Positions 1 to 64,000 of a stretch of DNA of 64,000 nt are shown here, in pieces (position 1 is the first letter of the stretch; each line of letters starts with the position of its first letter). The notes under the pieces are model-generated. The model was given only the letters and a program-made list of their open reading frames with translations, searched no databases and was not told the origin of the DNA. The position numbers were made by a program, and so were the translations under genes. The DNA is from Gammaproteobacteria bacterium (GTDB taxonomy: Bacteria; Pseudomonadota; Gammaproteobacteria; JASBUN01): positions 1 through 64,000 of the forward strand of contig JASBUN010000043.1 of assembly GCA_030147845.1 (NCBI GenBank). The letters run 5' to 3'.

Positions 1-1
1 T

Positions 2-655
2 ATTTCGGTTGAGGTCGACAAGGATGGCCTGATTTTTAACCCTGAATCTATCCGGGCTGAACGGATTACTGAAGATGCAGATTATGAGGGGATTCGGGTA
101 CGGTTTACTGGCAGTCTGGATGGTGCACGCGTCTATATGCAAATCGATGTTGGATTTGGCGATATCGTGCATCCAGAGCCTGTTGAGTCGGAGCTACCGA
201 CCATACTGGGTTCACCGCCACCCAAGTTGCTGTGCTATAGCCGGGAGAGTGCCATTGCCGAGAAATTTGAGGCCATGCTGAAACTCGGTGAATTGAACAG
301 TCGAATGAAGGATTTTTACGACATCTGGCTATTGTCCCGGCAATTTGAATTTAAGGGTCAGGAACTGGCAGAAGCCATACGCCTGACACTTGAGCATCGA
401 GGAACAGAGTTGTCTGAGAAAGTCGTCGCTTTCAGTAGTGCGTTCATTGATGCCAGGCAAGGCCAGTGGACTGCATTTCACAAAAGATTGGCACAGGACT
501 CTGTTCCGGCTGAGTTTGGTGAGATCGTCGCTGGCATAGAGAGCTTCCTCAAACTCATTATCACTGCACTGGCTTCGGGTGCAGAGCCACCAGATCACTG
601 GCCTCCAACAGGCCCTTGGGCCTGGCAATATAATCTCTTAAAATTCCGGCAATAA
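2..655 (+). CDS. AbiEii/AbiGii-family nucleotidyltransferase toxin, 5' partial
   Basis: The frame is open from base 2 with no start codon, so the gene begins before the window; 217 residues and a TAA stop are visible. Segments such as AIAEKFEAM followed by MKDFYDIWLL match the C-terminal half of the AbiEii/AbiGii nucleotidyltransferase toxins of type IV abortive-infection systems. In that family the toxin blocks growth and is countered by an AbiEi regulator encoded just upstream, which would be outside this window. The catalytic N-terminal motif cannot be seen. The gene lies next to a duplicated tRNA-Gln end, which fits a mobile island. Family assignment is good; whether it is active is unknown. 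Confidence 0.8.
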   Translation: MSVEVDKDGLIFNPESIRAERITEDADYEGIRVRFTGSLDGARVYMQIDVGFGDIVHPEPVESELPTILGSPPPKLLCYSRESAIAEKFEAMLKLGELNSRMKDFYDIWLLSRQFEFKGQELAEAIRLTLEHRGTELSEKVVAFSSAFIDARQGQWTAFHKRLAQDSVPAEFGEIVAGIESFLKLIITALASGAEPPDHWPPTGPWAWQYNLLKFRQ

Positions 656-747
656 AAAAGCAGGGCAGATATTCTTCCTCGCTTTGAGGATGGGCCTATT
701 TGAATTTGAAGCTTATCGGCGCTGTAAAATAAGTGACGAAAGCCTTG

Positions 748-780
748 CGGCGGGCTTTCGGTATTGGCTGGGGGACCAGG
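748..780. repeat. att-like copy of the tRNA-Gln 3' end
   Basis: Bases 748-776 repeat bases 921-949 exactly (29 bp); after one C/T difference the match continues to 780. The repeated unit covers half of the tRNA terminator, the CCA end and the acceptor stem of tRNA-Gln. Such a direct repeat beside a tRNA is the usual scar of site-specific integration. The 656-937 interval otherwise holds no gene, only GC-rich palindromes such as CCATGGCCTCCGCCATGG. Confidence 0.6.
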
Positions 781-902
781 GTGACACGGCGCCAAAGGCG
801 CCTGCCCTGCGGGCCAGCTTCGCTGCGCTGCGCTGTTCGCCATGGCCTCCGCCATGGCGTCGAACCTTTTATTGAGCGGTTCGCATCCCAGTCCCACTGA
901 TC

Positions 903-931
903 ATAAAAAAGCCCGCCTGACGGCGGGCTTT
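903..931 (-). terminator. Terminator downstream of tRNA-Gln
   Basis: Read on the minus strand, a 7-bp GCCCGCC/GGCGGGC stem with a 4-base loop (918-921), extended by A-T pairs, is followed by a run of six T. It starts a few bases after the CCA end of tRNA-Gln and should end the rplM-rpsI-tRNA transcript or the tRNA transcript. Confidence 0.85.
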
Positions 932-953
932 CGGTATTGGCTGGGGGACTAGG
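921..953. repeat. Second copy of the 33-bp tRNA-Gln-end repeat
   Basis: This is the copy that is part of the intact tRNA-Gln and its terminator. It pairs with the copy at 748-780 as a direct repeat 173 bp apart with one mismatch in 33 bases. Confidence 0.6.
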
Positions 954-1011
954 ATTCGAACCTAGATTAGAGGAGTCAGAGTCCTCTGTCCTGCCGTTAG
1001 ACGATCCCCCA
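938..1011 (-). tRNA. tRNA-Gln (anticodon CUG)
   Basis: The minus strand folds into a full cloverleaf: acceptor stem TGGGGGA/TCCCCCA, D arm GTCT/GGAC, anticodon stem GAGGA/TCCTC with loop CTCTGAC (anticodon CTG), T arm CTAGG/CCTAG around TTCGAAT, discriminator G and an encoded CCA. It lies 16 bp downstream of rpsI on the same strand and is followed by a clean terminator. Confidence 0.95.
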
Positions 1012-1027
1012 ACGGCAGCAATCGCGA

Positions 1028-1423
1028 TTAACGTTTGGAGTACTGCGGCGCGCGGCGGGCTTTATGCAAGCCGACCTTCTTACGCTCAACTTCGCGCGCA
1101 TCGCGGGTAACGAATCCAGCTTTCCGTAGCGACGGCCGTAGTGCCTCGTCGTACACCATCAGCGCACGCGTAATGCCGTGACGTATAGCGCCGGCTTGAC
1201 CACTGATACCACCGCCGGTGACCGTGATGGCGATGTCGAATGTACCGCCGGCCTGCGCCAGTTCCAACGGCTGGCGCACGATCATGCGTGCCGTCTCGCG
1301 GCCGAAATAGATATCCAACGGGCGGTTGTTAATGGTGATATCACCCTTGCCGGGCCGCAAAAATACGCGTGCGGACGAGCTTTTGCGGCGGCCGGTAGCG
1401 TAGTACTGTTCAGTTTGTGCCAT
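1028..1423 (-). CDS. rpsI: 30S ribosomal protein S9
   Basis: A 131-residue protein with the S9 N-terminus ([15 protein letters not shown]) and the basic C-terminal tail ending PQYSKR that reaches the P-site tRNA in the small subunit. Length and ends match bacterial S9. It is the second gene after rplM, 35 bp downstream on the same strand, the standard rplM-rpsI order. tRNA-Gln follows closely, so co-transcription is possible. Confidence 0.98.
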
Positions 1424-1458
1424 CGTTCGGTATCCGTGAATCTGGGATGGGAGCGGGG

Positions 1459-1887
1459 TTACAGTTCAAGTGCGATCGGTTGCTGGGCCGAATGCTTGTG
1501 ATCGGCGCCGGCGAAAACCTTGAGTTTGCGGAACATGGCGCGACCCAGCGGATTTTTCGGCAGCATGCCTTTGACCGCGATCTCGAGCGCGTGGGTGGGC
1601 GCCTTCTGCATTAGCTTGTCCAGGCTAATCGACTTCATGTGGCCGATGTAACCAGTGTGATGGTAATACATCTTATTCTGGAGCTTGGTGCCGGTTACGC
1701 GAATCTTCTCGGCGTTGATGACAACGATATAATCGCCGGTATCGACGTGCGGCGTGTACTCGGGCTTGTGCTTGCCGCGCAGACGACGAGCCAGTTCGCT
1801 GGCCAGGCGGCCCAGCGTCTTGCCATCGGCATCCACCAGGTACCAATCCCGCGTTACTTCGGCCGGTTTTGCGCTGAAGGTCTTCAT
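1459..1887 (-). CDS. rplM: 50S ribosomal protein L13
   Basis: L13 of the large ribosomal subunit, 142 residues when started at the ATG giving [15 protein letters not shown], the usual bacterial length. An upstream in-frame start would add eight residues not found in the family. A GGAG sequence lies about ten bases before the chosen ATG. The protein carries the typical GKTLGRLAS and H-TGDY segments. It is first in the rplM-rpsI operon, with a promoter at 1949-1977. Confidence 0.98.
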
Positions 1888-1948
1888 CGACGATCGTGCT
1901 CCAGTAAACAATTAAAAGAGAGATTTCCCTACACAGGAAAGACCGGGA

Positions 1949-1977
1949 ATACTACAGAAGACCGGCCCAACTTACAA
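1949..1977 (-). promoter_or_regulatory. Likely rplM promoter
   Basis: On the minus strand TTGTAA (1972-1977) and TAGTAT (1949-1954) are separated by 17 bp. Transcription would start near 1942, giving a leader of about 55 bases to the rplM ATG. It lies after the terminator-like hairpin at 2015-2049, so it could drive rplM-rpsI without interference. Confidence 0.5.
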
Positions 1978-2014
1978 GACGCGACTTACGCCCTCGCCGG
2001 ACACGGCGACAGGC

Positions 2015-2049
2015 AAAAAAAAAGGCGCGGTAAGTAGGGACCGCGCCTT
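2015..2049 (-). terminator. Intrinsic terminator upstream of rplM
   Basis: A perfect 10-bp stem (AAGGCGCGGT/ACCGCGCCTT) with an 8-base loop is followed on the minus strand by nine T. It could end the ferredoxin transcript, or act as a leader attenuator if the promoter candidate at 2121-2149 is used. Confidence 0.85.
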
Positions 2050-2120
2050 AAACCACCAAAGGAGGATGGAGGAGTCAAACTAATCGAACAGAATGCATGC
2101 TGATCAATCAGTATGTAAGC

Positions 2121-2149
2121 ATTCTCTAATATAATAACCACCATGTCAA
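2121..2149 (-). promoter_or_regulatory. Candidate second promoter upstream of rplM
   Basis: Minus-strand TTGACA (2144-2149) is followed after 17 bp by GAGAAT (2121-2126) in an AT-rich stretch. If used, its transcript runs into the terminator hairpin at 2015-2049 before reaching rplM. The match is good, but AT-rich DNA often gives false hits. Confidence 0.35.
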
Positions 2150-2515
2150 CACCCAAACTGAATTATCGCGCTGCTCAGCACAGTATGTAATTATATTAAT
2201 AACCTATTGTTTATACTAATTAATTTATTATTTTAGTTATTTTCTGATAATTTGCGGACGCAGCCTGTGCGTTACCTCACATATACGGATTCTGCCGCCG
2301 GCACCGGACGGCGACCGCGGCAGCGGTGCGGCACGGGTTGGCTCCGGCCAGCGCCCGGTGCAGACGGGATTCGGCAATCATAAAGGGGGAAAATGAATTT
2401 GCGGCGCCTTGCTCGCTCGTTGGCGGACAATATGCGTGGCGATTTAGCCACTAGGCTCGGACCTTTCGACCACAGGGCGCGTCCGCGGTCGGACCGTCTT
2501 ACGTACGACAGCCGC
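2150..2515. other. Intergenic region without a gene
   Basis: About 365 bp between the rplM leader and the ferredoxin stop. The first 100 bp are markedly AT-rich; the rest is GC-rich. The open frames here on both strands run across or antisense to the ferredoxin gene and show no family-like sequence. Confidence 0.6.
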
Positions 2516-2824
2516 CTAAATACGCAAACGCTCCACGATTCGACCCTTCTGCAGATGTTCGGCGATAATCTCGTCCAAGTCTTCCTTATCCACGTAGGTA
2601 TACCAAACCTCTTCGGGGTATACCACCACCACCGGCCCTTGCGCACAACGGTCCAGACAACCGGCGGTATTGATGCGCACACCGCCGGGGCCGGCCAAGC
2701 CTAATTCCTTCACACGCTGCTTGGCGTAGCCACGCATACCCACAGCATCGTACTGCTGGCAGCAAGCCGTGCCGTCCTCGCGTAAATTGGTACAGAAGAA
2801 GACATGGTACTTGTAGTAAGACAT
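2516..2824 (-). CDS. (2Fe-2S) ferredoxin, thioredoxin-like fold
   Basis: A 102-residue soluble protein of the thioredoxin-like 2Fe-2S ferredoxin group (NuoE-related fold). It starts MSYYKYHVFFCTN; an upstream start would add ten unrelated residues. The likely cluster ligands are Cys11, one of the Cys-Cys pair near residue 21, and the two cysteines of the AGCLDRC segment. It is monocistronic, with a terminator about 470 bp downstream, so its partner enzyme cannot be inferred from context. The family is often annotated only as ferredoxin. Confidence 0.85.
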   Translation of the reverse strand: MSYYKYHVFFCTNLREDGTACCQQYDAVGMRGYAKQRVKELGLAGPGGVRINTAGCLDRCAQGPVVVVYPEEVWYTYVDKEDLDEIIAEHLQKGRIVERLRI

Positions 2825-3002
2825 GCGTTCGAAATCCCAGCGTCGATCAATCAAGAGTACACAGCGGGCGCGACGATCCGGCCGCCTATCGGTGCCGGCA
2901 GTATAGCGCGAAAATAACGCCGCTATTCCCTGCCCGCGCTAGGCCCTTCAGCTACATCCGGCAACCGTACCCTGGGCGGCCGCATGCGATATACTCTTAG
3001 AC

Positions 3003-3647
3003 ATGGCTGAACGACATTATAATGACATCGACCGCCTGCTTATCGGCCTGGATCAGGCGTTACGTACCGTGTTCGGCAAACCGGACGTGACCGAACGCCG
3101 CGATCCGGCCGCAGGCGCGGACGAGCCCGAACTGACGCCTGAACAGGCACGCCGCAGCAGCGCCTTGATGCGCGTCGACCACGCCGGTGAAGTGTGTGCA
3201 CAAGCACTCTACCAAGGCCAAGCGTTGACCGCCAAATTGCCGAACGTGCGCGCGAGCATGGAACGCGCCGCCGCCGAAGAGAATGACCACCTGCACTGGT
3301 GTGCTAACCGCCTGAATGATCTCGGTAGCCATACCAGCTACCTCAATCCGGTGTGGTATCTGGGATCATTTACCATCGGCGCGCTGGCCGGAGTCGCCGG
3401 CGACAAATGGAGTCTCGGTTTCGTCGCCGAAACCGAGCGCCAAGTGGTTCGGCATTTAGAGCAACATTTAACCCGTCTACCGGCCGAGGATGTCAAAAGT
3501 CGCGCCGTACTTGAACAAATGCGTGATGACGAGTATCACCACGCCACCACGGCGGTGGAAGCCGGCGGCGCTCCGCTGCCGGCGCCGGTACGCACACTGA
3601 TGTCCATGACGTCGAAGGTCATGACCAGCGTCGCCTATTGGATTTGA
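3003..3647 (+). CDS. coq7: Coq7-type demethoxyubiquinone hydroxylase
   Basis: The 214-residue protein belongs to the di-iron carboxylate Coq7/CAT5 family, which hydroxylates 2-polyprenyl-3-methyl-6-methoxy-1,4-benzoquinone late in ubiquinone synthesis at the membrane. Both iron-binding half-sites are visible: Glu63 in VDHAGEV with the E-x-x-H at 93-96, and the glutamate near 143-145 with the second E-x-x-H at 177-180. Length is normal for the bacterial enzyme. It is divergent from the ferredoxin and convergent with speD, near which it also lies in pseudomonads. Confidence 0.95.
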   Translation: MAERHYNDIDRLLIGLDQALRTVFGKPDVTERRDPAAGADEPELTPEQARRSSALMRVDHAGEVCAQALYQGQALTAKLPNVRASMERAAAEENDHLHWCANRLNDLGSHTSYLNPVWYLGSFTIGALAGVAGDKWSLGFVAETERQVVRHLEQHLTRLPAEDVKSRAVLEQMRDDEYHHATTAVEAGGAPLPAPVRTLMSMTSKVMTSVAYWI

Positions 3648-3686
3648 ACTGGCGTCCGCCACACGGCTGAAGCCACGCCGGGCCCA

Positions 3687-3829
3687 TGCACGGCTAAAGC
3701 CGTGCCTACAACATCAGTGGTGTGCAACATTGTACCCGGGTGATTGTGGCGGGGGTTTTGTAGGCACGGATTCATCCGTGCAGAGCGAAGCCACGCCGGG
3801 CCAATGCACGGCCAAAGCCGTGCCTACAA
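3687..3829. repeat. Cluster of three REP-like palindromes with CTACAA tail
   Basis: Three 25-bp units lie at 3687-3711 (+), 3758-3782 (-) and 3805-3829 (+). Each is a GCACGG...CCGTGC hairpin followed by CTACAA. The two plus-oriented units are also preceded by the shared segment GCCACGCCGGGCC. The alternating orientation resembles BIME-type arrays. Related units occur at 11325-11411 and 46995-47080. Confidence 0.75.
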
Positions 3830-3889
3830 AATCGGACGGTGCATTCGACAGCGGCAGTTGTATGTGAATATCACAGCCCGCCTTGGCCG

Positions 3890-4705
3890 CTACGTCTTCA
3901 TTCCACGGGTCAGATTGCGTCCATAGAAAATCTCGGCCATTTCGCGCTTCAAACGTTCGCGCACCTGTTTCTGCTCTACCTGAGTCATGTCATCCTGACC
4001 GGTACCGAACAGATAATTGTCCAGATCGAATTCCTTCAACATCATCTTGGTATGGAAAATATTCTCTTGGTAGACGTTGACGTCGATCATTTGATAACGC
4101 TCACGCGTATCTCGCGATAAATAATTCTGGATCGAATTGATTTTGTGGTCGATGAAATATTTTTTTCCACGCACATCGCGGGTAAAGCCGCGCACCCGGT
4201 AGTCCATAATGACAATGTCGGACTCAAAGCTGTGGATCAAATAGTTCAATGCCTTTAGTGGCGAGATGCGGCCGCAAGTGGATACATCGATATCGGCGCG
4301 AAACGTACTAATGCCGCTATCCGGATGGCTCTCCGGATAGGTATGCACGGTAATATGACTTTTGTCCAAATGCGCCACCACGGCATCGGGCAATGGACCG
4401 GGGGATTCGGTGTTGGATAGCTCTTCGGCGACGATGGCCTCCTCCGAGATCAACATAGTCACGCTGGCGCCCTGCGGATCGTAATCTTGATGCGCTATAT
4501 TCAGGATATTGGCGCCGATAATATTGGAAACATCGGTGAGAATATTGGTCAATCGCTCGGCGTTATACTCTTCATCAATGTATTCGATGTACTCGCGACG
4601 ATGCCGTGGCTTCTTGGCAAAGCAAATATCATAGATATTGAAGCTGAGCGACTTGGTCAGGTTGTTGAACCCGTGAAGCTTCAGCCGCTTGAACTGTTTA
4701 ACCAC
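3890..4705 (-). CDS. speD: S-adenosylmethionine decarboxylase proenzyme
   Basis: Decarboxylates S-adenosylmethionine to supply aminopropyl groups for spermidine synthesis. The protein follows the long gammaproteobacterial SpeD type: [14 protein letters not shown] at the start, VVAHLDKSH in the middle, IFYGRN near the end. Self-cleavage is expected between Lys115 and Ser116 of the KSH site, turning the serine into the pyruvoyl cofactor. I chose the GTG start at 4705 because GGAGG lies seven bases before it; this gives 271 residues, close to the 264 of E. coli. An earlier GTG at 4741 would add 12 residues without a ribosome site. Confidence 0.95.
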
Positions 4706-4855
4706 TGGCGCCCCTCCAATTACCTGTGAGTATGCTGGCACGCCGACGTGCCGATGGACATTCCCTTGCAGCCGCGGAAATAGAGCTATGGCCGGCGTAC
4801 GGCGTCGCCCTAGCCGCCGACATTAACAAACTCCGGCATATCGACTCGCCTCAAC

Positions 4856-5263
4856 CTACTGGTCCGCGCCGGCCGAGAGCGGCGGGTGGTAGATCACCTG
4901 CACGACCGTGCCCTCGGGGTCCTGACAATAAAAACTACGCGCGCCGTCCCGGTGCGTACGCGGCCCGGCTTTTATGCACACCCCTTGTTCGACCAGGAAA
5001 CCATGCCACGCATCGACATCGTCAAGGCGCTCGACGATGAAACCAATGTGGTCAAGGCGCTGCTGCACAGCAGGGGCGAAGCCATCTGCAGCGCGATGTA
5101 GCGCGAGATTGTCGCGCCCGGAGGTCAAATAAACGTTGTCCCGATCCGGCCGCCACTCAACCCGCATACCCATAAGGTCAACATAAAATTGTTCGCACCG
5201 CTCGAGATCGCGCACATTCAGTGCGACGTGATGTATACCCGCAGTGGACTTAGGTCTGTTCAT
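4856..5263 (-). CDS. VOC (glyoxalase/dioxygenase) family protein
   Basis: A 135-residue single vicinal-oxygen-chelate unit, with the typical IHHVALNVRDL opening, a central HIGFIV strand and a C-terminal DPEGTVVQVIYH that carries the usual metal-binding glutamate region. Members coordinate a divalent metal with His/Glu side chains and act as isomerases, dioxygenases or resistance proteins; the substrate cannot be read from the sequence. It follows the DUF885 gene by 82 bp on the same strand. Confidence 0.85.
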   Translation of the reverse strand: MNRPKSTAGIHHVALNVRDLERCEQFYVDLMGMRVEWRPDRDNVYLTSGRDNLALHRAADGFAPAVQQRLDHIGFIVERLDDVDAWHGFLVEQGVCIKAGPRTHRDGARSFYCQDPEGTVVQVIYHPPLSAGADQ

Positions 5264-5345
5264 CGTTCATCCCGCGCATCTGCGCCAGCGCATTGCCGAT
5301 CTCTCCGGGCTGGCGCGAAATCCACCAAAGATCTATTACAACGGC

Positions 5346-7007
5346 CTAGTCGACAGCAAAAACCGCATTTTTGGTCTGCTGCCACAGTTCCGTACCGAAG
5401 CCGCGGTCGAGCACCAATGGCAGCGCCGCCGAACCGTTGGCCAATAATCGATCGTGAAAATCTTTCAGCGACATATCCGCGTTCTGTCGCTGCAGACGCG
5501 CGCGCGCATCGGTGATAAGCGCCCACCCGGTCGCGTAGCCCATCGGCACTCCGGGCGCGCGAGTATACCAAATCAAATCCGCCATGGCCTGCTCCCGTGG
5601 AAACCCCAGCGCCTCCTGCATACGCGTGGCCGCTGCGTCCACAGACAGATTGCCGGTCTGCAGTTCGACATCCAGTTGCACCCGCAGCGCGCGCCAAAGC
5701 CGATCACGCAGCAGAATGAACTCTTGCTCCGGGCGACGCAAAAATCCCTGTTCGTGCATAAGCTGCTCACAATACAAAGCCCAACCTTCATATAGCGTCG
5801 CGGACGGGTTCAGCAGGCGCGGCAGCGACCGACTCGCCGGCCGGGAATGTGCAGTGACAAACTGCAGATGGTGTCCCGGCCACGCCTCGTGCGCGCAAGT
5901 ATGCATGAGCGCGGCATGGTTGTGCTCAGCCAATAATCGGTCGTCGTCGGCCGGCGTCACATAATAGTAGCCGCCCTGCTCGGGATCGTTGGGCGCCGGC
6001 TGTAGATAGGCGGCGAAAGGAATCTGATGGCGAAGAAAATTCGGTGTCTCGATGACCTCCAAGCGCTCCGTCTCGGGCAGGGTAACCAGATCGTGCCGGC
6101 GCACGAAGTCGTGCGCGGCCCGCATCTGTTCGCGATACGCCGGCAACAGATCGGCGGCGCTGGGGTGATCGGCGCAGATACTGGCCGTGAGTGCAGCGAC
6201 ATCGGCATCACCGCGCAAGCGGCGCGTTACGGCGCGCAGTTGTTCGGCGGTCGACGCGAACAGGCGTTGACCAAATGAGTGCAATTCCGGTGCGCTCACG
6301 TCCAGGAAATGCCGTTGGCGTAGGATGCGTTCGAAATGCCGCACGCCGCAGGCAAAGTCGCCGGCCGCGTTGGGCGCGATCTCGGACTCCAGCAGCGTGG
6401 CGAATTCGTCTAAGCTGCGGGCCGCCGCGTCCAACGCCTGCGTAATCCGCGCACGGCTCGGGAACGCCCGCACCACTTTGGGGTGGGCCGCTAAGGAGCG
6501 AAGATAGTCGGCGCCCTGGGCGGCTTCGTTAATGGCGGTTTCCGCCCACAACGGAGGAATTAGCTCCGGCGCCGTGGATAGATGGGCGCGGGCGCTACGC
6601 AAATGTGCCGGGATTTGTTCGAGCCGGGCCCGCAGGGCGCTTGCGAAGTCGACGACCGGTCGTACCGTGAGTTGGTATATCGCCTGCACCGGCAGAAATC
6701 TGCCCGGATCACGCCAGCGCCAGTCCCATTCGACCAATTCATGATGCTCGATCAACGCCGCGCCATACAGTATGTCAAAATCCATTTGACGATCGGCATC
6801 GAGATCAGCGCGCGGCAGCTCATCCAACGCCGACAGAATCATCTCGTTGAGGTTGACCAGTGCTCCGATATCATCGTCGCCATGGGGCGCCAAGCGGTCG
6901 GCATAACCCTCCACGCCGACATCGACCGCCGCCTCGGGATGGTAGTGGAACCAGGCCCCATAATAATCACCAACCAAGCGGTCGAATTCCGCGCACAAAT
7001 CCTTCAT
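5346..7007 (-). CDS. DUF885 family protein, putative zinc metallopeptidase
   Basis: A 553-residue protein of the DUF885 family, mostly helical by composition, with no signal peptide at the N-terminus. The family hallmark HEAWPGHH starts at residue 373 and should bind zinc in a thermolysin-like manner; a further glutamate is likely in YEGWALYCEQ downstream. Some relatives act as carboxypeptidases, so a peptidase role is plausible but the substrate is unknown. It lies in a minus-strand run osmC, DUF885, VOC, speD, spaced 80-150 bp. Confidence 0.85.
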   Translation of the reverse strand: MKDLCAEFDRLVGDYYGAWFHYHPEAAVDVGVEGYADRLAPHGDDDIGALVNLNEMILSALDELPRADLDADRQMDFDILYGAALIEHHELVEWDWRWRDPGRFLPVQAIYQLTVRPVVDFASALRARLEQIPAHLRSARAHLSTAPELIPPLWAETAINEAAQGADYLRSLAAHPKVVRAFPSRARITQALDAAARSLDEFATLLESEIAPNAAGDFACGVRHFERILRQRHFLDVSAPELHSFGQRLFASTAEQLRAVTRRLRGDADVAALTASICADHPSAADLLPAYREQMRAAHDFVRRHDLVTLPETERLEVIETPNFLRHQIPFAAYLQPAPNDPEQGGYYYVTPADDDRLLAEHNHAALMHTCAHEAWPGHHLQFVTAHSRPASRSLPRLLNPSATLYEGWALYCEQLMHEQGFLRRPEQEFILLRDRLWRALRVQLDVELQTGNLSVDAAATRMQEALGFPREQAMADLIWYTRAPGVPMGYATGWALITDARARLQRQNADMSLKDFHDRLLANGSAALPLVLDRGFGTELWQQTKNAVFAVD

Positions 7008-7127
7008 CGAGACCCCATCGACGCTGTAGGTAGCTGCGGACCGACGGCCGCGCAGTGTTCAGTCCGGCCGGCGGACTGGTGAAACTCCCGGGAACGGGCG
7101 CGCAAAGCGGCTCCCATGATGCCGCGT

Positions 7128-7547
7128 TCAGTCGGCTTCGACGATCTCGTAATCGTGCGTGATGCGTGCAATTTTACCCAGCATGATAGACGCCGAACAG
7201 TACTTTTCCGCCGACAGCTGTACAGCTCGCTTCACGTGCGCTTCCGACAGTCCGCGCCCTTTAACAACGAAATGGGCGTGAATGCGAGTAAAGACCTTCG
7301 GCGGTTCCGAGGCGCGCTCCGCGTCCAGCTCAACGCTGCAGTCAAGCAAAGGCTGGCGCGCCTTTTTGAGTATATGCACGACATCAAAAGCGGTGCAGCC
7401 ACCCATGCCCAGCAACAGCATCTCCATCGGTCGCACACCAAGATTACGGCCACCGTCTTCCACTGGCCCGTCCATCACCACGGCGTGGCCGCTGCCCGAT
7501 TCCGCGACAAAAGTGGCCTGTTCGACCCATTTAACCCGTGCTTTCAT
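7128..7547 (-). CDS. OsmC family peroxiredoxin-like protein
   Basis: A 139-residue OsmC/Ohr-fold protein. The two redox cysteines of the family are present, in GMGGCTAFDV and EKYCSAS, so thiol-dependent reduction of organic peroxides is expected. It resembles the YhfA-type branch commonly found next to crp/vfr in gammaproteobacteria, which agrees with crp being nearby here. It is divergent from the large TPR protein gene; the 265 bp between them should hold promoters for both. Confidence 0.9.
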   Translation of the reverse strand: MKARVKWVEQATFVAESGSGHAVVMDGPVEDGGRNLGVRPMEMLLLGMGGCTAFDVVHILKKARQPLLDCSVELDAERASEPPKVFTRIHAHFVVKGRGLSEAHVKRAVQLSAEKYCSASIMLGKIARITHDYEIVEAD

Positions 7548-7812
7548 ACGCCTGTCTCCGGCTTACCTGCGCGAAGGGTAGCACAGCGCCGGTTTCGGGC
7601 GCACGCAGCGCAGCTTACACGTAGAAAATGAACGTTCTGAGTCGCGTTGCCGCGCCGTCAACACGAGGTGAGCGGATTCACCGGTACGTCCCTAGTTCGG
7701 AATGCGCCGATCCCCTATACTGCAGCGCATCGGCAGGCTGTGCGGCGGCTGCGTAGCCGCCCCATGCGGTACAATTTGCCCATACCCCCAAACCGATCCA
7801 GGACTATTACTG

Positions 7813-10335
7813 ATGCCCGGACGCAATGACCCGTGCCCTTGCGGAAGCGGCAAGAAATTCAAGAAATGTTGCGGCCAGAACAGCCGGTCGACGACGCTGC
7901 GCCACTCCTTGCATATGCCCGCGGCGATCGCCGCCTATCGGCAGGGACAACTCGCTGAAGCCATTCGCATCTGCCAAATCGAACTGGGCGAGAATCCCGA
8001 CAACGCGGACGCTCTCGGCCTCAGCGGCATCTGCCACTATATGTCTGGCGACTTGGCGTCGGCGCAATACGCACTCGAGCAGCAGGCGGCGCGACAGCCC
8101 GACAACGCCGATGCGCACAATAATCTGGGCTTGGTTCTACTCGAACGTGGCGATGTGGAAGGCGCGCATCGCCATGGACATCGGGCCGCCGAGATTGACC
8201 CGCGTTCGGCTGACGCCCAGAATAACCTTGGCAACATCTACCGCGCCGCCAATCGACTGCAAGAGGCCGCGGAGTTCTATCGGGCCGCCATCGCACTCAA
8301 CGCCAAGGATGCGCGCTTCCATTGCAGCCTCGGCGCAGTTGAACAAGCACTTGCGCACGATGAGCAAGCCGAACGCAGCTATCGCCGCGCACTACAACTG
8401 GCGCCCGATTTCGCCGCCGCGCACAACAATCTCGCCGCACTTCTGCAAGAACGTAAAGCTTACGATGACGCATGGACACACTACCAACGGGCGCTACATA
8501 GCGCACCCGACGACGCCGAGATTCTAAGCAATATCGGTAGTTATTGGAAAGACCGCGGCGATCTCGATCAGGCCAACGAGTTTTTAGCACGTGCGCTACA
8601 GGCGGACCCCGATTACGCCGGTGCGTATGTCAATCAAGGCCTGGTCGCGGAAGAACGCGCCGATGCCGATGCTGCGCAGCGGCACTATGAAAGAGCGCTG
8701 GAATTGGACCCCGAGCATACACGCGCGCATGAGGCCCTGGGCGCGCTGTTCCTCAACCGCGGTTATCATGACCTCGCCGTTCACCACTTCAGGCAAGCGC
8801 TACGCTGGGACCCAAACCTGGCTGGGGCTAACGCCGGGCTGGCGCGAGCACTACTAAGCGCAGGCAACCCCAAAGCCCGGGGGCTGGCGCAGAAAGCATA
8901 TGCCTTACGACCGGATGACCCGTATGTGTGCTCGGTATATGCCGATGTGCTGCTAACCGAACAGCGCCCGCGCGAAGTGGTGTCGCTATGGCGGGACTTC
9001 GAGCACCGTTTCCCTGATAGCAGCACCGCTCACATGCGGCTTGCGGAAGCCTATGCCGGCATGGCTGAGTTCGACAAAGCAGCCGAACAGTTCGAATCCG
9101 CCACGCAACTGGCCCAGGACCCGCGCCCGATTCTGGCGCAATGGGCCGAAAGCGAAGAAAAGCGCCATGCCATTGATTCCGCCGACTTGCTGCTGCGGCG
9201 CGCGATCGGCGAGTCGCGGCCGGATACAAAGGAAACCGCGTTGCTGGCTGTCATTGAGATGCGCCGGCACAACCCGCGCGGGGCATTGAAGATCCTGGCC
9301 GACGCCCCGGTCGATCCGGCGACAACGCCGCTACGCCAGCAACTGGATTATGCCTTCGTTCTCGGTGCGGTCAACGACCAATTGGGAAACTACGACGCCG
9401 CATTCGAAGCGTTTGCACGCGGTAATGAAATTAAGAATATCGTCTACGGCGACACCTATGATCGGCAAGTCATAGCAGATCATTCAGCTCAATTACGCGA
9501 ATACTTTCAGCCGTCCCGCCGCGACGCGATACCGCGTTGTCCACCGAGCGACGGCAGCGGCACGCCTACACCGATCTTCATCGTCGGCTTCCCGCGCTCG
9601 GGAACCTCCCTGCTGGAACAAATTCTTGCGTCGCACGCCGACGTCGCCGCGGGCGGCGAGTTGGTCTGCATTTCGAATCTAGTGCAGTATCAAGGTGCCC
9701 AAATACTCGGCAGTCCGCAAGCGTATCCGGCGTGGTTGCATGACATCACTTCGAACGATCAACTGATTGCGCTGCGTCGGCATTATCTCGAATGCGTCGA
9801 CGCGGCGCCGGAAAGCTTCGACAACGCTGCCTACTTGACCGACAAAATGCCGCTGAATCTGCCGCACGTGGGCTTGATTCAGATGCTGTTCCCCGAGTCC
9901 CCGATTATTCACGTGGCGCGTCATCCACTTGATGCCTGCTTATCGGCCTTCTCATCCAATTTTACCCAGGGCAATCGCTACACTTCGACCATTGAGAATA
10001 CCGCATACCACTATGCCGCGGTCATGGATCTGACCGACTTCTACCAGACCACCCTCGACATGAAATTCATGCAACTGCGGTATGAAGATTTGATCGACGA
10101 TCAAGAAACCTCGGTTCGAAGGATATTGCAGTGGATAGGGTTACCTTGGGATGAGAATTGTCTGCGCTTTTACGAAAATAAACGCGTGGTCAAAACTGCC
10201 AGCTACGCACAAGTTACGCGCCAGATCTACTCCAGCTCGCGTTTCCGTTACCGGCACTATCTAAAGCAACTACGTCCGGTTGTGCCCATCCTGGAGCCCA
10301 GCATCAAGCGCTTCGGCTATACGGTGGATGAATAG
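7813..10335 (+). CDS. SEC-C motif / TPR / sulfotransferase fusion protein
   Basis: An 840-residue protein with three parts. Residues 4-21 form a SEC-C zinc motif ([14 protein letters not shown]; Cys8, 10, 19, 20). About residues 50-560 are tetratricopeptide repeats of the NNLG...ALELDP type. Residues 587-840 are a sulfotransferase domain whose PAPS-binding loop FPRSGTS begins at 593. TPR-sulfotransferase proteins are thought to sulfate proteins or glycans; the SEC-C motif may bind a partner such as SecB or ribosomes. I started at the ATG giving [13 protein letters not shown] because the motif then sits at the very N-terminus as is usual; an earlier in-frame start adds 37 unlikely residues. 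Confidence 0.9.
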
Positions 10336-10515
10336 CGGCTGCTCAATATCCGCGCAGGACCGGCATGGCGGCGCGACACGAACTGTATATCATTGTAAAA
10401 TCACGCTGTTATTGTGACCCAGTCAACTTTACGAGCTTGCGTATGATCACAAAAACGTTTATTAACGTAGGAAGTTAGCAGCCATCAGCGCAGCCGACCC
10501 CGACAGGACGCGAGA

Positions 10516-11154
10516 ATGACCAAGCTTGTCAAGCAACAAGGCACCGGTAACCCTTCTCTAGACCGATTCATTGAGCATTGTCACCGTCGACGCTATCCGG
10601 CCAAGAGCGTGATCATTTATGCCGGCGACACCCCCGACGTGTTGTACTACATCATCGAGGGTTCGGTATCGGTCCTCATCGAAGATTCGGATGGACGGGA
10701 AATCGTCTTGGCCTACCTTAATCCCGGCGACTTCTTCGGCGAAATGGGCCTTTTCGACGAAACCCACCGCAGCGCCTGGGTGCGCACCAAGACCCAATGC
10801 GAACTCGCTGAGATCAGTTACGCTCGCTTTCGTCAGCTGGCCGAAGAAGACCCACCGATCCTGTTCGCACTGGCCACGCAGATGGCCACCCGGCTGCGCA
10901 AAACCAGCCGCAAAGTGGGCGACCTGGCATTCCTTGACGTCACCGGGCGCGTAGCGCGCACCTTACTTGATTTGTGCAAGGAACCGGACGCCATGACGCA
11001 TCCCGACGGCATGCAGATCCGCGTCACACGCCAGGAAATCGGGCGTATTGTCGGCTGCTCCCGAGAAATGGTCGGTCGCGTACTCAAAGCGCTCGAAGAG
11101 CAAGGGCTGATCTCGGTCAAGGGCAAAACCATGGTCGTGTTCGGCACTCGTTAG
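10516..11154 (+). CDS. crp: cAMP-responsive global regulator Crp/Vfr
   Basis: A 212-residue Crp with an N-terminal cyclic-nucleotide domain and a C-terminal winged helix. The cAMP pocket is intact (GEMGLF with Glu76, and Arg85-Ser86 in RSAWVRT). The C-terminal half, [11 protein letters not shown]...[21 protein letters not shown], is nearly that of E. coli CRP and Pseudomonas Vfr, so the same TGTGA-type sites are probably bound. It lies opposite trpC, as vfr does in Pseudomonas. The 180-bp upstream region is AT-rich in part, but I could not define a convincing Crp site in it. Confidence 0.95.
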
Positions 11155-11476
11155 GCGCCCATCCCTTTTTAAGCTGTATGGCGGAATACCTTAGACGCTT
11201 GCTTTCTTTACGCGCCCAGCGTCCTAGCGAGCGATTCAAAACCCAAACCAAACCAAATGATTCTCGCCAAGGCGCAAAGCACGCCAAGGTGAATAGGCTG
11301 CCTCGTGTCGTGACCGCTGAATTTTGCACGGATGAATCCGTGCCTACAAAATCAACCCCATACCCTCAATTCACCCATCCAAGCTGGTAGGCGCGGATTC
11401 ACAGCCGTGCATGCGTTGGCTTTGTGCACGGATACAAAGCATCTCAGCGTTTAGCCGACCGCAGCGGCCCGCGGCG
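11155..11476. repeat. Intergenic region with REP-like repeats
   Basis: About 320 bp between crp and trpC, which converge. It holds one clear repeat unit at 11325-11349 and a degenerate inverted one at 11387-11411. The preceding stretch (about 11268-11324), with GGCGCAAAGCACGCCAAGG and GTCGTGAC, also recurs upstream of the repeat at 46995, so the repeated block is about 80 bp long. No gene is visible. Confidence 0.7.
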
Positions 11477-12283
11477 TCAAACAGCGAACAACTGGCTCAG
11501 GCAGGTGCCGGGATCATCGGCGCGCATAAACGTCTCACCAACCAAAAAAGCATGCACACCCTGCGCACGCATCAGACGCACGTCATCGGCGCAGGTAATG
11601 CCACTCTCGGTCACCACCAAACGATCCGCTGGTATGCGCCCGAGCAGACCGAGCGTGGTATCCAAGCGCGTCTCAAATGTGCGCAGATTGCGGTTGTTGA
11701 TGCCAATCATCGACACCGGCAATGCCAAAGCACGATCCAACTCGGCGGCGTCATGCACTTCGACCAGCACGTCCATGCCGAGCTCGGCGGCCAGCGCGGC
11801 CAAATCGGCCATGCGCGCATCTTCCAGTCCGGCAACGATCAGGAGAATACAATCCGCGCCCATGGCACGCGCCTCATACACCTGATACGGATCGATCATA
11901 AAATCCTTGCGCAAAATCGGTAGCCCGCAAGCAGACAGAGCTTGCGCCAAATACTGCGGCGAGCCCTGAAAAAAAGGCGCGTCCGTGAGCACCGATAAGC
12001 ACGTTGCACCGCCGCGCTCGTAGCTGGCGGCGATCGCGGCGGCATCAAAATGCTCGCGCAACACACCTTTACTGGGCGATGCCTTCTTGATCTCGGCAAT
12101 TACCGCCGCCTCACCGGCGCCGACGCGCCGGCGCAGGGCGCTGACAAAACCACGCACCGGCGCGGCGGCCTGGGCGCGCCGGCGCACTGTGTCCATATCC
12201 ACGGCGCGCATTGCCAAAGCGACCTCGTCCGCCTTGCAACGCAAAATCTCCTGCAAGATATCGGATCGATCCACATCCACCAT
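11477..12283 (-). CDS. trpC: Indole-3-glycerol phosphate synthase
   Basis: Closes the indole ring in tryptophan synthesis. The 268-residue protein is a TIM barrel with the expected [11 protein letters not shown] (catalytic lysine), [21 protein letters not shown] and [11 protein letters not shown] segments, and VVTESGI near the C-terminus. The ATG at 12283 was chosen because AGGA lies about eight bases upstream; a start six codons earlier has no such site. It follows trpD by about 80 bp. The phosphoribosylanthranilate isomerase function is not fused here, as usual outside enterics. Confidence 0.97.
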
Positions 12284-12364
12284 CGTCTCTTTCCTCGGCA
12301 CGACCGTTTGGGCGCGCAGTCAAGGGAATCAACGGCCGCGCAAAACCCGCGCACCCCGCCCCGT

Positions 12365-13384
12365 TTAGGTGAAGCTATTGCTGAACCGCACCAGTTGTTG
12401 AAATTTCGATGCTGCCGATCCCTCGGCTATCACCGTGACCGCCATCTGCACGCCGTCATGCAAGGAGTCGGTCAAACCCGCCGCATAAATCGCTGCGCCC
12501 GCATTGAGACAGACGATATCGCGCGCCGGCCCGGCCTCATTAGCAAACACACGCCCGATCAGTTTCAAACTGGCGCCGGCACCGTCAACCGCCAACGCGG
12601 CCGTATCGGACCGTTGAAAACCAAATTCCTCCGGCGTAACAAAATAATCGCGTATCTTGCCGTCCTTCAGTTCGGCAATGTGGGTGCGACTGCCGACGCT
12701 GATTTCGTCCATGCCATCCTCGGCATGCACGACCAACACATGATGGCTGCCCAACCGATGGAGTACTTCCGCCAGCGGCTCAACCCATGCGTCGCTGTAT
12801 ACACCAAGCACTTGATTGGGCGCATCGGCGGGATTAGTCAGTGGTCCGAGTAGATTAAACAGGGTCCGCGCGCCCATTTCGCGACGTGGACCGACGGCAT
12901 GCTTCATGGCGCCATGATGAAGCGGCGCAAACATGAAACCGACGCCGATCTCGTCCACGCAGCGCCCTACCTGCGCCGGGGTGAGCTGCAAATTAACACC
13001 CGCGGCCTCCAACAGGTCGGCGCTGCCTGACTTGCTCGACACCGAACGGTTGCCGTGTTTGGCCACTTTGCCACCGGCGGCGGCAACCACGATCGCGCTG
13101 GCCGTCGATATATTGAACGTTCCGGCGCCGTCTCCTCCGGTACCGCAGGTATCGACCACATGCGCACCGTGGACCTCGACACGCGTCGCCAATTCGCGCA
13201 TGACGCGAGCGGCGGCGACGATTTCTACGACCGTCTCGCCCTTCATGCGTAAGCCGATGAGAAAGCCGCCGATCTGCGCCTGCGTCGCCTCGCCGGTCAT
13301 GATAGTGCGCATCACGTGCATCATGTCGTCCGAGCCCAAGTCGCTCCGCTCGGTTATCGCGCGTATGGCAGATTGCATGTCCAT
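12365..13384 (-). CDS. trpD: Anthranilate phosphoribosyltransferase
   Basis: Transfers phosphoribose from PRPP to anthranilate. Family motifs are clear: [37 protein letters not shown] and a later [14 protein letters not shown]. With the ATG at 13384, preceded by GGAG seven bases earlier, the protein has 339 residues, a normal length. It lies between trpG and trpC on the minus strand; 178 bp separate it from trpG, which is a longer gap than elsewhere in the operon. Confidence 0.97.
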
Positions 13385-13561
13385 ATCATCTCTCCCCAAA
13401 ACCCGCACCGGCGGATTACATCTGTGACGCCGGCCAGGCCGCTGTATATAACGTCTGTAGTTTTACGACTGCGCGCAGCACGCGAGCAAATACGTACTTC
13501 GACCGGGCAAACGAGCGCCTGGACCAGACCGCATACGCTGCAGCCAAACGTGGCGCCGTCG

Positions 13562-14140
13562 TCAATGGTTCAAAAAGTTGCGTAACAAATCATGGCCATG
13601 ACGGGTAAGGATGGATTCCGGATGGAACTGCACACCCTCGACGTCGAATTCCCTATGCCGCACACCCATGATTTCATCCACTTCGCCGTCATCACTTTGA
13701 GTCCATGCGGTAACTTCCAAGCATGCCGGCAAACTATCTTTTTCGATCACCAGTGAATGGTAGCGCGTCGCCTCAAACGGATTTTCCAAGCCACGGAAAA
13801 CACCGCTGTCGGCGTGATGCATCATTGATGTCTTACCGTGCATGACCGCGGCGGCGTGGACGACCCGACCGCCGAACGCCTGGCCGATACTTTGATGACC
13901 AAGGCAGACGCCTAGAATCGGCACAGTGCCCGCCAATCGGCGGATCGCTTCTACCGACACGCCGGCCTCGTTAGGCGTACACGGACCCGGCGAGATGACA
14001 AGGTGATCGGGCCGCAGCTGTTGCATCTCTTCTACGGTAATCTGATCGTTGCGATACACATGCACGTCCGCACCCAACTCGCCAAAATATTGCACCAGGT
14101 TATAAGTGAATGAATCGTAGTTGTCGATCATAAGCAGCAT
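13562..14140 (-). CDS. trpG: Anthranilate synthase glutaminase subunit (TrpG/PabA)
   Basis: A 192-residue class I glutamine amidotransferase that supplies ammonia to TrpE, and probably also to PabB. The nucleophile is Cys79 in GVCLGHQS; the His-Glu pair of the triad is in VQFHPES. It opens with the typical [19 protein letters not shown]. It lies 112 bp downstream of trpE. A dual TrpG/PabA role is common when, as in this window, no second copy is seen. Confidence 0.95.
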
Positions 14141-14252
14141 GTCGAAAACCTCGATGAAGGGCTACGGCGACAGTGATGCGGTCGAATCCGCCGCCGGATT
14201 CGAAGACACGAATCGCCGCTGCGCCGCTCTGCCTTGTCGGTTGGCGTCATAT

Positions 14253-15740
14253 TCATTTATGCACCGCATCCAGACCGGCTTCGGCCAGTGCGACCGCACG
14301 GAAAATCGCGCGCCCCTTGTTCATGGTTTCCTTCCACTCGTAAGCCGGCACCGAGTCGGCGACGATGCCGGCACCCGCTTGTATGTACAGACTGCCATCC
14401 TTGATTACTGCGGTACGGATGGCGATGGCGGTATCCATGTTGCCACCCCAGGAAATATATCCGACCGCACCGGCATAGATGCCACGCTTGACCGGCTCTA
14501 ATTCGTCAATGATTTCCATGGCGCGGATCTTGGGCGCGCCGGAAACCGTGCCGGCGGGAAACGTCGCCCGTAACACGTCCATCGCCGTCATACCGGCATG
14601 CAATTTTCCGGTGACGTTGGAGACGATATGCATCACGTGCGAGTAACGCTCGATCACCATTTGTTCGGTCAGCCGCACGCTGCCGATTTCGCACACGCGT
14701 CCGGCATCGTTGCGGCCCAAATCGATCAGCATCAAATGCTCAGCACGCTCCTTGGGATCGGCCAGCAATTCGCGTTCCCAGGCGAGATCGGCGTCTTCAG
14801 TGGCGCCGCGCGGACGCGTGCCGGCGATCGGACGGACGGTGACCACGCCATCTTCCAGGCGTGTCAGAATTTCCGGCGATGAACCCACCACTTGATAGTC
14901 ACCGAGATCCATATAGAACATGTAGGGCGAAGGGTTAAGACTTCGCAGCGCGCGATATAGGTCCAACGCCTCGGCCTGAAACGGTACCGACATGCGCTGC
15001 GACAACACCACCTGCATGGCGTCGCCTTCCAATATATAACGTTTGATGCGTTGTACCGCCTGCTCAAAACCGTCACGCGTAAAGCCGGACACGAAGTCTT
15101 CTTCCGCCACGGCGCGCGCCTTGCGCGCAGGGCGATAAACCGAGTCGGTAGCGCGCAAACGCTGGACCAGTTCATCGAGACGTTGCTGTGCACGCGCGAA
15201 AGCGTCGCTTTCGCCAGCCTCGGCATGCACGACGACATACAGCTTGCCGGCCAGATTATCAAATACCAGCACTTCGTCGGACACCATCAGCAGCACGTCC
15301 GGCGTAGCCAAGGGGTCGGGATTGGGGCAATGGCGTAGGCGCGGCTCGATATAGCGCACTGTGTCGTAACCGAAGTAACCGACCAAGCCGCCGCTGAAGC
15401 GCGGCAATCCTTCAACTTCAGGCACACGGTAGCGCGTCTGGAATTGTTCGATCCACGTCAACGGGTCGTCGGTGGTCAGTTCGTCCACCACCTCGCCATC
15501 CCGGCTGACGCGGATGGTAGTACCGTAGACTTTGAGAACGGTGCGCGCGGGCAAACCGATGATGGAATAGCGGCCCCATTTTTCGCCGCCCTGCACCGAC
15601 TCGAACAAATAGGAATACGGGCCTTCGCCGAGCTTTAAATAAGTGCTAAGCGGGGTATCGAGGTCGGCCAGCACCTCGCGCATGACGGGAATGTGATTAT
15701 AGCCCTGGCGGGCGAACTGCTCGAATTGTTCCTGATTCAT
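14253..15740 (-). CDS. trpE: Anthranilate synthase component I
   Basis: Converts chorismate to anthranilate with TrpG. The 495-residue protein shows the C-terminal chorismate-binding core: [39 protein letters not shown] and YAGAVGY. The N-terminal tryptophan-binding region contains SYLFESV, the LLES-like feedback site seen in allosteric TrpE. I started at MNQEQFEQF (15740); the longer frame adds 18 residues lacking similarity. Upstream lies gph and a possible Trp-containing leader peptide. Confidence 0.97.
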
Positions 15741-15803
15741 GACGACGACTTTCCGGGCAAAAGGTGGATCAGCGGTACGCGCGTTCAGCACCAACGACGG
15801 CTT

Positions 15804-15863
15804 TCACCATCGTGTGCAGGCGCTTCCGATCCAAGACTTCTGCGTCGCTAAGGTCATCATCAT
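15804..15863 (-). promoter_or_regulatory. Possible trpE leader peptide
   Basis: A 19-codon frame between gph and trpE starts with three consecutive ATG codons and contains two Trp codons, the second directly before the TGA stop. Its position suits a leader peptide that senses tryptophan. However, the ribosome site is weak, and the 63 bp between its stop and trpE show only a poor GGTG/CACC stem followed by four T, so classical attenuation is not well supported. Confidence 0.25.
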
Positions 15864-15922
15864 GGTCCAATAGTGCCCCAGAAGCCCTCGCTCGGCAAGG
15901 GTTTCGGTAACCGAAGCCGGGA

Positions 15923-16600
15923 TTACGCCGCCTGCTCCAGCAGCGAGCGCAGTTCGATCATGCTGTCGATGACGGCATTCGGCTCGGCGTCGCGTATATC
16001 AACGCCGTGATTGTAGCCATAACTCATACAAACGATCTGAAATCCGGCCGCACGCGCCGCCTTAACGTCGCTGACTGAATCGCCGATCATCAGCGCATCG
16101 CTGGGATCGGTACCGAAAAATTGCGCGGCGTGCAACAGCGGTAACGGATCGGGCTTCTTTTTCTCCAGCGTGTCACCGCTGATGACAATGCTGAAATCGT
16201 CGTAGAGACCAAGCGTCTTTAGCAACGGCTCGGTGAACTGCCCGGCCTTGTTGGTGACACAACCAAGCTGATAGCGTGCGGCCTTGAGATAATCCAGGCC
16301 TTCGCGCACGCCCGGGTACAGGCGGCTGCGTTTACTGGTGTTCTCGGCGTACAGCGACAAATACAAAGGATAGGCGCGCTCAAACAGCGCATCGTCGGGT
16401 TCGCCGTCGAGTTGGCCGACCAAGGCGCGGCGCACCAGACGTTCGACGCCATTGCCGACCCATTCGCGCACGCGTTCCTCACCACGCACCGGCATGCCCA
16501 ACTGCCGCATCATTTCGTCGGCGCAAAAGGCCAGGTCCGGGACACTGTCCACCAAGGTGCCGTCGACGTCGATGAGAATCATTTTCGGTGTGCGAAGCAT
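15923..16600 (-). CDS. gph: Phosphoglycolate phosphatase
   Basis: A 225-residue HAD-superfamily hydrolase with the nucleophile and acid/base aspartates Asp11 and Asp13 in DVDGTLVDS, a helical cap, the motif-III lysine in KKKPDPLPLL and motif IV in MIGDSVSDVKAA. Gph removes phosphate from 2-phosphoglycolate, for instance after oxidative DNA repair. The position between rpe and trpE is the usual gammaproteobacterial order, which favours Gph over other HAD enzymes. Confidence 0.92.
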   Translation of the reverse strand: MLRTPKMILIDVDGTLVDSVPDLAFCADEMMRQLGMPVRGEERVREWVGNGVERLVRRALVGQLDGEPDDALFERAYPLYLSLYAENTSKRSRLYPGVREGLDYLKAARYQLGCVTNKAGQFTEPLLKTLGLYDDFSIVISGDTLEKKKPDPLPLLHAAQFFGTDPSDALMIGDSVSDVKAARAAGFQIVCMSYGYNHGVDIRDAEPNAVIDSMIELRSLLEQAA

Positions 16601-16640
16601 AGTTCCAGTACATTCAGGTCAAAGAAATAAAAAATGGCGC

Positions 16641-16681
16641 AATAAAACCCAAAACACCGCCGGCGCCAGCACCGCGCCGGC
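16641..16681 (-). terminator. Possible terminator between rpe and gph
   Basis: On the minus strand an 8-bp GCCGGCGC/GCGCCGGC stem with a 7-base loop is followed by an interrupted T-rich stretch. The stem is strong but the T-run is broken by G, so termination may be partial. It would separate rpe from gph-trp. Confidence 0.45.
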
Positions 16682-16803
16682 AGTCTGAGCTTTCCCGCGT
16701 CGCCGAAATCACCAACACCGGCGGCTCAAGCAGGCAGCAATACAGATCGGCCTAGCCATTCCGTACGCCATTGCGACACGATCCGATGCCCCCGCCGGTT
16801 GGG

Positions 16804-17499
16804 CTATTTGCCAGCCTTGGCCAGTTCGTCGCGCATGGACTGGATAACGCTATTATATCGATGAGGGTCGCTTGCCTTGGCGGCGCCGAAGATCGCCGAG
16901 CCGGCCACGAACGTATTGGCGCCGGCGGCGGCAATCTCACGAATATTGTCCACCTTTACGCCGCCATCGATCTCCAGACGGATGTCGCGACCGGAAGCAT
17001 CAATGATCTTGCGCGCCTCGCGCAACTTGTCCAGCGCCGTAGGGATAAAACTTTGACCACCGAAACCAGGGTTCACCGACATCAGCAAAACCATGTCGAC
17101 CTTGTCGATGACGTAATTCAAGTAATCCAACGGCGTTGCTGGATTGAACACCAAGCCCGGCTTGCAGCCTTCCGCACGGATCAGCTGTAGGGTGCGGTCG
17201 ATATGCTCCGATGCCTCGGGATGAAATGTAATGTAGGTCGCGCCCGCTTTGGCGAAATCGGGGATAATCCGATCGACCGGTTTGACCATCAAGTGCACGT
17301 CGATAGGCGCGGTGACGCCATGCTTGCGCAACGCTTCGCAAATCAGCGGGCCGATGGTCAGGTTGGGCACGTAATGGTTGTCCATGACGTCAAAGTGCAC
17401 GATATCCGCTCCGGCATTGAGTACACTGGTGACCTCATCGCCGAGACGGGCAAAATCCGCCGATAAAATGGACGGCGCGATCAAAAAATCTGCTGGCAT
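16804..17499 (-). CDS. rpe: Ribulose-phosphate 3-epimerase
   Basis: Interconverts ribulose-5-phosphate and xylulose-5-phosphate in the pentose phosphate pathway. The 231-residue TIM barrel starts [20 protein letters not shown]; it shows [24 protein letters not shown] and [12 protein letters not shown], with the metal-binding His/Asp residues in place. The start at 17499 is preceded by AGGAG; the longer frame (to 17541) is unlikely. Its product also feeds the phosphoketolase encoded further on. Confidence 0.97.
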
Positions 17500-17765
17500 G
17501 GTTGAGCCTCTCCTAGGTCCACAGGGCATGCCATTGATCATGCCCCGAACGATGAACTCGGCACTTTACCCGATTGGACGCCAATTTTCAGCAATTGGGC
17601 AGCGATCGCGTATTCGCCTATACTGGGAACCGTCGCGCCCAAATCCACACCCGCGCTCAGGGCATAGATTTTGTTTATTCGACAAGTAACTGCGTTTTTG
17701 GCGACCGAAGTCTAAGTCGCGGCATCATCAACGCCATTGCCGAGCCATCGTCAGAAGGAGAATCC

Positions 17766-18245
17766 ATGTCTGGTGCCACACTTATGCATCCGCTGCTCAA
17801 CGCGTTGCACGTACTGTCCGTGGTCATTTGGGTCGGCGGTATGTTGTTCGCCTACCTGGTTTTGCGACCTACGGCGGCGGCGCAATTGCCACCTCCCGAG
17901 CGTCTGACGCTCTGGGTAGGCGTATTCCAACGCTTTTTCCCTTGGGTTTGGGCCGCGATCGTGCTGATCCTATTGACCGGACTGGGCATGATGTACGCGT
18001 ATTTCGGCGGCATGAAATCGCCACCATACGTGCAGACCATGTTCGGTCTCGGGCTTATCATGATGTTCATTTTCATGCATGTATTCTTTGCCCCCTACGG
18101 CCGCCTCAAACGCGCGGTGGCGGCGAAGGACTGGCAAGCGGGCGGGCGCAACTTGGCCACGATCCGAAAGTTGGTCGGTCTCAATGCCCTGATCGGCGTG
18201 ATCGTCATCGTCGTCGCCGCCGGCGGACATTGGCTCGGTATCTAG
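17766..18245 (+). CDS. CopD-like four-helix membrane protein
   Basis: A 159-residue integral membrane protein with four hydrophobic segments (about 8-30, 50-72, 84-102 and 132-156). It resembles the short CopD-family proteins: early HVLSVVIWVGGMLFAYL, then a histidine in the third segment (FMHVFFAPYGRLKRAV). Family members are linked to copper uptake or to haem-containing membrane complexes, but the exact role is not known. AAGGAG precedes the ATG. It lies 107 bp before nsrR on the same strand. Confidence 0.75.
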   Translation: MSGATLMHPLLNALHVLSVVIWVGGMLFAYLVLRPTAAAQLPPPERLTLWVGVFQRFFPWVWAAIVLILLTGLGMMYAYFGGMKSPPYVQTMFGLGLIMMFIFMHVFFAPYGRLKRAVAAKDWQAGGRNLATIRKLVGLNALIGVIVIVVAAGGHWLGI

Positions 18246-18352
18246 CGCCAAACCAACGCTCGCGCACGAACCGCGTCACGCAGTTGCGGCGATCCGGTAT
18301 AATCGGTCGCTCCACCTGCTCTTTAATTTATGCCGCGAGGCAACGGCGACCG

Positions 18353-18784
18353 ATGCAACTCACGCGCTACACAGACTATTCTTTACGGGTGCTCATTTAC
18401 CTGGCGGTGCATCATGAGCGCTTGGCCACCATAACCGAGATATCCGAGGCTTACGGTATTTCGCGAAACCATCTGGTCAAAGTGGTACATGAACTGGGTA
18501 TGCTGGGATTCATCAAGACCCAACGTGGCAAACAGGGTGGGCTGCGTTTGGCGCACGCGGCCGAGCAGATTAACGTCGGTAAGGTCGTACGACAGGTCGA
18601 GAAGAACCTCGCCATCGTCAACTGTAGCGAACCCATCTGCCCGATAATGCCGGCCTGCGATCTGCGCGCCATGCTGTTCGAGGCCCGCGACGCGTTCTTC
18701 GATGTGCTCGATCGGCATAGCTTGGCCGACCTGGTCCGCAACCGTCGGGCGAAATTAGGGCAGCTACTGATCAGCGGCGCCTAG
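18353..18784 (+). CDS. nsrR: Nitric-oxide-sensing Rrf2 repressor NsrR
   Basis: A 143-residue Rrf2-family winged-helix regulator. Three cysteines at 91, 96 and 102 (CSEPIC then PIMPAC) match the iron-sulfur ligands of E. coli NsrR, including the spacing. NsrR normally represses nitric-oxide detoxification genes until NO damages the cluster. A perfect TATAAT lies at 18298-18303, about 50 bp upstream of the ATG, though the matching -35 is poor. No obvious NO-detoxifying enzyme lies beside it; the preceding CopD-like gene may be a target or merely a neighbour. Confidence 0.88.
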   Translation: MQLTRYTDYSLRVLIYLAVHHERLATITEISEAYGISRNHLVKVVHELGMLGFIKTQRGKQGGLRLAHAAEQINVGKVVRQVEKNLAIVNCSEPICPIMPACDLRAMLFEARDAFFDVLDRHSLADLVRNRRAKLGQLLISGA

Positions 18785-18790
18785 CCAGGC

Positions 18791-19600
18791 TCAGCGCATC
18801 CCGCGCGCGGCTTTGACCTGGTCGTAGGCGGCGCGAATTTCCTGCGTTTTCTGCTTCGCCATTTCCATCATTTCTTCCGGCAGTCCCTTGGCCACGAGTT
18901 TGTCTGGATGGTGTTTGCTCATCAAGCGCCGATAGGCCTTCTTTACCCCGGCATCATCGACATCGGCCGACAAACCCAGGATCGCGTAAGCATCTTTGAG
19001 TGAGGGGCCGCGCGCAGACGCGGTGCGCCGCCCTCCGCCCGCGCCGGCGTAACGGTGCTGCGCTTGCACCATCGCCACCAACTGCTCGAACAGACTGCGA
19101 TTGACGCCCAAGCGATCGCATACGTGCAACAGCAGCGTGCGTTCACTCGGATGCAAGGCGCCATCGGCCAATGCAGTGTAAATTTGAATCTCCAGGAACG
19201 TCTGGATCAAGGTCACACGTGCACGGCATTCGCGGCGAAACTGTTCCAATATGTCGTCCAGCGGAAAGCCGTCACGCTTACCTTCATTGAACAGCTTAAT
19301 CGCGGCCTTACGCTGATCCGGCGGTAGTTGCATGCGCGCCATGACCTGGCGGGCCATGGCAATTTCGTCTTCGGAAACGCGGCCATCGGCCTTGGCCAAA
19401 TGGCCCATTACCGAAAACGTTGCGGTAAAGAAAGCCAACTGGATACGCTCATTGCCCTCGGAAGTACTGGCGTCATGCAATAGCGCCTGCCCCAAACCAC
19501 GATCAAAATTGTGCCCGAGCGCAGCCCCCAGCACGGCGCCCAACGGACCACCCAACATGAAACCAAAAGCGCCGCCGATCAGTTTTCCCCACCAACTCAT
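18791..19600 (-). CDS. djlA: DjlA-like TerB/DnaJ cochaperone
   Basis: A 269-residue protein with a short glycine-rich hydrophobic N-terminal anchor (about 8-30), a TerB-like helical domain (about 50-165) and a C-terminal J domain (about 200-265) with the essential HPD in SKHHPDKL. This is the architecture of DjlA, an inner-membrane DnaJ-type partner of DnaK. It is convergent with nsrR, only a few bases from its end. Confidence 0.9.
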   Translation of the reverse strand: MSWWGKLIGGAFGFMLGGPLGAVLGAALGHNFDRGLGQALLHDASTSEGNERIQLAFFTATFSVMGHLAKADGRVSEDEIAMARQVMARMQLPPDQRKAAIKLFNEGKRDGFPLDDILEQFRRECRARVTLIQTFLEIQIYTALADGALHPSERTLLLHVCDRLGVNRSLFEQLVAMVQAQHRYAGAGGGRRTASARGPSLKDAYAILGLSADVDDAGVKKAYRRLMSKHHPDKLVAKGLPEEMMEMAKQKTQEIRAAYDQVKAARGMR

Positions 19601-19678
19601 TACAATAATCTCAACTTAGATATGCAGATTCGGCCGCCGGCCTGACGACGGTCGGGCCGAGTGGCCGGCATAAGGAAA

Positions 19679-19711
19679 ATAAAAAAACCGCGCCACCCGA
19701 AGGTCGCGCGG
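19679..19711 (-). terminator. Terminator of the cytochrome c gene
   Basis: On the minus strand a long GC stem closed by a TTCG tetraloop is followed by seven T. It lies 25 bp after the cytochrome stop codon and is a textbook intrinsic terminator. Confidence 0.9.
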
Positions 19712-19735
19712 CTCGGTCGATCGCAAGCAACACGC

Positions 19736-20050
19736 TTACTTGCAGCCCAAGCTGCTTACGTAGGCGGCAAGATTGGCGATATCGGTGTCGCTCAACGGCT
19801 TGGCCATCGGCGTCATCAGCGGATCGGTACGACCGCCGTCGCGAAACGCCTTCAGTTGCTTGACGATGTAGGCGTCCTTCTGACCAGCCAGGTTCGGCCA
19901 TAGGGGATTATTGCTGACACCTTGCGGACCGTGGCAGCCTGAACAGGTGGCGAATTTTGCCTTGCCGGCGTTCGCATCACCGGCGGCGGACGCCACACTG
20001 GCGGCGCCCACCAGCGCCACGGTCGCAACAATTAACGTAATATTTTTCAT
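19736..20050 (-). CDS. Secreted monohaem cytochrome c (class I)
   Basis: A 104-residue protein with a Sec signal peptide (cleavage near residue 22, ASA-AG), one haem site CSGCH (36-40) and a methionine ligand candidate in TPMAKPLSDTD. It resembles the small c553/c4-half-domain cytochromes that carry electrons in the periplasm. It is a single gene with its own terminator. The redox partner cannot be inferred from context. Confidence 0.92.
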   Translation of the reverse strand: MKNITLIVATVALVGAASVASAAGDANAGKAKFATCSGCHGPQGVSNNPLWPNLAGQKDAYIVKQLKAFRDGGRTDPLMTPMAKPLSDTDIANLAAYVSSLGCK

Positions 20051-20443
20051 GTATTGTATCTCCCGTTCTGAGTTAAATCATGACCACAGCCAAATCCCGA
20101 CATTCGTACCTTAACGGCACGAATCTGAATGAATCGTGAACGCGCCGCATCGTCCGCTCGAGCCACGAAACGATCGGCTCCGTAGGCAGCCTGCGATGCG
20201 GCGGGAAGCCCATCCAGCCACTTAATTGATACCCAGCATACCATTAACGATCAACAAAATTTATTAATATACCTTATAAATTCTGCACATAGCCCGGATC
20301 CGGTGGGGTATATGCTTGAAATCGGCCCTTGCCAGCGCCCCACACAATCGGCCATAGTGAGAGTGGAGGCATTGGAGAAGCGTGGCAGCCGCTCGCCAGA
20401 CGTGCGGCACCTAGGAAGTTCGCCAGCAACGGAGATGACTGCC
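20051..20443. other. Divergent intergenic region
   Basis: About 390 bp between the divergent cytochrome and HDOD genes. The middle part (about 20220-20290) is AT-rich and is the likely promoter area. A longer HDOD frame (from 20303) crosses part of the region, but those codons look non-coding. No repeat or RNA gene was recognised. Confidence 0.5.
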
Positions 20444-21304
20444 ATGGCAAAACCCCTAACCACTCTCGTCGACACCGCAGAACATTTGGTTTCCTTGCCC
20501 GAGGTGGTGATGCGCGTCAATGAACTGGTCGATGACCGACGCAGTTCAGCATACGACATCGGCCGCCTGCTCGAACAGGATGTCGCTTTAACGGCGCGCC
20601 TGCTCAAAATCGTCAACAGCCCATATTACGGCTTTCCCTCCGCCATCGATACCGTTTCGCGCGCTATCGCCATCATGGGAACCCAGGATTTACGCGACTT
20701 GGTATTGGCAACGGCAGCTGTGCCGACGCTCACCGAATTGTGTGGCGAAACCGACGAGCTATGCAATTTTTGGCAGCATAGCCTCTACTGCGCGGTAGTC
20801 GCACGCCTACTCGCCGAACGACGCCGCGATCCACACCCGGAACGGCTGTTTGTCGCCGGACTGTTGCACGACATTGGCTGGCTGCTGATGTATCACGCCG
20901 AACCCGAATTGGTGCGCGCATGCCGTCAGCGCTTCCAACCTGGCGACACCAGCCCGCTACCGATAGAGCACGATGTGTTCGGTTATACGCACGCCGACGC
21001 CGGCGCCGAACTGGCGCGCCGCTGGCGGTTACCCGATAGCCTCATCGCATGCATTCAAGACCACCACGAACCCGTACCGAACAGCCGATATGCCTCGGAC
21101 GCCAGCATCGTGCACATTGCCAACTGCGTCGCCACTCCGCTGTCAACGGCCGATACTGCCGCCGAACCGGTTCGGTCTATCAACCCGACGGCTTGGTCAA
21201 TTAGTGGCCTCAGCAGCCAAACCATGCAAGGCCTGGCCACCGAGGCGGCGGAGCGGGCCACGCAGATGCGGCAACTTTTACTGACCGAATCCGCAGCCGC
21301 ATAA
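20444..21304 (+). CDS. HDOD domain signalling protein
   Basis: A 286-residue cytoplasmic protein made almost wholly of one HDOD domain (about 10-210), with TARLLKIVNSPYYG and AGLLHDIGWLL, the latter keeping an HD pair. HDOD proteins are related to HD-type phosphohydrolases but usually lack full catalytic residues and act in signalling. The start MAKPLTTLVD is chosen because GGAG lies about nine bases upstream. The target process is not visible from the neighbours. Confidence 0.85.
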   Translation: MAKPLTTLVDTAEHLVSLPEVVMRVNELVDDRRSSAYDIGRLLEQDVALTARLLKIVNSPYYGFPSAIDTVSRAIAIMGTQDLRDLVLATAAVPTLTELCGETDELCNFWQHSLYCAVVARLLAERRRDPHPERLFVAGLLHDIGWLLMYHAEPELVRACRQRFQPGDTSPLPIEHDVFGYTHADAGAELARRWRLPDSLIACIQDHHEPVPNSRYASDASIVHIANCVATPLSTADTAAEPVRSINPTAWSISGLSSQTMQGLATEAAERATQMRQLLLTESAAA

Positions 21305-21342
21305 GTTCGCAGCGACGCGGCTTCCCGGCGATGCCTGACTGA

Positions 21343-21735
21343 TCAACCCGCCTTGAGCGCATCGCGCACGCGCTCGAGTCGGCTGCGTACTTCCTTGCCC
21401 AAACGGTCCAATTCGTCGCGTTGCACGAGTCCAAGCACGGCCGCAGGGTCCATGAAACCGACCACGGTATCACCCACTTCACTTTCGCGCACGACGACGT
21501 TGCAAGGCAGGAGCAGACCGATGTCGGGTTCGGCATCCAGCGCCTGATTGGCCAGTTCCGGATTGCATGCGCCCAAAATTTTGTAAGGGCGCTTATCGAT
21601 ATTCAATTTCTTCTTCAGCGTTGCTTTGACATCGATTTCAGTCAACACGCCAAAACCTTCTTTTTTCAGCTCCTCGGTCACCTTCTCCACGGTTTCATCA
21701 AATGGCCCGGTAACACTGACGCTAAATCCATACAT
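21343..21735 (-). CDS. DUF302 family protein
   Basis: A 130-residue single-domain DUF302 protein: early PFDETVEKVTEELKKEGFGVLTEIDV, and YKILGACNPELA with one conserved cysteine before LLLPCNVVV with another. The family is common next to metal and sulfur genes but has no fixed function. It lies 108 bp downstream of phosphoketolase on the same strand. Confidence 0.88.
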   Translation of the reverse strand: MYGFSVSVTGPFDETVEKVTEELKKEGFGVLTEIDVKATLKKKLNIDKRPYKILGACNPELANQALDAEPDIGLLLPCNVVVRESEVGDTVVGFMDPAAVLGLVQRDELDRLGKEVRSRLERVRDALKAG

Positions 21736-21843
21736 AACGCTACTCCTTGAAATGATAGCTGAGTTGGGAAGTTCCTACTGATGCCACGCAGGCGTATGCC
21801 GCGCACATCGCTAAACCATAACTCGATCTCGACCGACTCTCGG

Positions 21844-24252
21844 CTAGGCATGCGGCCGTGTAGTCGCATCCCACCGCCAGGCACGTATCTCCGGCATGTC
21901 CTCGCCATGCCGGATAATATAGCGCTTATGTTCGGTCAATCTGGCGTGCATCGCCTGTTTCACATGCGCCGCAGTGTAACCAAGTTTAGCAACGCGATCG
22001 ATGACGTCACATACCAGATGGAAACGATCCAGGTCGTTGCGAACGACCATATCGAACGGCGTCGTCGTAGTGCCCTCTTCCTTGTAACCACGGACGTGCA
22101 GATTCGCGTGATTGGTGCGCCGGTAAGTCAGTCGGTGGATCAACCATGGGTAGCCATGGTAGACGAAAATGACCGGCTTATCGCTAGTAAAGAAATTATC
22201 GAAATCCCGGTCCGGTAGTCCATGCGGATGCGCGTCCTCCGGCTGCAACGTCATCAGATCGACGACGTTGATCACACGCACCTTGAGATCCGGAACATAC
22301 TCTCGCAATAGCTGCACTGCAGCCAGGGTTTCGAGCGTTGGCACATCGCCGGCGCACGCCATTACTACATCGGGTTCCGCTCCATGATCGTTACTGGCCC
22401 ATTCCCATATACCAATACCGGCCGAGCAATGCGTGACTGCCGAGTCCATATCCAGCCACTGCGGCTGCGACTGCTTGCCGGCGACGATGATATTGACGAA
22501 GTCGCGGCTACGTAAGCATTTGTCGGCTACATGCAACAGGCAATTGGCATCAGGCGGCAAATAGACCCGTATGATATCGGCCTTTTTATTGACCACGTGA
22601 TCGATGAAACCAGGATCCTGATGACTGAAACCATTGTGATCCTGGCGCCAGACATGCGAGGTCAAAAGATAGTTGAGCGAAGCGATTGACCGTCGCCAGG
22701 GGACTTCATGACTCACCTTCAACCATTTGGCATGCTGATTGAACATCGAGTCGACAATATGAATGAATGCCTCATAACAAGAGAACCAACCATGCCGCCC
22801 GGTAAGCAAATATCCCTCCAACCAACCCTGGCAGGTATGTTCGCTGAGGATCTCCATCACCCGGCCATCGTCCGAGAGATGCTCATCGGTGGACAGCCGC
22901 TGCGCCATCCATGCGCGATCGGTTACTTCGAACAGCGCGCTCAAGCGATTGGAGGCCGTTTCATCCGGACCGACAACGCGGAAATTGCGTTGCTCGCCAT
23001 TGCGGCTCATCACATCACGCAGATAAGCACCCAGGATCCGCGTCGCCTCGGCATCGGTATCACCGGGCGTGCGCAGTTGTACTGCATAGTCCGCGCACTC
23101 CGGCAGACGCAGATCGCGTAACAGCAAGCCGCCGTTGGCATGCGGATTGGCACTCATGCGACGCGCTCCGCACGGAGCCAGCGCACGCAGCTCGTCGACC
23201 AGCTGTCCCTGGCTGTCGAACAGCTCCTCCGGTCGGTAACTTTTAAGCCATTGCTCCAAGGCCTGCAGATGATCCGGTCGCGTACGCGGATCGGCAATCG
23301 GAACTTGATGCGAACGCCATGAACCTTCGACCGGCAGGCCGTCGAGTTCATGCGGACCGGTCCAGCCTTTAGGGGTACGCAATACAATCATCGGCCAACG
23401 CGGTCGCTGCGCATCGCCGCCGTTACGCGCGCGGCTTTGAATCCGGCCGATCTCCGCCATTACAGTATCCAACGTGGCCGCCATACTTTGGTGCATAATG
23501 TGCGGGTCATCGCCGGCGACGACATACGGCTGATAGCCATAGCCGACTAATAAACTTTCCAATTCATCTGCATCGATGCGTGCCAATACGGTCGGATTGG
23601 CAATTTTGTAGCCGTTCAAATGCAGTATCGGAAGTACCGCGCCGTCATGCGCGGGGTTGAGAAATTTGTTGGAGTGCCAGGCGGCCGCCAACGGACCGGT
23701 CTCGGCTTCACCATCACCAATCACGCAACAAACCAGCAGATCAGGGTTATCGAAGGCGGCGCCAAAGGCGTGCGACAACGAGTAGCCGAGTTCGCCGCCT
23801 TCATGAACGGACCCTGGCACCTGCGGCGCGACATGGCTCGGGAGGCCGCCCGGGAAGGAGAATTGCCGAAACAGACTATGTAAGCCTTCCGTGTCCTGGG
23901 ACACACTGGGATACAATTCGCTGTAGGTCCCTTCCAAATAGGTGTTAGCCACCAAACCCGGGCCGCCGTGCCCCGGCCCTGTGATAAAAATCGCGTTTAA
24001 ATCCTGCGCCTTGATGACCCGGTTTAGGTGGGCGTAGATAAAATTAAGCCCGGGAGTGGTGCCCCAGTGGCCGAGCAGGCGAGGCTTGATGTGATCAACG
24101 GTGAGCGGTTCATGCAGCAAAGGATTATCGAGCAGATAAATCTGTCCCACCGATAGGTAATTTGCCGCACGCCAATAAGCATGAATTTTGCTGGCGTCGT
24201 CACCCGACAGTGGTGCTGTCGAGTCTGTGATTCGATCGGCCAAGTCGGCCAT
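21844..24252 (-). CDS. Phosphoketolase (xylulose-5-P / fructose-6-P)
   Basis: The 802-residue thiamine-diphosphate enzyme splits xylulose-5-phosphate (and often fructose-6-phosphate) with phosphate into acetyl phosphate and a sugar phosphate. Clear family segments include [45 protein letters not shown] (ThDP-Mg site) and [12 protein letters not shown]. Length is typical of full-length phosphoketolase. No acetate kinase or phosphotransacetylase is adjacent; rpe, which makes its substrate, lies a few kb away in the core block. Confidence 0.95.
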
Positions 24253-24575
24253 GCGGAAGATCCTCCGGCAAATTCACGGCGTCACGAGTCACTCACGGCT
24301 AAGTTCACCGAGCCATCGCGGCGCAATGATCCGTCCAATCAGCATACAGGGCCTATGGTATCTGCCGGCATCGGTATAGCCGCGCATCCATCGTTGCCGC
24401 AGAAGCATTACCAAACCCGTTGCAACCCGTTGCGGTTATCACAAGCGCGCCGGCACGTCAGTAAGCTTAGCAGTCTGGGTACACCCGGCAAGCTGACCCA
24501 AGCCCCAGACTTGGTATGCTTTTGGATAGCTCGGAAAGGGCCAAAAGCGCGTGTCAGCAATACATCGACCCAGCA
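24253..24575. other. Intergenic region upstream of phosphoketolase
   Basis: About 320 bp between the SHOCT protein stop and the phosphoketolase start, both on the minus strand. It should contain the phosphoketolase promoter, but I could not pick one reliably. No gene, repeat or terminator stands out. Confidence 0.5.
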
Positions 24576-24803
24576 TCATCGTTCAAGATCACGACGCGTG
24601 CGCTCGTACTCGTCCTTGTCGATCTCACCGCGCGCATAACGTTGCCGCAGCAATTCGAACGCTGACGACCTATTCGGTCTGCCGCCAAAACTGCGCGCGA
24701 GAAAAATCACCGCTAGAATAATCAAACTCCAGAACAGCACACCGAATATCCAGTGTCCAAAGCCGAAGCCCCAATGCCAGTTAGACCAATCGCCATTCAT
24801 CAT
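24576..24803 (-). CDS. Small SHOCT-domain membrane protein
   Basis: A 75-residue protein with an N-terminal tryptophan-rich stretch, one transmembrane helix (about 18-38) and a C-terminal SHOCT motif (LLRQRYARGEIDKDEYERTRRDL). Such small proteins are frequent beside heavy-metal genes, and SHOCT is thought to mediate oligomerisation. I started at the ATG pair with GAGG eight bases upstream; the longer frame to 24998 overlaps the neighbouring gene and looks artificial. Confidence 0.8.
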   Translation of the reverse strand: MMNGDWSNWHWGFGFGHWIFGVLFWSLIILAVIFLARSFGGRPNRSSAFELLRQRYARGEIDKDEYERTRRDLER

Positions 24804-24849
24804 CACGTTATCCTCGACTATTGATACGCCGCATACCGAGCGGCGCCCG

Positions 24850-25188
24850 CTAACGCTTACGGTGCCGACCGGCATAAACGTCGGTGGGTGAGCTACAGCA
24901 CGCGCCATTGGAAGTGCCCGCGTTGCGGCGTACGTTGGCGTCGCGGAAGCGGCACCACATCCACCGCAGCCGCGAGCATCCATCTTCGGCCAAGGCATAG
25001 CCGGCCGCCTTCAGCTCGTCCGCGATCGCATCGAAGCCAGTGCGGCTGGCGTCATAACGCACGCGCAGCCGTCGCGCGCCGGCGCGGACTCGCACTGCCA
25101 CAAAGCCATCCAAACCGGCCAAGCGCTCACTCAGCATGGTCACATCGTCAGCCCTCACCGGTGTCGACGTCACTAGGTGGCGCGTCAC
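24850..25188 (-). CDS. HMA-fold-like small protein without CxxC, Cys-rich tail
   Basis: The first 70 residues have the alternation expected of a heavy-metal-associated fold (short strand, helix MLSERLAGLDGFV, two strands RVRAGARRLRVRYD, helix FDAIADELKAAGY), but the metal-binding Cys-x-x-Cys is absent. The tail is basic with five cysteines, among them a Cys-Cys pair before SSPTDVY. Role unknown; the neighbours suggest metal handling. The start is uncertain: a GTG at 25188 with a weak GGGTGA site, or a GTG 12 codons earlier. Confidence 0.55.
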   Translation of the reverse strand: MTRHLVTSTPVRADDVTMLSERLAGLDGFVAVRVRAGARRLRVRYDASRTGFDAIADELKAAGYALAEDGCSRLRWMWCRFRDANVRRNAGTSNGACCSSPTDVYAGRHRKR

Positions 25189-25312
25189 GTTGAAATCACC
25201 CGATATTTGTATTACACCGTGCACCGATCTCGAACTCCGTCATGCCCTTGCAACCTCACCCGGATCAATCGAGACACGCCGCGGCTTCGATCGCCACGGC
25301 GTGTTCGCTACC

Positions 25313-25750
25313 CTAATTTTTCATCATGAGCTGCTGCTGCTCGATCATCTGCTCCATCATCTGCTGCATCATATCCATGCGTTGTTGCATCATCTGCACA
25401 CTAGGCTGCGCACTCGCCGCGCCGCCGGAACCCATCATGCCGGCTTGCCCCTGACCCATGCCGCCGCCGGAACCCATCATGCCGCCATGACCTTGCCCCA
25501 TGCCGCCGCCTGGCCCCATCATGCCGCGCATGGCACCCATCTGCTCCTGCATTATGCCCATATGCTGCTGCATCAGTTGGCGGCGTTTATCAGCGTCGTG
25601 AGTTCCCTGCGCCTGCTGCATCATGCCTTGCATCTGCTCAAACCGCTGCTGCATCAGCGCCGCGCTTGGGTTCGAGCCGTGTTGTGCAGCCATACCCGGA
25701 ACGGCGGCAAGCGCCAACGCAGCCGCGGCGATCAACGTGTACATCTTCAT
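25313..25750 (-). CDS. Methionine/glutamine/glycine-rich secreted protein
   Basis: A 145-residue protein with a signal peptide (cleavage near AAQHG) and about 30 methionines, many in pairs. The middle holds two 14-residue repeats of the type MMGxGGGMGQGxxG, flanked by Gln/Met-rich helices. Clustered methionines bind Cu(I) or Ag(I) in several periplasmic copper proteins, so metal buffering is a fair inference; no recognised domain proves it. The ATG is placed by the signal peptide. A similar but not identical protein is encoded at 59460-59864. Confidence 0.8.
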   Translation of the reverse strand: MKMYTLIAAAALALAAVPGMAAQHGSNPSAALMQQRFEQMQGMMQQAQGTHDADKRRQLMQQHMGIMQEQMGAMRGMMGPGGGMGQGHGGMMGSGGGMGQGQAGMMGSGGAASAQPSVQMMQQRMDMMQQMMEQMIEQQQLMMKN

Positions 25751-25891
25751 GGTGTTACTCCTTTCAGTTTGCGTATACGAAACGGGGGATGAAGCGATAA
25801 TTCGCATCATCGGTTGAAAATCCGGCCGCACCGGCGGCTTTGCAGTAAACAGACCCGGATCGCGACAATGACTTGAAGCCATGCGCATGTC

Positions 25892-26362
25892 TCACTGCCC
25901 GTCCGGTGGCGTGACCGCGGTAACCAGTTTTAGCAGCGCTTCACCCGTAGGCGACTGATCAGGAAAACTGATCCAACTGCGTAGCGCCTTCTCCATATGC
26001 GTTTGCAAGGCCTGTAGCTGCGATAAGCGTTGGCGGCTCTCGCCAACGCGACGTCGAAAAATATCACCTACCCGTGGACACGAACGAGGTCCGCGCTCGG
26101 CGCCGTCCAGAATTTCTCGGATTTCGGCCAGCGAGTAGCCCAGCTCCCGACTCTGACGAATGAAGCACAAGCGCGCCAGGTCGGTGTGCGAGAATATGCG
26201 GTAACGATTCTGTCGTCGGCGCTGTGGGCGCAACAATCCCAAGCGCGTGTAGTAACGCACCACATGGGCCTCGACGTCCGCCAACCGCGCGAGTTGCGCA
26301 ACTTGCAGTACCGCGCCATCGGCTTGCGTCGATGCCTTGGCGTCAACATCTTTAATCGCCAT
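25892..26362 (-). CDS. MerR family transcriptional regulator
   Basis: A MerR-type regulator of about 156 residues: winged helix with ADVEAHVVRYYTRLGLLRP, then FIRQSRELGYSLAEIREIL and a coiled-coil dimerisation helix. The effector end (TPTGEALLKL region) has no obvious metal-binding cysteine pair, so the inducer is unknown. The ATG at 26362 or the GTG one codon before could both start it. It is downstream of and on the same strand as the porin-cytochrome-propeller operon, and upstream of the Met-rich protein gene. Confidence 0.88.
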   Translation of the reverse strand: MAIKDVDAKASTQADGAVLQVAQLARLADVEAHVVRYYTRLGLLRPQRRRQNRYRIFSHTDLARLCFIRQSRELGYSLAEIREILDGAERGPRSCPRVGDIFRRRVGESRQRLSQLQALQTHMEKALRSWISFPDQSPTGEALLKLVTAVTPPDGQ

Positions 26363-26442
26363 CACGGCCGCTTACTCCGGCAGCTCATACAAAGTTGCGC
26401 CATGGCCACTGCCGCTGGGCAACCCTAAATCCGATACCGCCC

Positions 26443-27435
26443 TCATTGCACCACGGCCATCTGATGGCCTTCGCCGCCAGGCAGCTTGATGGTGTCCAAC
26501 AGCTTCCAGGTCTTCTGGTCCACCACCCAGATCAACGGCTGCTTGCGGCTGGAGACATAGACCTTGCCGGCGCCGTGGACGGTATTCAGGTGATAAGGAG
26601 CCGGGGAAAGGGCCAGCACCCTCTTATTACCGGTGGCCGGATCGAGCGCGACCAGTTTGTTTTCGTTTTTTGCGCTGGCGAATAGCGTCTTGCCATCGTC
26701 GCTGATATCCAATCCGTGCAGCCCCTTGCCGATCATAAAGGAGCGCACCACCTTGCCCGATGCCACCGAGATCACCGAAATCGTGCCGGCGCGCGGATTG
26801 GTCGCATAGAGAGTTTGGCCATCACCCGCGCGCACCAGATGCTCCGGCGATGGTCCGCCCTGCAGACTGCGGGTCACTTTCCAGGTCCCCAGGTTGATTT
26901 CGGCGACAGTGCCGTTGCCGCTATTACTGACGTAGGCGGTTTTGCCATCCGGCGTGATAACGGTGTAGTTGGGCACCGGCCCGGTCTGGATGGTATGCAC
27001 CACCTGATTGCTCTGCAGATCGACCACGCTAACGGCGCCGCGGGTCGGGTGGGTGGAAATCACATAGCGGCCATCCGGTGTGATCGCCTCATGGTGCGTC
27101 CAGCCGGACACCGGGATGGTCGACATAACATGTCCATGGCCGGGATGTACCAGGAACAACTTGCTGTTGGGTGTGTCGGCCTTGGCGCCCGAAGGCAAGG
27201 GGGCTTCGTTGAGACTGCCGGCGATCAAGTATTCACCATCTGGAGTTGCCACCAAACCATGTGGGTTGTCGACACCGGTATAGGTAGCCGTAATCTTGTC
27301 GGTCGCAGCGTCTACGGCAATGACTTCATTGGCGCTTCCCAAGGGGATATAGACGGTCGGTTCGGCTCGCACCACGGAGGCCGACAATAATGTTGCCGCT
27401 ATGATGGTCGCTGGCTTGAGGTAATGTTTGAGCAC
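26443..27435 (-). CDS. Secreted YVTN-type beta-propeller protein
   Basis: A 330-residue protein with a signal peptide (cleavage near VRA-EP) and about seven repeats of the NxVxVID...PDGxxxYVSN type typical of YncE/YVTN propellers. It is rich in histidines in VHPGHGHVM and THHEAITPDG, which might bind metal, but no haem site is present. Such propellers act as binding or scaffolding proteins in the periplasm. It ends the operon MerR-porin-cytochrome-cytochrome-propeller. Confidence 0.85.
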   Translation of the reverse strand: MLKHYLKPATIIAATLLSASVVRAEPTVYIPLGSANEVIAVDAATDKITATYTGVDNPHGLVATPDGEYLIAGSLNEAPLPSGAKADTPNSKLFLVHPGHGHVMSTIPVSGWTHHEAITPDGRYVISTHPTRGAVSVVDLQSNQVVHTIQTGPVPNYTVITPDGKTAYVSNSGNGTVAEINLGTWKVTRSLQGGPSPEHLVRAGDGQTLYATNPRAGTISVISVASGKVVRSFMIGKGLHGLDISDDGKTLFASAKNENKLVALDPATGNKRVLALSPAPYHLNTVHGAGKVYVSSRKQPLIWVVDQKTWKLLDTIKLPGGEGHQMAVVQ

Positions 27436-27478
27436 TGTGGCAAACTCCTATATGGATCGTGAAGAACGCGTGGCACCG

Positions 27479-27811
27479 TCACGAAGCGCCGAATCGCGTA
27501 CGGATGTAGCGCAGCACGGCACGAACGTCCTCTTCGGTGAGATTCGGGTTACCGCCCTTGGCGGGCATCGCCATAGGGGAACCAGGCGCCTGGAAGCCAT
27601 TCAATATGTGATCGATCAGTACGGCGTCGGTTTGCGACAGCACGCCTGCCTTGGCGCCGAAATCCGGTACGCCGGGTAACGCACCGCTCCCGTCGTCGCC
27701 GTGGCATGCCACGCACGTCTGGTTGTAGACATCGGCACCACGCTCGGCCACGGCTGCGGCGGGTGACAACGCAATGGCGCCTAGCAACGCGATCGTCGTT
27801 TTGATTTTCAT
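27479..27811 (-). CDS. Secreted monohaem cytochrome c
   Basis: A 110-residue class I cytochrome c: signal peptide to about residue 22, haem site CVACH at 33-37, and possible methionine ligands in GSPMAMPAKGGNPNLTEED. Its ATG shares one base with the preceding stop (TGATG), showing translational coupling with the upstream cytochrome gene. Together with the other cytochrome it probably passes electrons in the periplasm; the donor and acceptor are unknown. Confidence 0.92.
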   Translation of the reverse strand: MKIKTTIALLGAIALSPAAAVAERGADVYNQTCVACHGDDGSGALPGVPDFGAKAGVLSQTDAVLIDHILNGFQAPGSPMAMPAKGGNPNLTEEDVRAVLRYIRTRFGAS

Positions 27812-28116
27812 CAGTTGCTCTCCTGCAGGAAGCGCAATATGGCGTGCGCTTGATCGCCACTCAAGCCGGCGCGTACACGCATATGCGCTATTACCGGCCG
27901 CCACTGCTCGTCGCGGTAATCCTTCGGATCACGCATGTTGTGACAACGATTGCAGTTCTCCGCCCACAAACGTGCGCCACGTGCGAATTCGGCGGCATTC
28001 GCCTGGGCCTTCTGGCTTGGCTTTTCAGCGGCCGCAGACGGCAGTCCGATCGAAAATGCACCGAGCGCAGCGGCGATCAGTGCCGCACGGGCCGCGAAAT
28101 ATTTTTGATTGCTCAT
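27811..28116 (-). CDS. Secreted cytochrome c-like protein
   Basis: A 101-residue protein with a signal peptide (cleavage near AAA-EK) and one haem site CNRCH (55-59). After the haem site, YRDEQWRPVIAHMRVRAGLSGDQA resembles the short cytochromes that occur in pairs with another monohaem cytochrome. The ATG at 28116 puts the signal peptide at the N-terminus. It begins 11 bp after the porin stop codon and overlaps the next cytochrome by one base. Confidence 0.88.
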   Translation of the reverse strand: MSNQKYFAARAALIAAALGAFSIGLPSAAAEKPSQKAQANAAEFARGARLWAENCNRCHNMRDPKDYRDEQWRPVIAHMRVRAGLSGDQAHAILRFLQESN

Positions 28117-28127
28117 GACACCGCTCC

Positions 28128-29384
28128 TCAAAAGCCGTAGGAAAACTGCAGCAGCAACCGATTGTCATCGGCTACCGTACCGCTTTGTCCCTGGTTGAAT
28201 TCGTAGCCGAGCTTGGCAATGAGATTGGGGCCGAATAGGTAGTTCATGCCGACGCCCCATTGCTGCTGATCTTGCACGTCATGCGGCGAATCGAAATCGC
28301 CGTAGCGCAGCACGCCTTCCCACTTGGTCGGCAGCAGCCGATAGGCCGCCTGCACGTACCAGGTCTTCCAAGTACCACCACGGGGCGCAACGCTGGCGGA
28401 GGCATCGCCTACCCTTTGTTGTATATACTCGCCGCGCAGATCGAGCTGCTTGCGCTGATAGGCGAAGTCGGCTCCCAACACGGTATAATCGCGCGCCGCA
28501 TCGCCGACGATAGCCGTACCGCTACCTTCATCTTTGGTCACCGAGGTCTTGCCACCGCCGGCGGATACACCAAACTCCAAGTGCGGAATGGGTACTATGC
28601 CGAGCCGGCCACCGATCACTTTTTTACCATCGGCATCGCGCGTGAAACCGCCGCTTTTGACGCCATCCAGCTCGCTGCCATCCGAGGCCAGTTCCGGGCC
28701 GTTACCGATATAGAGCGCGTAGTTAAGCTGACTGCGCGCACCCACACCAAAACCACCACGCACGCCGGCGCCGACGCCTGCTTCCGGCGCCGCGCCGTCA
28801 TGGCCGAAGCCGATCGGCGCCGACGGGAACTTGTTGATCCATGACGGGTGCAAATTCTGGCGGAAGTAGCCCATCGGGCTCAGAAACTTGCCACCGAACA
28901 CGGTGATATTGTCGGTGAGGAATAAGTCCATGGTGGCATACTCGAGATTGAACTCGGTGCTCCCGGTCGAACTGATCCCGGTCTCGGCTTCGGCTTCCAG
29001 TAGCAACAGATCTTTGTACAGGAAATGGAAAATCGGATTGAATCGCGCCTGATTGAAACTACCCGTACTGTTTTGAGCGTCGGCGTAACCAATATCGGCA
29101 TAGCCGGCCACATGCAAGGTCGAATTAGTGTCTTTCCAGTCGCCATGTTGTCGCTCGACTCGCGCCACCTTGTTTTCGACAACGGAAACTTCGTCTTTAG
29201 AAGCCGCTTGCTTGCGCTGCTGTTTCAATTCCGCCTTGACCTCGGCCAACTCTTTCCTCAGCTCATTGACTTCGCGCTTCAGAAGACCTAAACCGTCATC
29301 GGCGATCGCCGCGGAATCCGGCAATACCAACAACATGCCGGCCGCGATCAGCGTGCGTGCGAATGTCGCATTACTCAGTTCCAT
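28128..29384 (-). CDS. Outer-membrane porin with N-terminal coiled coil
   Basis: A 418-residue protein with a signal peptide, a short coiled coil (about 33-80, LLKREVNELRKELAEVKAELKQQ) and a long beta-barrel ending in aromatic FSYGF, the usual C-terminal signature for outer-membrane insertion. It resembles the OprO/OprP or phosphate-selective porin group, but the substrate is not determined. Its start overlaps the end of the upstream MerR gene by 14 bp, so the two are co-translated. Confidence 0.85.
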   Translation of the reverse strand: MELSNATFARTLIAAGMLLVLPDSAAIADDGLGLLKREVNELRKELAEVKAELKQQRKQAASKDEVSVVENKVARVERQHGDWKDTNSTLHVAGYADIGYADAQNSTGSFNQARFNPIFHFLYKDLLLLEAEAETGISSTGSTEFNLEYATMDLFLTDNITVFGGKFLSPMGYFRQNLHPSWINKFPSAPIGFGHDGAAPEAGVGAGVRGGFGVGARSQLNYALYIGNGPELASDGSELDGVKSGGFTRDADGKKVIGGRLGIVPIPHLEFGVSAGGGKTSVTKDEGSGTAIVGDAARDYTVLGADFAYQRKQLDLRGEYIQQRVGDASASVAPRGGTWKTWYVQAAYRLLPTKWEGVLRYGDFDSPHDVQDQQQWGVGMNYLFGPNLIAKLGYEFNQGQSGTVADDNRLLLQFSYGF

Positions 29385-29904
29385 GCCTTCCCCTCCGCTT
29401 GCTTTGCGGTTGATTCATGCGCCGCGCCTTCGAACAATCCAAACTCGTGACGTTGGCGTTAGACCCTTGAGACAAACTGTAAGACCTGTGCGGGGCACAC
29501 AGGTCAAGGGCGGAATCAGGGAATTTTTCAGATTTTTCTGTCGCCGGCGGCACGGCGATATCGGCGCCGCGCTCATAGGCCTGTTCCATGCGGTTTTGCA
29601 ACGTGATCAACTGCCGCAGTTGTTTGCGGTTGTCCTCCATGCGCCGCAGCAATGTTGCGCGTACCTTTTTCTGCCACTCCGGCGTATCGCGCGAATGGTC
29701 ATCAAGCAAGGCGGCGATATCGTTTAAGGTCAAGCCGATATGCCGCAGGCGAAGCGCAATCTGCAGCCGCTGGAACTCTATTTCAGAAAAGTGCTGATAA
29801 CCGTTTTCCGGATCGCGGCGTGGGCGCAATAGACCTATGCGTGTGTAATAGCGCACCACGTGCGGCTCGACGCCGGCTGCTTTGGCAATTTGATTGACGA
29901 TCAT
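29371..29904 (-). CDS. MerR family regulator heading the porin-cytochrome operon
   Basis: A 177-residue MerR regulator starting MIVNQIAKAAGVEPHVVRYYTR, related to the one at 25892. After the helix-turn-helix and the dimerisation helix it has an extended tail with cysteines in LDLCAP and LDCSKA that may sense the inducer. The last 14 bp overlap the porin start. Being the first gene of the operon it is probably autoregulated. The signal could be a metal or redox stress; sequence alone does not decide. Confidence 0.85.
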   Translation of the reverse strand: MIVNQIAKAAGVEPHVVRYYTRIGLLRPRRDPENGYQHFSEIEFQRLQIALRLRHIGLTLNDIAALLDDHSRDTPEWQKKVRATLLRRMEDNRKQLRQLITLQNRMEQAYERGADIAVPPATEKSEKFPDSALDLCAPHRSYSLSQGSNANVTSLDCSKARRMNQPQSKRRGRHGTE

Positions 29905-29988
29905 GACGTACTCCTAAAACTGGCGATAAATGCTCAAGTGCGATCCGCGCGCGCATGCGCGCTCACGCGGCCAGACAGGGAGTACGTC

Positions 29989-30513
29989 TTAGATTCGGAA
30001 ACGTTCGGTGGTCAAATAGAGAGGAGGAAACCGGTCTTGCCCGATCGCGGGATACAAAAACTTGGCAGCGAGCCCGTCGCCATAACCTATCGTAGCTGGT
30101 AAGGCGTCGGGCATTATCGAAGCCAGAACGCGGTATCCAATGTGCGTTGCGGCTTTGTATACCAGCCCGCTTTTCAGCGCCTCCAGATGCGGACAAGGCG
30201 GGGCATCATCGGGTAACTGCGGATAGCAGCGTATTTGGATGGCGGGTCGATCCGCTGCGCGGCTCGCGCCGTGTACCGCGGATAGCACCTGCGATTGCGC
30301 AACCAGCGTATGCGACGCATCGGCGCCGCCGGCATATGCAGTGGTCACCATCATCAGCGCCCACAGCGCCAACACTATTACCGCACCAATACGCAAAAGT
30401 GCCGGCCATTCGCGCGACCAGATTCGCCAGCTGGATATATTCGGCGCCCCCGGACGGTATGTCGCGCGAGCCAACAACGGCGGCTGCTTGCATGTAACCG
30501 TGGACGATCGCAC
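29989..30513 (-). CDS. Hypothetical single-span membrane protein
   Basis: A 174-residue protein with a basic N-terminus, one hydrophobic segment (about 40-61) and a likely periplasmic domain with two cysteines (IRCYPQ and PPCPHL). I do not recognise the family. Support for a real gene: a strong AAGGAG seven bases before the GTG start at 30513, and a well-placed FNR-type box and -10 upstream. A competing frame at 30206-30592 lacks these signals. Possibly expressed under oxygen limitation. Confidence 0.6.
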   Translation of the reverse strand: MRSSTVTCKQPPLLARATYRPGAPNISSWRIWSREWPALLRIGAVIVLALWALMMVTTAYAGGADASHTLVAQSQVLSAVHGASRAADRPAIQIRCYPQLPDDAPPCPHLEALKSGLVYKAATHIGYRVLASIMPDALPATIGYGDGLAAKFLYPAIGQDRFPPLYLTTERFRI

Positions 30514-30551
30514 TTTCGCTCCTTCGAGTTCCCAAGTGATACCTGGTTACA

Positions 30552-30592
30552 AGTTTAGGAGCGACCGCAAACGCGGCCTTGATCCAGATCAA
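30552..30592 (-). promoter_or_regulatory. FNR/Anr-type box and -10 of a class II promoter
   Basis: Bases 30579-30592 read TTGATCCAGATCAA, a perfect TTGAT-N4-ATCAA palindrome. On the minus strand TAAACT at 30552-30557 forms a -10, placing the start near 30545 and the box centre at about -41, the class II position for FNR/Anr/Dnr activation. It faces the hypothetical gene at 29989-30513. Confidence 0.65.
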
Positions 30593-30679
30593 TAAAACCG
30601 CGTGTTAACGCATCGCTGGCCGCGCCGCATGGCAACCCGATACCGGCGCAGCCCGTATCGCCGCGTTGGTGACCGTCCA

Positions 30680-30819
30680 GCAGGTCGTTGAAAAAATCTC
30701 CGGTGGATGCAGACAAGGCGGAAAACGGCGAGAAAGCGCCGTTTACATGCCAATAAATGAGCTTTTTGAACCGTTTTCCAATGCCGCATGCGCCGCCCGA
30801 GGGTGTTTCAACAACCTGC
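30680..30819. mobile_element. MITE-like element with 14-bp terminal inverted repeats
   Basis: About 140 bp bounded by GCAGGTCGTTGAAA and the inverse of GCAGGTTGTTGAAA (one mismatch). It encodes no protein and lies in the otherwise empty 365-bp gap between the hypothetical gene and merR. The size and ends suit a non-autonomous mobile element or dispersed repeat. No second copy was found in this window, and no flanking target duplication is clear. Confidence 0.45.
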
Positions 30820-30898
30820 CGGACAGCACACCGGAAGCCTGCACGCCTAAGCTTCACGCGCGGCCATGGCCTCAGCTATAACCTTATTTTTTGTCTTA

Positions 30899-30930
30899 TT
30901 GAGTCTATACTATACTTTAAGGTATAGACT
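30899..30930 (+). promoter_or_regulatory. MerR/CueR-type promoter of the merR-copA operon
   Basis: A perfect dyad GTCTATAC (30903-30910) / GTATAGAC (30922-30929) with an 11-bp centre lies between a -35 TTGAGT (30899-30904) and a -10 TAGACT (30925-30930) spaced 20 bp. Over-long spacing with a dyad inside is the hallmark of promoters twisted open by MerR-family activators. It reads into merR (30961) and copA. Confidence 0.85.
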
Positions 30931-30960
30931 TTTTACCGAACTTAATCGGGGAGCAAAACC

Positions 30961-31368
30961 ATGCGTGATCTGACCATCGGCAACCTGGCGAAACAGAGCG
31001 GCGTGAGCGCCGAAACACTGCGTTACTACGAACGCCGCGGACTCATCACACCGAGCCAGCGCACGGCGTCGGGCTACCGTTTGTATCAGACTGACGCATC
31101 ACAGCGCCTGCGCTTCATCCGTCGCGCCCAAGCGCTCGGTTTCTCATTGGATGAAATTTCCGAGCTGCTGAGCCTGAGCGATGATCCGAATCAGAGTGCC
31201 GCTGCGGTCAAACAACTCACTCGCACAAAAATCCAAGACATTGATTTGCGCATTCGAGATCTCGAACGCATGAAGCAGGGGTTGGCGGCCCTGGAAACCC
31301 ATTGCCCCGGCCATGGATCGACCCGTGATTGCCCGATACTCGGTGCGCTCAACCGAGACGACGACTGA
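30961..31368 (+). CDS. CueR-like copper-responsive MerR regulator
   Basis: A 135-residue MerR regulator (GNLAKQSGVSAETLRYYERRGLI, then FIRRAQALGFSLDEI). Near the C-terminus CPGHGSTRDCPIL gives two cysteines eight residues apart, like the metal loop of CueR (seven apart). The position equal to CueR Ser77 has no cysteine, as expected for monovalent Cu/Ag sensors. It precedes copA by 51 bp under one promoter, so it is likely autoregulated with the operon, unlike the separate cueR of enterics. Confidence 0.88.
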   Translation: MRDLTIGNLAKQSGVSAETLRYYERRGLITPSQRTASGYRLYQTDASQRLRFIRRAQALGFSLDEISELLSLSDDPNQSAAAVKQLTRTKIQDIDLRIRDLERMKQGLAALETHCPGHGSTRDCPILGALNRDDD

Positions 31369-31419
31369 TGAAATCGGTATCCGCGAGCACAATACCCGAG
31401 AATTCCAGAGGACAGAATC

Positions 31420-33942
31420 ATGAGAGAAATTGAAATCGGCATCCAGGGCATGACCTGCGCGTCATGTTCGTCACGCGTAGAGCGTGCATTGAATAAGCTT
31501 CCCGGCGTCGACAAGGCCTCCGTCAACTTGGCCACCGAGCGCGCCCAGGCATTCTTCGACGAGGCCCAACTCACTACTGCGCAAATTGCCGATGCCATAC
31601 GCGAAGCCGGTTACACACCGGTGTTGGCCGAGGATGAAATCAGCATTCAGGGCATGACTTGCGCCTCCTGTACAGCGCGCGTGGAACGCGCTCTGCGACA
31701 ACTGCCGGGTGTGCTGGAGGCGAACGTCAATTTGGCCACCGAACGTGCGGCGGTGCGTTATCTGCCGGCCATGACGGACACGGCGCAGTTTGCGGCCGCC
31801 ATTCGCGAGGCCGGCTATGAAGCGCGCACGGTCGACGACGGCGCCGATCGTGAGGACGCCGAGCAGGCTGCGCGCGCGCAGGCGTTGGTGTCCATGCGCC
31901 GCGATTTGTGGATAGCCGCTATCCTGACACTGCCGGTGTTGTTGATCTCCATGGGTAGCGCCTTCTTCCCCGGTGTCGAGCACATGCTGCAGGCGGTCGT
32001 TCCTTCGGCGAAGTTTTGGGACTGGACCGAGGCGCTGCTTACGACGGTGGTACTGTTCGGACCCGGGCGGCGCTTCTTTCGTCCCGGCTGGATCGCCTAC
32101 CGCCATTGGTCGCCCGACATGAACAGCCTGGTCATGACCGGCACCGGCGCCGCGTGGTTATATGGCGTGGTCGTGCTGTTGTTCCCGAGTTGGTTTCCGC
32201 CCGAGGCGCGCAATCTGTATTTCGATTCGGCCAGCGTGATCATTACGGCCATTTTGCTCGGTAAATTCCTCGAGGAATTGGCCAAGGGACGCACGTCGTC
32301 GGCGATCAAGAAACTGATCGGATTGCAAGCCAAGACTGCACGCGTCGTGCGCGACGGCGTCGAACAGGACGTGCCTATTTCCGAGGTGAGCACCGGCACG
32401 ATGCTGTTGGTGCGCCCGGGCGAACGCATGCCGGTCGACGGCGAGGTGCGTGACGGCGAAAGTTACGTCGATGAATCCATGCTCACCGGCGAGCCGGTCC
32501 CGGTCGCCAAGCGCGCCGGCGACCGCGTGGTCGGCGGCACCGTCAATCAGCATGGCGTACTCACGATCGAAGCCACACAGGTCGGAAAGACGACCATGCT
32601 GGCGCAGATCATCCGCCTGGTGGAGCAGGCCCAGGGTTCAAAATTGCCCATCCAAGGACTGGCCGATCGCGTAGTACGGGTGTTTACCCCGACCGTGCTT
32701 GGACTTGCCACTATCACCTTCATCGCTTGGATGATGTTCGGTTCGTCACCGGCGATTACGCTGGCGCTGGTCAGTACCGTGGCCGTGCTGGTAGTGGCCT
32801 GCCCTTGCGCCATGGGACTGGCGACGCCGGCGGCCATCATGGTCGGCACGGGTCGTGCCGCCGAGTTGGGTGTGTTGTATCGCAAAGGCGAGGCGCTGGA
32901 GTATTTGTCGCATGTAGACACCGTGGTGTTCGACAAGACCGGCACGCTGACCGAAGGCCGTCCGCGCCTCACCGACATGGAAACCGTCAGCGGCGACCGC
33001 GACCAAGCCTTGCGCCTGGCCGCCGCCGTCGAGGCCGGCAGCGAACATCCGCTTGGACTGGCCATCGTCGAAGCCGCGCGCGAGCAGGGACTGAGCTTGC
33101 CCCCGGTCAGCGCCTTTAAGGCCATACCGGGCTACGGCATCCAAGCACAAGTCGACGGACGCAGCATTCTGATCGGTGCCGAACGCTTCATGCAACGCGA
33201 ACATATCGATATCAGTACGGTCACGGCGTCGGCTACCAATGTGGCCGGCGACGGCAAGACACCGATATACCTGGCTGCTGATGGACGATTGCTGGCCATG
33301 CTGGCGGTCGCCGATCCGCTCAAAGCGGAATCGGTCGCAGTGGTTTCGGAACTGAAGCAGCGCGGCTTGCAAGTCGTCATGCTGACCGGCGACAGCAAGC
33401 GCACCGCCGAGGCGATTGCCCGCCGCGCCGGCATCGAGCGCGTCGAAGCCGAGGTCTTGCCGGACGGCAAAGCGGCTGCCGTCAAGACGCTACAGCAACA
33501 AGGCCGCAAGGTGGCTTTCGTCGGCGACGGTATAAACGATGCGCCGGCGCTGGCGCAGGCCGAGGTCGGTATCGCGGTCGCGTCGGGCACGGATATCGCC
33601 ATCGAGGCGGCCGACGTCACCTTGACGCGCGGCGATCTGTCCGGCGTGGTCACTGCGCTAGACGCCGCCAAACGTACCATGTCAACCATACGCGGCAATC
33701 TGTTCTGGGCGTTTTTCTACAACATACTGCTGATCCCACTGGCCGCCGGCGTGTTCTATCCGTCCTTCGGCTGGCACCTCAACCCAATGGTCGCGGGCCT
33801 TGCCATGGGGCTATCGAGCGTGTTCGTGGTCAGCAACAGCCTGCGCCTGCGACGCCTGCGCGCCGCGGTACTGCATCCGAGCGGTGATTCGAACCACACG
33901 GCGCTCGGCCACGACGCCGCCGAAGCCCGCACTGCGCATTGA
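31420..33942 (+). CDS. copA: Cu(I)-exporting P1B-type ATPase
   Basis: An 840-residue P-type ATPase. Two N-terminal HMA domains carry GMTCASC each. The transport motif CPC is at 461-463 ([15 protein letters not shown]), the phosphorylated aspartate at 505 in DKTGTLTEG, the SEHPLGLAI nucleotide site and [13 protein letters not shown] hinge follow. The last membrane pair keeps a YN and an [13 protein letters not shown] pattern typical of copper pumps. It exports Cu(I) from the cytoplasm. It sits between merR and copZ in one operon. Confidence 0.96.
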
Positions 33943-33981
33943 TTAACTGCTTTTTCCAACAACGTCAGGAGGACCTGAACC

Positions 33982-34182
33982 ATGCAGACTACCATTAACG
34001 TTACCGGCATGACCTGCGGTCACTGTGTCGCCGCCGTCACCAAAGCGCTGGAGAAAATCAACGGAGTCGAGAAAGCCGAGGTCGACCTGGAGAAGGAACA
34101 GGCCATCGTCACCGGCGACGCCGATCGCGAAGCCATGCTGGCCGCGATCAAGCAAGAGGGTTATGACGCCAGCGTAAAGTAA
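33982..34182 (+). CDS. copZ: Copper chaperone CopZ
   Basis: A 66-residue single HMA domain, MQTTINVTGMTCGHC, with metal cysteines 12 and 15. CopZ-type chaperones deliver Cu(I) to CopA. It lies 39 bp after copA with GGAGG before the ATG, clearly in the same operon. Length and fold pattern are complete. Confidence 0.95.
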   Translation: MQTTINVTGMTCGHCVAAVTKALEKINGVEKAEVDLEKEQAIVTGDADREAMLAAIKQEGYDASVK

Positions 34183-34245
34183 TGTGTGTCCAATCGGCGC
34201 GCGTCCACGCTGGGCGCGCGCCTCGCACCACGGGAAATAGCCCAC

Positions 34246-34488
34246 ATGCGAAACGATATCCTGATCTACACCAGTCCCGGCTGCCCCGACTGCGCCGCGC
34301 TCAAACAATGGCTGACCGAAGCAGGGCTGGGCTATCACGAACGTGATCTGAGCGACCCGAGCGTATCCGATGAAGCCAAGAGTCGTTGCGGCGTACGCGT
34401 CGCGCCGGTCACTGTCATCGGTGAGCAATGCCTGTACGGCACCTTCGCCAACCAGTTGCCGCAACTACAAGTATTACTAAAACCGTAA
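34246..34488 (+). CDS. Glutaredoxin-like protein
   Basis: An 80-residue glutaredoxin-type protein, starting MRNDILIYTSPGCPDC with the active pair Cys13 and Cys16, and the cis-proline segment VAPVTVIG. Two further cysteines lie in SRCGVR and EQCLYG. It follows copZ by 63 bp and probably helps keep copper-binding thiols reduced. An upstream in-frame ATG adds 20 residues outside the family; the chosen start is preceded by a GGGAAA sequence. Confidence 0.88.
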   Translation: MRNDILIYTSPGCPDCAALKQWLTEAGLGYHERDLSDPSVSDEAKSRCGVRVAPVTVIGEQCLYGTFANQLPQLQVLLKP

Positions 34489-34598
34489 CCACCGGGCTGG
34501 CAGGCAGCACCAATGAGGCATAACGCGGCACACGAACGACGACTTGTGTACCGGCGCCGAAAACGATGCGCGCTTGGACCGAACCCAGAGGTGCCGCC

Positions 34599-35207
34599 GT
34601 GCAAATGAGCCGCAGCGATTGGCTGCAATTCGGCCTATCATGGTCGCTCGGTCTGGCCGTGCTGGCGGCAACGATCGTTTTGCTCGACCGCTACGTCGCC
34701 AACGCCGCACCCATATCGCCTCGGCCGCCAGGCCCGCTACGGCGGTTGTGGCGCACTATCCCTGAAGTACGCCTGGTATTACTCGCGCTGCCGCTGGAAG
34801 CGCTTTGGGAAATCGCCCAATTTCCGCTCTACGATGTCGGCCGCACGGGCGACTGGCGCTACACGCTGTATGCACTGGCGCACTGCACGGTCGGTGACGT
34901 GCTCATTCTTTTGCTCAGCTACGAACTCGTCGCGTTACTACGCTGGAACCGGCACTGGCTGAACGCGCGCGTACTCGCGCCGGCTTCCAGCTTCGTCTTG
35001 TTTGGCGTGGCCTATACCGTATTCAGTGAAATCTACAATGTGCGCATCGTCGCCAGTTGGAGCTACGGCGAACGGATGCCGATGGTACCGATGATCGGCG
35101 TCGGCGCCATGCCCCTGCTGCAATGGCTTTTGCTTCCGCCGGTGCTGCTTTGGTTGCTGTGGCTGATAGCGCCGCGCATAGCGGCAGAGCGTCACGCGGT
35201 CGACTGA
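34599..35207 (+). CDS. Hypothetical multi-span membrane protein
   Basis: About 202 residues with five hydrophobic segments. I do not recognise a family. Features: DWRYTLYALAHCTVGDVLILLL, a TYTVFSEIYN-like stretch after the fourth helix, and a very leucine/tryptophan-rich last helix. A GAGG lies eight bases before a GTG at 34599; an ATG two codons later is also possible. It follows the copper operon by 110 bp on the same strand, so co-expression is possible. Confidence 0.65.
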   Translation: MQMSRSDWLQFGLSWSLGLAVLAATIVLLDRYVANAAPISPRPPGPLRRLWRTIPEVRLVLLALPLEALWEIAQFPLYDVGRTGDWRYTLYALAHCTVGDVLILLLSYELVALLRWNRHWLNARVLAPASSFVLFGVAYTVFSEIYNVRIVASWSYGERMPMVPMIGVGAMPLLQWLLLPPVLLWLLWLIAPRIAAERHAVD

Positions 35208-35324
35208 CGTAACCGATTACACGGCCCCTAACCACCGGCGTTCGAACGCACCGGCTCAGCACGATTTGCGTTCCTCGATGCGACGCCGAGGCTCACGGCT
35301 ATCGTACGACCGCGGCCGATCTAG

Positions 35325-36563
35325 TCACGCCAATGCTTGCCGCAGATCGGCAATCAGGTCGTCGGCATCCTCGAGGCCAACCGACAGCCGCACCATCGAG
35401 TCGGTGATACCGCGCCGGCGCCGTTCCGCTGCCTCCATACCGTGATGCGTCGTAGTCACCGGCTGCGTGACCAGGCTTTCGACGCCGCCTAGGCTTGGAG
35501 CCAAAGTAAACAGCCTTAGCCGATCGACGACTGCAACCGTGCCTTGGGCATCAGCATCGATGTCGATGGTGAGCATGGCGCCGAAACCGGACATCTGTTT
35601 GGCGGCCAGCGCATGTCCAGGGTAGTCGGGCAAGCCGGGATAAAGCACCCGCGCGACGCGCGGATGGTCCGCCATGGCCTCGGCAATCATCTGCGCCGCG
35701 GCAGTCTGTTGCCGCACACGGACCACTAAAGTGCGTAGACTGCGCGCCAGCAGCGCGCAGGTCTCCGGTGCCGGCATGGAGCCGAGATTTTTACGCCACG
35801 CATTTACCGGCTCAAGCAATGCCTTGCTGCTCATTAACGCGCCGGCAGTTAAATCGCTGTGCCCGCCAAGGTATTTGGTGGCGCTGTGCATGACCAGATC
35901 GGCGCCGAAGGCCAGCGGTTGTTGATTGACGGGCGAGGCGAAGGTGTTGTCGACTGCCAATAGCGCGCCGTGCGCGTGTGCACGTGCGGCAAGCTCGGCG
36001 ATATCGAAGATTTCCAGCGTCGGGTTGGTCGGCGTTTCGAAGAACACCAAACGCACGCCTTCGGCCAACAGCTCGTCCAAGCGTTGCAGTTCGTGGCCAA
36101 GCACGAGATGGGTTTTTATACCGAGTAGCGGTAACTGTTGTGTCAACAGCTCCAGCGTGCCACCGTAGGCGTCACCGACACAAACGATACCGCCGCGCCC
36201 ATGGGCAAGGAATAACGCGGTCTCCGCCGCCATGCCGGAAGTAAAGGCGAGTGCGGACTCTGCTCCCTCCAGGCTGGCGAGTTTTTCTTCCAGCGCCTGT
36301 ATGGTCGGGTTCAGACCATAACGGGTATAAAGATTGCCGGGCTTTCGCCCCTCGACCACATCCAGCAACGCCGCCGTCGATGGAAAAGCGAACGTAGTGG
36401 TGACATACAGTGGCGTCTGCGGGCTACCGCTGGCATCGCCCCACTCGCCGGCGTGGACACAACGGGTCGAGAGCCCTTTATCATCGAACGTACGCACGTG
36501 CTGCCTCCCGGAACGGATCACAATAGCCATTCGCGCAAGGATGCCCCTTGCCGCAGCATCCAT
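35325..36563 (-). CDS. Cys/Met-metabolism PLP enzyme (cystathionine gamma-synthase-like)
   Basis: A 412-residue PLP-dependent trans-sulfuration enzyme with the cofactor lysine in SATKYLGGHSD, the PLP phosphate-binding area near LEGAESALAFTSGMAA and NPTLEIFDI upstream. These sequence features cover cystathionine gamma-synthase, cystathionine beta/gamma-lyase, O-succinyl- or O-acetylhomoserine sulfhydrylase and methionine gamma-lyase, which are hard to separate by eye. The start is uncertain: an ATG at 36530 would remove 11 residues. Its neighbour on the same strand is a rhodanese fusion, so a sulfur role fits. Confidence 0.85.
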   Translation of the reverse strand: MDAAARGILARMAIVIRSGRQHVRTFDDKGLSTRCVHAGEWGDASGSPQTPLYVTTTFAFPSTAALLDVVEGRKPGNLYTRYGLNPTIQALEEKLASLEGAESALAFTSGMAAETALFLAHGRGGIVCVGDAYGGTLELLTQQLPLLGIKTHLVLGHELQRLDELLAEGVRLVFFETPTNPTLEIFDIAELAARAHAHGALLAVDNTFASPVNQQPLAFGADLVMHSATKYLGGHSDLTAGALMSSKALLEPVNAWRKNLGSMPAPETCALLARSLRTLVVRVRQQTAAAQMIAEAMADHPRVARVLYPGLPDYPGHALAAKQMSGFGAMLTIDIDADAQGTVAVVDRLRLFTLAPSLGGVESLVTQPVTTTHHGMEAAERRRRGITDSMVRLSVGLEDADDLIADLRQALA

Positions 36564-36611
36564 GATAGGCCAACGCAGCGCTGGTGACGCGTCAATAATG
36601 CGCTGATAACG

Positions 36612-37607
36612 CTATATCGGCACCGCCGTGCGGTCATTTGTACTCAAAATTGGGTAGCCGACTTCCTGCCAGCGCATCATGCCGCCGCGCAACACATGCA
36701 GGTCGCCAAATCCGGTCCGCGATAGCATGCGGGCCGCCTTGGCTGAACGCCGATCGGTGCGGCACACCAGTGTCACCGTGCGTTCCTGGTAGTCGCTTAG
36801 CTCATCCTGTCGCCGTGCGAGCTGATCCAATGGGATGTTGATGGCGCCGGCGATGTGGCCGAGTTCGCCAACAAATTCCTGCGGCGAGCGCACATCGACC
36901 ACCAGCACGTCGTCGCCGCGCTCGAGACGCTGCCGCAGCGTTTCGACTTCCATCATCGGTTTTTGGCGTAGCCGCGCAATCAGTCGCGGAAGAAAGGCCA
37001 GCACGGCCAGCAGCGCCAGCGCAATCAGGATTTTTTGGATTAAACCCTGCCCACCCGCTACCGTTTCGCGGCCGGCATAACCGAGATAGCTATACGCGAA
37101 AGCGCCCGGCGCCATGAAAATAAATGTCGCCCACACATAGTGAGTGAGTTTTATACGCGTTACGCCAAGCGCGTAGTTGAGCAAGTTGAAAGGGAACAAT
37201 GGCATCAAGCGCACGAAAGCGACAAAACGCCAACCCTCGGACTCCACACCCTGTTTCAACTGCTTCAGGCGGCCGCCGGTTTTTCTCTCCACCCAATCGG
37301 CGCCGACATAACGCGCCAGCAGAAACGCTGCGCTAGCGCCAAGCGTGGCACCAGTCAAGCTGTAGATCGTGCCCAGTACGGCACCGAACAGCGCTCCACC
37401 TGCCAACGTTATGACCGAGCCCGGTATGAATAACAAAGCCGCAGCGGCATAGATAAATACGAACACCAGCGGCGCGGCGACGCCCGAACTTTGCACCCAA
37501 CCTTGTAGCGCCGCAGCGTCGAGGTGTCCACGATAGGTGACGGCCAAAGCGATACCCAGCGACAGCGCCAGGAGTAAACCAATACGGACGAACCTAGCCC
37601 TGTTCAT
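36612..37607 (-). CDS. VTT-domain membrane protein fused to rhodanese
   Basis: A 331-residue fusion. Residues 1-215 are a VTT/SNARE-associated (DedA/TVP38-like) membrane domain with FIPGSVITLAGGALFG and RLMPLFPFNLLNYALG. Residues 218-320 are a rhodanese domain with the sulfur-carrying Cys282 in CRTDRRS. The ATG at 37607 has GGAGG seven bases upstream and overlaps the preceding gene by 14 bp. Rhodanese fusions pass sulfane sulfur, so the protein may link sulfide or persulfide handling to a membrane process; the transported substrate is unknown. Confidence 0.85.
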   Translation of the reverse strand: MNRARFVRIGLLLALSLGIALAVTYRGHLDAAALQGWVQSSGVAAPLVFVFIYAAAALLFIPGSVITLAGGALFGAVLGTIYSLTGATLGASAAFLLARYVGADWVERKTGGRLKQLKQGVESEGWRFVAFVRLMPLFPFNLLNYALGVTRIKLTHYVWATFIFMAPGAFAYSYLGYAGRETVAGGQGLIQKILIALALLAVLAFLPRLIARLRQKPMMEVETLRQRLERGDDVLVVDVRSPQEFVGELGHIAGAINIPLDQLARRQDELSDYQERTVTLVCRTDRRSAKAARMLSRTGFGDLHVLRGGMMRWQEVGYPILSTNDRTAVPI

Positions 37608-38475
37608 GTCGGTCCTCCACCGGGCCGTCGGCCCAACGCCGACGATTGATGGCGTAATCGGTGATCCGTCCAATGAAAGGCAACACCAGGATGCCCCACA
37701 GCCAAGTGCAGTGACCGCTATCGCGAAACGTACGAATTCCGATCACCATATTGTCATGACCGGCACGCGGCTGTGCACGATAAGTGCCGAACAGGCGATC
37801 CCACCACGGCAGGTTGAAGCCGAAATTGCTGTTGGTTTCGTCATCTTCCACCGAATGATGCACCCGATGCATATCGGGCGTGACCACGAACCAGCGCGCT
37901 AGCCGATCGACGCCTCGCGGCAGACTGACATTGCCATGGTTGAACATGGACGTGGCATTAAGCAGCACCTCAAAGATCACGACCGCAAGCAGCGGTGGGC
38001 CCAGCAATAGAATCACCGCAAACTTGATCAGCATAGACAGGACGATCTCCAGTGTATGGAAGCGCGCCCCGGTAGTAACGTCAAAATCCAGGTCGGCGTG
38101 ATGCACGCGGTGCAGACGCCACAGTACCGGCACCGCATGCACCATGACGTGCTGCAACCAGATAAAAAAATCCAGCAGAATCACCGAAATGATGACGGCG
38201 ATCGACAACGGCGCGTCGACATAGTTGAACAGCCCCCAATGCTGTTCGGCCGCAAATGCCGCTACGCCCACCGCTGCGGCGGGAAACAACACACGCAACA
38301 CGACACTGTTGAGCACCACCAAACCGAGATTATTGGCCCAGCGCAACCGCTTTGACGTGCTCAAGCGCCGCCGTGGCGCCAGTGCTTCCCACGATGCCAT
38401 GACGGCAAAAATGCCGACAAAAAACCCCATGCGGATTATCGCCTCATGGGTCATGATAAGTTCGGTAAGATTCAT
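37594..38475 (-). CDS. Fatty-acid-hydroxylase / sterol-desaturase family membrane protein
   Basis: A 293-residue di-iron membrane oxidase-type protein with the histidine clusters of the family: LQHVMVH, WRLHRVHHADLDFDV and HRVHHSVEDDETNSNFG. Three to four transmembrane helices precede them. I chose the ATG at 38475 (MNLTELIMTHEA); the longer frame would run into the divergent ArsR gene. It is the first gene of a pair with the VTT-rhodanese protein. Related genes occur beside BigR-type regulators in sulfide-responsive operons. Confidence 0.85.
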   Translation of the reverse strand: MNLTELIMTHEAIIRMGFFVGIFAVMASWEALAPRRRLSTSKRLRWANNLGLVVLNSVVLRVLFPAAAVGVAAFAAEQHWGLFNYVDAPLSIAVIISVILLDFFIWLQHVMVHAVPVLWRLHRVHHADLDFDVTTGARFHTLEIVLSMLIKFAVILLLGPPLLAVVIFEVLLNATSMFNHGNVSLPRGVDRLARWFVVTPDMHRVHHSVEDDETNSNFGFNLPWWDRLFGTYRAQPRAGHDNMVIGIRTFRDSGHCTWLWGILVLPFIGRITDYAINRRRWADGPVEDRHEQG

Positions 38476-38491
38476 GGACGATTCGTGCGGC

Positions 38492-38537
38492 TTGACCGCT
38501 CCTCGCACTCTGCTACTATTCTCATATTGTTGAGAAT
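38492..38537 (+). promoter_or_regulatory. ArsR-rhodanese promoter and operator
   Basis: TTGACC (38492-38497) and TACTAT (38514-38519) are spaced 16 bp. A perfect palindrome ATTCTCA-N6-TGAGAAT (38518-38537) overlaps the -10 and the start site, a position for self-repression. It lies in the 76-bp divergent gap, so it may also control the hydroxylase/VTT-rhodanese operon. Confidence 0.7.
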
Positions 38538-38551
38538 ATTGGATTATACTC

Positions 38552-39220
38552 ATGACTATGTCAAGTAACTCATTCAAACAGGATCTATTCGTCCAGTTCG
38601 GTCACGTCGCAAAAGCGCTTGGTAGCGGCAAGCGATTGGAATTATTGGAATTTTTGGCGCAAGGAGAGCGTAGTGTCGAAGCGCTCGCCAATGTCGCCGG
38701 ATTGTCCATGACCAATGTCTCACACCATCTACAGCAATTGCGGCGCGCCGGTCTGGTCGAGGCCCGTAAAGACGGCCTGCGCGTGTTTTATCGTGTCGGC
38801 GGTGACGACGTTGTCCAGCTCCTGAGCGACCTGCGCCGCGTGGCCGAGCGGCGCGTCGGCGAGGTGGACCGCCTGGTGCGGACCTACCTCACGGTCAAAG
38901 ACGACTTGGAGCCGATCTCGCGTCAGGAATTGCTGGTGCGCGTACGCGATGGCTTGGTTGCGGTCCTCGATGTCAGACCGGCGGAAGAGTACGCATCGGG
39001 TCATGTGCCGGGCGCGGTCAACGTACCCCTGGCAGATCTGGAACGGCGTCTGGCCGAAATGGATATCGATCGCGAAGTCGTCGCCTACTGCCGCGGCCCG
39101 CACTGTATTTTGGCGTTCGAAGCGGTACAGAAACTGCGCGCCCGCGGACTCAGCGCGCGGCGTATGGAAGATGGCTTTCCCGAATGGAAAGCACATGGAT
39201 TACCAGTCGAGACGGATTGA
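38552..39220 (+). CDS. ArsR-family repressor fused to rhodanese
   Basis: A 222-residue protein: residues 10-100 are an ArsR winged helix (LSMTNVSHHLQQLRRAGLVEARK), residues 120-220 a rhodanese domain with Cys180 and Cys185 in YCRGPHC. It lacks the ArsR arsenic cysteines. Fusion of this kind, together with VTT-rhodanese and a membrane hydroxylase nearby, suggests a regulator that senses persulfide or sulfide. It is divergent from those genes with one palindromic operator between. A paralogue is at 52032. Confidence 0.88.
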   Translation: MTMSSNSFKQDLFVQFGHVAKALGSGKRLELLEFLAQGERSVEALANVAGLSMTNVSHHLQQLRRAGLVEARKDGLRVFYRVGGDDVVQLLSDLRRVAERRVGEVDRLVRTYLTVKDDLEPISRQELLVRVRDGLVAVLDVRPAEEYASGHVPGAVNVPLADLERRLAEMDIDREVVAYCRGPHCILAFEAVQKLRARGLSARRMEDGFPEWKAHGLPVETD

Positions 39221-39392
39221 TACGAAGCGCGTCGATGTCGCCTCGCCCGATTCGATGTCGGTGCAGAAAGGTCGGGCATGACAATGACAGCAAAGACACT
39301 CGGCTGACGTCGTACCCATCGCGCGGGCGGCTGCGTTGCGGGTGAAATTCGGCAGGTTTGATACGCCGATGCCCAGAACTTTATCGGGCCTG

Positions 39393-40169
39393 TCACCGCA
39401 AATCGATTGCGACCAGCCATTCATGCCTGAACGCGCGCTGGAGGATCGTCGCCACTATCTGTTCCGCGTCGGCAGCGGATCGACACGGCAGCCGGTCACA
39501 GATGGTTTCTAACGATTCACCAGTACGCAACCCGTCGAGCAGGCAACGCTCGTTCTCATCGATGCTTACGGCCATGACGCGTCCGCGGTAACGCCATACC
39601 ACGATCGCGGCCGACGTCGCCGCCTTTAGCTGCGGCGGATGCCGGCCGGCGCGTACCGCCCGCCATACCGACAGCGCATTGCTGTTCATTGCTGGAAATG
39701 ACAATGACGGGCTGCAGCGAAAATGCAGTTGTGGCCATTGCTCCGCGGGCAGCGCCGCCAACACCGCCGGCGACAAGGCCGGCGCATCGGCCGCATCGAA
39801 AGCAATAAGCGCCGCCCATTCAAGCGCCGCCAGATCCGCCCAAAGCGGAAAGCCCTGGCGTTCCAGCCAGTCGCAGAGGTGGTCGCCGAGATCACGAACG
39901 CTAGGTGATGTCGAAGGGCATGCGCGTATATAAGCCGCCATGTGGCGCCCGAACTCGCCTTCGCCAAGCACCGCGAGTAACACCGGAAAATAATAGGCAA
40001 GCGCCTCTTCCAGCCGCATATAATAGGCGTTGCGGTAAACTTGCAAGCGTGTGCGCGCATCGGCCATACCAGCCGTACTGATCTGCGCGGCGAGCGCGTC
40101 CTCGTTACTACCTTCGATCAAGAAAGTCTTGAAGTGGGTTTGCCACTGGCGTAGCGCGGATGAGTTCAC
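39393..40169 (-). CDS. DUF2063 partner protein of the MNIO enzyme (BufC/HvfC-like)
   Basis: A 258-residue protein with the DUF2063 N-terminal helical domain (RLQVYRNAYYMRLEEALAYYFPVLLAVLGEGEFG) and a C-terminal domain ending in a winged-helix-like segment. DUF2063 proteins pair with DUF692 enzymes and are thought to present the precursor peptide for modification. The GTG at 40169 overlaps the upstream stop in a GTGA, typical of coupled genes; a GTG three codons earlier is also open. It is the last gene of the mercury operon. Confidence 0.88.
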   Translation of the reverse strand: MNSSALRQWQTHFKTFLIEGSNEDALAAQISTAGMADARTRLQVYRNAYYMRLEEALAYYFPVLLAVLGEGEFGRHMAAYIRACPSTSPSVRDLGDHLCDWLERQGFPLWADLAALEWAALIAFDAADAPALSPAVLAALPAEQWPQLHFRCSPSLSFPAMNSNALSVWRAVRAGRHPPQLKAATSAAIVVWRYRGRVMAVSIDENERCLLDGLRTGESLETICDRLPCRSAADAEQIVATILQRAFRHEWLVAIDLR

Positions 40170-41002
40170 GCTACGCACGCGCCTTGCGCGATAACTCGCG
40201 CGCGGTCCAACTCCTGCACCAGTTCGGGCAATGGCGGTATGTGATCATCGCGCTCGATCATGGTTGCCACCGGCCCGAATCGACGTAACGCCTGCACGTA
40301 TAGCGTCCACACCGATGTCGCTATAGCGTGATCGTGCGTATCGATCTTCAGCGGCCCTTGCTCGCTGTGACCGGCGAGATGCAGTTGGCGTACACGGTCG
40401 GCAGGCACGGCGTGCAGATATTGCAGCGCGTCGAAGCCATGATTGTGCGCACTGACGACGATATTGTTTAAATCGAGCAAAATATGGCAGTTTGCTGCGC
40501 TAGCGACGGCCGACAAAAATTCCCATTCAGGCATCGTGCCGCCGGCACATTCGGCATAACTGGAAACATTTTCGATCAGAATGCGGCGCCCGAGCCGCCC
40601 CTGCACCACCTCAATGCGACGGGCCACATGCTCCACCACCTCGTCCGTATACGGTAGCGGCAACAGGTCATGCAAATAGTGTCCGCCGTGCCGAGTCCAG
40701 CATAAATGATCGGAAATACGCACCGCTCCGGCGCGCTCGTCCAGTGCCGCCAGGCGATCGAGGTAAGCTGTGTCCAGCGGCTCGGAGCCGCCGAGATTCA
40801 TGGACACGCCGTGCAACGCAAGCGGGTAACGGCTTGCTACGGCGTCGAGCACCTGCAGAGCATTACCGCCATCGACCATAAAATTCTCGCTCAGCAGTTC
40901 GAGCCAGTCGACCGCCACCTTGCCCTCGGCGGCGTCCTGATAAAACGCCGGGCGCAGCCCCAGGCCGAATCCGCTTGCCGCTCGTTGGCTGTCCGCAGCC
41001 AT
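40166..41002 (-). CDS. MNIO (DUF692) iron enzyme, BufB/MbnB-like
   Basis: A 278-residue TIM-barrel protein of the DUF692 family, multinuclear non-haem iron-dependent oxidative enzymes. Metal-binding motifs in order: ALHGVSMNLGG, ISDHLCW, LIENVSSY, LLDLNNIVV, LHLAGH and DTHDHAI. Known members (MbnB, BufB and others) modify cysteines of ribosomal peptides, often giving copper-chelating groups. It begins four bases after the disulfide reductase and is coupled to DUF2063. I chose the ATG at 41002 because earlier codons overlap the upstream gene and show no homology. The likely substrate is the Cys-rich tail at 42511. Confidence 0.93.
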   Translation of the reverse strand: MAADSQRAASGFGLGLRPAFYQDAAEGKVAVDWLELLSENFMVDGGNALQVLDAVASRYPLALHGVSMNLGGSEPLDTAYLDRLAALDERAGAVRISDHLCWTRHGGHYLHDLLPLPYTDEVVEHVARRIEVVQGRLGRRILIENVSSYAECAGGTMPEWEFLSAVASAANCHILLDLNNIVVSAHNHGFDALQYLHAVPADRVRQLHLAGHSEQGPLKIDTHDHAIATSVWTLYVQALRRFGPVATMIERDDHIPPLPELVQELDRARVIAQGACVA

Positions 41003-41006
41003 GCGT

Positions 41007-42359
41007 TCAGGGCAGCATGGACTCGAGATCGGAAGCGCCGGTCGGATAGGCGAAGGTGGCATAAACGAGATCCTTTGCCTTAAGGCCGGAACGCATCGCA
41101 AAGCCAAAAAGATTGACGATTTCGACCGCGTCCGGACCGACGACATGCGCCCCAAGTACGCGCTCGCTACCTTCTTCGACCAGCACCTTGAAGGCGTATA
41201 AGGACTCGTTCACACGCCGGGCGCTGTACCAGTCCGGCACCGATTCATGCCGTACTCGATATTTCAGACCTTGTTCCTTGGCCTCTTGCTCCAGCATCCC
41301 GACGCGGGCGAGCGTTGGAATGGAAAACACGGCGCTGGGGATGCCGGTGTAGTCCACCGTGGCATGATTGCCTTGCAGCAAATTGCTGGCCACCGCGTTG
41401 GCTTCCAAGGCCGCTACCGGAGTCAGCGGCAGCGGCGGCGCACCGGCATCGCCGGCGACGTAGAGCGCCGGATTGCTGGTACTTTGTAGATATTCGTTGC
41501 GCGCGATACGGTAGCCGTCGTAATCGACCTGCGCCGCTTCGAGATCGAGTCCCGCCACGGCCGGCACCCGGCCGCCGCTGTGTATCACGGCATCCGCCTG
41601 AAGCACGACTTCACCGTTGGGCCCGACGGCCCGCACTTCATAACCGGCATCGCGCTTCGATACCGCCTTCGCTTCGTGACCGTTCAGCACTTTTACGCCG
41701 AGACGCTCGGTGCGTTCCACCAAGCCGGCCACCAAATCGGGATCGAACGGCTTCAACGGCCGAGCACCGCGATTGACAATCACGACCTCGGCGCCGGCGC
41801 GGGCTGCCACATGGGCGAACTCGAAACCGATGAAGCCACCGCCAATCAAGACCAAACGCCGCGGCAGTTGTTCCAATTCCAGAAAAGCATCGCTGTACAT
41901 CAGGTGTTCTACGCCCTCGATCGGCAACGGCACCGGTTCGGCGCCGGCGGCGATGACGACGTGTCGTCCTTCCAAGATATCATTGCCGATTTCGATTCGT
42001 GTCGATCCGGTAAAGCGCGCATGCCCGTGAAAAGTGGCAATGCCGGCGCGCTCAAACATGCTTTCGCGACGTTTCGGCACGGGGTCAGTGAACGAACGTT
42101 TAAAGCGTTGCAACGCCGCCCAGTCGAGCGAGATGTCGCCGCGCGCGATACCTTTATCGGCCATACGGGCGACGCCATCGATGACTTCAGCCGCGCCCAC
42201 CAGCATTTTCTTCGGGTCGCAGCCGCGCAAAGCGCAAGTGCCGCCAAAGGGAAGATGATCCACCACGGCGACCGACCACCCTGCCTCGCGGCAGCGCGTT
42301 GCGCTTACCGCCGCGGCTGTACCTGTGCCAATCACGATCAGATCAAATGAAGTAGTCAT
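41007..42359 (-). CDS. FAD-dependent disulfide oxidoreductase (MerA/glutathione-reductase family)
   Basis: A 450-residue two-dinucleotide-binding flavoprotein. The FAD motif is near the start (DLIVIGTGTAAA), the redox pair is Cys42-Cys47 in GGTCALRGCDPKK, the NAD(P) motif in LVLIGGGFIGFEFA, and YVAGDAGAPPLPLTPVAALEA before the dimer interface. The cysteine pair has four residues between, as in MerA and GR, but the MerA-type C-terminal cysteine pair is missing, so it is not a second mercuric reductase of the classical kind. GGAG is seven bases before the ATG. In this operon it might reduce a thiol partner of the MNIO product or reduce the metal. Confidence 0.88.
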   Translation of the reverse strand: MTTSFDLIVIGTGTAAAVSATRCREAGWSVAVVDHLPFGGTCALRGCDPKKMLVGAAEVIDGVARMADKGIARGDISLDWAALQRFKRSFTDPVPKRRESMFERAGIATFHGHARFTGSTRIEIGNDILEGRHVVIAAGAEPVPLPIEGVEHLMYSDAFLELEQLPRRLVLIGGGFIGFEFAHVAARAGAEVVIVNRGARPLKPFDPDLVAGLVERTERLGVKVLNGHEAKAVSKRDAGYEVRAVGPNGEVVLQADAVIHSGGRVPAVAGLDLEAAQVDYDGYRIARNEYLQSTSNPALYVAGDAGAPPLPLTPVAALEANAVASNLLQGNHATVDYTGIPSAVFSIPTLARVGMLEQEAKEQGLKYRVRHESVPDWYSARRVNESLYAFKVLVEEGSERVLGAHVVGPDAVEIVNLFGFAMRSGLKAKDLVYATFAYPTGASDLESMLP

Positions 42360-42510
42360 ACACCAACTCCTGAGACGAGGGTCAAGCAAGCGCGATAGTC
42401 GGCGGATTATCGCGATGGCGTGCATAGTCATGACGACAACGGCCAACCCGCGAACGCCGCGCTTCGCCGACATCTCCCGCGACATCTATCGATGCCGCAG
42501 AGACACAGCT

Positions 42511-43221
42511 TCACCCTTTGGACGGGTCACCTGGTGAACCCTTGAGCGGTTCACCGCCGCGCGCGTAGCATTCCTTGGCGGGCACATAGATATAGCCCTT
42601 GCCTTTGCAACTGTTTTGACCGGTACAAGCGTTGAAGGCGGTGCTGCAAGCCCCTTGCCCCTTGCAACTGTTGATACCCCAGCAAGCAATCTGCTCGCCG
42701 TGCGCCTGCGGCGCAATGGCTTGCACTGACTTATACAGTCCATAAAATGCCACCGCCGCGCCCGCGCTCAAGGCAGCGCCGGTCACGGCTCGCCGGCCGG
42801 GATTAGCCGCGCCTGTGGACGGCGCTGTCGCCGCCTGATCAGGCGCGCATTGCGGTGCGCGGCGGCCGCGGACGAAATCCCAGACGCTGCCGGCGAACAG
42901 CATGGCCAAGCTCGTATACACCAGCCACGCAAGCGGAAAGATTCCGGTTACCATGAACCATAGAGCGATAGACCCCACTACGCCACCGACCAGACTCAAC
43001 CAAAATGGTTTCAGGTCATCGTGGCGGCGCGCCGAACGGAACAGCAGCCACAAGCTGAGGGCGATAAAACCCACGAATATAGGAAACAAATAAGCGTCAT
43101 AGGCGACGAATCCGAGGCCCACCGCGCCAACTGCGGCGAGCACTGCCGAAATTCCCAGACAACACGCCGCCGCAATTGCCGCACCGATCATGCCGGAAAT
43201 TTGTTTTAGCAACTCGATCAT
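42511..43221 (-). CDS. MerC-like membrane protein fused to a bufferin-like Cys-rich domain
   Basis: A 236-residue fusion. Residues 1-120 resemble MerC: four hydrophobic segments with a Cys-Cys pair (20-21) in the first and ending SVWDFVRG. After a linker with one Cys (125), residues 143-165 form a fifth hydrophobic segment preceded by Arg-Arg. The tail (175-236) has six cysteines at 180, 186, 192, 199, 205 and 218 in a KGQG/TGQN/KGKG pattern, resembling DUF2282/BufA2-type bufferin precursors. The downstream MNIO and DUF2063 genes are the usual modifying partners. If MerC topology holds, the fifth helix would place the tail in the periplasm. Bufferin assignment is an inference from pattern and context. 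Confidence 0.8.
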   Translation of the reverse strand: MIELLKQISGMIGAAIAAACCLGISAVLAAVGAVGLGFVAYDAYLFPIFVGFIALSLWLLFRSARRHDDLKPFWLSLVGGVVGSIALWFMVTGIFPLAWLVYTSLAMLFAGSVWDFVRGRRAPQCAPDQAATAPSTGAANPGRRAVTGAALSAGAAVAFYGLYKSVQAIAPQAHGEQIACWGINSCKGQGACSTAFNACTGQNSCKGKGYIYVPAKECYARGGEPLKGSPGDPSKG

Positions 43222-43305
43222 CGGGCCATATCCTTACTTTTGGGGTGCAACGCAACCCGTTTGGACACACCGCTTCCGGTCGCCGCCGAACGGCATCGCT
43301 AGTGG

Positions 43306-43815
43306 CTAGACTGAACAGCGCGCGCCGCGTACGACGCGTACGGAGTTTTGATAAAGCGCCAGCGCCAGCAATGCAACCGCTGCCAGCAGCAACTCATTCT
43401 GATGGGTCGCGATAAAACCCTGCAATTGCCAGCCAAAAGCGGTAACCACAGATGGGAACAGCGCGGCCAACGCGCCGAGCGCCAGCGGCAGTAACGGTGA
43501 GCAGCACAGCACCGGTGTCAACACGCCGACCAGCACGCCGCCGGCTGCCGAGGACTTGCTGGCGCCGCGGCCATTGCGCATCAGATAGACCATCATCGGA
43601 ATCAACAAAGCGGTAAGCGACGCCATCACCAGCGCGAATAGCGCCATGGTAACGTCCAAAAATTGCAGCGCCGCCGGACCAATTCGTCCGCCGGTATAAG
43701 CCGCCGGCAAGGTCATGAGATAGAACGCCAACAGTACGGCGAAAGCCGACAGCGCCAGCCAGCGATTACCCTTGCTATGCAGTACGGTCTTCAATGCCGA
43801 CGTAATGGTGCGCAT
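43306..43815 (-). CDS. Hypothetical four-to-five-span membrane protein with Cys-Cys motif
   Basis: A 169-residue integral membrane protein. One transmembrane segment holds the pair in TPVLCCSPLLPLALGALA, reminiscent of the Cys-Cys of MerT/MerC, but overall similarity to those is not clear. It starts MRTITSALK at 43815, one base after the thioredoxin stop, so it is firmly in the mer operon. A role in metal import or redox at the membrane is plausible but unproven. Confidence 0.75.
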   Translation of the reverse strand: MRTITSALKTVLHSKGNRWLALSAFAVLLAFYLMTLPAAYTGGRIGPAALQFLDVTMALFALVMASLTALLIPMMVYLMRNGRGASKSSAAGGVLVGVLTPVLCCSPLLPLALGALAALFPSVVTAFGWQLQGFIATHQNELLLAAVALLALALYQNSVRVVRGARCSV

Positions 43816-43816
43816 G

Positions 43817-44404
43817 TCATTTCCTCTGTGCAAAGCGCTCGATGGTGGCCCAGGTCGCCGCCGGGGCGGTATCCACGACGCGCACGACTCCGTCGGCGCC
43901 GATCAAGTAATAGAGATCAGGAAAATGGCGCGGATTGTAGCGCTGGGCTAACTCCTTAGATGCTTCCGCATAGATCCAGTTCGATTTTTTTAGGGTCTTG
44001 GGCGCGAATTTTTGTCCGAACTGCTCGATACTCATACCCGGGTAGCCATCGTTTTGGAAATTGCGCACCACCAATACGGTAACACCCTGGGTCTTGAGTA
44101 ACTCGCTGTGGCGTTCCAGTGCCTGCACACCGGCGACACAGGTATGACACCACGTGGAGAGCAGCCACAACACCACTTTGTGTCCATGCAGTTGTGCCAG
44201 CGTGCGCGTCTGCGTGCCGGCCTGCATCGGTGCATCCGGCGCACTTGCGCCGACCTCGGGGCCGCCGGTCGAACCGAGCACCCAGGCATACACCGCGCCT
44301 TGCCACGCCAACAACAACAGCAACGCCACCAACCACTTCGATCCCGGCCTAAATTTCAGATCTAGTATCGGTCGGGTCCGCTCACTTGTCCTTGTATTGC
44401 GCAT
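43817..44404 (-). CDS. Membrane-anchored thioredoxin-fold protein
   Basis: A 195-residue protein with an N-terminal transmembrane helix (about 24-44) and a periplasmic thioredoxin-like domain with the active pair in STWCHTC (Cys86, Cys89) and a cis-proline near RHFPDLYYLI. It resembles TlpA/ResA-type reductases. Its place between merA and the two Cys-containing membrane proteins suggests it keeps cysteines of the periplasmic metal-binding parts reduced. It starts 21 bp after merA. Confidence 0.87.
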   Translation of the reverse strand: MRNTRTSERTRPILDLKFRPGSKWLVALLLLLAWQGAVYAWVLGSTGGPEVGASAPDAPMQAGTQTRTLAQLHGHKVVLWLLSTWCHTCVAGVQALERHSELLKTQGVTVLVVRNFQNDGYPGMSIEQFGQKFAPKTLKKSNWIYAEASKELAQRYNPRHFPDLYYLIGADGVVRVVDTAPAATWATIERFAQRK

Positions 44405-44425
44405 AAGCCGTTTCGTCCTATCGGG

Positions 44426-46063
<1,638 letters not shown>

Positions 46064-46094
46064 CTAGGCTGTGAAGCAACAACGACTACCCACT

Positions 46095-46406
46095 TCAGCG
46101 CTTCTTAAGATGAGACGGATAACCAGCATCAGTGGTCGCTCGCGTCAGCGCTTCGACTGTCGTCTTGGATGGGTCAAAGGTTACTGTGGCGCTGTGCGAG
46201 TCCATATCGGCACTCGCCTTGGTTACGCCCGGTACGCGCTGCAGCGCTTTGCGCACCGTCACCGGGCAGACACCGCAGGTCATATTCTCGACCGCCAACG
46301 TCACCGTGCGGCTGTGCGCGCTGGTCGAGTCGCTGGCCTGCGCCATCGACCACCACGGAGCAAAGGACAAAATGATCAACAGCGGCGCGAACAATATACG
46401 TTTCAT
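46095..46406 (-). CDS. merP: Periplasmic mercury-binding protein MerP
   Basis: A 103-residue protein with a signal peptide (cleavage near AQA-SD) and one HMA domain, with Cys44 and Cys47 in NMTCGVCPVTVRKAL. MerP binds Hg(II) in the periplasm and hands it to MerT. The ATG at 46406 is preceded by GAGGAG; the longer frame to 46595 overlaps merT and is not real. It lies 28 bp after merT. Confidence 0.96.
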   Translation of the reverse strand: MKRILFAPLLIILSFAPWWSMAQASDSTSAHSRTVTLAVENMTCGVCPVTVRKALQRVPGVTKASADMDSHSATVTFDPSKTTVEALTRATTDAGYPSHLKKR

Positions 46407-46434
46407 GACAAGAACTCCTCGATGCAATGGACCG

Positions 46435-46788
46435 TCAGAGAATGGCGGTGGCGTAATAGGGAAAAGTAAGCAGAGCCAGCAACAGCGCCGCCACGATCCA
46501 AAAAATGACGCGTTGGTTGCGCAAGGTACGCGGCTCCGCACACGTCGTGCCCGGGGTACATGAGCGCGGCAACAGGTAGAGTTTTCGGAACGCAAGGCCG
46601 AGAAATATCAGTGTGATGGTGATAAAGATCGGCCGGTACGGTTCGAGCGCGGTCAAATTGCTGATCCACGCGCCGCCGACGCCGAGCGTCAACAACACCA
46701 GTGGAGCAACGCAGCACAGCGACGCTCCCACCCCCGCCAAGACGGCGGCGATCAAGGTACGGTTTCCGGTAGTGGCCTGGCTAGACAT
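46435..46788 (-). CDS. merT: Mercuric transport protein MerT
   Basis: A 117-residue inner-membrane protein with three helices. The Cys25-Cys26 pair in GASLCCVAPL lies in the first helix, and Cys77/Cys83 are in the cytoplasmic loop SCTPGTTC, as in classical MerT. It passes Hg(II) from MerP to cytoplasmic MerA. It is the first gene of the operon, 32 bp downstream of the mer promoter. Confidence 0.96.
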   Translation of the reverse strand: MSSQATTGNRTLIAAVLAGVGASLCCVAPLVLLTLGVGGAWISNLTALEPYRPIFITITLIFLGLAFRKLYLLPRSCTPGTTCAEPRTLRNQRVIFWIVAALLLALLTFPYYATAIL

Positions 46789-46820
46789 GCATCGGCTCCT
46801 CGCTCATGTTGACGCATGCA

Positions 46821-46852
46821 AGCTTAGACTCCGTACTATGGTACGGAGTCAA
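46821..46852 (-). promoter_or_regulatory. mer operator-promoter
   Basis: A perfect dyad GACTCCGTAC-N4-GTACGGAGTC (46827-46850) overlaps a minus-strand -35 TTGACT (46847-46852). TAAGCT (46821-46826) serves as -10 with a 20-bp spacer (19 bp if shifted by one). This closely matches the Tn501/Tn21 merOP sequence. No merR gene is adjacent or divergent from it. Confidence 0.92.
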
Positions 46853-46860
46853 GCGATACG

Positions 46861-47213
46861 CCGGGACGGGCGCCGATGATCCGCGTCAGCAATAAACGCG
46901 GGGTATCCGTGCTGGTATGGAAGTGGCCAATCGCTCGCAGAGCCGCAAAGCGCGCCAAGGAGAACTGGTTGTCTATGTCGTGACTTCTGAGTAATGCACG
47001 GAGGAATCCGTGCCTACAAAAACTCCCGCCACAACCTACCGCGTACCGAATGATGTTGTAGGCACGGCTTTAGCCGTGCATTGGTCTGGTTTGGTCCGTC
47101 CATGCATGACTGAAAACGCATAAAACCGGGGTTTCTTTGGGTGCCCGGCGAGAGGGACAATCCGCTCGTGATACCCGCAAACTGTTCGAAAGAGCCCGAA
47201 TATTCACTACCAA
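46861..47213. repeat. Intergenic region with two inverted REP-like units
   Basis: This 350-bp gap holds repeat units at 46995-47019 (+) and 47056-47080 (-), each a GCACGG...CCGTGC hairpin with a CTACAA tail. The 50 bp before the first unit (CGCAAAGCGCGCCAAGG and GTCGTGAC) match the sequence upstream of the repeat at 11325. No gene, and in particular no merR, is present. Confidence 0.75.
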
Positions 47214-48134
47214 TTACTGGAAGTGGACGCGAAACCCCAGATGGACAATATAATTGTCTCGCAATGCGTTGCCACGCATACGCTGCGCGACCGGCAATTG
47301 CACAGCGGTCTCGAGAACATAATCCCGCGTCACATATTGCAGCCCCGGGCTGAAGAACCACTGGCTGCCGCCGGTATTGGGTACATCGTTGCCGGAAATA
47401 CGATCGGCGCCGGTACGTACCCAGTTCGCCTCCAATACCCCATAAAGAAAAGCAGGCAGGCCGGTTTTCGGTAACACCCAAGGCCATAGGCGGTATTGGA
47501 GCGAAGCGTCCACACGCAACTCGTTGCCCGCCTGATACCCTGCTTTGCGACTGTTGGCCTGATAGGTCAGGTCAGCATCGAACTCATAATCGAACGTTTG
47601 ATAGGTGGCGATCACGCCTGTTAGCGCGCCCCACGCCCCAGTTCCATTTTGGAAGGACCGAGGCAATCGGCCGTAGCGATCGCTGCGCTGGTAGTCGCCC
47701 GTCGGTATCACCACGCCAGCAACCGGGGCGATACGCAGGCTCTTGCCCAAGACGTCGTGTTGATAGGCCACGTAGCGCCCAAACAATTTGGTGTCGCCAA
47801 ATCCCGCAGTGGAACGCTGAATGCGACCGGCGGTCATGGTTGCACGCAGATCCTTGTCAAGGAGATATGGCACCGCGCCGAACAAAGTTAGCTTTCCTGT
47901 CAGTCCATAGGCCAACACATTGCCCAGTGCGGTCACGCGAACTTGGCGGTCCGGCGACTACGTATGGTCGTCCCGGTTACGCACCGGCAGCTGCTGGCGA
48001 ACCAGCCAGTGACCTTTCGCTACGGGCAGCGCAGTGTTGAAGGTAATTGGCCCTGCCCAGACTGTTATCGGGACAAACGATAAAGCACACAGGACAAAGG
48101 CAGCAAAGTAACAGGCATCGGCTATCTTTCGCAT
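47214..48134 (-). pseudogene. Outer-membrane beta-barrel protein gene interrupted by an amber codon
   Basis: The frame runs from MRKIADACYF (48134), with a signal peptide ending near VWA-GP, through ITFNTALPVAKGHWLVRQ, to an in-frame TAG at 47958-47960, and continues without frameshift to 47214, ending in an aromatic-rich FRVHFQ. Joined, it is about 305 residues and resembles the barrel proteins at 48353 and 60223 (NTGGSQWFFSPGLQYV against NTGGTRVFLSPGLIW). The rest of the sequence is undamaged, so the stop is recent, or suppressed, or a sequencing error. It is divergent from the intact relative. Confidence 0.75.
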
Positions 48135-48202
48135 TGATTTTATCTTCTCGTGGAATAAGGAAAGAATCCTCGCTGCCGCCCGCGTCGGTCGCGAACTCTC
48201 CA

Positions 48203-48233
48203 ACTCTGCGAGATGGAGCACGCTCTATGTCAA
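48203..48233 (-). promoter_or_regulatory. MerR-type promoter D (19-bp spacer)
   Basis: TTGACA (48228-48233) and CAGAGT (48203-48208) are 19 bp apart on the minus strand. The spacer contains GAGC-GT-GCTC, and TAGAG after the -35 and CTCCA are shared with promoters at 48268 and 55174. It drives the interrupted barrel gene. Confidence 0.5.
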
Positions 48234-48267
48234 GGATTCAACACTGAACCCGGTGTATCGACGTTTC

Positions 48268-48298
48268 TTGACATGGACCTCACTCCAACTTCTAAGCT
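48268..48298 (+). promoter_or_regulatory. MerR-type promoter A (19-bp spacer)
   Basis: TTGACA (48268-48273), a 19-bp spacer with GACCTCACTC, and TAAGCT (48293-48298). CACTCCA and the -10 are shared with promoters B and C. It reads into the barrel-HMA-NHL-permease genes starting at 48353. Confidence 0.65.
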
Positions 48299-48352
48299 TA
48301 CGGGTATTACGGTCTGAACGCCTATATCGAATAATTCGTGAGGAGTGAAACG

Positions 48353-49192
48353 ATGACATCCAGAACGCTCAATTCCCCCGTGCGCAACATCGCCTATGTG
48401 TTAACCGCGTGCGTCCTCCCATTTGCCGCTTGGGCGCATGGCCCGATTTTTTCATTCAACCCCAAAACACTCTACAAAGGCGGTGTAGCGCTGGAGGGCT
48501 CATTCAATCGCGACGTCGCTGATGGCCGCGCGACCAATCTCTACCAGCTCAAGGGCCGCTATGGGGTGACGGGTGACTGGACGGTCGGCGTGAGCGCACC
48601 GTACGTAGATGCCGGCCCGGCGACGCCAGGCCCACTGGCGGGTAGCGGCTTGGGCGACGTGCACCTGCTCAATCAGTACCGCTTCTGGCGTCAAGACAGC
48701 AAAGGCATTCAGCGATCGGCGACCATCGTCAATGATCTGAAATTGGATACGTCCGGCAGCCCCCAGGGTACCGGCTCGACCGACCTCACGACGGGTTTGG
48801 TATACGGCTACGAGAGCATTCATTGGTATCACTGGGCCAGTGCCGGTTATGTGTGGCGGGGGCTCGGTCCGGACGGTCTGCGGCGCGGCAATACGACCCT
48901 CCTCAATCTGGTCGGCGGCTGGCGCCCGAGGATGCCTGTTTACGGCCAGGCCGACACCGTATTTTTGCTGGGACTCAATACCGAAATTACGCAGCGTACC
49001 TCCGACCACGGCCAGGACCTCGCCAACACCGGCGGCACGCGGGTTTTCTTGTCACCGGGACTCATCTGGACAGACAGCTCCAATAGTTTCGCAGTGCGTC
49101 CAGGTATACAAATTCCCATCTACTCCAACCTAAACGGCAACCAGCCAAGCACGGACTATCGACTGCGCGTGGAGTTGGAATACCACTACTAA
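48353..49192 (+). CDS. Outer-membrane beta-barrel protein (transporter-like)
   Basis: A 279-residue protein with a signal peptide (cleavage near AWA-HG) and alternating strands with YGVTGDWTVGVSAPY, VYGYESIHWYHWASAGY and GGWRPRMPVYGQ, ending VELEYHY. It belongs to the family of putative outer-membrane transporters resembling the phenol-degradation meta-pathway barrels, but the substrate is not known. It is a paralogue of the proteins at 60223 and 47214. It is followed in both intact cases by a CPYC-type HMA protein, which links it to metals. Confidence 0.8.
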   Translation: MTSRTLNSPVRNIAYVLTACVLPFAAWAHGPIFSFNPKTLYKGGVALEGSFNRDVADGRATNLYQLKGRYGVTGDWTVGVSAPYVDAGPATPGPLAGSGLGDVHLLNQYRFWRQDSKGIQRSATIVNDLKLDTSGSPQGTGSTDLTTGLVYGYESIHWYHWASAGYVWRGLGPDGLRRGNTTLLNLVGGWRPRMPVYGQADTVFLLGLNTEITQRTSDHGQDLANTGGTRVFLSPGLIWTDSSNSFAVRPGIQIPIYSNLNGNQPSTDYRLRVELEYHY

Positions 49193-49229
49193 TCAGTCCG
49201 TCGCTCCGGACCCACGGAGGTTTAATAGC

Positions 49230-49604
49230 ATGTGCAAACGAATCCAGAAAATTTTGATATCCCTTACCACGGCCTTAGTTTTGGTCATACCGCTGACCGC
49301 CACAGTCATCGCGATGGTACCGACCGCACAGGCTGCGACGGAAACTCCGGCGAAGGGAAACTACCCACCCGATGCCTATGTCATCCGTGTGGATGGACTT
49401 GCCTGCCCGTATTGCGCATATGGCATCGAGAAAGAATTCAGTACGCTTGACGGCACGCGCAGCACCGATGTCAACATTGAACAGGGGGTGGTTGTGGTAC
49501 ACGTCAAACCAGGCACTGATTGGAGCGCGCAAACGATCAAGCAAACCGTCAATGATGCCGGCTTTACTCTCAAGCGCGTCGTACAACGCCCACAGGTGCA
49601 TTGA
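49230..49604 (+). CDS. Periplasmic HMA protein with CPYC site
   Basis: A 124-residue protein with a signal peptide (cleavage near AQA-AT) and one HMA fold; the metal site is Cys59/Cys62 in VDGLACPYCAYGIEKEF. The Leu-Ala-Cys-Pro-Tyr-Cys sequence differs from the usual MTCxxC of MerP and CopZ and is shared with the protein at 61111. GGAGG precedes the ATG. It is the second gene after the barrel protein and ends just before the NHL gene. Confidence 0.85.
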   Translation: MCKRIQKILISLTTALVLVIPLTATVIAMVPTAQAATETPAKGNYPPDAYVIRVDGLACPYCAYGIEKEFSTLDGTRSTDVNIEQGVVVVHVKPGTDWSAQTIKQTVNDAGFTLKRVVQRPQVH

Positions 49605-49606
49605 TC

Positions 49607-50617
49607 ATGCTGCGACGACTCGCAAAATCTATTGGATGGATTGCCGCTGCGGCTGTCGGCCTTGGGATTACACTTGCCCTGATCGTGTGGATTGCCTTTA
49701 TTCCCAGTCGCAAAGAACCCCCTTATACGCTGACGGCGACTTGGGGAGGCCCCGGGAACGCCCCGGGACAACTCAACGACCCCAATGGCATCGCGGTGCG
49801 CGGCAATCGCGTATATGTAGCCGATTCCCGCAACCATCGTGTGCAAATATTTGACCGCCAGGGCAACTATCAGGGGCAGATCGCCGTCGGTACGGACGGT
49901 TTAAAACCCAGTGCGCGCCCCATGAATCTCAATATCGCGGGCGGCAAGCTATATGTAGCCGACTATTGGAACGACGTTGTACAAGTCTATTCATTGGACG
50001 GCGGCGCACCGACACTCATTGAAACACTGGGAAGCAAGGCATCCTCACCAAAGGGCGCTCATTTCCGCTCGCCCGGCGGCGCCAGTGCGCTCCCCAACGG
50101 GGATATCGTGGTGGCCGATTTCTACAATCAACGGGTGCAGATTCTCACACCTCAGGGCCAACTCATCCACCAAATCGGTAAAACCGGGCACAAGGCCTAT
50201 ATCTCCGGCGGCGGTTTCAACTATCCGACCGACGTCGCAGTTAACTCGAGCAACGGGACAATCTATGTGGCCGACGGATACAACGACCGTATTCAGGAAT
50301 TTACGCCGGAAGGACGATTTATTCGCAAATGGGGCGGTCCGTTCGGCATGAACATCAAGGGATCCTTCAATGGTTGGTTCAGGACCGTCACCAGCGTCGC
50401 CGTCGGGCCACAAGGCAACGTATTCGCGGTCGACGAGGAAAACTACCGAGTACAAAAATTCACTCCGCAGGGACGTTTTCTGACCGCTTTCGGCACGCCG
50501 TCGAAAGGCGCAGGTTACACCGAGGAAGCGGTGGCCGTTGCTGCCGACGGAACCGTTTATACGACCAACCTGTCAACCAACCAAGTACAGGTCTGGAAAC
50601 CTGCGCGTAGCCGATAG
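49607..50617 (+). CDS. Membrane-anchored NHL-repeat beta-propeller protein
   Basis: A 336-residue protein with an N-terminal transmembrane anchor (about 10-30) and six NHL-type repeats (ADSRNHRVQIFDRQG, ADGYNDRIQEFTPEG, VDEENYRVQKFTPQG). NHL propellers form binding platforms; there is no catalytic motif to name. It lies two bases after the HMA gene stop and 45 bp before the permease, so the four genes form one operon. The ATG at 49607 avoids overlap with the HMA gene. Confidence 0.85.
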   Translation: MLRRLAKSIGWIAAAAVGLGITLALIVWIAFIPSRKEPPYTLTATWGGPGNAPGQLNDPNGIAVRGNRVYVADSRNHRVQIFDRQGNYQGQIAVGTDGLKPSARPMNLNIAGGKLYVADYWNDVVQVYSLDGGAPTLIETLGSKASSPKGAHFRSPGGASALPNGDIVVADFYNQRVQILTPQGQLIHQIGKTGHKAYISGGGFNYPTDVAVNSSNGTIYVADGYNDRIQEFTPEGRFIRKWGGPFGMNIKGSFNGWFRTVTSVAVGPQGNVFAVDEENYRVQKFTPQGRFLTAFGTPSKGAGYTEEAVAVAADGTVYTTNLSTNQVQVWKPARSR

Positions 50618-50662
50618 TATTTCATCCCGACACCCGCGCACCCGGATCGCAGGAACATACCA

Positions 50663-51799
50663 ATGGATACAGCAGTTCTGATCGGACGCTCGCTCGAGCT
50701 CGGCCTCGGACTTCTCTACAAAGCTACATGGCCCATCCTGCTGGGCGTATTCATCACGGCACTGATCGAAACCTTGGTCGACCAGGCGCGTATGGCCGAA
50801 ATTCTCGGGGGCCGAGATTTGATGTCGGTCGGCAAAGCGTCGCTGGCCGGCGCCGCCAGCTCGGCCTGTACCTACGGTGCCGTCACAATCACCCAAACGC
50901 TGTTCAAGAAGGGGGCGTCAGCGGAAGCCAGCTTCGCGTTTAGCTTCGCCTCAACCAACCTCGTTTTCGAACTAGGCATTGTGATCTATATATTGCTCGG
51001 CTGGCAATTTCTAGCCGCGGAATTACTCGGCGGCTTCCTATTAATCGCCACTATGTATCTGCTCTTACGGGCGACGCTACCACGCCAAACATTCGCTGCC
51101 GCGCGCGAGCGCATGCGCGAGCGTACGCCCGAAGACCCGAATCCAGTCCGTTTCACGCAAGCGGTGTCCTCTCATGGTGATTGGAAAGCACAATTAGGCA
51201 CTCGGGCGGGTTGGGCACGCGTGGCTCGAAATTATTTTCACACCCTCGGCGTTATCTATAAAAGTGTACTATTCGGGTTTCTGATCGCCGGATTCATCGT
51301 CGAACTAGTGCCCAGCGGCGTATGGCGAACGCTATTTTCTAGCTCAGGCACCCTACCGGGCGTAATAGAGAACGCTGCTATGGGTGTCACGGCTGGCGTG
51401 CTCAGCTTCATCGGCTCGATTGGTAACGTACCGTTCGCCGCCGCACTATGGGTCGGGGGCGTGTCGTTTGGCGGAGTGATCGCCTGCATTTATGCGGACT
51501 TGATCACGATCCCCGTACTCAATTTATGGCGCCAATTCTTCGGCTGGAAAGCCATGTTTTACATTTTCGGCGTATTTTTCCTGACCATGGTAACCAGCGC
51601 GGTTCTCATGCAGTACGTATTTGACGCCCTGCACTGGATTCCGCCGCGACTGTCGACCGCGGCGTTCGAAACGTTCGTACAAGTGCGCTTGGACACCTCG
51701 CTGGCGATGACCTTGATCTCCCTGATCGTTAGCGGCGTTCTGTATATCCTGCTCCGCCGTGACACCGCAACGAGCGACGGCAGCCGCACGGCTCGCTAA
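50663..51799 (+). CDS. ArsP-like permease (PF03773 family)
   Basis: A 378-residue membrane protein with eight to nine helices. Two related halves carry the family signatures AGAASSACTYGAVTITQTL...SFASTNLVFELGI and SFIGSIGNVPFAAALW. Relatives export methylated arsenicals (ArsP) or affect other metals. The central loop (150-190) is hydrophilic and charged. It ends the barrel-HMA-NHL operon. Substrate not deducible; the presence of a methyltransferase downstream makes an organometal substrate conceivable. Confidence 0.83.
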   Translation: MDTAVLIGRSLELGLGLLYKATWPILLGVFITALIETLVDQARMAEILGGRDLMSVGKASLAGAASSACTYGAVTITQTLFKKGASAEASFAFSFASTNLVFELGIVIYILLGWQFLAAELLGGFLLIATMYLLLRATLPRQTFAAARERMRERTPEDPNPVRFTQAVSSHGDWKAQLGTRAGWARVARNYFHTLGVIYKSVLFGFLIAGFIVELVPSGVWRTLFSSSGTLPGVIENAAMGVTAGVLSFIGSIGNVPFAAALWVGGVSFGGVIACIYADLITIPVLNLWRQFFGWKAMFYIFGVFFLTMVTSAVLMQYVFDALHWIPPRLSTAAFETFVQVRLDTSLAMTLISLIVSGVLYILLRRDTATSDGSRTAR

Positions 51800-52000
51800 C
51801 TCGAAGCCGAGTTCATCTCGATCGCCGGATCATCACTGCTTCAACGAGATGCCTGGGTCACGTATCACGGCGGCGCGACCCAAATCAGCTTATCACTAGC
51901 AAATACTTGGACGCTGTCTGTACACACATATTACTGGCGGCGGCGCGCTTGCCATTAGCCGCTGGCAAAATGGTTGCCGCGAATATTGAACCCATATATA

Positions 52001-52014
52001 CTAATATTCGTTAG
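52001..52014. promoter_or_regulatory. Probable operator of the second ArsR-rhodanese gene
   Basis: CTAA-N6-TTAG lies 18 bp before the ATG, within an AT-rich promoter; with flanking bases the half-sites become ATACTAA and TTAGATT. The 6-bp spacing equals that of the operator at 38518-38537, supporting a similar repressor-binding mode. Confidence 0.45.
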
Positions 52015-52031
52015 ATTATTGGACAATTTTC

Positions 52032-52700
52032 ATGAGTGCTTCACGCCAATCCAAGGACCGTTTATACGAACAAGTGGCCCGTATCGGAAAAGCGGTTGCC
52101 AGCCCCAAGCGGCTGGAATTGATCGAGCTACTTTGTCAGTGCGAAAAGACAGTCGAGCAGCTTGCCACCGAAGCCGAAATTTCGGTCAAGTTGGTCAGTG
52201 CTCATTTAAAAGAGTTGAAATCGGCGCAGTTGGTGGCGGCTCGCCGAGACGGCACTTATATGATTTATCGCTTGGCCGACGCCGAAACCGCCGACTTGTG
52301 GGTAGCGCTGCGCTCGGTAGCCGAAGGACGTTTGATCGAATTGCAATCCATTATGCGCGAACTGGCGTCACGACCGCATGAATTGGCGCCAATGAACGGG
52401 CGTGACTTGTTGCGCGATGCCAAACGCGGTGATGTCATCGTCCTCGATGTGCGACCGGAAGCCGAATTTCGCAGCGCGCATATCCCTCACGCCCGATCGA
52501 TTCCGCTGCCCGAACTCCGAAAACGCTTGGGAGAATTACCCGCCGATCGGCCAGTCGTGGCGTATTGCCGCGGACCATTTTGCTTCATGGCGCAGGAGGC
52601 CGTCGCTTTACTCAACAAAAAAGGCTTTCGAGCACGCTCGCTCGAAACCGGTGTGGCGGAATGGCGTGCTGCCGCACTACCGCTCAAAAAAGGGACTTAG
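52032..52700 (+). CDS. ArsR-family repressor fused to rhodanese (second copy)
   Basis: A 222-residue paralogue of the protein at 38552: ArsR winged helix (EISVKLVSAHLKELKSAQLVAAR) and a C-terminal rhodanese domain with Cys179 and Cys184 in YCRGPFC. Unlike the first copy it also has Cys35 and Cys37 in LLCQCEK near the DNA-binding domain, which could add a second sensor site. It stands between the permease operon and a methyltransferase, so it may control one or both. Confidence 0.88.
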   Translation: MSASRQSKDRLYEQVARIGKAVASPKRLELIELLCQCEKTVEQLATEAEISVKLVSAHLKELKSAQLVAARRDGTYMIYRLADAETADLWVALRSVAEGRLIELQSIMRELASRPHELAPMNGRDLLRDAKRGDVIVLDVRPEAEFRSAHIPHARSIPLPELRKRLGELPADRPVVAYCRGPFCFMAQEAVALLNKKGFRARSLETGVAEWRAAALPLKKGT

Positions 52701-52836
52701 TCGTCCCTTGGCCGCCGATACCGACATCCTTGCACGCACAAGAGGGCCGTGGATGGCAGTGATCGGTGAGAATACGGCATGCGCATGGCGCGATCTCGGC
52801 GCAATACAGAACGATAACGGATAGGGGAGCATCGAA

Positions 52837-53520
52837 GTGCAGATCGACGATGAATTAGCTGAGGTCGCAAAATTTTGGTCTACGCGCTACCGCAACGAGG
52901 GATTCATTTGGGGGCAGGAGCCCAGCCCATGCGCGATCGAAGCCGCGCAGCACTTCCGCCGCGGCGCGGCCCAACGGCTGCTGGTACTGGGTTGCGGCTA
53001 CGGGCGCGATGCTGCGCATTTCGCGCAACAGGGCTTCGAGGTAACGGCTGTCGACTTCTCGGCAGCCGCGCTGGAGTTAGCCCGCTCATGGACATCAAGT
53101 GAACATGGCATCCCGCCCATCAACTACCTACTCGATAACATTGCCGAGCTGGACCAACCGAATTCGAGCTTCGACGCCGTGTTCTCGCACCGCACTTTGC
53201 ATCTACTGCTGTCCAAAGCGCGCCTAACCAAGGCCTTCGCCCACATGCAACGCGTCCTCAAACCAGGAGGGCTGGCGTGCGTAAGCCTGCGCAACCCTCG
53301 CGATCCGACCCGGAAACATGCCGTCACCGGCAGCGGGGAGTCCTCTGATATGTCGTTCCGACCTGGGCACCAGATTTTATTCCTGGCCGACACCGAGCTG
53401 ATCAACGTCGTGACGCCGTACTTTTCCGTTCTCTCGCATACGGAAATGCAAGAGCGCGAATCATACGCCCGCGATTACGCGACGCAACTGCACTTCCTTA
53501 CGCTGAGCAAGAGCGCATAG
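52837..53520 (+). CDS. Class I SAM-dependent methyltransferase (TehB/thiopurine-like)
   Basis: A 227-residue methyltransferase. The SAM-binding motif is LLVLGCGYGRDAAHFAQQGFEV, followed by the acidic TAVDFSAAALELA and FDAVFSHRTLHLL. The N-terminus (FWSTRYRNEGFIWGQEPSP) resembles tellurite/thiopurine-type methyltransferases. Context with an ArsP-like permease suggests methylation of a metalloid or related compound, but the substrate is not shown. It starts with GTG at 52837, preceded by AGGGGAG. Confidence 0.82.
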   Translation: MQIDDELAEVAKFWSTRYRNEGFIWGQEPSPCAIEAAQHFRRGAAQRLLVLGCGYGRDAAHFAQQGFEVTAVDFSAAALELARSWTSSEHGIPPINYLLDNIAELDQPNSSFDAVFSHRTLHLLLSKARLTKAFAHMQRVLKPGGLACVSLRNPRDPTRKHAVTGSGESSDMSFRPGHQILFLADTELINVVTPYFSVLSHTEMQERESYARDYATQLHFLTLSKSA

Positions 53521-53655
53521 TCCGACGCACATATAACCGCGAGCAGTATCAGGTCGGGCAGTCACTAGGCTTGGTCGCCGTTTTCCACCTTAGCGCCAGC
53601 CTCGATCGCGTAAACCGGAGTTTGCTTAAATGTCGCCATTGCGCAGGAACATACA

Positions 53656-54972
53656 ATGATCTTACCCGAATCTTCGACGACTTCAGTAGCCGAGTATCAA
53701 CGCGGAATCCGGCATAACCTCTCCCAGTTTACCCATCAACTGGTGCAGGTGTTTCTGGTTGGACTCACACTTGGGATGCTACGTACCGTGGTGCCCGCCT
53801 TAGCCGAATCCGAATTCGGCGTACCCAAAGGTTCATTCCTGCTGTTAACTGCGTTTGTAGTTGCCTTTGGCTTCGTCAAAGGTGCGCTAAATTTCGTTGC
53901 CGGACGTTTGTCAGAACGGATCGGGCGGAAAAAAGTGTTGTTGATCGGTTGGATTTCGGCAATACCGATTCCCTTCATGATCCTCTATGCACCGAGCTGG
54001 AACTGGATCGTCGCTGCCACGGTTCTGCTCGGCTTCAATCAAGGCTTTACGTGGTCCATGACGCAAACGGCCAAGCTTGATATTACCCGCGCCGACCAGC
54101 GCGGCCTGACCATGGGACTCAACGAATGCTCAGGTTATGTCGGCGTCGCCATCGCGGGAATCATCACCAGCTATCTCGCCGCGGACCTGGGCCCGCGCAT
54201 GGGCTTATTTGTTTTTGGCTCTGTGGTCATCGGCACCGCGCTTGTGCTGACAGCGGTATATGTGCAGGAAACCATTGCTTGGGCGCACGCGGAAGGCCAG
54301 CGCTTGGCGGCCAGCGACTCCTGTACACAAACCGCACGCTGGGACAAAAGCACGTACGAGCAGCCAAGCACGTGGCAGATATTCACGCGCATGAGCTGGC
54401 GCGATCGACGCATGGTGGCCATCAGCCAAGCCGGGCTGATCGAAAAATTTGTCGACGCGCTGGTGTGGGTGGTCTATCCGGCCTACCTCTATGGCAAAGG
54501 CGTAAGTTTGGTTGATATCGGTTGGGTGGTCGGCACCTATGGCATGGTCTGGGGTGTATCTCAGTTGGTGACCGGCAGACTCTCCGACCACATTGGACGG
54601 CACAAACCGATTGTTTGGGGAATGTGGTTGTGCGCGGCCGGAGTCGGCATGATGTTGTTGCGCGACCAAGTGTGGTGGTGGACATTTTCTGCCGCCATAA
54701 CCGGCTTCGGTATGGCGCTTCTCTACCCGAACCTTTCAGCGGCAATCGCCGATCTCGCGCATCCCAATTGGCGCGGCACCGCTATCGGCATCTATCGCTT
54801 CTGGCGCGACATTGGCTACGGCATCGGCGCATTGGCATTGGGCGCGGTCGCGCATCTAAGCGGACACCTGGCGTCGGGGCTATGGTTTGTTGCGCTCGCC
54901 ATGCTGCTGTCCGGACTCGCCGTTTGGTGGTGGAGCGAAGAAACTCATCCGCAGCTCCGCCCCGGAAAGTAA
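53656..54972 (+). CDS. MFS transporter
   Basis: A 438-residue major-facilitator protein with twelve predicted helices. The loop motif between helices 2 and 3 is GRLSERIGRKKV, with its repeat GRLSDHIGRHKP in the second half. The linker between halves (about 215-260) is long and hydrophilic. The substrate is unknown; its neighbours suggest efflux of a metal or metalloid compound or of its methylated product. The ATG is preceded by GCAGGAAC. Confidence 0.88.
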   Translation: MILPESSTTSVAEYQRGIRHNLSQFTHQLVQVFLVGLTLGMLRTVVPALAESEFGVPKGSFLLLTAFVVAFGFVKGALNFVAGRLSERIGRKKVLLIGWISAIPIPFMILYAPSWNWIVAATVLLGFNQGFTWSMTQTAKLDITRADQRGLTMGLNECSGYVGVAIAGIITSYLAADLGPRMGLFVFGSVVIGTALVLTAVYVQETIAWAHAEGQRLAASDSCTQTARWDKSTYEQPSTWQIFTRMSWRDRRMVAISQAGLIEKFVDALVWVVYPAYLYGKGVSLVDIGWVVGTYGMVWGVSQLVTGRLSDHIGRHKPIVWGMWLCAAGVGMMLLRDQVWWWTFSAAITGFGMALLYPNLSAAIADLAHPNWRGTAIGIYRFWRDIGYGIGALALGAVAHLSGHLASGLWFVALAMLLSGLAVWWWSEETHPQLRPGK

Positions 54973-55305
54973 ACCGCTCAGCGTGGCTTGCACGCCGACT
55001 GGACTCAACTGCGCCTCAGCGGCGCCGAACACCGTCGTGCTACGCTTATCTCAACGGCCATCAGTCATCACATCCTTGACGCGACCGATCGGCGGTACTG
55101 CCGACGAGCGCCGCCGTTGCGCGGGGCTGCAGGTCTGCCGCGGTAGATAAACCCCTGCCTAAGCTCCCGAAGCTTGACATAGAGTCCACTCCAGGTCCTA
55201 GTCTTACTCCGACCAATCGATTCAGTAGCGATCAGGGATCAAGCTAGCACGATCGCCGGCAACTTTTTGGCGCCGGCCCAAACGTCGCATACAAGAGAAC
55301 ACACG
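54973..55305. other. Intergenic region before the HMA-CcdA-ATPase operon
   Basis: A gap of 333 bp. Apart from promoter B at 55174-55204 it holds no gene or repeat that I recognise. Confidence 0.55.
55174..55204 (+). promoter_or_regulatory. MerR-type promoter B (19-bp spacer)
   Basis: TTGACA (55174-55179), a 19-bp spacer with the short dyad GAGT-CC-ACTC, and TAGTCT (55199-55204). Shared CACTCCA and -10 pattern tie it to promoters A, C and D. It drives the operon starting at 55306. Confidence 0.65.
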
Positions 55306-55527
55306 ATGAAAACAGCGACATTCACCGTCGACGGCATGCACTGCAGCGGATGTGCCGCGGCGATACAAGCCCTGCTGCAACGCAGCGCCGGAGTGCACAA
55401 GGTGTCGGCGTCGTTTGAGGATGGCCTGGTGCGCGTGCTTTATGACCCACAAGGTACCAACGTCGAGCAGCTTACCGCGACCATCGAGCAAGGCGCTTAC
55501 CGCGTCACCGGCAACCGGCATGACTGA
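55306..55527 (+). CDS. CopZ-like metal chaperone (HMA)
   Basis: A 73-residue single HMA domain, VDGMHCSGCAAAIQALLQR, with cysteines 13 and 16. It probably ferries a soft metal to the P-type ATPase two genes on. Its stop overlaps the next gene by eight bases. The start ATG at 55306 gives the normal length of the family. Confidence 0.9.
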   Translation: MKTATFTVDGMHCSGCAAAIQALLQRSAGVHKVSASFEDGLVRVLYDPQGTNVEQLTATIEQGAYRVTGNRHD

Positions 55528-56191
55528 GTTCGCCGGGCTGCAGCAGATCGCCTTACCGATCGGACTGGGTCTTTTCGGCTTCGTCGAGCCCTGTTCGATC
55601 GGCTCGACCTTGGTGTTCGTCAAGACGCTCGAGGGACGTGAGCGTGCCGCCAAAATACTCCAGGTCACGGTCTTTACCTTGGTGCGCGGCCTGTTCATGG
55701 GCTTACTCGGACTCGCCGCCGCCGCCATCGGCATGGTCTTGTTCGGCGCACAAAAAATCGCTTGGATCGGTTTCGGACTGATCTATGTCGCCCTAGGTGC
55801 AGTCTACCTCGTCGGCAAATCGGCTAGTCTTCTGCGTGCCTTCGGTGGCGGACTCTTGCGACTGTCCGATGTACGCGGTTCGGTCGCGCTCGGTATCGTA
55901 TTCGCGTTCAACATCCCAGCCTGCGCAACACCGTTGTTACTCGCCCTGCTGGGTTTCACCGCTGCCGGCACGGTAGCGCCGAGTAGCGGCTTCCTGTCGC
56001 TGACCCTATTTGGCTTCGCGTTGTCGCTGCCGCTCGTACTCGCAGTGCTGTTCGCGCCGGCCCGGCGCGCGCTGGATGCGCTGGGGGGGTTGTCACGACG
56101 CCTTCCGTTTTGGACCGGCGTTGTTCTGATCGCACTGGGTCTATGGTCGATCTGGTTTGGGCTGTTCGTGCCGGTCGGTCCAGCGGCCTAG
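55520..56191 (+). CDS. CcdA/DsbD-type membrane thiol transporter
   Basis: A 223-residue protein with six helices like the DsbD/CcdA membrane domain. The two functional cysteines are Cys25 in FVEPCSIGS and Cys135 in NIPACATPLL. CcdA proteins carry reducing power across the membrane to periplasmic thiol proteins. Its ATG lies inside the end of the HMA gene, showing tight coupling. In this operon it might keep cysteines of metal-binding proteins reduced. Confidence 0.86.
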   Translation: MTEFAGLQQIALPIGLGLFGFVEPCSIGSTLVFVKTLEGRERAAKILQVTVFTLVRGLFMGLLGLAAAAIGMVLFGAQKIAWIGFGLIYVALGAVYLVGKSASLLRAFGGGLLRLSDVRGSVALGIVFAFNIPACATPLLLALLGFTAAGTVAPSSGFLSLTLFGFALSLPLVLAVLFAPARRALDALGGLSRRLPFWTGVVLIALGLWSIWFGLFVPVGPAA

Positions 56192-56246
56192 CGCTTCAAC
56201 GCGATTGCGAACGTGCGCCAATCGAAAAATTTTCTGGAGGTGTCAC

Positions 56247-58697
56247 ATGACTACCATCACATCGACTCCGGACTCCAACTCATTCTGGAGTGAAGAACCA
56301 TCCAAGCGCCCCGGCCGTGCGCGCATCCGCGCGCGTATTGGCGGACTGCATTGCTCGCTTTGTACCGGCACCATCGAAAAGGCGCTCGGCAAACAGCCCG
56401 GTGTCGACCAAGTCTCGGTCAGCCTGACGCATGAACAAGCGCTGATCGAGTACGATCCGGAGGTGGCGCGGCCCGAGCGCCTGCTGCAAATCCTCAAAGA
56501 TATTGGTTACACCATTTCCGATCCGCGCAAGGTGCGCCCGTTCGAAGAGGATGAAGCCACGCTGGTACGTGAGGGCCGGCGCTTCATCGCCGCGGTCGCC
56601 GCCAGCATAGCGGCGGTGGCGTTGATCGCCAATCCCAGCGGCTTCTGGCCCACGCTGCTGGCCGCGTTGGTATTCGTCAGTCTGGTCGGCTTTGTATTCG
56701 TGGTCCTGCGCGGACGCGGCACCGGCATCGCGCTCGGCGGCGCTGCGGCTTTGACCGCGCTCGGCGGCGCACTCTATCTGGCGCGCAGCGCCGGCTGGAT
56801 GAGCGAAGCTGCTCCCTGGCTAACCGGCGCGCTTGCCCTCATCATGGTGTTCGGCGTCGGCCGGCACATTTTGATCATGGCACTGCAAGCGTTGCGCCGC
56901 GGCATTCTCAATCAGCATGTATTGCTTGAGATCGGCGCGTTCGCCGGCATCGCGGGTGGACTGATCGGTATGATCTTCCATCCGCCAGGTTACCCGACCG
57001 CGCCGTTCTTCGCCGTGTCGGTGATGGTCGCCACCTATCATATTTTCTCGGAATGGTTGTCGCTGATCGTCAAAACACGCAGCTCTCAGGCGGTCAAGAA
57101 ACTGCTCGACTTACAGCCGGACACCGCGCGCGTACTGCGCGACGGTCAGGAACAGGAAATTGCGCTCGAACAAGTACACATCGGCGACCGTGTCCGCATT
57201 CGTCCGGGCGAACGAATCCCGGTCGACGGTCAAGTCGTCGACGGTCACTCGGCGGTCGACGAAGCCCTCATGACCGGGGAACCGACTCCGGTCGAGAAGC
57301 GTGCCGGCGCCGCCGTCATCGGCGGCTCGATGAACGGCCTCGGTACCTTGTTGATTGAAGTCACCCGCACCGGTAGCGAGACCTTTTTGCAACAAGTCAT
57401 TCGTCAAGTCGAGGACGCCCGTGCCCTTAAACCCGGCCTACTGCACTTGGTCGACCGAGTGCTGCGCATCTATACGCCGACCGTATTGGTCGTCGCCGCA
57501 GTGGCGGTTGTTGGTTGGTTGCTTGGCAGCCTGCTGATCGGCGGCCAAATCGACCTGCAGCGCGCCGTTTTCGCCGGCTTGAGCGTATTGGTCATGGGCT
57601 ATCCCTGCGCGGTCGGGATTTCCGCTCCGCTATCGATCGTGCGCGGCGCCGGTGAAGCCGCTGAGCGCGGTATCCTGATGCGCACGGGCGAAGCGTTCCA
57701 GGCCTATCGCTTAGTCACCCATGTTTTGCTGGACAAAACCGGCACGCTGACCGAAGGTCATCCGTCCGTACGCCAGGTGGCGACTCTGCACGGCGATGAA
57801 AGCACGCTACTCGGTTTAGCCGCGGCAGCCGAGTCGTCGTCGGAGCACCCGTTGGCACAAGCGATTCTGGATCATGCCTTCGAACATGGCATCACGCCGC
57901 CGTCGATCGAACAATTTCAGGCCACCCCCGGTCGCGGTGTGCGTGCGCGCGTCGATAATGCCGACATTATCGTCGGCAGTCCGCGCTTCTTGTCGGAGCA
58001 AGGCATCGATCTCGAATCGCTTAACGCACGCGTCGAGGAGTGGGAGTACACCGGACAGACGGTCATTGCGGTTGCCCGCGACCAACAGGCACTCGGCATC
58101 ATCGGCATCGGCGACCGCCTGCGCGAAGACGCCGCCCGCACCGTCGCGGCCCTGCGCAAAGCGCATATACAGCCGGTACTGCTTACCGGCGACAACGAGC
58201 GCGCCGCGCGTAGCATTGCGCGCGAATTGGGCATCGACAAAGTGCATGCCGGTGTTCTGCCGGAACAGAAAGCCGCCATCGTGCGCGAGCTGCAGTCCGG
58301 CGGCAAGGTGGCCATGGTCGGCGATGGCATCAACGATGCGCCCGCATTGATGCAGGCCGATGTTGGCATCGCCATGGGTAGCGGCACCGACATCGCCATC
58401 GAGTCAGCCGATATCATCATCCTCAACGCACGCCTGCGGTCCCTGCTCGATGCGCGCGACATCAGTCGGCGCGGATATCGCAAGATGGTACAAAATATTA
58501 TCGTCGCCTTCTGCTTCAACGGCATTGGCATCCCCATTGCGGCGACCGGCCTGATCTACCCGGTCTGGGCCATGGCGGCCATGGCGGCCAGCGTTACGGC
58601 CATCTTCTTCAATTCACTGTGGGGCAAGCCAGCGCTGTTTTTCGATGCCATAATGAGTGTTGGAGGATCAGCAAAAGCGTCGGCGCGCTCGACGTAG
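56247..58697 (+). CDS. P1B-type heavy-metal ATPase with YPC transport motif
   Basis: An 816-residue P-type ATPase. One HMA domain has Cys36/Cys39 in GGLHCSLCTGTIEKAL. The transport motif in the sixth helix is Tyr452-Pro-Cys454 (LVMGYPCAVGISAPL) instead of CPC, CPH or SPC. The phosphorylated Asp496 is in DKTGTLTEG, with SEHPLAQAI and [17 protein letters not shown] following, so the catalytic core is complete. The specificity is therefore uncertain; loss of the first cysteine should alter metal choice or affinity. ATG at 56247 is preceded by GGAGG. Confidence 0.92.
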   Translation: MTTITSTPDSNSFWSEEPSKRPGRARIRARIGGLHCSLCTGTIEKALGKQPGVDQVSVSLTHEQALIEYDPEVARPERLLQILKDIGYTISDPRKVRPFEEDEATLVREGRRFIAAVAASIAAVALIANPSGFWPTLLAALVFVSLVGFVFVVLRGRGTGIALGGAAALTALGGALYLARSAGWMSEAAPWLTGALALIMVFGVGRHILIMALQALRRGILNQHVLLEIGAFAGIAGGLIGMIFHPPGYPTAPFFAVSVMVATYHIFSEWLSLIVKTRSSQAVKKLLDLQPDTARVLRDGQEQEIALEQVHIGDRVRIRPGERIPVDGQVVDGHSAVDEALMTGEPTPVEKRAGAAVIGGSMNGLGTLLIEVTRTGSETFLQQVIRQVEDARALKPGLLHLVDRVLRIYTPTVLVVAAVAVVGWLLGSLLIGGQIDLQRAVFAGLSVLVMGYPCAVGISAPLSIVRGAGEAAERGILMRTGEAFQAYRLVTHVLLDKTGTLTEGHPSVRQVATLHGDESTLLGLAAAAESSSEHPLAQAILDHAFEHGITPPSIEQFQATPGRGVRARVDNADIIVGSPRFLSEQGIDLESLNARVEEWEYTGQTVIAVARDQQALGIIGIGDRLREDAARTVAALRKAHIQPVLLTGDNERAARSIARELGIDKVHAGVLPEQKAAIVRELQSGGKVAMVGDGINDAPALMQADVGIAMGSGTDIAIESADIIILNARLRSLLDARDISRRGYRKMVQNIIVAFCFNGIGIPIAATGLIYPVWAMAAMAASVTAIFFNSLWGKPALFFDAIMSVGGSAKASARST

Positions 58698-58805
58698 CGG
58701 CGGATAGATGCGATTCGAGCACGTCAGCGCTTGTCCGTTTTGCTCACTCAACAATAAAATGCGCGTGCGCTGCAGCCAATGCCCCTGACCGAAAAGGAGG
58801 ATTTA

Positions 58806-59327
58806 ATGCTACGACCGTCAATCCAGATACTCGCCGTGATGGCCGTCTTGTTGGCTACTTTTGGCCTCGTCCGTGCCGCGGAGCCGGCCGCACCGGCATT
58901 TCCCAATGTGCCGGATATTCCGGTTCCGGCCGGTATGGGTTATGGCGACTATTTCAAGAACCACAACCCGGTGCGCATCGTGTTTGGCGTTTCCGACGCC
59001 GGTAGCGGGCTCAAGGAATCGCTGACCAATGCCGCCTATACGATCAAGTATCTGGCGCCGCGCAAGATCCCGTACAAAATTCAGATTGTTTTGTATGGTA
59101 AAGCCGTACGCGCGGCCAGCGAGTTCAGTAATGAATATGCGGGTTACGGTCCACTCATGCATGCACTGCATACCAAAGGCGTCGAGTTTCGCGTATGCAA
59201 CAATTCACTCGCCGGCGCCGGCGTACCCGCCTCCGACGTATACTCCTACATGAAGATAATCCCGGCGGGCATTCTACAACTGACCAAGAAACAAATGCAG
59301 GGCTACGCATATATCACAAATCATTGA
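58806..59327 (+). CDS. Secreted DsrE/F-like protein
   Basis: A 173-residue protein with a signal peptide (cleavage near RAA-EP) and a DsrE/DsrF-like fold, including KIQIVLYGKAVRA and the cysteine in GVEFRVCNNSL, the position of the sulfur-carrying cysteine in the family. A perfect AAGGAGG lies before the ATG, suggesting strong expression. It ends the HMA-CcdA-ATPase operon and may move sulfur or protect thiols in the periplasm. Confidence 0.85.
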   Translation: MLRPSIQILAVMAVLLATFGLVRAAEPAAPAFPNVPDIPVPAGMGYGDYFKNHNPVRIVFGVSDAGSGLKESLTNAAYTIKYLAPRKIPYKIQIVLYGKAVRAASEFSNEYAGYGPLMHALHTKGVEFRVCNNSLAGAGVPASDVYSYMKIIPAGILQLTKKQMQGYAYITNH

Positions 59328-59382
59328 GCCTACGCCGTCGCCGCTCACTTGGCGCGATAGTACAAGCCCGGCGAGCGGTAAA

Positions 59383-59426
59383 AGCGCAGCGCCGAACACC
59401 ATTTCGGCGGTGTTCGGCGCTGCGCT
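59383..59426. terminator. Bidirectional terminator hairpin
   Basis: A perfect 18-bp stem (59383-59400 with 59409-59426) and an 8-base loop lies between the convergent DsrE-like and Met-rich genes. On the minus strand four T follow; on the plus strand the tail is not T-rich. Confidence 0.75.
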
Positions 59427-59459
59427 CGTCATAACGCACTATCGAAAGTAAGCGGCCCG

Positions 59460-59864
59460 CTAGCGCGTCGCAACCTTGGCCGCATAGCGCTGAATGATTT
59501 CGCCGACGCGCTTCATGATCTCGCCTTGCATTTCCAGTTGCAGCTTGGCGTTACCGGGCGGCAATTGCGGGATGACGATGCTATTTGTGCCGGACTTGCC
59601 CATCATTCCGCCGCCCATCATCATGCGCATCATCGGGCAACCCATGCCCTGCATGCCGCCCATACCCTGTATACCGCCCTTCCCGTGCATACCACCCATA
59701 CCACCCATGCCCTGCATGCCGCCCATACCACCCATGCCTTTCGTATCTGACTGGCCTTGCGCCGACGTCATCGGCATCGACCCCTGATCGTCGGCGGCGA
59801 AGGCAGCCGGCACCGATGCCAACGCTGCAATCAATCCCAGCGTGCAAAGCGAACGTTTCATCAT
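59460..59864 (-). CDS. Methionine/glycine-rich secreted protein
   Basis: A 134-residue protein with a signal peptide (cleavage near AFA-AD), then a run of Gly-Met repeats (GMGGMQG type, about 43-75) ending in GCPMMRMMMGG with one cysteine, and a C-terminal helix (about 105-134). About 21 methionines are present, which would bind soft metals such as Cu(I), Ag(I) or Hg(II). It is analogous to the protein at 25313 but not clearly homologous outside the low-complexity part. Start chosen at the ATG seven bases after AGGAG. Confidence 0.8.
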   Translation of the reverse strand: MMKRSLCTLGLIAALASVPAAFAADDQGSMPMTSAQGQSDTKGMGGMGGMQGMGGMGGMHGKGGIQGMGGMQGMGCPMMRMMMGGGMMGKSGTNSIVIPQLPPGNAKLQLEMQGEIMKRVGEIIQRYAAKVATR

Positions 59865-60131
59865 GATCATTCTCCTGTAAGTGTTGTGCATCAATCTGTC
59901 AAATATGCCGGCACACAAAGTCGCGGCGTATCCCGAAGCAAACGCTACTTTACGAAGACTAGCCCATGGAGTGCGGATTAGAGTCAAGTAAAAAGTTCGC
60001 GCGATCACTCGCGTCAATCGCAGCTCGTCGATGTTGCGAACAATCCCACCGCCTTTATCGACTAGGCCAAGCTCGGTCAGACGTGGATTCGTGCGGCGCG
60101 GACACGACATTACCGTGTCGAAAAAAAGTGC

Positions 60132-60162
60132 TTGACCTCGACTTCACTCCAGCTTGTAGGCT
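60132..60162 (+). promoter_or_regulatory. MerR-type promoter C (19-bp spacer)
   Basis: TTGACC (60132-60137), a 19-bp spacer containing GACTTCACTC, and TAGGCT (60157-60162). It shares CACTCCA and the -10 shape with promoters A and B and reads into the barrel gene at 60223. Confidence 0.65.
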
Positions 60163-60222
60163 TTCCATCATGGGCGGTACGGGTACCGCGGATCGACTTT
60201 GACCTAGGAGGAATACGACCAC

Positions 60223-61053
60223 ATGACCACATCCCGCAACCTCGGCTTGGCCCTGTTGGCAACGCTCAGTGGCATTGGTATCAGCCTGCCTGCCGCTGCG
60301 CACGATCCGGTATTCGGCCTCGGCCCGCACGTCCTATTTCAAGGCGCCTATGAAGTACACCTGAAAGCGATGCGCAACAAGGCCGGCAACGAATCCAGCA
60401 ACGAAGGTGCGGTCAGGCTCGCCTACGGCCTTACCGGCGATTGGGTCGCCGGCGTCGAGACGCCCTATCAATATCATTTCGACAATGGTGCCCGCAACCA
60501 GGGCCTGGGCGACACCAGTGTATTTACCAAGTATCGCTTTTGGCGTCACGACCGCCTCGGCCTGCAGGAATCGGCCGCGGTATTGTTGAAGGTCAAACTC
60601 AACTCCGGCGATAACAGCCTGTCCCCCGCCCTCGGCACTGGCACCACCGATACCGTGCTGGGTCTGACCTACGGCTATGAAAGCTTGAAATGGTATCGCT
60701 GGGCGGCGGTTCGTTATCGTTTCAACGGACGCACGGCTGCCGGCTTGAAACGCGGCGATAAGGTATTGGTGGATTTGGTTGGCGGCTGGCGTCCGACGCC
60801 GCCGAGTTACTACAAACCGGACTTGGTGTGGATGCTGGAACTCAATGGCGAATTTACCCAGCGTGCCGATTTCAATGGCGCGTCACTGGCCAACACCGGC
60901 GGCAACGAGTGGTTCGTCTCGCCCGGATTGATGTGGACCTACCGCAATTTCGCGGTCAAAGCCGGCGTGCAACTTCCGATTGCATCCAGTTTGAACGGCA
61001 ATCAAGCCAAATCCGACTATCGCACCAAGCTCGAACTGGAATGGCACTTGTAG
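60223..61053 (+). CDS. Outer-membrane beta-barrel protein (paralogue)
   Basis: A 276-residue barrel with a signal peptide (cleavage near AAA-HD). It aligns with the protein at 48353 along its length: RLAYGLTGDWVAGVETPY, LTYGYESLKWYRWAAVRY, GGWRPTPPSYY, LANTGGNEWFVSPGLMW and LNGNQAKSDYR, ending LELEWHL. It is followed by a CPYC-type HMA protein and a MerT-like protein. Function as a metal-related outer-membrane channel is an inference from this repeated pairing. Confidence 0.82.
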   Translation: MTTSRNLGLALLATLSGIGISLPAAAHDPVFGLGPHVLFQGAYEVHLKAMRNKAGNESSNEGAVRLAYGLTGDWVAGVETPYQYHFDNGARNQGLGDTSVFTKYRFWRHDRLGLQESAAVLLKVKLNSGDNSLSPALGTGTTDTVLGLTYGYESLKWYRWAAVRYRFNGRTAAGLKRGDKVLVDLVGGWRPTPPSYYKPDLVWMLELNGEFTQRADFNGASLANTGGNEWFVSPGLMWTYRNFAVKAGVQLPIASSLNGNQAKSDYRTKLELEWHL

Positions 61054-61110
61054 TCAGCCATGCCAGAAAGTGCACTGTTCCAATCGATACTTTTCGAGGA
61101 GTTGTAACTT

Positions 61111-61416
61111 ATGAAAAAACAAAGTATTCAATCTCTGATTGTCGCACTCGCTTTACTATGGACGACTGGAAGCTGGGCCGCCGCCAGCATGCAGTACACG
61201 ATGCGCGTCGACGGCTTGGCCTGTCCTTACTGCGCTTACGGTATTGAGAAGAAGCTCAACCAGATAAAGGGTGTTGAGCATGTCGATGTCGATCTGAAAA
61301 AGGGCATCGTCATCGTCGATGTCGCCGAAGGCGTGAAGTTGCAACCGGAACAAATGAAGAAGCTGTTCAAAGACGCCGGCTTCACTTATCGCAGCATGGA
61401 GCGGAAACCATTATGA
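61111..61416 (+). CDS. Periplasmic HMA protein with CPYC site (paralogue)
   Basis: A 101-residue protein: signal peptide to about residue 25 and an HMA domain with Cys38/Cys41 in VDGLACPYCAYGIEKKL, the same unusual site as the protein at 49230. It overlaps the MerT-like gene by four bases (ATGA), so the two are likely partners in the way MerP and MerT are. Confidence 0.9.
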   Translation: MKKQSIQSLIVALALLWTTGSWAAASMQYTMRVDGLACPYCAYGIEKKLNQIKGVEHVDVDLKKGIVIVDVAEGVKLQPEQMKKLFKDAGFTYRSMERKPL

Positions 61417-61811
61417 GCGGCGAACAAACCTACCGGAGCGAGAGCGGCGTTAGTTGGCTGACGCTGTTCACCTCGACCGGGACTCTAATCTGCTGTGCCT
61501 TACCGATAACATTGGTTACGCTCGGCATGGGCGCGGCGGTCGTTTCGCTGACCAGCACGTTTCCATTTTTAGTCGTCTTGAGCGAACACAAGATCTGGGT
61601 TTTCATTTTCTCGGCAGTCATGCTGGCGATCTCGGCATGGACGCTCTATCGACCGGGTCGCGCCTGCCCAAGCGATCCGGAAACCGGGCGGCTCTGTAAC
61701 CGGGCCCAAGTCTGGAACCGCCGCATCTATTGGGTTTCCGTAACTATTTGGGGCATCGGATTTTTCGCCGCATACTTAGCGTTACCATTGCGCTTGTGGC
61801 TGAATCCGTAG
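61413..61811 (+). CDS. MerT-like membrane protein
   Basis: A 132-residue three-helix membrane protein. Cys27-Cys28 in GTLICCALPI sits in the first helix and Cys84 and Cys95 (ACPSDPETGRLC) in the loop between helices two and three, the MerT layout. Sequence differs from MerT at 46435 enough to suggest another metal or a diverged mercury importer. It is coupled to the CPYC-type HMA gene. Confidence 0.85.
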   Translation: MSGEQTYRSESGVSWLTLFTSTGTLICCALPITLVTLGMGAAVVSLTSTFPFLVVLSEHKIWVFIFSAVMLAISAWTLYRPGRACPSDPETGRLCNRAQVWNRRIYWVSVTIWGIGFFAAYLALPLRLWLNP

Positions 61812-61875
61812 CGCGCAAGGCTTGACAGCCTGCCCGCCGCCGTCCGTACACTGTTGGCAGTGAAGGTGATCCAGC

Positions 61876-62160
61876 ATGGTAATGCGGCTTGAATTATTTT
61901 CGGCGCCCAATTGCAACCGCTGCGGCCAAGCCAAGCGTGTGGTCGCAGACGTGGTCGACGAATTGGGCACCGACCGGATCAGTGTTCGCGTGGTGAACGT
62001 GGTCGAAGAAATCGATTATGCCGTCAAACTGGGCGTTATCGCCACGCCCGCTATTGCTGTGGACGGCACGCTGGCATTTACGGGCTTGCCAAATGCGCGC
62101 GCGCTGTCCGAGGCATTGAGCGCCCGGCTCGCCGCGCATAAAGACGATAGCTGCGCGTAA
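61876..62160 (+). CDS. Small thioredoxin-family protein
   Basis: A 94-residue thioredoxin-like protein with the active pair in APNCNRCGQAK and a cis-proline in GVIATPAIAVDG. No signal peptide, so it acts in the cytoplasm. Such proteins often lie beside metal and arsenic genes. Upstream, TTGACA and TACACT are spaced 19 bp (about 61822-61852), but no dyad was found there. It starts 64 bp after the MerT-like gene. Confidence 0.85.
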   Translation: MVMRLELFSAPNCNRCGQAKRVVADVVDELGTDRISVRVVNVVEEIDYAVKLGVIATPAIAVDGTLAFTGLPNARALSEALSARLAAHKDDSCA

Positions 62161-62273
62161 GCGTAAGCAGGTTCGGCGCAACGACGGGCAGGCCAATGCC
62201 GTTGGCCTGAGCACGCGAACGAGGCGCAGCACGCACGGACTTTGGTTTTACACCATCGGGGAGACGATCCTAC

Positions 62274-62699
62274 ATGGCGCATGGTCAAACAAGCTACCGC
62301 ATCGGTGAAGTCACCGGGCTCACCAACTTGAGCGCCGACACATTGCGCTACTATGAGAAAATTGGCTTGCTGCCGCCGGTGCAGCGCACTGCGTCGGGTC
62401 TTCGCGTCTACGATGAACGCGACTTATCACGCCTGCGCTTCATCCAACGCAGCCAGAAAATGAATTTCTCACTACACGAAATCGGCACGCTACTCGACAT
62501 GCGCGAAGACCCCCAACATGCCCGCGATGAAGTACGCCAGCTTACTTTACATAAACTGTCCGACGTCGAGCAGCGCCTACAGGAACTGACTACGCTGCGC
62601 ACCGAACTACAACTTTTGGTCAATCTCTGCCAAGGCAGCGAGCAAGGCTGTCCGATCATTGAAAGCATTGACGAATCAGGAAATTCCAAATCAGATTGA
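62274..62699 (+). CDS. MerR family metal-type regulator
   Basis: A 141-residue MerR regulator (IGEVTGLTNLSADTLRYYEKIGLL, then FIQRSQKMNFSLHEIGTLL). The metal loop is CQGSEQGCPI with two cysteines six residues apart, and the position of MerR Cys82 has no cysteine, so it is closer to monovalent-metal sensors than to a true MerR. It is the nearest candidate to activate the four 19-bp-spaced promoters in this region, an inference from location. Confidence 0.87.
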   Translation: MAHGQTSYRIGEVTGLTNLSADTLRYYEKIGLLPPVQRTASGLRVYDERDLSRLRFIQRSQKMNFSLHEIGTLLDMREDPQHARDEVRQLTLHKLSDVEQRLQELTTLRTELQLLVNLCQGSEQGCPIIESIDESGNSKSD

Positions 62700-62723
62700 A
62701 CTTCGCCGTGACCGGCGGGTCTA

Positions 62724-62753
62724 TTGCGTTGTTGCGCGCGCCCGGTTTATAGT
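62724..62753 (+). promoter_or_regulatory. Possible promoter of the Cys-rich protein gene
   Basis: TTGCGT (62724-62729) and TATAGT (62748-62753) are spaced 18 bp, with the ATG about 40 bp further on. The fit is moderate. Confidence 0.35.
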
Positions 62754-62791
62754 CTGCCGGGCCTTACCGGCTCGGAGACGAAAATAACGCT

Positions 62792-63235
62792 ATGAAGGTG
62801 TTTCGCAGCGAGACGCTTCGCCGCATTGCCGCCCTGGCATTGCTGCTCGCGGGCGGCCTGATTCAGGCCCAGACCGTGTTTGCCTGCACCATTACAGGTG
62901 CCCAAGCGAACACGGCGTGCTGCTGTGAAGGCGAAAACACATCGCAACATTGCCATTCGTCCGTAACCTGCACGGACGCGAACAATGTCTCGCAAGCTAC
63001 GCCCTGCTGCACGGTATCGGTACAAATTCCGGATCATTTGACCGCCTCGGTCGCCGCGCCCGACCGTCACACGGTCGATCTGCTCGACGCGCCCCAACCG
63101 CCACCGGCCGTTCCAGAATTGCTAGCCGCGGCCATCGATGCCGATTCGAGGCAAGCATCCCCGCCTCAGCGCGTCGACGCCCGGATCGGCATCGGCAGCA
63201 GTATCTACCTCGCCACACAACGCTTCCGTCTCTAA
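62792..63235 (+). CDS. Cys-rich secreted hypothetical protein
   Basis: A 147-residue protein with a signal peptide ending near VFA-CT. The first 50 mature residues hold about eight cysteines (TACCCEGEN, SVTCTD, TPCCTVS), the rest is Ala/Pro-rich and probably unstructured. I know no function; similar small Cys-rich proteins often precede efflux outer-membrane genes, as here. It lies 78 bp before the TolC-type gene. Confidence 0.75.
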   Translation: MKVFRSETLRRIAALALLLAGGLIQAQTVFACTITGAQANTACCCEGENTSQHCHSSVTCTDANNVSQATPCCTVSVQIPDHLTASVAAPDRHTVDLLDAPQPPPAVPELLAAAIDADSRQASPPQRVDARIGIGSSIYLATQRFRL

Positions 63236-63313
63236 TCACGTCTCCACGGTTGCCGCGCTCGGCACTTAAGCAGATGGCCCGACGCCGTCCTGTCTAACCG
63301 CTGGAGAAAGTCC

Positions 63314-64000
63314 ATGTTCCGAAACCATTATGTGGCGCGCGTCGCCGCATGGGTGCTAGTCCCCTGGCTAGTACCGCTGATATCCGTGTCCACCGCCGTT
63401 GCGAGTCCATTCGAGAGCAGCCGCAGCCTGAATGCTGATGCGTTGGCTGAAGCCGTGTTGGCACGTAATCCCGGCGTAAAAGCGTTGCAGAGCGCGGCTG
63501 ATGCGGCACGCTTTCGCATCGCGCCCGCCGGCACGCTCGACGATCCGATGTTGAGTTACGGTGTTCCGCCCAATACATTCGGCGAGCGCGTCGGCAAGGT
63601 TGAAATCAGTCAAGCACTGCCGTGGCCGGGCAAACTGGCGCTACGTACGGATGCCGCACGCGAACGCGCGAATGTCGCACGCGAAGAGGTCAGCGCGATG
63701 AATTTACGCCTGGCTGCAACCGCCAAAATGTTGTTCGCCGAATGGGCCTTCGTACGCAGCGCGTTATCGATCAATGCACGTCACCAGTCGCTGTTGAGCG
63801 AATTGCGACAGGTCGCCGAGACGCACTACGCGGCCGGCAGCGGCAACCAGCAAGATGCGCTGCAAGTGGAAGTGGCGCGCGTCGGCTTGGAACGCGATGC
63901 CATCACCTTGGAGCGGCGCCAACGCGAAGTTCAAGCGCGCATCAATGCCTTGCTCGACCGTCCGCCGGAAGCTGCATTGCCCGCGCCGGCTGCACTACCG
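63314..64000 (+). CDS. TolC/CzcC-type outer-membrane efflux protein, 3' partial
   Basis: The frame is open from ATG 63314 to the window end (229 codons, no stop). After a signal peptide (cleavage near AVA-SP) comes the helical TolC-family start: ADALAEAVLARNPGVKAL, LDDPMLSYG, VEISQALPWPGKLALRTDAA and YAAGSGNQQDALQVEV. This matches the outer-membrane part of RND metal efflux systems of the Cus/Czc type. Membrane-fusion and pump genes would be expected beyond the window. Confidence 0.9.
   Translation, partial: MFRNHYVARVAAWVLVPWLVPLISVSTAVASPFESSRSLNADALAEAVLARNPGVKALQSAADAARFRIAPAGTLDDPMLSYGVPPNTFGERVGKVEISQALPWPGKLALRTDAARERANVAREEVSAMNLRLAATAKMLFAEWAFVRSALSINARHQSLLSELRQVAETHYAAGSGNQQDALQVEVARVGLERDAITLERRQREVQARINALLDRPPEAALPAPAALP

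Follow-up and report, generated by a model that had tools for sequence, protein, structure and literature searches.

A MerC transporter with a BufA2-type bufferin tail in a mer operon, and the MNIO maturase lineage linked to such fusions

Introduction

What is a RiPP core doing at the end of a membrane transporter? The question arises from a 64,000-nucleotide stretch of a gammaproteobacterial genome (hereafter the window), in which a MerC-like protein carries a bufferin-like tail. Passages of PMC12452194 and PMC13097082 describe thiooxazoles and copper binding for bufferins, and the former paper reports that free bufferins have Sec signal peptides in place of leaders. A sequence-only reading of the window had called a RiPP precursor within a transporter an unusual layout. 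We confirm the layout, but it is not new, since Antoine et al. (PMC12452194) published MerC|Buf1 and MerC|Buf2 chimaeras in 2025; their main text describes proteins with five membrane segments and the bufferin domain in the periplasm, encoded in a mercury gene context, and also suggests roles for other metals. Their MerC|Buf2 chimaera OOO01496.1 resembles the window protein in its MerC part, in having five predicted membrane segments and a Buf2 tail in the periplasm, and in its mercury-detoxification gene context.

Results

The window protein joins a MerC domain to a BufA2 tail

The fusion gene and its parts, all on the minus strand, are as follows.

42511..43221 (-): merC::bufA2 fusion, 236 aa (Pfam MerC and NCBIfam BufA2 above cut-offs, full-length relatives)
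42847..43221 (-): MerC-type four-helix domain, residues 1-125, with Cys20-Cys21 in helix 1 and Cys125 in the cytoplasmic linker (Pfam, alignment, model, charge pattern)
42715..42801 (-): fifth transmembrane helix, residues 141-169, motif [FL]Y[GA]xY[KRE]SV (alignment, model, charge pattern)
42514..42702 (-): six-cysteine BufA2 tail, residues 174-236, predicted periplasmic, with Cys 180, 186, 192, 199, 205 and 218 (BufA2 profile, alignment, charge pattern)

The open reading frame has an ATG start with a plausible ribosome site (aaggat), and its product contains cysteines at positions 20, 21, 125, 180, 186, 192, 199, 205 and 218, the last six exactly where the earlier reading had placed the tail cysteines. 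Neither the frame nor this cysteine pattern is due to chance, since full-length relatives with 58-68% identity occur in about a dozen other gammaproteobacterial genomes. Residues 10-116 match Pfam MerC (PF03203) with 31.7 bits, above the gathering score of 27.6, and four helices appear in the predicted model, which bears out the proposed MerC-type four-helix part with Cys20-Cys21. The NCBIfam equivalog cut-offs for MerC of the Tn21 type are missed (36.2 vs 170 and 31.2 vs 140). Tn21-type MerC likewise has four helices, a Cys pair in helix 1 and a place in a mer operon, but it is tailless (the NCBIfam models are 123-140 positions long), whereas the window protein is tailed.

For the tail, residues 149-224 reach 73.1 bits against NCBIfam Cu_RiPP_BufA2 (NF050166; curated cut-off 60), in agreement with the bufferin-like character first read from the letters. 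The family had been named there as DUF2282/BufA: BufA2 matches, while DUF2282, which corresponds to BufA1, gives no Pfam match and is thereby ruled out for the window tail, although it holds for the relatives L043 and L045. All six tail cysteines are kept in 13 of 13 aligned BufA2-type fusions, and Cys20-Cys21 in every aligned fusion whose N-terminus is present. Searches of the PDB returned no significant relative of the fusion (MerF 2m67 at E 0.17), and PLSDB plasmids gave matches to the bufferin tail only, without any full-length fusion. Judged by its sequence, the window protein is a bufferin domain in a MerC|Buf2 chimaera and not a free bufferin.

A fifth helix separates transporter and tail

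The AlphaFold2 model (mean pLDDT 61) places helices at residues 2-22/24-37, 43-66, 71-92, 98-121 and 141-169, so that the fifth helix expected from the letters is seen, at low confidence; helix 5 and the tail are weakly modelled and the tail is poorly defined. On average, lysine and arginine counts are 3.1 for loop 2, 4.7 for loop 4 and 0.1 for loops 1 and 3. This positive-inside pattern predicts a cytosolic N-terminus and a tail on the periplasmic side of the membrane.

Free BufA2 (Buf2) shares with the fusion the six-cysteine core, the MNIO and the DUF2063 partner, but it has a cleavable signal peptide and yields a free periplasmic product, whereas in the window the core hangs on the transporter. 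The N-terminal Sec signal peptide of bufferins is absent from the fusion; here the MerC domain and the fifth helix precede the core, and this helix occupies the position of the free BufA2's signal peptide. The earlier reading had raised the possibility that the membrane domain stands in for a leader. Signal peptidase might cut after helix 5 and split the polyprotein into a MerC and a free bufferin in the periplasm, a possibility that gains something from the alignment of the BufA2 profile through helix 5 and from a possible VQA^IA site in the window protein. We hold it to be very improbable: free BufA2 has a classic AxA site directly behind the hydrophobic stretch, where the fusions have a conserved Y[KR]SV instead, and five membrane segments are predicted in the main text of PMC12452194. 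Moreover, a crude motif test found no site at a constant position among the fusions and none at all in two of 15. As no constant cleavage site is seen, we favour an uncleaved membrane anchor as the role of the fifth helix.

One MerC scaffold carries different tails

Two peptide patterns, scanned against 84,980 species genomes, yielded 20 loci. Among 369 evenly sampled gammaproteobacteria, the full fusion was present in five genomes and a methyltransferase form in two more. A MerC scaffold of this kind bears a BufA1 (DUF2282) tail in L043 and L045 (70.8-71.0 bits vs a cut-off of 22.4), and L042 begins a BufA1 tail that breaks off near the contig end. Residues R144, Y160, Y163, S165 and V166 (window numbering) are invariant in BufA1- and BufA2-tailed fusions alike, while the signal peptides of free BufA2 proteins lack this fifth-helix pattern. 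Because the pattern goes with both tail types and is absent from free BufA2, the fifth helix appears to belong to the MerC scaffold, on which tails would have been exchanged.

Tails also seem to have been lost or gained, since the tailless MerCs L046 and L047 group with the tailed L033 (99/90) in a MerC-domain tree, although the domain is so short that only 7 of the 28 inner branches have good support. Both tailless proteins (L046:7001-7423 and L047:1876-2298) stop just before the expected start of helix 5.

Two further arrangements were observed. At L055:661-2093 and L056:658-2073, an ArsM-like methyltransferase stands in frame with MerC, the fifth helix and a Buf2-type tail; these are the only two such fusions among the 369 gammaproteobacteria, L055 runs off its contig, the L056 tail is degenerate, and the MerC Cys-Cys pair is absent in both. 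At L061:1504-1881, in the same genome region as L037, a separate second Buf2 protein is encoded between the fusion and its MNIO; its linker and membrane helix resemble those of the fusions, and it gives the impression of a duplicated tail that has come loose.

The fusion lies in a mer operon

Nine genes follow one another on one strand, with the fusion in sixth place; the other eight, in order, and the site upstream of them are listed here.

46821..46852 (-): MerR-type operator/promoter TTGACTCCGTACCATAGTACGGAGTCTAAGCT, a perfect inverted repeat just upstream of merT
46435..46788 (-): merT (Pfam MerT 131.1 > 32.9)
46095..46406 (-): merP (NCBIfam MerP 106.7 > 92.6)
44426..46054 (-): merA, encoding an N-terminal HMA domain and a C-terminal Cys pair (NCBIfam MerA 578.7 > 454)
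43817..44404 (-): TlpA/ResA-like thioredoxin-fold protein (Pfam Redoxin 36.4 > 26.6)
43306..43815 (-): small membrane protein with an LCCSPLLP motif, without Pfam family, conserved in 4 mer loci
41007..42359 (-): GbsMerA-type mercuric reductase, 450 aa from an internal ATG, active site GGTCALRGCDPKK (best PDB match 8k40, 419.7 bits)
40166..41002 (-): MNIO bufferin maturase BufB, 278 aa from an internal ATG (NCBIfam MNIO_BufB, NF050167, 353.6 > equivalog 310; Pfam PF05114 340.9 bits)
39393..40178 (-): DUF2063/RRE-type partner BufC (Pfam DUF2063 68.7 > 27.2)

In its form the sequence TTGACTCCGTACCATAGTACGGAGTCTAAGCT corresponds to the known mer operator. Its inverted repeat occurs once in the genome, with no occurrence expected by chance, and none of the genes beside it was recognised as merR. 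An operator-like site also precedes the orphan fusion L038, which lies without mer neighbours within 7 kb: this site, at L038:6938-6960 and about 60 bases before the fusion ATG, has three mismatches, again with none expected by chance.

The 41007-42359 product is a homologue of GbsMerA from Gelidibacter salicanalis (PDB 8k40, PMC10587081), with which it has the active-site stretch CALRGCDPKK in common; its second-best PDB match reaches 197.7 bits, as against 419.7. According to PMC10587081, GbsMerA reduces Hg(II) and also, to a lesser degree, Ag. Here the GbsMerA-type enzyme is a second reductase, as the operon also encodes a classical MerA. The BufC gene overlaps the MNIO gene by 13 bases, and its product scores 44.8 against the HvfC equivalog cut-off of 142.

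The small membrane protein, whose LCCSPLLP motif is invariant, possibly represents another metal transporter. In the mer loci L031 and L037 its gene is the neighbour of a TlpA-like gene, and in L030 it lies on the opposite strand. Read mostly by eye, positions 25313-60110 of the window look like a broad metal-resistance island, with ORFs resembling heavy-metal (copper-type) P-type ATPases at 31420-33942 and 56157-58697, an ArsR-rhodanese regulator at 38552 and a similar one at 52032, and Met-rich proteins at 25313 and 59460.

On our preferred reading, which we hold with moderate confidence, the fusion imports Hg(II) as part of a mer operon under MerR-type control, and its periplasmic tail would be a BufA2-type RiPP core that feeds the Cys pair. 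In its favour are the domain matches, the unique operator ahead of the mer genes, the frequent merA upstream of related fusions, the GbsMerA-type reductase encoded between fusion and MNIO, the exclusive clade of fusion-linked MNIOs, the kept cysteines and the charge pattern. The bufferins tested so far in the literature bind copper and not mercury, which counts against this reading. The same fact, reported for the characterised bufferins in passages of PMC12452194 and PMC13097082, would suit a membrane-anchored buffer for copper (or silver or gold) instead, in which MerC serves mainly as an anchor, the tail shields the periplasm and the location among mer genes reflects co-occurring mixed metal stress. 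Such a function could also draw on the copper-type ATPase-like ORFs and Met-rich proteins of the window and on the reduction of Ag by GbsMerA. We consider it unlikely, however, given that merA lies upstream of the fusion in 13 of the 14 loci that have upstream sequence, that MerR-type operators are found upstream, the orphan L038 included, and that the transport Cys pair of MerC is kept in the fusions.

Two features of the mer loci themselves weigh against the preferred reading. MerP already supplies periplasmic Hg(II) binding at the window locus, and the tailless L046 and L047 also sit in mer operons, so that the tail seems dispensable for some of these proteins. Further points against it are the fusion loci without a neighbouring MNIO, five of BufA2 type and two of BufA1 type, and the weak modelling of helix 5 and tail.

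Fusions go with an MNIO lineage of their own

Of 13 BufA2-type loci with 3.8 kb or more of sequence downstream, eight have an MNIO gene there within the same cluster, counting the window and L052; L030 and L032, both among the eight, belong to one genome. The linkage to MNIO genes in relatives on which the earlier reading had staked its proposal is thus found. Neither of the two testable BufA1-type loci has an MNIO next to it. An MNIO is encoded somewhere in all 22 genomes with fusions or sister MerCs; this is weak evidence, because 63 of 94 relatives have one as well.

In a maximum-likelihood tree of 47 MNIOs, all eight fusion-linked proteins fall into one exclusive branch (bootstrap 100, SH-aLRT 99), separate from the free-bufferin MNIOs of the same genomes. 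The branch stayed exclusive after 27 further MNIOs, taken from the best-scoring matches in the 369 gammaproteobacteria, had been added, and the two further MNIOs of the window genome fall outside it. One of these accompanies a free BufA2 (L001, G000:C5:97458-97676), and the other lies beside a BufA1 motif (L028, G000:C67:27885-28667). The candidate metal-site His, Asp and Glu residues are invariant in the MNIOs. By their sequences, then, the fusions go with an MNIO lineage of their own.

The tail might nevertheless be an unmodified, thiol-rich metal-binding appendage, comparable to a tethered MerP, with the MNIO acting on another precursor. Five of the 13 BufA2-type fusions lack an adjacent MNIO (their genomes encode MNIOs elsewhere), and the two additional MNIO loci of the window genome, beside free BufA2 and a BufA1 motif, would be compatible with this. 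But in the window the stretch from fusion to MNIO encodes no second precursor, and the MNIOs of the fusion loci form a separate, exclusive clade, which makes an unmodified tail quite unlikely in our view.

Relative to the account in the main text of PMC12452194, the additions made here are the exclusive clade of fusion-linked MNIOs, which we did not find in that main text; the MerR-type operators; the GbsMerA-type reductase; the exchange of tails, with one MerC scaffold carrying Buf1, Buf2 or no tail; and the ArsM-like methyltransferase in front of the fusion in two genomes.

Discussion

If the fusion is the Hg(II) uptake protein of its operon, as we favour, five steps may be envisaged. MerR-type induction would give one long transcript, for which operator and gene order are seen and co-transcription is presumed. 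The cytosolic MNIO and its DUF2063 partner would then oxidise some of the tail cysteines, probably to thiooxazoles, as the family suggests. Helix 5 would carry the tail to the periplasm and stay as an anchor, which the charge pattern and the model are consistent with. There the tail may bind Hg(II), and perhaps Cu or Ag as well, and hand the metal to Cys20-Cys21, after which cytosolic MerA and/or the GbsMerA-type enzyme would reduce Hg(II), as expected from their families. Since MNIO and partner are presumably cytosolic and the tail ends outside, modification would have to precede translocation of the last segment.

We tentatively suggest, and with some reserve, that the RiPP core within the transporter acts as a tethered mercury ligand that hands over Hg(II), and that the maturase lineage is specialised for membrane-anchored substrates that are modified in the cytosol before crossing. 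The dedicated maturase and the free-bufferin maturase, both present in the window genome, form a natural pair for studying how substrates without an ordinary leader are recognised, and the same pair bears on when the tail of a membrane protein is modified before crossing. Should the tail prove to be modified and to bind mercury, bufferins would extend from copper to mercury, and a RiPP would here be a permanent working part of a transporter and not a free product.
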